Below are positions 1 through 23,493 of a stretch of 23,493 nt of DNA, piece by piece. Each line of letters opens with the position of its first letter. Position 1 is the stretch's first letter. Origin of the DNA: a virus; the IMG/VR virus record IMGVR_UViG_3300017564_000017, positions 1 to 23,493 of that record. One strand, written 5' to 3'. A program made the position numbers and the translations under genes. The notes under the pieces are model-generated. The model ran no database searches. It was not told the origin of the DNA and worked only from the letters and a program-made list of their open reading frames with translations.

Positions 1-2
1 TC

Positions 3-299
3 TTAGACCTTCGCACCTTTCCCCTCTCCCTCTCCCTCCCCTTCCTGGAATCGGGCGAGGAAAGGAATTCGGGAACGTACGGCAAAGGCGACGATTACGG
101 CTTCCGGTGGGAATTGGAACGGGCGGCGTTAGAATGGGGGTGGACATCGTCGAACGGATTCGACCAATTGTATTACGACGGGCGAACGTTTAACGCCGTG
201 ATTACGAACTTAGCCGTGACGGAAGACACGACGTCGGGGAAGGCCCGAACGTACACGGGAACCGTCGAAGTGACTTACTTAGACGCGTGGGTGTCGTAA
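3..299 (+). CDS. Tail protein, C-terminal part (5' end outside window)
   Basis: The frame is open from the left edge to the TAA at 297-299, with no ATG or GTG, so the gene most likely begins upstream of the window. The last 60 or so residues (FNAVITNLAVTED through the end TVEVTYLDAWVS) look like a small beta-rich tail protein of the kind found just upstream of hub proteins in tailed viruses; this is a resemblance, not a firm family call. The stop overlaps the next start as TAATG, which indicates coupled translation with the tail-hub gene. The first 60 bases are an odd pyrimidine-rich tract with several CTC and GAG triplets that the rest of the window avoids, so the first 20 residues should be treated with caution. 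Confidence 0.6.
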   Translation, partial: LDLRTFPLSLSLPFLESGEERNSGTYGKGDDYGFRWELERAALEWGWTSSNGFDQLYYDGRTFNAVITNLAVTEDTTSGKARTYTGTVEVTYLDAWVS

Positions 300-1741
300 T
301 GGTCGAAAACGTAATCGTCGACGGGATTCAAGCGACGCAAGTTATCGACATATCGTACGCCGATTCGTACGACGGCGGAATCGGAAAGGCGACCGTCACC
401 GTCGCAAACACCGACGCGAACCGTACGCTGTTCCAACCCGGTTCGACCGTCGAACTTGTTCGCCAATCCGACGGCGAAACCGTGTGGTCGGGCGAAGTGA
501 ACGGGAAGCCGTCGAACACGTCGAAGCGGAATCTAAAATTAGACGTCGAAGTCGAAGCCAAATCGGGGGCACTTGAATACATAAACGTCGACCGACCCTT
601 TATCGAAATGACGAACGCGGAAGTGCTTCGGGAATCCGTCGAAAAGGAACGCGACCCCGAAGTAACGACCGAATTCGTACACAAGGGGTCGTCGGTGTCG
701 GGGTGGTCGTCGAACGGCGTCGATTTGGAACTATCGAACACACCCACCGAATTACACAAGTTCGGTTTCGACGTGATATACGTCGGCGTCGAAACGAATA
801 CCGAAGACCCGGTGTTTGCCGAATACGACTTCGACCCGTCGCTAATCCCCGAACGGCGGTTCTTCCGACTTGATAGCCGGATAATCGTTAACAATCAGGG
901 CGGCGTGTTCGACCTTCGCATTTCGATAACCGACGAAGGCGGGATACGGTACGAATGGGAACCCGACACGACCGGCGTGTCGGAATTCGATTTGTACGAA
1001 CTACCGGTCGAAGACGCGACCGTCACGACCGGGCACACGCCGGGAAAACTTCGGTATGAAGTCATACCGAACGGCACCGTGCCCGAAAACCGTGCATTCG
1101 CTATCGACCACGCGAAAGCCGTTCGCTTCCGGTTGTTAGACCGCGACGTCGGCGTGACGACCGATATAGAAGACACGTCGTTCACGACGACGCGTCGCCT
1201 ATCGGCGTCGGTGTTAGAACTTGTCGACCGCTTCGCTACCGAAGACGGATACACCGGCTTCGTCACCGAAACGAACACGCTTGAATATAAGCCGTCGGGG
1301 GCGGTTCGGGCACCGTTCGATATCGACGAAAACGGCACCGAAGTCGACGTCGTCGACATTAGCGTAAACCGTGATTACGACGTACGGAACCGCGTCACCG
1401 TTCAAGGGAAAGGCGACATACAAGTGTCGTTCGAAGACACGGCTTCGATACAATTCTATAACGCCGAAGTACCGAAGCAAGAACCCATAGATAACCCCGA
1501 CCTAATCACCGAAGAACAAGCGAAGCGTCGGGCACGCGGATACCTCAACGATAACGCGTGGGAAGATTCGGCTATCACCGTCACCGTCGCCGACCCCCGT
1601 GCCGACGACGTAAAGCCGGGTATGCTAATGGGAATCACGTACCCGTCGGAAGGCGTCGACGGCGACTTCGTCGTCGGCGGCGTGTCGAAGAACGCGTCGC
1701 GTACGACCGAAATATCATTATCCGGTACGACGTCGATATAG
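299..1741 (+). CDS. Tail hub / baseplate-hub-like protein
   Basis: This is a 480-residue protein. ATG 299 is preferred over the in-frame GTG at 287 because it forms a TAATG overlap with the upstream gene. The N-terminus (roughly residues 1-95) has the beta-rich pattern of phage hub proteins (gpD / gp27 / XkdQ type), including short stretches such as VTVANTDANRTLF and TVWSGEVNG. Near residues 365-475 is the typical hub C-terminal region, with a VTVQGKGD motif, an EEQAKRRARGYL helix and DVKPGMLMGITYP. In siphovirus and myovirus tails this protein joins the tube to the tip. No peptidase or lysozyme motif is visible. The family call rests on pattern similarity and tail-module position. The next gene starts one base after the TAG. 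Confidence 0.65.
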   Translation: MVENVIVDGIQATQVIDISYADSYDGGIGKATVTVANTDANRTLFQPGSTVELVRQSDGETVWSGEVNGKPSNTSKRNLKLDVEVEAKSGALEYINVDRPFIEMTNAEVLRESVEKERDPEVTTEFVHKGSSVSGWSSNGVDLELSNTPTELHKFGFDVIYVGVETNTEDPVFAEYDFDPSLIPERRFFRLDSRIIVNNQGGVFDLRISITDEGGIRYEWEPDTTGVSEFDLYELPVEDATVTTGHTPGKLRYEVIPNGTVPENRAFAIDHAKAVRFRLLDRDVGVTTDIEDTSFTTTRRLSASVLELVDRFATEDGYTGFVTETNTLEYKPSGAVRAPFDIDENGTEVDVVDISVNRDYDVRNRVTVQGKGDIQVSFEDTASIQFYNAEVPKQEPIDNPDLITEEQAKRRARGYLNDNAWEDSAITVTVADPRADDVKPGMLMGITYPSEGVDGDFVVGGVSKNASRTTEISLSGTTSI

Positions 1742-1742
1742 T

Positions 1743-2723
1743 ATGGTCGATTCGATAAACGACTTCGCCGCCGAAAACCGTCGGCGAATCAAGAACACGG
1801 TCGGTCGGTTCGTCGAACTAAACGCCGACGCCGAACGTAATCTTTTCTTCGGGGTATCCCGCGTCGAAGTCGTTCCGACGACGTCGGTACAACGACGCGA
1901 CACGGGCGACCAAATCGTCGCCGGAAGTCCCGACGAATCGAAAGGCTTCGGTCGGGGAACATTCGGCGACGACCGGGGTGCGTTCGAAGACGCCGACGAC
2001 ACTATCGAAAGCGAAGCCGCGTTAGACGCCGGGCTTCAAGACGTCGCCCGAATCGTTTCCGAAGTCACGACCGACACCGTCGACGCCGTCGGGTACGGAT
2101 TCGGCGACGGCGACGCGAACCGATTAGACACCGCCTTAGAAGACCGGCAATCGACGACACGCCCCGAAGTGTCGGTGTCGGGGAATACGATACAAGTTCG
2201 CGGCGTGTTCGATAGCACCGACGTCGCGGGTGTCGACGTCGAAGCGTCGGTCGACCTATCGTCGAACGCCCTTCTAAGCCGGTCGACCGCGACGGCGTCG
2301 TTTTCACCGACCGAAGACGTACGTGTCACCGTCGAATTCGATATAGTCGGGTCGGGTCAGGGAAGTGCCGTCTTCCCCGATTCCGGGGAAGCCCGAATCG
2401 CTTCGGCTATCGCAAACGAAACGGTTTCGGATATCCTAAAACGCTATTCGTTCCTTAGCGGCGACGAACCCGACGAATCCGCGACGACGGTTCAAAACGA
2501 AGAATTCGAAACCGAAGCCGTCACGAACCGGGAAACGAATTCGGTGTCGGTCGAAGGTCGGGTCGCGGCGGGCGAACCGCCGGAATCGTTCACCCCCGGA
2601 ATAATCACGGCGGTCGCGGTCGTCGACGACGACGATACGATACTATGGGCGACCGACATACGCGACATTACCGTCGACGACGAAAGCGCATTCACGACCG
2701 ACCTATCGATTCGGTTTATCTAA
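1743..2723 (+). CDS. Probable virion (tail-tip) protein, function unknown
   Basis: This 326-residue, strongly acidic protein has no cysteine. It begins with a helical segment (about residues 1-40, NDFAAENRRRIKNTVGRFVEL), followed by a low-complexity acidic linker. From about residue 140 onward it is beta-rich, with repeated VSVSG, VSVEG and VTVEFD strands. No domain is recognised. It starts one base after the hub gene ends and sits between the hub and the fibre genes, so a tail-tip or baseplate role is the natural inference. Confidence 0.6.
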   Translation: MVDSINDFAAENRRRIKNTVGRFVELNADAERNLFFGVSRVEVVPTTSVQRRDTGDQIVAGSPDESKGFGRGTFGDDRGAFEDADDTIESEAALDAGLQDVARIVSEVTTDTVDAVGYGFGDGDANRLDTALEDRQSTTRPEVSVSGNTIQVRGVFDSTDVAGVDVEASVDLSSNALLSRSTATASFSPTEDVRVTVEFDIVGSGQGSAVFPDSGEARIASAIANETVSDILKRYSFLSGDEPDESATTVQNEEFETEAVTNRETNSVSVEGRVAAGEPPESFTPGIITAVAVVDDDDTILWATDIRDITVDDESAFTTDLSIRFI

Positions 2724-2762
2724 CGCCGAACCTTCTTAGACCGTCGCACCGTCGCTTCGCGT

Positions 2763-3764
2763 ATGCCTAACTTCCGTGATAAACTCATTCGTTTAGGCGT
2801 GATTCGGGAAGGGCCGATACGGGCAAACAAAAATTGGGTGTATCAAGGCGACGCTTCCGAAAGGGAAGTGTCTATGATACGGGTCGATAACGACACCGTC
2901 TTCATATCGACCATAGGTGGGGCGATTATCGCCTTAGACCCGTCGGGCGGCACGCCGACCGAAGAATGGCGGGTCGACTATTACGACGGGAAATTCATTC
3001 GTGCCTTAGACGCCGAAAACGGTCGGCTTTATTGGGGAAAGACCTTCGACTTCGGAACCGACGCCGTGCGTGCGGTATCGCAAAGCGACGGGTCGGCGAT
3101 ATGGACTTACGACGACGTCACGTCCGGCGGGTCGGTAGTGGTCGCTACCGCCGACCGCGTGTTCGCCGCGTCTTCCAGCGGCGAATATGTCGTCGCGTTA
3201 GCCGAAGCCGACGGTTCGGAAGTATGGAAAATAAACCCATCCACCGACAGCTATCAAGGCGGCGGGTCGGTTGGCGACGGTCGTGTGTATATCGCCGACG
3301 ATACCGGGTTCGTGCGTGCTTATGACCAATCCGACGGTTCGGTTCTATGGGAACACGAAAGCCCGCTAACCGATTCCGAAGATAACGCGCCGACGATAGT
3401 CGCCGCACGACATTCCGACGTCGGGCGTGTATATTATCCGACTTCGTACGGCGAGGTCGGTGTGTTAGAAGCCTACACGGGCGACTTCTTGTATTCCCAC
3501 GACTTTCACGGGTCGGATATGTTCGTTTCTTCGGTACAAGAACAAAACGGCTTTATCTATTCGTGCGGCGATAAGAAGGTGATTTGTGCGACCGACAAAG
3601 ACCCGCCCGAAGAATTGTGGTCGCATTCGTTTCACACGCAAGCCGGTCGCGGGATTTTTAGTTTAGATGTCGTCGGGCGTACCGTGTATTCGGGCGGCAC
3701 GACGGGCACGTTCGACGACGATGACTCAAAGCCGGAAGTCGTGTCGGCGGAAACCTCATTTTAG
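2763..3764 (+). CDS. PQQ-type beta-propeller protein, candidate tail adhesin
   Basis: This 333-residue protein consists of repeated propeller blades. At least five copies of the PQQ-like blade signature (A-x-D/E-x-x-D/T-G-x-x-x-W/Y) are visible: ALDAENGRLYWG, AVSQSDGSAIWTYDD, ALAEADGSEVWK, AYDQSDGSVLWEHE and VLEAYTGDFLYSHD. A degenerate first blade (IIALDPSGGTPTEEWR) precedes them. In cells this fold is known from BamB and quinoprotein dehydrogenases. Here the gene lies among tail fibre genes and has no signal peptide, so I infer a receptor-binding or fibre-tip role rather than an enzyme. ATG 2763 follows a 39-base gap. The N-terminal 40 residues (RDKLIRLGVIREGPIRANKNW) could be the virion attachment part. 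Confidence 0.75.
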   Translation: MPNFRDKLIRLGVIREGPIRANKNWVYQGDASEREVSMIRVDNDTVFISTIGGAIIALDPSGGTPTEEWRVDYYDGKFIRALDAENGRLYWGKTFDFGTDAVRAVSQSDGSAIWTYDDVTSGGSVVVATADRVFAASSSGEYVVALAEADGSEVWKINPSTDSYQGGGSVGDGRVYIADDTGFVRAYDQSDGSVLWEHESPLTDSEDNAPTIVAARHSDVGRVYYPTSYGEVGVLEAYTGDFLYSHDFHGSDMFVSSVQEQNGFIYSCGDKKVICATDKDPPEELWSHSFHTQAGRGIFSLDVVGRTVYSGGTTGTFDDDDSKPEVVSAETSF

Positions 3765-3803
3765 CCGCAAATCCCTTTGTAGGTGCGGCGGGAACGGATT
3801 TGT

Positions 3804-4676
3804 ATGCCACAAGCCGACCGCTATGAAGCCCCGCAAGGGTCGACCTTTCACGGGGCACTGTTAGAAGCGATATCCGAAGCCTTCGTCGGGAATGGGATAC
3901 AAAACGACGGCGACGCGGAAGTGTCGACCGCGTCGGGAATGAATATCGACGTATCGTCGGCGACCGGCTTGCGGTACGGGGGCGATTCGAACGACGTCGG
4001 TGCCGCGTCGTTCACGCTATCGTCGGGGCCGACGACGACGTCGAACGGCGTCGACGACCGTCGGGTCGACTTAGTGTATTACGACGACGGTGCGACCGCG
4101 TACGCCGTCGTCGAAGGCACACCGTCGCCGAACCCGGAACCGCCGGATACGCCCGTCGACGGGCTTCTTATCGCGTTAGTGACGGTCGGTCACGGCGTGA
4201 CGTCGATAGGGGCCGACGACGTCTTGAATTGGCGGTCGCACCCGGCGGTCGAATTCCCCGCCGGGCAAGGGCAAATAGCGACCGACGCCGTGGGAAGCGA
4301 CCAACTAATCGACGCGTCGGTCGCTACCGCTATCCTTCAAGACGGAGCGGTGACGACGGCGAAGTTAGACGACGGGGCCGTGACGGATTCGAAGTTAGCC
4401 GATTCCGTCACGACGACGATTACGGTACAAGACGACGGGAACGTTATCGAACCGGAAGCCGATACGATAAACTTCGGCGACGGCTTAGACGTGTCGTCGA
4501 CGTCGGCGGGTGCGGTCGAAGTGTCGGTCGACCCGTCGATATTGGATTCCGACCCGGAACTTGCCCAATCGCTTGCCCGCTTGAATTCGTACGAATCGAA
4601 CGCGTCACAAATCGAATCGGCGTCGGGCGTCACGGCACCAAAAGCACAAGTATTAGCCCGAAGGAACACGGTGTAA
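3804..4676 (+). CDS. Collar-type tail fibre protein
   Basis: This is a 290-residue protein. ATG 3804 (MPQADRYEAPQG) is chosen over an in-frame start at 3783 because the preceding residues are basic and unlike the rest. The middle of the protein (about residues 150-200) carries the tandem phage tail-fibre pattern GAVTTAKLDDGAVTDSKLAD, preceded by SDQLIDASVATAILQD. Such repeats form trimeric fibre shafts in many tailed phages. The N-terminal 130 residues resemble the virion-proximal domain of such fibres (residues TSNGVDDRRVDLVYYD and TPVDGLLIALVTVG). The next gene starts 4 bases downstream. Confidence 0.75.
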   Translation: MPQADRYEAPQGSTFHGALLEAISEAFVGNGIQNDGDAEVSTASGMNIDVSSATGLRYGGDSNDVGAASFTLSSGPTTTSNGVDDRRVDLVYYDDGATAYAVVEGTPSPNPEPPDTPVDGLLIALVTVGHGVTSIGADDVLNWRSHPAVEFPAGQGQIATDAVGSDQLIDASVATAILQDGAVTTAKLDDGAVTDSKLADSVTTTITVQDDGNVIEPEADTINFGDGLDVSSTSAGAVEVSVDPSILDSDPELAQSLARLNSYESNASQIESASGVTAPKAQVLARRNTV

Positions 4677-4679
4677 GGA

Positions 4680-5018
4680 ATGGCCTTAAACGACACATAT
4701 CACACCGCGTCGGATTCGGTCGCTTCCGGCGGGGGCGAACTTATCGTCGACGGGTCGTCGACCGAAACGGGTGCGGCGGAAGTATCCGAATTCGGCGGCG
4801 ACGTCGACGTCGAAGTGTACCGCGAAAGCGACCCGAACGACGACGGAACGTTCGAAGTATCCGTGCTTGTCGACACGTTCGCCCCGTCGTCGGGCGGTTG
4901 GCATTCGCAAGATAACGGGCTAATCGTTAGCCAATCGAATAACCACCGGCTTCGTATAGTGAACACGGATAGCGTCGCGGGTGAAATTTATGCCACCGGC
5001 ATAGAAGTTAGCGATTAA
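4680..5018 (+). CDS. Small beta-rich virion protein, probable fibre accessory
   Basis: This 112-residue protein is made almost wholly of predicted beta-strands (ELIVDG, DVDVEVYRE, TFEVSVLVDTF, HRLRIVN, GEIYATGIEV). The pattern is that of a single jelly-roll or Ig-like sandwich. It sits between two fibre genes with gaps of 3 and 5 bases, so it is surely cotranscribed with them. A fibre-tip, chaperone or decoration role is inferred from position only. No family is recognised. Confidence 0.6.
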   Translation: MALNDTYHTASDSVASGGGELIVDGSSTETGAAEVSEFGGDVDVEVYRESDPNDDGTFEVSVLVDTFAPSSGGWHSQDNGLIVSQSNNHRLRIVNTDSVAGEIYATGIEVSD

Positions 5019-5023
5019 GAAAA

Positions 5024-5674
5024 ATGGGATTACAAAGACAAAGCGGTACGGACGTATTGACCGTCGCACCAATCAAAACCATCGCGGGCGGCGAACCGTC
5101 GGTAAGCGGCGAAGGTGCCTTAGCGATTGGCGTTCGGGGGTCGACCGAAGCACAAGCGACCGATTCAATCGCCGTCGGGAATAACGTCACCGTCACGAAT
5201 CAACGGTCGGTCGCTATCGGTCGAAACGTGTCGGCACAAAACGATAATCAAGTCGTTATCGGTACGTATTTGTCGTCGGGGTCCGACAAGCCCGACACGA
5301 ACGCACGGGGGATTAATGCGACCGTAATCGGGCAAGGGAACGAAGAATACGGCCCCGACTTCGGCGGGTATGCTAACGTAATGGTCGGCGATAATAACAC
5401 CATAGGCGACGGTACGAACCCCGGTTCGACGGGTTGGAACACGCTTATCGGGCACTCCAATACGATTCAAGATTCCATTTCGCAAGGTATCGTCGTCGGT
5501 GCGGATAACACCGTCGGCGGTGATGACGGAATCGTTATCGGCGTCGGTGGTACCGCCGCTTCGGGCGAATTCGTCGTATCGTTCGGCGGTAATCAAATGA
5601 AGTTAGATTCAAGCGGGAATCTAACGATCAACGGGTCGCTAACCGAAAACGGCGACGCAAGCACCACGCTATAA
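5024..5674 (+). CDS. Fibre protein with YadA-head-like repeats
   Basis: This 216-residue protein contains about nine copies of a 12-25 residue repeat centred on a-x-[AV]-[IV]-G: GALAIG, DSIAVGNN, RSVAIGRN, NQVVIGTY, NATVIGQGN, ANVMVGDNN, NTLIGHSN, QGIVVGADN and DGIVIGVGG. This is the signature of the left-handed parallel beta-roll of YadA-type trimeric adhesin heads, and it also occurs in some phage fibres. There is no signal peptide or membrane anchor, which fits a virion protein rather than a secreted adhesin. The C-terminus (MKLDSSGNLTINGSLTENG) resembles the end of phage fibre proteins that can carry a trimerisation segment. The function is inferred as host-surface binding. Confidence 0.7.
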   Translation: MGLQRQSGTDVLTVAPIKTIAGGEPSVSGEGALAIGVRGSTEAQATDSIAVGNNVTVTNQRSVAIGRNVSAQNDNQVVIGTYLSSGSDKPDTNARGINATVIGQGNEEYGPDFGGYANVMVGDNNTIGDGTNPGSTGWNTLIGHSNTIQDSISQGIVVGADNTVGGDDGIVIGVGGTAASGEFVVSFGGNQMKLDSSGNLTINGSLTENGDASTTL

Positions 5675-5675
5675 T

Positions 5676-5828
5676 ATGCCCGAAACCGAAACAATCGAAG
5701 TCGATATCGGCGACGTGTACGCCGATATGAAGCGGGCGATTGAAAACGAACACGGCGAAGACGCGGTCGAAGCCGACATTCGAACGATAATCGAAGATTC
5801 GTTACACGAATCTTACAAACAACTATGA
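5676..5828 (+). CDS. Small acidic protein (50 aa), unknown
   Basis: The protein is MPETETIEVDIGDVYADMKR at the N-terminus, ending HESYKQL. It is acidic and mainly helical after residue 12. It starts one base after the fibre gene and overlaps the next gene as ATGA, and has the same codon style as its neighbours, so it is likely real despite its size. In fibre operons of tailed viruses such small genes can be fibre assembly factors, but nothing in the sequence proves this. Confidence 0.6.
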   Translation: MPETETIEVDIGDVYADMKRAIENEHGEDAVEADIRTIIEDSLHESYKQL

Positions 5829-6037
5829 TAATCACGTACGACGGCAAGGCGTTCGGTCGTATCGACACCGACGAACCAATCAACGACGTCGTCGCGGCGT
5901 TCGACGACGACGCGGTCGACACGGTACCCGACGACGAATGGGAACCGCCGGGGCGTGCCGACCCGCTTTCGGTCTTCGCGTCGGTGCGGGATTCGGTACC
6001 CGACGACGTCGTCGACACGTACGAATCCGACTTCTAA
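5825..6037 (+). CDS. Small acidic protein (70 aa), unknown
   Basis: This is a 70-residue, highly acidic protein starting MIITYDGKAFGRIDTDEP. Its start overlaps the preceding stop (ATGA), so it is translationally coupled to the 50-residue protein and lies at the end of the tail operon. No family is recognised. The beta-hairpin-like N-terminus (IITYDGKAFGRI) followed by a helical half is all that can be said. Confidence 0.55.
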   Translation: MIITYDGKAFGRIDTDEPINDVVAAFDDDAVDTVPDDEWEPPGRADPLSVFASVRDSVPDDVVDTYESDF

Positions 6038-6097
6038 TCGGCGACGTCGACCGCGAACCTTTTTCGACCCCGCGACCCTGATTAGGGTAAGCATACT

Positions 6098-6502
6098 ATG
6101 CTTACCGAATCAATCGTCGGCGACTTCGCATTATGGGCGATAGTGTTCGCCTTCGGGTCGATTTTTAGTTGGTTAGTATGGCTTACCATACGGCACTACA
6201 ATTATGGAAAACCGGCATACGACGCCCTTGCGGGCGGCGATATGGGCGACGGGCACCTTGAAATGACGTCCGACCGGTTCAACGATATCGAAACAAAGCA
6301 AAACGACTTAGCCGAACGTATGGTCGAAGTCGAAAACGCGGTCGAAAGTATCGACGGGAAGACCGACCGCAATTACCGGCTTCTTGAAAAGATAGCGAAC
6401 AAAGCAAACGTCGACGGTATCATTTTTCGCGGCGACGGTTCCGGGCCGAAAGCCCCCGACGGCGGCAAGACCCAACCTAACGAAGACGAAAGCGACGATT
6501 AG
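6098..6502 (+). CDS. Membrane-anchored coiled-coil protein, possible holin-like
   Basis: This is a 134-residue protein. Residues 7-31 form one clear membrane segment (FALWAIVFAFGSIFSWLVWL). A helical heptad-like region follows at about 58-95, then a disordered acidic tail. It is the last gene before the resolvase and is separated from the tail genes by 60 bases that hold a promoter-like box (CCTTTTTCG). A single-span membrane protein after the tail operon could be a lysis or egress protein, but no holin or spanin motif is recognisable. Its last 4 bases overlap the end of the convergent resolvase gene. Confidence 0.6.
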   Translation: MLTESIVGDFALWAIVFAFGSIFSWLVWLTIRHYNYGKPAYDALAGGDMGDGHLEMTSDRFNDIETKQNDLAERMVEVENAVESIDGKTDRNYRLLEKIANKANVDGIIFRGDGSGPKAPDGGKTQPNEDESDD

Positions 6503-6975
6503 ATAGCGGTAAGCGGTTGTTTCGCCCATTCCGCAAACGTCACGGCGTCGTCGACGTCGCGGTGCTTCGTGAATGTGTACCCCTTCGACGTCGAATGTAG
6601 GTCGTCGACGTGAACGACGAAGTCGCCGGTATAGTCGATATGAACGAAGACGATCGGTTCCGCCCCGGTGTCTTCGGCGTACCGGCGAAGTGCCGACACT
6701 TCGTCGTTCGTTAGTCGAACCCTATCGGCACCGGCTTTCGATTCCGCCGCGAATTGATCGACTTCCGGCCCCGTCCGAAGCCATACGTGTATGTCGGGAA
6801 GGTCGGCGACACGACCCGCACCCGACGCCGGAAGCCGAAGGGCGGTAAAGTGCCGAACGAACGCGAAGTCGTCGATACCGACCCGTTCGTAATCCTTCCG
6901 GTCGTCGTCGGCGTCGGTCGCCGATAGCGCGTTCACGTAATGTCGTTCCCAACGGTCGCCCTTCGAATTAGACAT
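6499..6975 (-). CDS. hjc: Hjc-like archaeal Holliday junction resolvase
   Basis: This 158-residue protein is the only clear leftward gene. It shows the archaeal Hjc / PD-(D/E)xK layout: GDRWERHYVNAL with the catalytic Glu at about residue 10, RLPASGAGR at 47-55, D61 in LPDIHV, and ESK at 78-80 giving the ExK motif. Hjc cuts four-way junctions made in recombination, and viral versions resolve branched replication intermediates before packaging. It is slightly longer than cellular Hjc. A minus-strand promoter like those of the RHH and TFB genes lies 22-41 bases upstream. The start is the ATG at 6975. The gene is convergent with, and overlaps, the membrane-protein gene by 4 bases. Confidence 0.8.
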   Translation of the reverse strand: MSNSKGDRWERHYVNALSATDADDDRKDYERVGIDDFAFVRHFTALRLPASGAGRVADLPDIHVWLRTGPEVDQFAAESKAGADRVRLTNDEVSALRRYAEDTGAEPIVFVHIDYTGDFVVHVDDLHSTSKGYTFTKHRDVDDAVTFAEWAKQPLTAI

Positions 6976-6994
6976 ACACGAACGTTCGACGGTA

Positions 6995-7016
6995 CCGACG
7001 AAAGCGTGTCGGTGGG
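6995..7016 (-). promoter_or_regulatory. Type A promoter of the resolvase gene
   Basis: Read on the minus strand this is CCACCGACACGCTTTCGTC, matching the type A motif CACCGGCACGCTTTTAT at most positions. The first T after CACGC lies 28 nt from the ATG at 6975, which suits a leaderless transcript. Confidence 0.6.
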
Positions 7017-7017
7017 T

Positions 7018-7069
7018 GCGGTCGGAACGGTGCCGGAACGGTCGGCGGTCGGAACGGTGCCGAAGCGGT
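7018..7069. repeat. Iteron-like direct repeats
   Basis: CGGAACGGT occurs at 7023, 7034 and 7050, with a degenerate copy (CGAAGCGGT) at 7061. The spacing is 11, 16 and 11 bases. The longer unit GCGGTCGGAACGGTGCCG is repeated exactly at 7018-7035 and 7045-7062. The cluster lies just upstream of the leftward promoter, so it may be an operator or an initiator binding site. Confidence 0.65.
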
Positions 7070-7156
7070 GTGTGTGTGCAAAGCGTTTTTGAAAATGCGA
7101 TTGCGGTTTAGACGGTTACGTTAGACCGTCGCGGTAATTACCCTATAATCGCAATA

Positions 7157-7203
7157 GGGCGGTGCCTTGCACCGCCCGAAGGGGTGGTCTTCGACCACCC
7201 CTT
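7157..7203. repeat. Two adjacent strong hairpins
   Basis: Hairpin 1 has a 9-bp stem (GGGCGGTGC, 7157-7165, with 7169-7177) and a 3-base loop. Hairpin 2 has an 11-bp stem (AAGGGGTGGTC, 7179-7189, with 7193-7203) and a 3-base loop. Both are perfect. They are followed by an AT-rich stretch rather than a simple T-tract and lie upstream of the RHH promoter, so an extruded DNA structure or a barrier between divergent units is as likely as a terminator. Confidence 0.7.
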
Positions 7204-7245
7204 ATTACTTACTTACTTATGTAAAATTAATAGTAAGTAAGTAAT
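7204..7245. repeat. AT-rich 14-bp inverted repeat
   Basis: ATTACTTACTTACT (7204-7217) is the exact reverse complement of AGTAAGTAAGTAAT (7232-7245), with 14 AT-rich bases between. Each arm contains three tandem four-base units (ACTT or AGTA). It is the most AT-rich place in the window and lies about 20 bases upstream of the RHH gene's promoter. It is a good candidate for an autoregulatory operator of the RHH protein or for a DNA unwinding element. Confidence 0.7.
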
Positions 7246-7266
7246 TAATTGGAACCATAAGGGTAC

Positions 7267-7283
7267 ACCGGCACGCTTATATT
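7267..7283 (+). promoter_or_regulatory. Type A promoter of the RHH gene
   Basis: ACCGGCACGCTTATATT matches the type A motif, with a good TATA box. The first T after CACGC is 32 nt upstream of ATG 7309, the distance expected of a leaderless or nearly leaderless archaeal transcript. Confidence 0.7.
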
Positions 7284-7308
7284 ACCATAGCGTAACCGTC
7301 GAATCGTC

Positions 7309-7992
7309 ATGGGAAGTAAGAAGAAAATCGGCGTTCGTATCGACGAAGACCTTTGGGAAGACTTCAAGTCGTACGTCGAAAACAAGCATGGTCGTACGCG
7401 GGGCGTCACCGCCGACGAAGTCGAAACCGCGTTACGGAACCACCTTCAAGCCGACCACCCGACCGACGCATTAGCCCGAATCGAAAACGACGTCGCTACA
7501 ATCAAGGCACAACTTACCGAAGCCGACGGCGGGGTCGACGTCACCCCCGACCCTTCGACTTCGAACGCCGACGCACACACACACGGCACGAATGGAACCG
7601 AAGACGAACACGGCAAGAACGACCACGAAGTCGTCGACAAACCCCACGCGAAGGCACCGAAGTCGAAAAAGGTCGAATGGTACGGTTCCCAAAAGGTGCC
7701 CGAAATGCCAATCGTCGCCCCGCCGGGTGCGTTCCGGGCGTGGGTCGACGACGCGTGGGACTTCGGGGAACGTGCCCGCGACGACTTGCTTCGACGTATC
7801 TTCGAACGGTATCACGCGAAGGCGGTGAAACGGAAACGCGACGATTCGTGGGAAGTCGTAATCGCACACACCGAAGCCGAACGGGAAGAACGAATCGACG
7901 CATACGGCGAAGACGTCGGGGAAGTGTTCGTGCTTGAAGACGAAACCGGGCACGTCGAAAAGGGCGACGTCTTCGACAACTTTTTCGATTAG
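7309..7992 (+). CDS. Ribbon-helix-helix DNA-binding regulator
   Basis: This is a 227-residue protein. Residues 4-46 look like a ribbon-helix-helix domain: a strand (KKIGVRID), then helices EDLWEDFKSYVENKHG and TADEVETALRNHL. Residues 52-73 are a coiled-coil-like helix (ALARIENDVATIKAQL). Residues 75-120 form an acidic, His-rich linker. The C-terminal half (about 123-227, VEWYGSQKVPEMP onward) is an unrecognised domain with mixed strands and helices. The gene stands alone behind its own promoter, next to a palindrome, so autoregulation or a partition/origin-binding role is inferred. The length and two-domain layout exceed a simple repressor. Confidence 0.65.
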   Translation: MGSKKKIGVRIDEDLWEDFKSYVENKHGRTRGVTADEVETALRNHLQADHPTDALARIENDVATIKAQLTEADGGVDVTPDPSTSNADAHTHGTNGTEDEHGKNDHEVVDKPHAKAPKSKKVEWYGSQKVPEMPIVAPPGAFRAWVDDAWDFGERARDDLLRRIFERYHAKAVKRKRDDSWEVVIAHTEAEREERIDAYGEDVGEVFVLEDETGHVEKGDVFDNFFD

Positions 7993-8051
7993 AACGACGC
8001 GACGGGCACGCCGGTCGGCGTTCGGTAGCCCCGTCCCGCTTCGGTGTCGTT

Positions 8052-8069
8052 CACCGGCACGCTTTTATT
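8052..8069 (+). promoter_or_regulatory. Type A promoter of the TFB operon
   Basis: CACCGGCACGCTTTTATT is the best copy of the type A motif. The T-run begins 32 nt upstream of the chosen ATG 8095, which supports that start and a leaderless transcript. Confidence 0.75.
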
Positions 8070-8094
8070 CCCCACCTGCATAGCATTCGATGGA

Positions 8095-9135
8095 ATGAGT
8101 GTAAACGAAGCCCCGGAACCGCGACAAGCGATTCGGGTGTTAGCCGACGAAGTCGGCTTACCGGAATCCGTCGCCGCGTTCGCCGCCGACCAATTGTACC
8201 CGCAAATCGAAAACGACGGTGGGTACGCCGACGCGGGAGTTCCCGCGACCGTGTACGCCGCCGTTCGGATTCACGGCGAACCGGTAAAGCCCGCCGAAAT
8301 AGCCGACGCGTCGGGCGTCGAAGCGAATCGGATTATGAAGGATATGCGGCGTATGGTCGACGGGCTACCGTTCGACGTGTCGGTCGACGGTATCGAACGC
8401 CGGTACGTCGACCGGTACGTCGACGACTTAGGCTTGCCCGACGACTTCCGCGAAACGGCCTTGGACTTGTGTGATGACGCGGTCGACGCGGGACTATCGA
8501 ACGGTCGGGCACCGTCGGCGTTCGCGGCGTCGGTCGTGTACGCGGCGTCGGTCGTGTACACGGCGTCGGTCGTCACCGACGGCGACCAAAAAGACGTCGC
8601 GGAAGTCGCCGACGTCGACGTCGACCAAAAAGACGTCGCGGAAGTCGCCGACGTCACGACGACGATTATTCGCCGACACTACCGCGACATTATCCGGGCG
8701 GGCGAAGACGGCGACGGCGTCACACGCGACGACCTTGCGGATATCGTCGACCGTATCTTCGCCGGTATCGACGGGCACGTGCCCGGATCGGTTCGGGAAG
8801 ACGCGACCGAAATGGCGAACGCTATCGACCCCGACGACGGGTGGGTGCGACGGTGCGACCCAAAGGCGGTCGCGGCGGGCGTCGTGTACGTCGCCGCCAA
8901 ACGGAACCGCTTAGACGTCACGCAAGCCGAAGCGGGCGACCCCGTCGGTATGTCACGGCACGCGGTGAACGCCCGGTCCCAAGACGTGAAACGGTGGGAT
9001 ATCCGCCGACGGCTTGAATCCTTGAACTACAATCGGCTAAAGGAACTTGCCGGGTCGAACGGAATCGACGTCGGGCAAACACCCAAACGCGAATACCTAA
9101 TCGACCGGCTTGTCGAAGCGGGTGTCGAACCATGA
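8095..9135 (+). CDS. TFB-like transcription factor, ribbonless, with SAP-like C-terminus
   Basis: This is a 346-residue protein. ATG 8095 is chosen over an in-frame start at 8044 because the latter lies inside the promoter. Residues 100-200 match the second cyclin repeat of TFB/TFIIB well (DLGLPDDFRETALDLCDDAVDAGLSNGR-type start, AFAASVVYAAS, then KDVAEVADVTTTIIRRHYRDI). Residues 10-90 look like a preceding cyclin repeat (LPESVAAFAADQLYP, ATVYAAVRIHG, AEIADASGVEANRIMKDMR). Residues 210-297 look like a third (AVAAGVVYVAAKRNRLDVTQ). The usual N-terminal zinc ribbon that recruits RNA polymerase is absent. Residues 310-343 (YNRLKELAGSNGIDVGQ through DRLVEAG) form a SAP/HeH-like DNA-binding motif. 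Two in-frame tandem repeats expand repeat 2. It probably binds promoter DNA at viral genes, as activator, alternative TFB or competitor. Confidence 0.7.
   Translation: MSVNEAPEPRQAIRVLADEVGLPESVAAFAADQLYPQIENDGGYADAGVPATVYAAVRIHGEPVKPAEIADASGVEANRIMKDMRRMVDGLPFDVSVDGIERRYVDRYVDDLGLPDDFRETALDLCDDAVDAGLSNGRAPSAFAASVVYAASVVYTASVVTDGDQKDVAEVADVDVDQKDVAEVADVTTTIIRRHYRDIIRAGEDGDGVTRDDLADIVDRIFAGIDGHVPGSVREDATEMANAIDPDDGWVRRCDPKAVAAGVVYVAAKRNRLDVTQAEAGDPVGMSRHAVNARSQDVKRWDIRRRLESLNYNRLKELAGSNGIDVGQTPKREYLIDRLVEAGVEP
8524..8573 (+). repeat. 18-bp tandem repeat inside the TFB-like gene
   Basis: The unit GCGGCGTCGGTCGTGTAC occurs at 8524-8541 and 8542-8559, with a partial third copy to 8573. It encodes AASVVY, AASVVY, TASVV. 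The length is a multiple of three, so the frame is kept. Confidence 0.85.
8584..8655 (+). repeat. 39-bp tandem repeat inside the TFB-like gene
   Basis: Two copies of a 39-base unit (8584-8622; 8623-8655, whose first 33 bases match exactly) encode DQKDVAEVADV twice, joined by DV. In TFB this segment is the start of the DNA-recognition helix pair, and it is normally present once. Confidence 0.85.
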
Positions 9136-9281
9136 CGATATATATTTGCCCGTCGTGCCGCGAATCATTCCAATTCAGAAGCGACGACCCCGTTCCCGCG
9201 TTTTGCCCGTTTTGCGGTGTCGACGTCGCGGTATGGCCGTACGCGAACGACGACACGAACAAAGACGGGGGCATGGTATAA
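9132..9281 (+). CDS. Zinc-ribbon microprotein (49 aa)
   Basis: This 49-residue protein is built around CPSC (residues 6-9) and CPFCG (25-29), a classic two-knuckle zinc ribbon. Its ATG overlaps the TFB stop as ATGA, and its stop overlaps the next start as TAATG, so it is translated from the TFB operon. Its place directly after a TFB that lacks its own zinc ribbon is suggestive, but the ribbon is not clearly of TFIIB type. Confidence 0.75.
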   Translation: MTIYICPSCRESFQFRSDDPVPAFCPFCGVDVAVWPYANDDTNKDGGMV

Positions 9282-9760
9282 TGAATCGCAAGGGAAGCGA
9301 CGACCTTCCGTCGGATATCAACGACCTAATCGACGACGTCACGACACGCGGCGATATCACACCGCCCGACGTTCGGAAACAAATCGACCGACAAGCGGTT
9401 CGTGCTATCCGTGCCGACGCCGGGCACCACTTCGAAAGCGACGGCTTCGATATGCGTGTATGCGAAGACGCCGCCGAAGCGGTCGCTAACGAAGGGTTTC
9501 CCGAATCCATGTGGTACACGTCGCCCGACGTCGTCGACGACGTGCGTGCGTGGTACGACGACCGTGCCCGGCGTGAATCGCCCAACACCGTGTTAGAACC
9601 GGCAGTTATGGTCGCCAACCGCCCCGTATGGCAAGCACCGGACGGCGTCGTCGACGACCGTATGTACCTAATTGGCGAACGGGCCGTCGTGACTTCGCCG
9701 TTGTCGACCGCACGGGTCGTCGTACGGGAACCGAACGGCGTCGCGGTGGTTCGCCTATGA
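9281..9760 (+). CDS. Unknown acidic protein (159 aa)
   Basis: ATG 9281 is chosen for its TAATG overlap with the zinc-ribbon gene. Residues 1-45 are acidic and helical (DDLPSDINDLIDDVTTRGDI). The middle (about 60-100) contains EDAAEAVANEGFPESMWYTS and a DVRAWYDDRARRE helix. The C-terminus is beta-rich (DRMYLIGERAVVTS, ARVVVREPNGVAVVRL). No family is recognised. It is the third gene of the TFB operon and overlaps the next start by ATGA. Confidence 0.65.
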   Translation: MNRKGSDDLPSDINDLIDDVTTRGDITPPDVRKQIDRQAVRAIRADAGHHFESDGFDMRVCEDAAEAVANEGFPESMWYTSPDVVDDVRAWYDDRARRESPNTVLEPAVMVANRPVWQAPDGVVDDRMYLIGERAVVTSPLSTARVVVREPNGVAVVRL

Positions 9761-10173
9761 GTGTATTAGCCGACTTTGCGGAATTCTTCAAGGCACGCCG
9801 CACGAAGGTCGAAGCGTGGTACGAAGACGACGTCGGTAAATGGGCGTTCCGCGTCGACGTCGACGGGCAAGCGTTCGTATGTGCCGCCCGGAAGACACCG
9901 CCGAAGGGCGGGAAGACGTCGATAATGAAGCGGGTCGCCGGGCACGCCCAAACCCGCGACGCCCTAATCGCCCTTCGCTTACGCGACGGGATATACGTCT
10001 TCGACCCGGTCGCCGTGCTTGCCGACGGGAAGCCCGACGACGTCGCCGAAGACGCCCGCAAGAAGCGGGGCGAAGAATGGGTCGAAGTGCCGATATCGTT
10101 AGCGTGTACCTTCGAAGAATGGTACGACGGGTCCGGGGAACCCGTCCGGTACGCCGACTTCGGGAAATACTAA
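9757..10173 (+). CDS. Unknown protein (138 aa), last gene of TFB operon
   Basis: ATG 9757 overlaps the previous stop (ATGA). The N-terminal helix LADFAEFFKARRTKVEAWY is followed by strands KWAFRVDVDGQAFVCAA, a basic loop (RKTPPKGGKTSIMKRVAGH) and LRLRDGIYVFDPVAV. The basic loop could contact nucleic acid, but no motif is diagnostic. A type B cassette starts within 10 bases of its stop. Confidence 0.65.
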   Translation: MSVLADFAEFFKARRTKVEAWYEDDVGKWAFRVDVDGQAFVCAARKTPPKGGKTSIMKRVAGHAQTRDALIALRLRDGIYVFDPVAVLADGKPDDVAEDARKKRGEEWVEVPISLACTFEEWYDGSGEPVRYADFGKY

Positions 10174-10181
10174 CCACTACT

Positions 10182-10235
10182 GTAACCCACTGGTACAGTT
10201 ATGTAGCCTCCGACGAATGATAGTGTATGGTGCGA
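10182..10235 (+). promoter_or_regulatory. Type B promoter-start cassette, copy 1
   Basis: It carries CTGGTACAG, TTATGTAGC and then AATGATAGTGTATGGTGCGA, matching the other four copies. The first T of TTATGT is 28 nt upstream of ATG 10227, the same as in every copy. Translation from that ATG gives only 20 residues before TAG. Confidence 0.75.
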
Positions 10236-10389
10236 ATGGTGCGGGGGCGAATTGAAGGCGTACAAGCACACGTACACCGTGAAACTTAGCCGGTGGAATA
10301 CGACAACGAATGTCGACCTAATCCTTGCGTGCCCCGACCGGTACCGCACCGACCTTCGCGGAAGCACCGAAGAACTATCGGCCCGATAG
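10228..10389 (+). pseudogene. CxxC-containing ORF out of frame with its cassette start
   Basis: The frame reads WCEWCGGELKAYKHTYTVKL near its start, a zinc-knuckle-like N-terminus followed by a plausible 50-residue protein ending STEELSAR. It is open from 10207, but there is no ATG or GTG before the cysteines; TTG at 10252 or a GTG further on would remove them. The cassette ATG at 10227 is one base out of frame. The bases TGGTGCGA belong both to the cassette and to the WCE codons, so the two pieces may have been joined through this microhomology. It could be a broken gene, a frameshifted gene or use a noncanonical start. Confidence 0.4.
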
Positions 10390-10533
10390 GGTCGACACGC
10401 CGCCACACGCACGGCACGCGACGCTTCTTTTCCAAACGCGACCGATACCACCTTCCGACAAGCGACGGCGTCACGCGTCGCACACGGACCCACACACGAA
10501 GGCGGTAAAGCCAAACCTACAAGCAAGGTAACG

Positions 10534-10548
10534 ACCGGCACGCTTATA
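10534..10548 (+). promoter_or_regulatory. Type A promoter
   Basis: ACCGGCACGCTTATA is a good type A motif. The first T after CACGC lies 31 nt upstream of GTG 10575 and 46 nt upstream of ATG 10590, which favours the GTG as the start of the next gene. Confidence 0.7.
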
Positions 10549-10574
10549 CGACCGGGGTAAGTAGCGATTACCGG

Positions 10575-11717
10575 GTGCGACACCGACCCATGACAAACCC
10601 ATTACGACAAGCGGTCGAAGAAAAGTTAGACAAGGGACGGCCCGACGACGGGCGTGAAACCGTCGATAACCGCGAACGCGGGTGTGGGCACTTGAACCCG
10701 AACGCGGCGTACGTGCGGTCGGACGTCACCGCCCTATCGGGGCCGGACGGCAAAATACCCCGCTTCGTCGAATTAGACGACCCCGTCGAATACCGGGAAC
10801 ATAACGGCAAGGGTGCGATTATCCCCGGATACGTCGGCTTCCCCGGCACGTCGTTCGACAAGCATTACGTCGCCGACGGTCGCACGACCACGCCCGCCGA
10901 AGATATCACCGACCACCACGAACGCCTTTCGCGGTACGGCTTCGACGGGAAGCATTACGGCGATATCACGTCGGCACAAGCGACCGACCTACTAATGTCG
11001 GTCGGGAAGACGAATTACGCGACGCCGCAAGACTATATCGACGAATGCCGGGAACGCGGGCTTAACCTCAAAATCCCGATATCCGACCGGCAAGAACCGC
11101 CCGCCGTCGAACCGCTTCGTACCCGCGTGTGGGTCGTTCACCCCCACGGGTGCGGCGACGGTCGACCGGGCATTATCGGGTACGCGTACCTTACCCGCGT
11201 GATATTCACGACCGGCACGAAGGCGAAGTCGGAAGACCCCGATATTCCGAAATGGGCGTCGGATTACGCGGCGGCGGGCAAGTTCGACGTCGTCGACCGG
11301 GGCGAACCCATTAGCGACGACGAAGCCGAAACGCGGTCGAACCACGTGCCGTTAGACGAATTCGACTTATACGACGCCGACGACGTCGACGACTTCGACG
11401 AACCCGACGACCCCGACGACACCGACACCCGCGACGTCGCTACGATCACCGTCGCCGACGACGACGCGGCGGGCGACGGTAGCGGTATCGAAGTCGAATT
11501 CGGTCGGGGCGATATCCCCGTGCGTGAACGCGTCGCGTCGTTCGAAGCCGCGACCGACGACGCGCTTCCGTATAACGGCTTGAAGATAATCGCCGCCAAC
11601 CGCGACGACGTCGACGTCGGGCCGACCCCGTCCGAAGGCGACCTTATCGCCGCTATCGCCGAAGACGCATACGCCTTCGTTCCCGCGTACCACACGGCGG
11701 AAGGGGGCGACGAATGA
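10575..11717 (+). CDS. Unknown 380-aa protein with SAP/HeH-like C-terminus
   Basis: GTG 10575 is chosen because it fits leaderless spacing from the type A promoter and because GTGCGACAC repeats the codons of the MVRHT cassette; ATG 10590 is the alternative. The N-terminal 240 residues contain GCGHLNPNAAY, PGYVGFPGTSFDKHYV and VWVVHPHGCGDGRPGIIGYA and appear to form one folded domain that I do not recognise. An acidic Asp-rich linker (about 255-300) follows. The C-terminus (about 333-362, YNGLKIIAANRDDVDVGPTP and on) resembles the SAP/HeH motif also seen at the end of the TFB-like protein, so DNA or virion binding is possible. Its position near PCNA suggests replication or nucleic-acid handling, as inference only. 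Confidence 0.65.
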   Translation: MRHRPMTNPLRQAVEEKLDKGRPDDGRETVDNRERGCGHLNPNAAYVRSDVTALSGPDGKIPRFVELDDPVEYREHNGKGAIIPGYVGFPGTSFDKHYVADGRTTTPAEDITDHHERLSRYGFDGKHYGDITSAQATDLLMSVGKTNYATPQDYIDECRERGLNLKIPISDRQEPPAVEPLRTRVWVVHPHGCGDGRPGIIGYAYLTRVIFTTGTKAKSEDPDIPKWASDYAAAGKFDVVDRGEPISDDEAETRSNHVPLDEFDLYDADDVDDFDEPDDPDDTDTRDVATITVADDDAAGDGSGIEVEFGRGDIPVRERVASFEAATDDALPYNGLKIIAANRDDVDVGPTPSEGDLIAAIAEDAYAFVPAYHTAEGGDE

Positions 11718-12046
11718 CGTACAAGAACGACCCGCCGGAAGACGCGGTCGAAGAACGCTTCGCCGACGTCGAACGGTACGTCGACGGCGTCGAAGCCCGG
11801 CTTTCCGACGTCGAAGCCCGGTTCGAAGACGCCGACCGCGTCGTCGCGTTCGATACCGACAAGGAATTCGTCGAATGCGTGCTTATGGTCGCCCAATCCG
11901 ACCACGGCGGGGCGTCGAAAAAGCGGGCCGTGATATCGTCGCTATTGGGAATCGAAGCCCGCGAATCGAAGGGGCTTGTTAGCCGCGTCTTCGAACAAGC
12001 GGCGAAACAATCGTCGGAAGACACCGACGACACCGACGGCGAATAA
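11714..12046 (+). CDS. Small coiled-coil-like protein (110 aa)
   Basis: The ATG overlaps the previous stop (ATGA). Residues 9-42 contain two copies of a DVEARF/DVEARL-like helical repeat (RFADVERYVDGVEARLSDVE), suggesting a coiled coil. Residues 45-97 form a helical domain (DKEFVECVLMVAQSDHGG, KKRAVISSLLGIEARES, LVSRVFEQAAKQ) that looks like a winged-helix or four-helix DNA-binding fold. The family is not recognised. Confidence 0.6.
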   Translation: MTYKNDPPEDAVEERFADVERYVDGVEARLSDVEARFEDADRVVAFDTDKEFVECVLMVAQSDHGGASKKRAVISSLLGIEARESKGLVSRVFEQAAKQSSEDTDDTDGE

Positions 12047-12048
12047 CC

Positions 12049-12064
12049 CACCGGCACGCCTTTA
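12049..12064 (+). promoter_or_regulatory. Type A promoter of the tRNA-like gene
   Basis: CACCGGCACGCCTTTA is a clear type A motif. The base after CACGC is 31 nt upstream of 12091, the predicted first base of the tRNA-like element, so transcription should start at or next to its 5' end. Confidence 0.65.
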
Positions 12065-12090
12065 CGGGCGTCGGTGATACCACCATACGA

Positions 12091-12163
12091 AGTCGCATAG
12101 TGTAGCGGCCAATCACGACCGCTTTTGGGGCGGTCGACCCCGGTTCGAATCCGGGCCGTGTCA
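12091..12163 (+). tRNA. tRNA-Gln(TTG)-like gene with unpaired acceptor stem
   Basis: The D arm has GTG pairing CAC around TAGCGGCCAAT. The anticodon stem is ACCGC/GCGGT around the loop TTTTGGG, giving anticodon TTG. There is a 4-base variable region, and the T arm CCCGG-TTCGAAT-CCGGG is perfect. The D, anticodon and T arms thus fold as a tRNA-Gln. The acceptor stem does not: the 5' heptamer AGTCGCA (12091-12097) has no proper match with the 3' heptamer CCGTGTC (12156-12162). It may be a defective or edited tRNA, a tRNA mimic, or a recombinant fragment. TTG decodes CAA, almost the only Gln codon this virus uses. No CCA is encoded. Confidence 0.65.
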
Positions 12164-12166
12164 TAT

Positions 12167-12201
12167 CCGACCCGCAAGGGGTCGGCGGGTCGACCGACCC
12201 G
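12167..12201 (+). repeat. Tandem hairpins between tRNA-like gene and PCNA
   Basis: CCGACCC (12167-12173) pairs with 12179-12185 around a 5-base loop, and CGGGTC (12186-12191) pairs with 12196-12201 around a 4-base loop. The two share the CGACCC sequence, so they can also pair with each other. They may end the tRNA-like transcript or lie in the PCNA leader. Confidence 0.5.
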
Positions 12202-12226
12202 ACACCAAAAGCGACACCGACTAACT

Positions 12227-13030
12227 ATGTCAGAAGCGAAACCGAAGACCACAGAAACGACAGTCGAAACGATAACCGACGGCGACGTGTGGCAAACAAT
12301 CGTCGACGGTGTGAACGACATAGGGCACAACGAAGGCGTGTTCGAATTCCACCCCGACGGCTTCAAGTGCGTCGTTAGGGACCCCGCAAACGTCGCCCTA
12401 ATCCGGCAAGAAGTCGCCGCCGAAGACTTTGAACACTTCGACATCGACGGCGAATTCGCGTCGGGCGTGTCGGGGCAAACATTCGACGACCTATTGGGTG
12501 CTATCGACGCCGTGCCCGTCGAATTCGGGTGGGATTGGGAAACGTACAAGTGGGACTTTCACGCCGACGACGTCGATTACAATATGGCGGGCGTCGACCC
12601 CGAATCGGTGACTGGGTCGCCGTCCGAAGTGCCGCCCGTGAAAGACGACATTCCGTACGTCGTCGACGTAACCATGCCCGTCGAAAAGTTCGATCGGGCG
12701 GTACAAATCGTCGACATGAACACGTCGGTCGCTACCTTCCGCATGGGCGGCGACGACCGCAAGTTCGTTATCGAAGGGGCCAGCGACATCGACGCCGGGA
12801 AAGTCGCGGTACACGAATCCGACGCGTTCGAATGGAACGAAGAACCGCCGGAAGACGAAGTCGTGTGCCGGCAAGGTAACGAATACATGAAAGACGTCGT
12901 CGGGTTATTAGACGAAGACACGGTGCGAATCGTCACCGGCCCCGAAGTGCCGTACCACCTTTGGACAACCCGGAACGACGTCGTCGACACCAAAATTATG
13001 CAAGCCCCACGCGTCGATACAGACACATAA
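12227..13030 (+). CDS. pcn: PCNA-like DNA polymerase sliding clamp
   Basis: This 267-residue protein, slightly longer than the roughly 247 residues of archaeal PCNA, has the two-domain clamp pattern. The N-terminal half contains EGVFEFHPDGFKCVVRDPANVALI and a strand pattern ending DDLLGAIDA. A linker follows, then a second copy-like half with DVTMPVEKFDRAVQIVDM, a strand hairpin and the typical C-terminal YHLWTTRNDVVDTKIMQAPR, which corresponds to the conserved end of PCNA (...APRI). PCNA forms a trimeric ring around DNA and tethers polymerase and other partners, so the virus influences or supplies its own replisome processivity. ATG 12227 follows the tRNA-like element and hairpins. The stop overlaps the next start as TAATG. 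Confidence 0.8.
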   Translation: MSEAKPKTTETTVETITDGDVWQTIVDGVNDIGHNEGVFEFHPDGFKCVVRDPANVALIRQEVAAEDFEHFDIDGEFASGVSGQTFDDLLGAIDAVPVEFGWDWETYKWDFHADDVDYNMAGVDPESVTGSPSEVPPVKDDIPYVVDVTMPVEKFDRAVQIVDMNTSVATFRMGGDDRKFVIEGASDIDAGKVAVHESDAFEWNEEPPEDEVVCRQGNEYMKDVVGLLDEDTVRIVTGPEVPYHLWTTRNDVVDTKIMQAPRVDTDT

Positions 13031-13407
13031 TGGCGACGGAAGACCGACCAATCGACCGGAAGGTCGACACGAACCCCGGCACCGACGACGTCGACGACCA
13101 ACCGCCGGGCGACCGCAAAGACCTTCGCCCCGACTTCGACCACTTCGGTTCGTTCGCCGACCACGCGTCGGGCTTACGCGACCGAATCCCGACCGTTCCC
13201 GACGTGCCCGTCGTCGGCGTCGTAATGGCGTGCCTATACGTCTTCGTCGCGGCGGGTGCCCTATCCGTCGGATACGGGGCGACGTCGTTAGCGGCGACGC
13301 ACGGCGGCACACACGTCGCGTATATCGTCGGGGGCGGCTTCGTTTTCACATACGGATACGTCGGTCTTCGATTAGCCGACGCCGCGACTAACGGAATACA
13401 ACAATGA
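13030..13407 (+). CDS. Membrane protein with two spans (125 aa)
   Basis: ATG 13030 overlaps the PCNA stop. Residues 1-55 are hydrophilic and acidic. Membrane segments lie at about 60-82 (VVGVVMACLYVFVAAGALSV) and 96-116 (VAYIVGGGFVFTYGYVGL). No family is recognised. A two-span protein with a soluble N-terminus could be holin-like or a host-membrane modifier, but it is in the PCNA operon rather than near lysis genes. The next start overlaps by ATGA. Confidence 0.65.
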   Translation: MATEDRPIDRKVDTNPGTDDVDDQPPGDRKDLRPDFDHFGSFADHASGLRDRIPTVPDVPVVGVVMACLYVFVAAGALSVGYGATSLAATHGGTHVAYIVGGGFVFTYGYVGLRLADAATNGIQQ

Positions 13408-13697
13408 AACACGAAACCGAAACACACGACGGCAAAGAATACCCCGCCCCCGGAAAATGGCGGGTGAATTGGATCGAAGGCGACATAATTAGTTTCCGGC
13501 ACGACCCCGACCCCGACGCCCGGATACACACCGGGGCGACCGCACACGTCTTCGCCGTATTCGACGACTTCAGCTTAGACGGGTACCGCGTACAAGTGAA
13601 CGGCTACGAAGTCGAAACAATCGACGCCGACGGCGACCGCGACGCCGCCTTCGACCGAATCGGCGACATACTTGCCGACCACGAACCCGACGACTAA
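13404..13697 (+). CDS. Unknown small protein (97 aa)
   Basis: This acidic, beta-rich protein starts MKHETETHDGKEYPAPGKW and has strands WRVNWIEGDIISFRH, THVFAVFDDFSL-like and YRVQVNGYEVETI, then a C-terminal helix. It resembles a small SH3-like barrel in outline only. It is coupled to the membrane-protein gene by ATGA and is followed after two bases by the next start. Confidence 0.6.
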   Translation: MKHETETHDGKEYPAPGKWRVNWIEGDIISFRHDPDPDARIHTGATAHVFAVFDDFSLDGYRVQVNGYEVETIDADGDRDAAFDRIGDILADHEPDD

Positions 13698-13699
13698 CC

Positions 13700-14164
13700 A
13701 TGCCCCGTGCCCCAAAGACGTACGACGACCTTCGAACCGACATATCACTACCCGACCGCGTCGCTTTAACCGTCGCGGCGGTACTTCCGAATCTCCCCGA
13801 AGCCGAATCGCTAATCGTCTTGCGTTCGGGTAAATACGGCTGGAAGACCGACGAAGAAACAATCGACGACTTCCAGCGGCGACACGCCCCGGTGTGCCCC
13901 GATTCCGACGTGTACCGCGTCAAAGTCGACCGCGACGCCGCGTCGGGGTACAAAGACGAAGTGACGCCGGAACCCCACGCGATCCGGTCGTATCACGTAA
14001 ACGCCGCCGACTTCGTCGAAATGGTGTCGTTAGACCCCGACGAATACGACTTTACCGACACCGACCAATCGACGCTTACCGACTTCGGGGCGTCGTCACC
14101 CTACTTTTCGCCGTATCATACGATTGGCGGGGAATACGCCCGCAAGCCCCGGCTTCCGGTGTGA
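13700..14164 (+). CDS. Unknown protein (154 aa)
   Basis: It starts MPRAPKTYDDLRTDISLPDR. The segment 20-65 (VALTVAAVLPNLPEAESLIVLRSGKYGWKTDEETI) looks like a compact helix-strand unit, followed by a beta-rich part and a C-terminal segment ending ARKPRLPV. No family is recognised. It is the last gene of the PCNA operon, followed directly by a type B cassette. Confidence 0.6.
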   Translation: MPRAPKTYDDLRTDISLPDRVALTVAAVLPNLPEAESLIVLRSGKYGWKTDEETIDDFQRRHAPVCPDSDVYRVKVDRDAASGYKDEVTPEPHAIRSYHVNAADFVEMVSLDPDEYDFTDTDQSTLTDFGASSPYFSPYHTIGGEYARKPRLPV

Positions 14165-14182
14165 TGTAACACACTTGCCGGG

Positions 14183-14236
14183 CACCGGTACACTTATGTA
14201 GCCCGCGACTAATGATAGTGTATGGTGCGACACACC
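14183..14236 (+). promoter_or_regulatory. Type B promoter-start cassette, copy 2
   Basis: CACCGGTACACTTATGTAGC is followed by AATGATAGTGTATGGTGCGA, then CACACC, so the cassette includes the start and first five codons (MVRHT) of the gene. The first T of TTATGT is 28 nt from the ATG. Confidence 0.8.
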
Positions 14237-15070
14237 GACGAAGCCGACGACGAAACGCCCGCCGAAACCCCGCCGACCTTCGACGACCTAATCGACGTCG
14301 TCGATGACCTTAGCGAAGGCGACCATATTCGGGTGCCGTACGCACACAAGTCGCGGCACACCCTACGCGAACCCGACGAAGTCACGGTCTTAGACGGATA
14401 CGTCACGGTCGCCGACGTCACCCGCGAACCGTCGCACGGTAAGAACCGCGACCGCTTCCGTCTTGAATTCCGCACGAACCACCCCGATAGCGAATACGCC
14501 GGCACCTTGTACCGTATCAAGACGGGCGGCGTGAACAAGACGCGGTCGAACCCGTGTTACGTGTCGAAGTCGACCGGGCCGTCGGTTCGGCACTTCGACC
14601 AATTAGGTCGGGTCGACGCTATCGACGCCGCCGACGACGACACGACCGTTCGCACCGACGGCGGTGACGACGCCGCACACGCCGACGCACACGACCTAAG
14701 CGAAGGCGACACGGTCGAATTCAAAGCGACCCCCCTGTCGGGCGACGAACCCGGAACTATCACCGGCACCGTCACCGACGCGACGATTCACACGTTAGAC
14801 GGCGACGAAGTCGGGTCGACGGTTAAAATCGCCGACGTCGACGGGAACCGTCTTGTTCGGAACGGGGCCGGCACGCTATCGGTCGAAGACGACGACGGCT
14901 TCTTAGTCACAATCGCATGGGATTCGACGCTTCGACGGGTCGAAACCGACGGGGGCTTCGACATAATCGTCGCGGGCGACGACGGCGTGATTCTAAGCGA
15001 CGACGAAGACGACGATACCGGGCACACGGTCGACCCCGACGACGACGGCGTCGAACTACTAAGCGATTAG
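14222..15070 (+). CDS. MVRHT-family unknown protein with two SH3-like modules (282 aa)
   Basis: The N-terminus MVRHTDE is supplied by a type B cassette. Two segments beginning DLSEGD (about residues 32-100, DLSEGDHIRVPYAHKSRH, and about 157-220, DLSEGDTVEFKATPLSGDEP) look like duplicated small beta-barrels. The DLSEGDxVEF pattern resembles small translation-factor-like or SH3-like barrels. A Cys appears only once, in NPCYVSK. The end is extremely acidic (DDEDDDTGHTVDPDDDGVEL). The function is unknown. The out-of-frame ATG ten bases upstream is not used. Confidence 0.65.
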   Translation: MVRHTDEADDETPAETPPTFDDLIDVVDDLSEGDHIRVPYAHKSRHTLREPDEVTVLDGYVTVADVTREPSHGKNRDRFRLEFRTNHPDSEYAGTLYRIKTGGVNKTRSNPCYVSKSTGPSVRHFDQLGRVDAIDAADDDTTVRTDGGDDAAHADAHDLSEGDTVEFKATPLSGDEPGTITGTVTDATIHTLDGDEVGSTVKIADVDGNRLVRNGAGTLSVEDDDGFLVTIAWDSTLRRVETDGGFDIIVAGDDGVILSDDEDDDTGHTVDPDDDGVELLSD

Positions 15071-15119
15071 TATAGCGACATACGGTTCATAGCCGCACAC
15101 GAACGACACGAACGACAAT

Positions 15120-15135
15120 CACCGGCACGCTTTTA
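15120..15135 (+). promoter_or_regulatory. Type A promoter
   Basis: CACCGGCACGCTTTTA lies with its first T after CACGC 32 nt upstream of ATG 15163. This supports the very short gene that starts there. Confidence 0.7.
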
Positions 15136-15162
15136 CGACCGTCGGCACTACCGTATTCCTGT

Positions 15163-15252
15163 ATGCCTATCATACACGCAAGGGTACCCGAAGACACCGT
15201 CGATCAAATCGAAGACGCGTTAGCCGCTATCGTCGACGACCGGGGGCGGTGA
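15163..15252 (+). CDS. Very small protein (29 aa)
   Basis: The protein is MPIIHARVPEDTVDQIEDAL followed by AAIVDDRGR. It has the strand-turn-helix look of a short RHH-like or leader peptide. It is placed at the leaderless distance from a type A promoter, and its stop overlaps the next GTG start (GTGA), so it may be a coupling peptide for the downstream gene. Confidence 0.5.
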   Translation: MPIIHARVPEDTVDQIEDALAAIVDDRGR

Positions 15253-15602
15253 ACGTGGTTGTAATCCTATCCGACGACGAAGCCGAAACCGTCGCGTCGA
15301 TCCTTCGCCGAATGAACGAACGCGTCGAAGACGCCGACGACACACGCGTCGCGTACGTCGACGACCGGGGGCCGACCGACTTCGCCAATCAGTTAGAAGC
15401 GTTAGTCGACGCGGGCGACGAACCCGTGTACGTACCCTTTGAACGCTTAGGCGACGCCGTCACCGCCCGACACGCCTTCGTCACCGGGCACGCCGCACAA
15501 ACGTACGCCGCGAAGGTGAACGACGCCGACGTCGACCGTGCCGTGCCCGCCGTCGAAGACGTCACCCTAACCGACCCGAACAACGACCTTCCCGAACCAT
15601 GA
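15249..15602 (+). CDS. Unknown acidic protein (117 aa)
   Basis: GTG 15249 overlaps the preceding stop (GTGA); GTG 15255 is an alternative. The N-terminal MNVVVILSDDEAETVASILRR is strand plus helix, and the C-terminal third contains another helix (DRAVPAVEDVTL). No family is recognised. The stop overlaps the next ATG (ATGA). Confidence 0.55.
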   Translation: MNVVVILSDDEAETVASILRRMNERVEDADDTRVAYVDDRGPTDFANQLEALVDAGDEPVYVPFERLGDAVTARHAFVTGHAAQTYAAKVNDADVDRAVPAVEDVTLTDPNNDLPEP

Positions 15603-16297
15603 CGGGAAACGACCGGTTCAAGCGAAACCACGACGACGAATCGACACCCGTAATCGGTAACGAAGACGACCGCACGCCCTTCCGGTCGTTCGCCGTGTGG
15701 GTGAACAATCCCGTAAGCGACACCGCGTACCATCACATACCCGACGGCCTACAAGAAGCGGTCGACGACGTCGACGACCCGAAGGAACGACAACGGCTTC
15801 GGGCCGTGATTCAATCGTACGAACGCCGCGAACTATCACCCCGCGACTTCGTCCGACTAATCGCCGAATCCGACCATATCGACCACTTCGACCCGCTATC
15901 GACGCCCGAAGGGTGGGGGTCGTACGGCGAAGACGGGTTCGACCGCCCGCCCGAAACCGACACGGGCCGACTACTGTTAGCCGAAGGCGACGACGCCGTC
16001 GACGACGCCGACCTAATCGGAATGCCGTGCGTCGCGTGTTCCGACGGCGAACTAACGAAAGGCTTCGACGGCGAACCATTAGAACCCGACCGCCCGTGGT
16101 GCGACGAATGCGGTTGGGTCTTCGGCGACGACTTCGACACCGAAAGCGACCGCGTCGTATCCGGCGACGCCGACGAAGCGGGCCGGGCACCGTCGACCGA
16201 CCGTCCGTCGTTCCCATGGGTCGAAGTCGTGGTCGGGCTTATCGTCTTGCTTGCTATCGTCGCCGCCGTGTGGATCGTCACGGGCGGGCTTCCCTAA
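15599..16297 (+). CDS. Membrane-anchored zinc-ribbon protein (232 aa)
   Basis: Residues 45-92 are helical (GLQEAVDDVDDPKERQRLRA and on). Residues 144-172 form a zinc ribbon with C144, C147, C168 and C171 (CVAC...CDECG). A single C-terminal membrane segment covers about 207-228 (VEVVVGLIVLLAIVAAVWIV). The layout is a soluble body and zinc ribbon tethered by a tail anchor. No family is recognised. It is the last gene of the 15163 operon. Confidence 0.65.
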   Translation: MTGNDRFKRNHDDESTPVIGNEDDRTPFRSFAVWVNNPVSDTAYHHIPDGLQEAVDDVDDPKERQRLRAVIQSYERRELSPRDFVRLIAESDHIDHFDPLSTPEGWGSYGEDGFDRPPETDTGRLLLAEGDDAVDDADLIGMPCVACSDGELTKGFDGEPLEPDRPWCDECGWVFGDDFDTESDRVVSGDADEAGRAPSTDRPSFPWVEVVVGLIVLLAIVAAVWIVTGGLP

Positions 16298-16354
16298 CCG
16301 CGACCAATCAACCCCACGGGAAAACTATTCGTCACGCCGCCGCGTAGGGCGTCT

Positions 16355-16510
16355 ATGGCGACGTGCTACCGGTGCGGCGACGACGACAAGGAAACGACGT
16401 ACCATACGATTCGATTCGACGACGACACGCCGACGAAACGGAAGCCGTTTTGTTCCGTGTGCGTCCGGCGTCTTCGTGAATACGATAACGCCGTTCTAAG
16501 TATAACGTAA
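16355..16510 (+). CDS. Zinc-ribbon microprotein (51 aa)
   Basis: This 51-residue protein is MATCYRCGDDDKETTYHTIR at the start, with cysteines C4, C7, C33 and C36 giving a two-knuckle zinc ribbon. It has its own promoter-like box (GGGAAAACTATTC, 16319-16331) about 27 nt upstream of ATG 16355. A type B cassette follows 4 bases after its stop. Confidence 0.65.
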   Translation: MATCYRCGDDDKETTYHTIRFDDDTPTKRKPFCSVCVRRLREYDNAVLSIT

Positions 16511-16513
16511 GGG

Positions 16514-16566
16514 AACGGTACAGTTATGTAGCCCCCGACCAATGATAGTGTATGGTGCGACACACC
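16514..16566 (+). promoter_or_regulatory. Type B promoter-start cassette, copy 3
   Basis: AACGGTACAGTTATGTAGC is followed by the shared AATGATAGTGTATGGTGCGA and CACACC. The first T of TTATGT is 28 nt upstream of ATG 16552. Confidence 0.8.
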
Positions 16567-16833
16567 GACGCCGAAAACGCGACGTATTGGGCGACACAAA
16601 CCGAAGCGTGGTTCGACGCGAACGTTCACGGGAAGGAACCGGTCGACGTCGTCGCTATCGCCGGGCAAACCGTCGTCGACCTTCCGGCTTCGTGGTCGGA
16701 AGACGACGCACAAGCCGCCCGCGAAGGGCTTGCCGACGCCGACTTCCCCGTTCCCCGAATCGAAGACCGACGCGGCGACGCGCTTCGACTTCGTATCGAC
16801 GGCACCGACGACCGCTTGTCGGTTCCCTACTAA
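16552..16833 (+). CDS. MVRHT-family unknown protein (93 aa)
   Basis: The N-terminus MVRHTDA comes from the type B cassette, while the rest (WATQTEAWFDANVHGKEP and beyond, ending DDRLSVPY) is unrelated to other cassette genes by eye. It contains a strand-helix-strand pattern with DVVAIAGQTVVDLPASW. No family is recognised. Confidence 0.6.
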   Translation: MVRHTDAENATYWATQTEAWFDANVHGKEPVDVVAIAGQTVVDLPASWSEDDAQAAREGLADADFPVPRIEDRRGDALRLRIDGTDDRLSVPY

Positions 16834-16859
16834 CGACCGCCTTTTCTGGGCCGTTCGGC

Positions 16860-16900
16860 CCGACACGCCTTTATCACCGACGCCGGTACACTCTTGTAGC
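16860..16900 (+). promoter_or_regulatory. Degenerate type A-like and type B-like boxes in tandem
   Basis: CCGACACGCCTTTATC (16860-16875) resembles type A, and CCGGTACACTCTTGTAGC (16883-16900) resembles type B. The spacing to ATG 16942 is 73 and 50 nt rather than about 28-32, so either a leader is made or one of the boxes is not used. Confidence 0.45.
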
Positions 16901-16941
16901 GACGTCGACCGTTCACCCGGTCGAATAGCATTAACCTAACT

Positions 16942-17784
16942 ATGGCGTGGGATTACGAATACGGCGATAATGTCGACGTCGACGACGAAGGCGTGCCCCG
17001 ACACCCCGACAAAGGGTACCCGGTATGTGGGTATCCGAAGACCGACGCGGTCGACAAGAACGGGCGGAAGCGTGGGGGCGAAGGCGACGCGTGCTTGCTT
17101 GCCGCCGGTTGGGGAAGCGACCGGTCGACCGGTGCGTGTCGGAAGCACCACGGCGGAAGCCCCGGCGGGCCGACGGGTTGGCAAAACGGGAACGCCCGGC
17201 ACTTACTGTTTAGCGAACGAATGAACGAAGACGACCGCGAAGTGTTCAACGCGGTCGTGAAAGACCCGAATAGCGACGACGGCGACTTGCTATCAATCGA
17301 CGATATGGCGGATATGCTAAAGAATTCGATAGGGTGGGAATTCACCCGCCTAAGCCGGGCTATCGACCAAATCCCCGAAAGCGAATTAGTCGAAAAGTAT
17401 GTGTGCCCGATATGCGGCACGACGTACACGAAGTCGGATTCGTCGGAGCTTCCCGACACGTGTACCGGCTTCGATATGGAAGGCGGGCACCCGTCGCCGT
17501 GCGAAGGCACCGCCCGCGACTTCAAGCCGACCGGCAAACGCTTCGTCGCGTTCAACGACAAGGCGGTCGAACGGAAAGAAGCACACTTAGCGAACCTTAT
17601 CGACACGTACAAGAAAATCGCCGACGGCGTCGACTTGAATATCGACGGCGAACACGAACACACCCACAAGGGCGACCCCGACGAACCGGTCGAAGTGTCG
17701 ATAAATCACGTCGCCGTCGACCTTCCCGCCGACGTCGACGAAGGCGAAGCCGACACCGAAGACCCCGAAAGTAACGACGAATAG
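16942..17784 (+). CDS. Putative terminase small subunit with zinc-binding cysteines
   Basis: This is a 280-residue protein. Residues 66-87 carry CRKHHGGSPGGPTGWQNGNA, the C-x3-H-H-G-G ... QNGNA motif common at the N-terminus of tailed-phage small terminase-like proteins; C29 and C51 may complete a zinc site. Residues 95-150 are helical. C155, C158, C174 and C187 form a second zinc ribbon (CPICGTTYTK). Residues 206-225 form another helix, and the end is acidic. The small subunit recognises packaging sites on viral DNA and hands them to TerL. Five kilobases and nine genes separate it from TerL, unusual for this pair, so the call is tentative. Confidence 0.55.
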   Translation: MAWDYEYGDNVDVDDEGVPRHPDKGYPVCGYPKTDAVDKNGRKRGGEGDACLLAAGWGSDRSTGACRKHHGGSPGGPTGWQNGNARHLLFSERMNEDDREVFNAVVKDPNSDDGDLLSIDDMADMLKNSIGWEFTRLSRAIDQIPESELVEKYVCPICGTTYTKSDSSELPDTCTGFDMEGGHPSPCEGTARDFKPTGKRFVAFNDKAVERKEAHLANLIDTYKKIADGVDLNIDGEHEHTHKGDPDEPVEVSINHVAVDLPADVDEGEADTEDPESNDE

Positions 17785-17916
17785 TTACGTTGCGGAACGA
17801 ACGCCCGGCGGTTCCTATCGACTGAAACCGGAACCCATTACACGACCCTTTTGATTGTAACCCACCGGTACACTTATGTAGCTCCCGACGAATAATAGTG
17901 TATGGTGCGACACACC
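17761..17916 (+). repeat. 156-bp imperfect duplication, copy 1
   Basis: The copy runs from the last codons of the upstream gene (ending SNDE-stop) through the intergenic region and the type B promoter to the fifth codon of the next gene. It aligns with 21020-21175 without gaps at roughly 88% identity by hand. Confidence 0.85.
17863..17916 (+). promoter_or_regulatory. Type B promoter-start cassette, copy 4
   Basis: CACCGGTACACTTATGTAGC, then a spacer and ATAGTGTATGGTGCGACACA. In the spacer the usual AATGATAG is AATAATAG. The first T of TTATGT is 28 nt from ATG 17902. Confidence 0.8.
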
Positions 17917-18717
17917 GACGAAGGCGAATTCGCCGAACCGTACGAAGAACACCGCGTCGAAGTCGACGAAGACGACCTTACGCATTCCCGCTTTCGCGGG
18001 CTAACGCTTGTCGACGATTCCCGCCGGAAGTCGTCGGGTAAGACGGCGATCGAATTCGAATACACGACGCGACACGGGAACCCGAAAGTCGTGCGTGCCC
18101 TACAAGCGACGTCGGCGTCGTCGTTCGACCGCGACCGCTTCCCCGAATCCGCCGACTTAGACGGCGTCGAAGCGTACACGTTTCACGACGACGGCGACGG
18201 ATACGCATACACCGACGACGGGCGTATGTGGTCATACGGCGACGACCGCACGTACCGCGTCGTCGGCGACGTCGACGCCGTGTACCGCGTCGACCTTCCC
18301 GAATCTGCACCCGTCACCGGGGCCGTTCAAGACGGCGTTAGCGTCACCGTTCAATATCGTTCGAACCGGTCGGGGAACATGAAGACGATTCGCTTAGACG
18401 ACGTCGACGTCGATTGGGAAGGCGACCGCGTTCGGGGGTATCACGCCCGCCGCGACCGCACCGTCGAAGTCGAAGCCGTGTACGAACGGTCGGTCGTGTC
18501 GAAGTCGTATTCGGGCGGCGACCGCGAAGTCGGCAAGTGTGCCCGTATTGAATTCCCCGCCGGGCACACGTACACGGTCGACGTCGAAGGCGTCGCCGAC
18601 GACGAAGTCGACGACGTCGCCGGGGTACTCAAACAATCGCTTGCATCCGACTTAGAAGCGATTACCGATAACGACGTCGCGGTCGGCGTCACGCACGACG
18701 GTCGTATCGACGACTAA
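17902..18717 (+). CDS. MVRHT-family unknown protein (271 aa)
   Basis: The N-terminus MVRHTDE is cassette-derived. The protein is beta-rich throughout, with alternating strands (HRVEVDEDDL, TAIEFEYTTRHGNPKVVRAL, SVTVQYRSNRSGNMKTIRL, RTVEVEAVYERSVVSKSY, ARIEFPAGHTYTVDVEGV). The segments at about 35-55 and 150-170 (xxIEFEYTTRHGNxKxxR and VTVQYRSNRSGNMKTIR) look like copies of one unit, suggesting two to three repeated barrels. It ends with a helix (DDVAGVLKQSLASDLEAI). The function is unknown. Confidence 0.6.
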   Translation: MVRHTDEGEFAEPYEEHRVEVDEDDLTHSRFRGLTLVDDSRRKSSGKTAIEFEYTTRHGNPKVVRALQATSASSFDRDRFPESADLDGVEAYTFHDDGDGYAYTDDGRMWSYGDDRTYRVVGDVDAVYRVDLPESAPVTGAVQDGVSVTVQYRSNRSGNMKTIRLDDVDVDWEGDRVRGYHARRDRTVEVEAVYERSVVSKSYSGGDREVGKCARIEFPAGHTYTVDVEGVADDEVDDVAGVLKQSLASDLEAITDNDVAVGVTHDGRIDD

Positions 18718-18726
18718 TTCGTCGAC

Positions 18727-18742
18727 CACCGGCACGCTTTTT
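18727..18742 (+). promoter_or_regulatory. Type A promoter
   Basis: CACCGGCACGCTTTTT places its first T after CACGC 29 nt upstream of ATG 18767, matching other type A genes. Confidence 0.7.
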
Positions 18743-18766
18743 CCGCCGTTCGACCACCGTACGGGT

Positions 18767-19822
18767 ATGCCCGACGACACGTTCACCCCGCCCGTACGGG
18801 ATTACCACACGAAACACGAACGCGACGACCACGCCCCGAATCAAGCGTTACACGACGCGCTAACGGCGGCGTTCGACACCGCCGACGATAGCGACCACGT
18901 CACGGTGAACCTAATGGCGTCGCACGCACCGGGCGAAAAGCCCCACGACCCGACGTACGAAGTGCGGGTCGAATCCCGAAACGAAGGCATGGGGCACCCC
19001 ATGATTCCGACGCCCGTGCGACGGTTGGTCGACCGGAACGACGCGAAGATTACCGGCGTCGTCGAATGTAGCGACGACCACCTTGTCGTATCGCTTCGCC
19101 CGATCGAAGCCCGCGTCGAACCCGTCGAAGTCGAATACCGGCACGTTCCCGACGACTTCATTCACCGCCGCGACGCCGCCCAAATCGTCGCCGGGCTTGC
19201 CGAAGAAATTGAACCCGACGGCGACACGACGTCGCCGGCCATAGAAGACGCCGTCGAAGCCGCACGCGACGCCGCACGTTGGCTAAACGACGACGTCGAC
19301 GTGTGGGAAGGGCCGACCGACGAACGCGTTAGCGACGCCGCGAAGGGCACGACAAGACGTATAACACACTCCGACGCCGACGCCGACGACGAAGACGTGT
19401 TCGTTCCCGACGCTTCGCCGGGGGAATTGGCCGACGTCTTGAATCACTTCATTCACCGGGCCGACGTGCCACCCAACTATTCGACGCTATCAATCCTTCC
19501 GGCTATCCGCGACCGGCTTCGGTCGATAAAAGACGCGACCGACGGCACGCGTATCCCGTGTGGGTGCGGCGACTTCGCGGTCGAAGTGCCGGACGGGTCG
19601 ACCCCACCGTCGATCGACGTCGAAGCACACGACACGGGCTTCCCGAAGACACGACCCGCCGAATCCGCCGTGCGGTCGTACGTCGAACGCCGCTTACCCG
19701 ACGCCGCCGAAGACGTCGACGCCGGGGTAATCGCCGACATGGTCGAAAACTTCGTCGTGTCGGATAGCGTGTGGGGCAAAAACGCCGTATTCAAACACGA
19801 CGACACGGGGGCCGACGAATGA
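18767..19822 (+). CDS. Unknown acidic protein (351 aa), heads an eight-gene region
   Basis: Residues 25-110 contain a mixed alpha/beta unit (ALHDALTAAFDTADDSDHVT, then TYEVRVESRNEGM, AKITGVVECSDDHLVVSLRP). Residues 125-175 are helical (RRDAAQIVAGLAEEI, AIEDAVEAARDAARWL). At about 262-268 a CGCGDFAVEV patch could bind metal, but only two cysteines are present. The C-terminus has YVERRLPDAAEDV. No family is recognised. The next start overlaps its stop (ATGA). Confidence 0.6.
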   Translation: MPDDTFTPPVRDYHTKHERDDHAPNQALHDALTAAFDTADDSDHVTVNLMASHAPGEKPHDPTYEVRVESRNEGMGHPMIPTPVRRLVDRNDAKITGVVECSDDHLVVSLRPIEARVEPVEVEYRHVPDDFIHRRDAAQIVAGLAEEIEPDGDTTSPAIEDAVEAARDAARWLNDDVDVWEGPTDERVSDAAKGTTRRITHSDADADDEDVFVPDASPGELADVLNHFIHRADVPPNYSTLSILPAIRDRLRSIKDATDGTRIPCGCGDFAVEVPDGSTPPSIDVEAHDTGFPKTRPAESAVRSYVERRLPDAAEDVDAGVIADMVENFVVSDSVWGKNAVFKHDDTGADE

Positions 19823-20037
19823 GTGATACCGGCGACGACGACCCGCCGACGAATCAAGCCCGTATCTATATGCGTACGTCGGCGGCGAACGGGTTCGACG
19901 GGAACGAAGTCGAAGTAACGGTCGAAGGCGGCGAAGGCGAAACCGTCGACGATATCGCCGACGAAGCCGAAGACCGGTTCGAACAAGCCGTCGAAGCGAC
20001 CGGGTGCGACAAGACAAACCGGAAGGGGTACCAATAA
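19819..20037 (+). CDS. Unknown small protein (72 aa)
   Basis: ATG 19819 overlaps the preceding stop (ATGA), and its own stop overlaps the HNH start (TAATG). The middle has strands ARIYMRTSAANGF and NEVEVTVEGGEGETV, then a helix (DDIADEAEDRFEQAVEA). The outline resembles a small ferredoxin-like or ubiquitin-like fold. No family is recognised. Confidence 0.6.
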   Translation: MSDTGDDDPPTNQARIYMRTSAANGFDGNEVEVTVEGGEGETVDDIADEAEDRFEQAVEATGCDKTNRKGYQ

Positions 20038-20309
20038 TGTCGTGCAAGGGAATGGAATTGTTGGGAACGTACGACCGAAGTGTGAATTATAGACGGGTTA
20101 TCGTCGCGTGGTTAGGGAAGCGGTGTCATTCGTGCGGGAAGTCGGAAGCATTCGAACGGTTAGACGTACACCATATAAACGGCGACAAAGAAGACAATAG
20201 ACTTCAAAACATAACCGTATTGTGTAAGGAATGTCACCGGAAAAAACACGGTTACAAACCGAACGCCGTGACAATCAAAAAGACGGCTGAAGATATACTA
20301 TGCCAATAG
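20037..20309 (+). CDS. HNH endonuclease-like protein (90 aa)
   Basis: This compact HNH domain shows C30 and C33 (CHSCG), the catalytic-site HH at 45-46 (LDVHHINGDKEDN), N54, and C63, C66, H67 and H71 (CKECHRKKH). HNH proteins nick or cleave DNA. Free-standing versions next to packaging genes are known in tailed phages, where some are needed with the terminase, and others are homing enzymes. The start at 20037 gives a TAATG overlap. It is unusually basic and uses AT-rich codons (AGA, ATA, TTG) more than its neighbours, a sign of recent arrival, yet it shares their near-absence of CAG, GAG and CTC. The stop overlaps the next gene by 10 bases. Confidence 0.8.
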   Translation: MSCKGMELLGTYDRSVNYRRVIVAWLGKRCHSCGKSEAFERLDVHHINGDKEDNRLQNITVLCKECHRKKHGYKPNAVTIKKTAEDILCQ

Positions 20310-20479
20310 ACGACAAACGGCTATTCGACCGGGAATGTTCGGCGTGCGGGCACCACGGAATGAAACAAACGCAAGCCCCCGGTCGTGACGGCCCGCAAAT
20401 GGTGTATAAGTGCCCGGTGTGCGGTGCGGTCGACCCCGCCGACAATCCGCCGTCGGGGAATTACGTAAGCAAGCGATAA
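20300..20479 (+). CDS. Zinc-ribbon microprotein (59 aa)
   Basis: The protein begins MPIDDKRLFDRECSACGHHG and carries CSACG (13-17) and CPVCG (38-42), a two-knuckle zinc ribbon. ATG 20300 lies inside the last codons of the HNH gene, so the two are coupled. The pattern (CxxCG ... YKCPVCG) is like small transcript-cleavage or nucleic-acid-binding ribbons. Confidence 0.7.
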   Translation: MPIDDKRLFDRECSACGHHGMKQTQAPGRDGPQMVYKCPVCGAVDPADNPPSGNYVSKR

Positions 20480-20481
20480 CC

Positions 20482-20745
20482 ATGCCCATACATATCCACC
20501 CTGACGACGACACCGTGTACGCGTGCCCCGGTTGTGACGTCGCCGGGGAAGTGTACCGGCGAACGGATGACAAACAGGAATTCGACCACCCCTTCCGGTG
20601 TCACAAGTGCGGGCATGAATTCGACGACCCCGTCGAACGCCCGCCGAAGCCGAAGACGCCGCCGCCGGGGGAAGACGACGATGGACTTCCCGCCCAATTA
20701 GACCCCGACACGAAGGAACTAATTCGGTCGGTACGGGGGTCGTGA
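20482..20745 (+). CDS. Zinc-ribbon protein (87 aa)
   Basis: ATG 20482 is chosen because it starts two bases after the previous stop; longer in-frame extensions run through that gene. CPGC (residues 15-18) and CHKCG (40-44) form a zinc ribbon; a Pro-rich linker (RPPKPKTPPPGEDDD) and an acidic helix follow. No family is recognised. Confidence 0.65.
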   Translation: MPIHIHPDDDTVYACPGCDVAGEVYRRTDDKQEFDHPFRCHKCGHEFDDPVERPPKPKTPPPGEDDDGLPAQLDPDTKELIRSVRGS

Positions 20746-20746
20746 C

Positions 20747-21043
20747 GTGCCGTCGACACACCAATCGGGCACCGGCGGCGGCGATTACGAACGAATCATT
20801 TCCAACCACGAACGCGACGACGACGACTTCGCCGACGCGGTGAAAATGCTAACCACCAAGAATAACGCGACGCTTAAGGCGTTAGTTCGGGGCATCCGCC
20901 GCGTCGACCGGGCACGGGCGTATATCGAAGCCGAAGTCACCGTCGCCGACGCCGAAGACCGCGACCCGCGAAGAAAGTTAATCGGTATGCTAAACGCGAA
21001 GGTGTCCGAACTAAGCGACGACCCCGGAAGTAACGACGAATAG
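20747..21043 (+). CDS. Unknown helical protein (98 aa)
   Basis: GTG 20747 is one base after the previous stop. The protein is mainly helical (DDDFADAVKMLTTKNNATLK, ALVRGIRRVDRARAYIEAEV) and ends PGSNDE. The last codons are identical in style to the end of the putative small terminase gene because both lie in a duplicated segment. The function is unknown. Confidence 0.6.
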   Translation: MPSTHQSGTGGGDYERIISNHERDDDDFADAVKMLTTKNNATLKALVRGIRRVDRARAYIEAEVTVADAEDRDPRRKLIGMLNAKVSELSDDPGSNDE

Positions 21044-21175
21044 TTACGTCGCGGAACGAAGCCCCGGCGTTTCCTATCGACCGAAACCCGCGACGGTTAC
21101 ACGACGCTTTTGATTGTAGTACACCGATACACTTATGTAGCCCCCGACCAATGATAGTATATGGTGCGACACACC
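21020..21175 (+). repeat. 156-bp imperfect duplication, copy 2
   Basis: The same segment as 17761-17916: end of upstream gene, intergenic region, type B promoter and first codons of the next gene, all at the same spacing (141 bases from repeat start to ATG in both). Confidence 0.85.
21121..21175 (+). promoter_or_regulatory. Type B promoter-start cassette, copy 5
   Basis: ACACCGATACACTTATGTAG is followed by AATGATAGTATATGGTGCGA and CACACC. The first T of TTATGT is 28 nt upstream of ATG 21161. Confidence 0.8.
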
Positions 21176-21547
21176 AACCCCGACGACGAATCAACGTTCG
21201 AACAACCAACCCCGGAAGCCCGTGCCGACGCGTACGCCGACGCCCCGTCGCAAGACACCTTCGACGCTATCGTCGACGCCGTCGAACGCGAATACGCGGA
21301 AGCCGACCACGACCCGGCGACGACGACGGTGCTTACCCCGGTCGGGCTTGCCGCCCGCCTTGCCGCCGACGCGGTCGGGTTCGACGCGACGTCTATGATC
21401 GGCTTTGACCGCGACGACGAAGTCAAAGTGCCGTACGATTCGTTCGAACAAGACGACCCCCACGCGACGCCTATGCCTACCGCCGTCGTATGGGCGTTCG
21501 GAAGCGGGGCCTTCGCCGCCGCACGCAAGGCGTTAGGGAACGAATGA
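21161..21547 (+). CDS. MVRHT-family unknown protein (128 aa)
   Basis: The cassette supplies MVRHT, then the protein diverges (NPDDESTFEQPTPEARADAY). Residues 30-72 contain helices (DTFDAIVDAVEREYAEAD, VGLAARLAADAVGFD), and the C-terminus has AVVWAFGSGAFAAARKAL. No family is recognised. The stop overlaps the next gene (ATGA). Confidence 0.6.
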   Translation: MVRHTNPDDESTFEQPTPEARADAYADAPSQDTFDAIVDAVEREYAEADHDPATTTVLTPVGLAARLAADAVGFDATSMIGFDRDDEVKVPYDSFEQDDPHATPMPTAVVWAFGSGAFAAARKALGNE

Positions 21548-21828
21548 AGCCCTTCGATTGGCTTCGACGTCGGGTGCGGGAAGCCGGGGCGTCGACGGAA
21601 GCCGACACCAAACGCGACGGGGCGTTTTCGTACAAGGCGGAATCGCACGCCTTCGGAATCGGCTTGTATTACGGCGTGCGGTCGGCGTCGGTGACGCCGT
21701 CGGGATACCCCGATCACCCCGACGTACAAGCCGAACAACCATACTTCGCGTTCGGGTACGTCGTCGGCGACGTCGTTCAAGCCGTGACGGTCGCGGGTAT
21801 CGTCTTCGTGCTTGCCGGTAGTCTTTAA
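21544..21828 (+). CDS. Small protein with C-terminal membrane segment (94 aa)
   Basis: ATG 21544 overlaps the previous stop (ATGA). The N-terminus is basic (MKPFDWLRRRVREAG), and the middle contains Gly- and Tyr-rich strands (HAFGIGLYYGVRSASV). Residues 67-92 form one hydrophobic segment (VVGDVVQAVTVAGIVFVLAG). No family is recognised. Confidence 0.6.
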   Translation: MKPFDWLRRRVREAGASTEADTKRDGAFSYKAESHAFGIGLYYGVRSASVTPSGYPDHPDVQAEQPYFAFGYVVGDVVQAVTVAGIVFVLAGSL

Positions 21829-21853
21829 CAATCCGAACGTTAAACGTCACCTA

Positions 21854-22051
21854 ATGGAATCACGCGTTAACTGTAATCGGTGCGGGTCGTTCGAACCTAT
21901 CGACCGCCGCGACGACGACCCCGACACGGTCGCCCGGTGCGGGTCGTGCGGCAAGAAGCATTCGACCGATTCGGTCTTCGTCGTCGACCCCGACCGGCGG
22001 TACGACCGCGACGAAGCGGGCACGCTTATCGACCCGCGAATCCCGAACTAA
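21854..22051 (+). CDS. Zinc-ribbon protein (65 aa)
   Basis: ATG 21854 is preferred over TTG 21812, since a TATA-like box (GTCTTTAAC) lies about 26-34 nt upstream of it. CNRCG (residues 7-11) and CGSCGKKH (29-36) give a two-knuckle zinc ribbon. The C-terminus is acidic (DPDRRYDRDEAGTL). It lies 4 bases before the large terminase gene and is probably cotranscribed with it. Confidence 0.65.
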   Translation: MESRVNCNRCGSFEPIDRRDDDPDTVARCGSCGKKHSTDSVFVVDPDRRYDRDEAGTLIDPRIPN

Positions 22052-22055
22052 GCGT

Positions 22056-23493
22056 ATGAGTGTATCGACGATTCAAGCGACCGACGGCACGCCGCTATAC
22101 GTTCCCGAAGGCGTCGGCGACCTATCCGAAGACGACGTCGAACGACTTCGCCGCGAAGGGCGGGTCGTCGACTTCGACGGCGGGGCGTTAGACGTCACGT
22201 GGGCGTTTTGGGAACCGCAACGGGAAGCCATACAAGCGGTGTATTCCGGCGATTACGATATCGTCGGCTTCGTCGCGGGCTACCGGTCGGGGAAGTCGGT
22301 GACGGGTGCCCGCGTCGTATGGCAAACCGCGTTAGACCCCCGCTTTGCCCCGACGCGGTCGCTTGCTATGGGTACGACGTACGCGGAAGCGAAAAAGACG
22401 ACGTACCCGGTGCTATTCGAAGAACTACCGGGGGCACCGCACGAAGAATTAGACCCCTTCTTGTACGACGGCGACCCGGAAAATTCGCCAATCGTTAAGA
22501 AGTTTTCAAAGCAAGACGGCACTATCACGCTTTTTAACGATAGCGTGGTCGTGCTTGCTTCCGCCGACAAGCCCGACCGGTACAAGGGCGGGAAGTTTTC
22601 GCTTGCGTGGTGTGACGAATTCGCACACTACAAGTCGAATCGGATACACGGGATTCGGAAGACGATTACCGAACGGTTCGACTTCGGCCCGCCCGCCGTT
22701 ATGGTCGTGACGACCACCGGGAACGGGCACAATCCCGCGCAAAAAATCTTAGAAGCGAACGAAGACGAAAATGGGAATCCGTTAGGGTCGCGGGTGAAGA
22801 CCGTCACGGCGTCGTCGTTAGAAAACCCGTTCCTGTCCCGTGACGACCGCGACCGGCTTCGTCGGACGCACGGGGCGTCGAAGGTGTCGCGGCAAGCGTT
22901 ACACGGGGCGTTCGAAGCCGCCGAAGGGCAAGTGTACCCCTTTTCGAAGCAAGCACACACGGTCGAATTACGGGCGACCGACGACGGGTACAAAGCGGTC
23001 GGCGACGGTCGGGTATCGGTGTCGTCGGATTGGCGGATATACGGATACGACGCGGGTTGGGCCGACCCGCGTGTGTTAATCGAAGTCGCCCGCACCGATT
23101 ACGGGCAATATATCGTCGTCGACGAATGGTACGAATCGAAGTCGCACGTCGCCGACGCTATCCGGTGGTTAGCCGATAATGACAAGCCGAAGGGTACGAT
23201 TTATTCGGAACACGAACCGGGGGATATCCGCAAGTTCCGCAAGCCGTCGCTTACGAATATCGAAGACCCGCCGTCGGGTTGGCGTGCGGGGAAGGCAAAG
23301 AAGGATATCGACCCCGGTATCGACGAAGTGCGGCACCGCTTGAAGCCCGACCACGACGACCGGTACGGCTTGCTTGTCGCCGACCGGTGCGAAAACCTAA
23401 TCGGGGAATTCCTATCGTACACGGAAGACGACGTCGGCGGAAGCGACGTCGACGACCACGCCTTAGACGCCTTACGCTATGCGATATATACGG
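22056..23493 (+). CDS. terL: Terminase large subunit (3' end outside window)
   Basis: 479 codons are visible and the frame is still open at the edge. The Walker A motif is GYRSGKS (residues 75-81). Walker B is FSLAWCDE (181-188, D187 and E188), and the coupling motif is TTTGNG (219-224). The RNase H-like nuclease part begins YGYDAGWADP (D332) and includes VVDEWY (D356) and DDHALDALRY (D466-Y475) near the visible end, as in other TerL proteins. TerL is the ATPase that pumps DNA into the capsid and cuts it. ATG 22056 is 4 bases after the zinc-ribbon gene. Codon use is extreme: all 31 Glu are GAA, all 10 Gln are CAA, and among about 30 Leu there is one CTG and no CTC. Confidence 0.9.
   Translation, partial: MSVSTIQATDGTPLYVPEGVGDLSEDDVERLRREGRVVDFDGGALDVTWAFWEPQREAIQAVYSGDYDIVGFVAGYRSGKSVTGARVVWQTALDPRFAPTRSLAMGTTYAEAKKTTYPVLFEELPGAPHEELDPFLYDGDPENSPIVKKFSKQDGTITLFNDSVVVLASADKPDRYKGGKFSLAWCDEFAHYKSNRIHGIRKTITERFDFGPPAVMVVTTTGNGHNPAQKILEANEDENGNPLGSRVKTVTASSLENPFLSRDDRDRLRRTHGASKVSRQALHGAFEAAEGQVYPFSKQAHTVELRATDDGYKAVGDGRVSVSSDWRIYGYDAGWADPRVLIEVARTDYGQYIVVDEWYESKSHVADAIRWLADNDKPKGTIYSEHEPGDIRKFRKPSLTNIEDPPSGWRAGKAKKDIDPGIDEVRHRLKPDHDDRYGLLVADRCENLIGEFLSYTEDDVGGSDVDDHALDALRYAIYT

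Follow-up and report, generated by a model that had tools for sequence, protein, structure and literature searches.

A ribbonless TFB descendant with three cyclin folds

The DNA analysed here is a 23.5-kb IMG/VR virus record (23,493 nucleotides, hereafter the window). Its baseplate gene (287-1741) was 31-32% identical to the counterparts of the haloarchaeal tailed viruses HHTV-2, HCTV-2, and HVTV-1, and we therefore assigned the window to a haloarchaeal tailed virus. An ORF was found at 8095-9135 of the plus strand, where the preliminary description had placed it. It begins with the ATG at 8095, ends with the stop codon at 9133-9135, and codes for 346 amino acids. The features of this gene and of the promoters discussed below are listed in Table 1. 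Elsewhere, the window carries a gene for the Holliday junction resolvase Hjc (6499-6975, minus strand) with the clade promoter motif upstream, a PCNA-like protein (12125-13030; PF00705 E 0.003) kept in five related contigs, and a tRNA-Gln gene (TTG anticodon, 12093-12164). A PQQ/BamB-type beta-propeller protein (2763-3764) adjoins the tail genes and was unmatched in the related contigs tested.

Table 1. Positions of the features in the window
Feature	Position	Strand
Gene's own promoter: ACCGGCACG (BRE position) and CTTTTATT (TATA)	8053..8069	+
TFB-derived protein without ribbon, 346 aa	8095..9135	+
Cyclin repeat 1, TFB repeat-1 type, residues 9-89, five predicted helices	8119..8361	+
Cyclin repeat 2, TFB repeat-2 type with helix-turn-helix (HTH), residues 100-204	8392..8706	+
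18-bp in-frame tandem duplication, 2.8 copies, inside repeat 2	8523..8573	+
39-bp in-frame tandem duplication, 2.3 copies, first HTH helix region of repeat 2	8577..8663	+
Extra cyclin repeat 3, repeat-2 type with its own HTH, residues 211-308	8725..9018	+
C-terminal helix-extension-helix (SAP/HeH-like) tail	9019..9132	+
Clade promoter motif CCGACACGCTTT, upstream of Hjc gene	7001..7012	-
Motif variant CCGGCACGCTTATA, upstream of gene starting at 10590; orthologues have the strict motif	10535..10548	+
Clade promoter motif, upstream of short ORF starting at 15164	15122..15134	+
Clade promoter motif, upstream of gene 18767-19822	18729..18741	+

When the window protein was used as the sole query, no close relative was found in the viral, genome, or phage collections. 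Relatives were reached via the neighbouring baseplate gene and family sub-alignments. They lie on five other haloviral contigs, with identities of 68% (G022), 44% (G026), 42% (G023), and 39% (G005 and G024).

The protein was cut into thirds, and each third was compared with Pfam. All three matched TFIIB, which was the best Pfam match in each case (PF00382; E 3.1e-4, 2.5e-9, and 0.022). Repeat 3 exceeded the Pfam TFIIB cut-off of 23.6 bits in four of the five relatives (30.8, 36.7, 29.7, and 26.2 bits) and stayed below it in G022 (21.1 bits). We then made one model for each of the two repeats of canonical TFB. The first third of the window protein scored 27.9 bits with the repeat-1 model versus 15.4 with the repeat-2 model. 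The middle third scored 49.8 bits with the repeat-2 model versus 22.0 with the repeat-1 model, in agreement with the convincing repeat 2 reported earlier, and the same third of four relatives (G026 not yet among them) scored 66-70 versus 21-29 bits. The last third also followed the repeat-2 model (22-49 bits versus 8-14). Comparison of family repeats 1, 2, and 3 with the canonical repeats by hhalign gave E-values of 7.9e-14, 2.1e-29, and 1.7e-14, the last being for repeat 3 against canonical repeat 2, versus 4.3e-8 against canonical repeat 1. Thus, consecutive cyclin repeats of types 1 and 2 are present as in archaeal TFB/TFIIB; however, TFB/TFIIB stop at two repeats with nothing added, and here repeat 3 and a tail follow.

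Canonical TFBs aligned to repeats 1 and 2 of the window protein only, which places the extra unit at the C-terminus and rules out extra repeats on both flanks. The preliminary description had proposed that repeat 2 is probably flanked by an extra repeat on both sides. The C-terminal one was borne out, whereas both the repeat models and the profile comparison identified the N-terminal one as an ordinary TFB repeat 1. From these sequence comparisons, repeat 3 is probably a duplicate of repeat 2.

The structure was predicted with AlphaFold from a five-member alignment. The full model (mean pLDDT 80.1, pTM 0.51) consisted of 5+5+5 helices followed by a two-helix tail, and the domain orientation was uncertain. 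The helices of repeat 1 were predicted at residues 9-19, 24-39, 48-60, 66-73, and 77-89. In a Foldseek search of the PDB with the full model, the archaeal TFB cores 1ais_B and 1d3u_B were among the best matches (TMt 0.70-0.72). Repeat 3 and the tail modelled alone reached a pLDDT of 89.7 and a pTM of 0.82. The top PDB matches of this part were mostly TFIIB, TFB, Brf1, and cyclins at a probability of ~1, with an rmsd of 2.4-2.6 over ~88 residues for the compact matches and weak E-values of 0.08-1. In the predicted model, repeat 3 is a five-helix cyclin box like solved cyclin folds, and no non-cyclin fold appeared at residues 10-90 or 210-297. The claim of three cyclin folds was therefore upheld by the model and by the TFIIB match of each third.

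The tail was predicted as two short helices (312-321 and 332-342; pLDDT ~86-93 by block) joined by an extended linker, which is the SAP/HeH layout, and it was 56-66% identical to those of the relatives. The Pfam SAP match to the tail stayed below the cut-off (E 0.0076, 16.3 bits versus 23.9). The SAP/HeH-like motif described earlier thus holds for the helix-loop-helix shape in the model but not at the level of the Pfam profile.

In TFB, the zinc ribbon binds the RNAP dock and the B-linker reaches into the enzyme; BRE recognition is the task of the second cyclin fold (PMC7289017). Pfam detected no zinc ribbon in the window protein, only TFIIB repeats and weak sub-threshold matches such as SAP. 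The NCBIfam TFIIB model aligned only from its position 134 onward and gave 76.8 bits versus a whole-protein cut-off of 384. The B-reader and B-linker are also absent, since the window protein begins a few residues ahead of repeat 1. All family members begin just ahead of repeat 1, and the N-terminal ribbon is lacking in all six. A longer N-terminus is unlikely because a TATA-type promoter lies ~30 nt ahead of the ATG. We also searched the window, G005, G022, G023, and G024, records which may be fragments, for a TFIIB-type ribbon. None exceeded the cut-off, and the best sub-cut-off match (19.3 bits, G023) was distant from the gene. A ribbon hidden upstream was ruled out by the promoter position together with this search. 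No TBP was encoded on any of the six contigs, which may likewise be fragments. Pfam, NCBIfam, and the shared absence in six members thus agree with the earlier statement that the ribbon is missing. Because the known anatomy of TFB puts the RNAP contacts in the ribbon and B-linker, a protein of this build should recruit RNAP, if at all, in a non-standard way.

A ribbon could also be supplied by a second protein. The small ORF at 9132-9281 encodes a zinc ribbon of 49 amino acids (CPSC...CPFC) and overlaps the stop codon of the TFB-like gene (ATGA). A split TFB would fit this overlap and the presence of a four-cysteine ribbon in the window, and an ORF with CPFCG occupies the equivalent spot in G005. 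However, the G005 ORF retains three of the four cysteines, no such ORF was found at that spot in G022, G023, G024, or G026, and the window ORF scored just 8.3 bits with the TFIIB ribbon model. Because the family as a whole does not keep the downstream zinc ORF, we ruled out this reading, which has next to no chance of being correct. These results confirm that the product of 8095-9135 is a ribbonless descendant of TFB with three cyclin folds and an HeH-like tail.

Conservation of the family

The ribbonless layout of three repeats and a tail was common to all six members, which indicates that loss of the ribbon is a stable feature. The window and its relatives share the baseplate, Hjc, RHH, PCNA-like, and other genes in varying sets, and from these shared neighbours we consider the six members to be one virus clade. 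Between the window and G022, dS was 0.73 and dN was 0.24 (dN/dS ~0.33), a sign of purifying selection. Repeat 3 was the most constrained part (dS 0.57, dN 0.14; ratio ~0.25). The repeat-1 and repeat-2 core of G026 was 36-38% identical to haloarchaeal TFBs, and the recognition-helix arginine of repeat 2 (T-[VI]-R-N-x-Y or I-I-R-R-x-Y) was kept in all six members. No cellular or proviral homologue was found in 115 genomes of the Thermococcus phylum, a set that says little about haloarchaea. TFB matches turned up in 132 plasmid records as well, none reaching 80% query coverage.

Repeat 2 of the window copy is 51 nt longer through two tandem duplications, which were found in no relative. The duplicated stretch falls partly in a low-confidence loop of the AlphaFold model (residues 162-171). 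These duplications would suit a viral TFB in decay, one whose N-terminus has gone and which has gained additional sequence. Against this, the layout is identical in six members, dN/dS is ~0.33 and lowest in repeat 3, and the duplications did not prevent a fold prediction of fair confidence. Decay is very unlikely overall. It is refuted at the family level by this conservation, and the window copy alone could be impaired. Because the six members keep the same ribbonless layout, we regard them as a family of genes that is conserved and under constraint, not as a relic.

A promoter motif shared by the clade

One promoter motif, ACCG(A/G)CAC-n-CTTTTA, recurs on the contigs with the gene, and CG(A/G)CA occupies its BRE position. 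The element lies ~30-40 nt ahead of the ATG of the gene across the family. Among all 1,024 5-mers, CGACA ranked first 5' of the TATA box upstream of gene starts in the six contigs (228 kb). CGACA occurred at 23 places and CGGCA at 9, the mean per word being 0.28. Neither word was found at this position in the controls G014, G019, HHTV-2, HCTV-2, and HVTV-1, five related viruses that lack the gene (213 kb); G006 was left out of the controls because it shares clade genes and is possibly a fragment of a member. An alignment of 40 sites in eight contigs showed an unforced A at -2 (1.42 bits). The geometry matched that of HF2, in which the BRE is at -33 to -37 and the TATA box at -26 (PMC8707807).

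IMG/VR was scanned for the motif followed by an ATG, a scan blind to the protein. It gave 85 stretches, most of them probably chance. Ten of the records were chosen by eye; one of them (G026) encoded a new three-repeat protein and became the sixth member. In plasmids, a motif one C short, with one mismatch allowed and hence not the exact motif, gave 2 matches in 1.2 Mb and so still set the clade apart from plasmids.

The CGGCA:CGACA ratio was 7:4 in the window and G022 versus 3:21 in the others (Fisher p 0.004). The repeat-2 recognition helices read IIRRxY in the window and G022 versus [VI]RNQY in the others. This parallel between helix type and BRE word is suggestive and represents one phylogenetic split only. 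Further promoter elements were also seen. In G023, a 5' leader (GTGGGTAGTAGGTGCGAACC..ATGACCGAA) is repeated upstream of several different genes, 3' of the TATA box. In G026, the promoters have another word in common, CCTTGCG, lying a few nt past the TATA box, and (G/C)TTCG takes its place in G025 and G022.

For haloarchaea, the BRE has been published as CGAAA and the TATA element as TTWT (PMC4983044). At the BRE position of the clade promoters, CGAAA was found at no site, or at one under a looser definition. This pattern of a variant BRE at many promoters with CGAAA nearly absent would also suit a positive, virus-wide initiation factor, which would bind TBP, TATA, and the viral BRE and, lacking a ribbon, recruit or retain RNAP by way of its cyclin core, repeat 3, or tail or jointly with host TFB in trans. 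Sulfolobus TFB3, which acts in trans alongside canonical TFB, offers a precedent for activation by a paralogue (PMC7289017), and the virion-borne TFB of HRTV-DL1 shows that haloviruses can bring their own TFB (PMC10544981). However, the known RNAP-recruiting ribbon and B-linker are gone in six of six members, and no substitute RNAP-binding domain was recognisable. We consider a working initiation factor unlikely, though well worth weighing.

A DNA-binding protein without a direct promoter role, with the TFB core reused as a DNA clamp in replication, recombination, or packaging, appears improbable. Repeat 3 and the HeH-like tail are of DNA-binding types, the Hjc and PCNA-like genes are close by, and the HRTV-DL1 TFB was detected in virus particles (PMC10544981), all of which would agree with such a role. 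Nevertheless, repeats 1 and 2 stay TFB-like, the arginine of the BRE helix included, and the clade-wide motif at the BRE position is best explained by a promoter factor. The clade-specific motif, which includes the gene's own promoter, gives circumstantial support for a promoter-specific role.

Proposed role and relation to known systems

The part of TFB that reads promoters is kept and the part that recruits RNAP is dropped; we therefore predict a promoter-occupying regulator. With somewhat less than even confidence, we favour a virus-specific regulator built on the TFB core, which would sit on viral promoters in place of host TFB and repress or time genes. In such a mechanism, repeats 1 and 2 would join host TBP on the TATA box and recognise the viral BRE in the manner of TFB. 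Further DNA contacts, and with them a higher affinity or specificity, would come from repeat 3 and the tail. Because RNAP docking via the ribbon is impossible, the main effect would be occupation of the motif promoters in place of host TFB, and the outcome may be repression or timing of viral genes together with self-regulation. We infer that the protein binds DNA and TBP and in which direction it regulates; likewise, the role as anchor, decoy, or repressor given in the preliminary description is a presumed one. Three points temper this regulator reading. CGACA is one base off CGAAA and could be readable by host TFB. The association of gene and motif amounts to about one evolutionary event because both co-occur in one virus clade. 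A repressor of all motif genes would need tight timing because the motif precedes many viral genes.

More broadly, we tentatively propose, at rather less than even confidence, a clade promoter code in which ACCG(A/G)CAC is read by a ribbonless TFB-derived factor with a duplicated BRE-reading repeat and an HeH-like tail, steering host RNAP to or from viral genes. The pairing of a viral TFB variant with its own promoter signal suggests a virus-specific switch of gene expression. The six proteins and ~40 candidate promoters allow us to ask whether the TFB core alone sets promoter choice, and they bear on how archaeal viruses keep their own genes apart from those of the host.

Searches of open-access literature turned up no report of a TFB with three cyclin folds or of a viral TFB lacking the ribbon, which is weak evidence since most subscription papers lie outside that scope. 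Sulfolobus TFB3 has the reverse design, with the ribbon region kept and a normal core missing. It is a TFB paralogue unable to replace canonical TFB (PMC7289017), as would be expected of the window protein. The window protein resembles archaeal TFB, including the haloarchaeal paralogues, in that its first two repeats align with the TFB core and the second contains an HTH; it differs in having no zinc ribbon, B-reader, or B-linker and in having repeat 3 and the HeH-like tail. ORF43 of the haloarchaeal tailed virus HRTV-DL1 is also a viral TFB, with a core 28% identical over 201 aa and a PCNA gene beside it, but it has its own ribbon over the Pfam cut-off and two repeats only. ARV3 gp32 of an Acidianus rudivirus is a virus-encoded TFB homologue as well, although with a ribbon-like N-terminus, two repeats, and no tail. 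HHTV-2 gp4 (3024-3308), annotated as hypothetical, contains a haloviral TFIIB-type cyclin repeat (17.7 bits, E 0.0037), but this is a lone repeat in 94 aa. Brf1/Brf2, at ranks 24-31 in the Foldseek search with the full model, similarly combine a TFIIB core with extra C-terminal parts; Brf proteins keep their ribbon, however, and are not known to carry a third cyclin repeat. The conserved, selected ribbonless three-repeat form thus departs from the architecture of the TFBs described in the cited sources, in which the ribbon docks RNAP.
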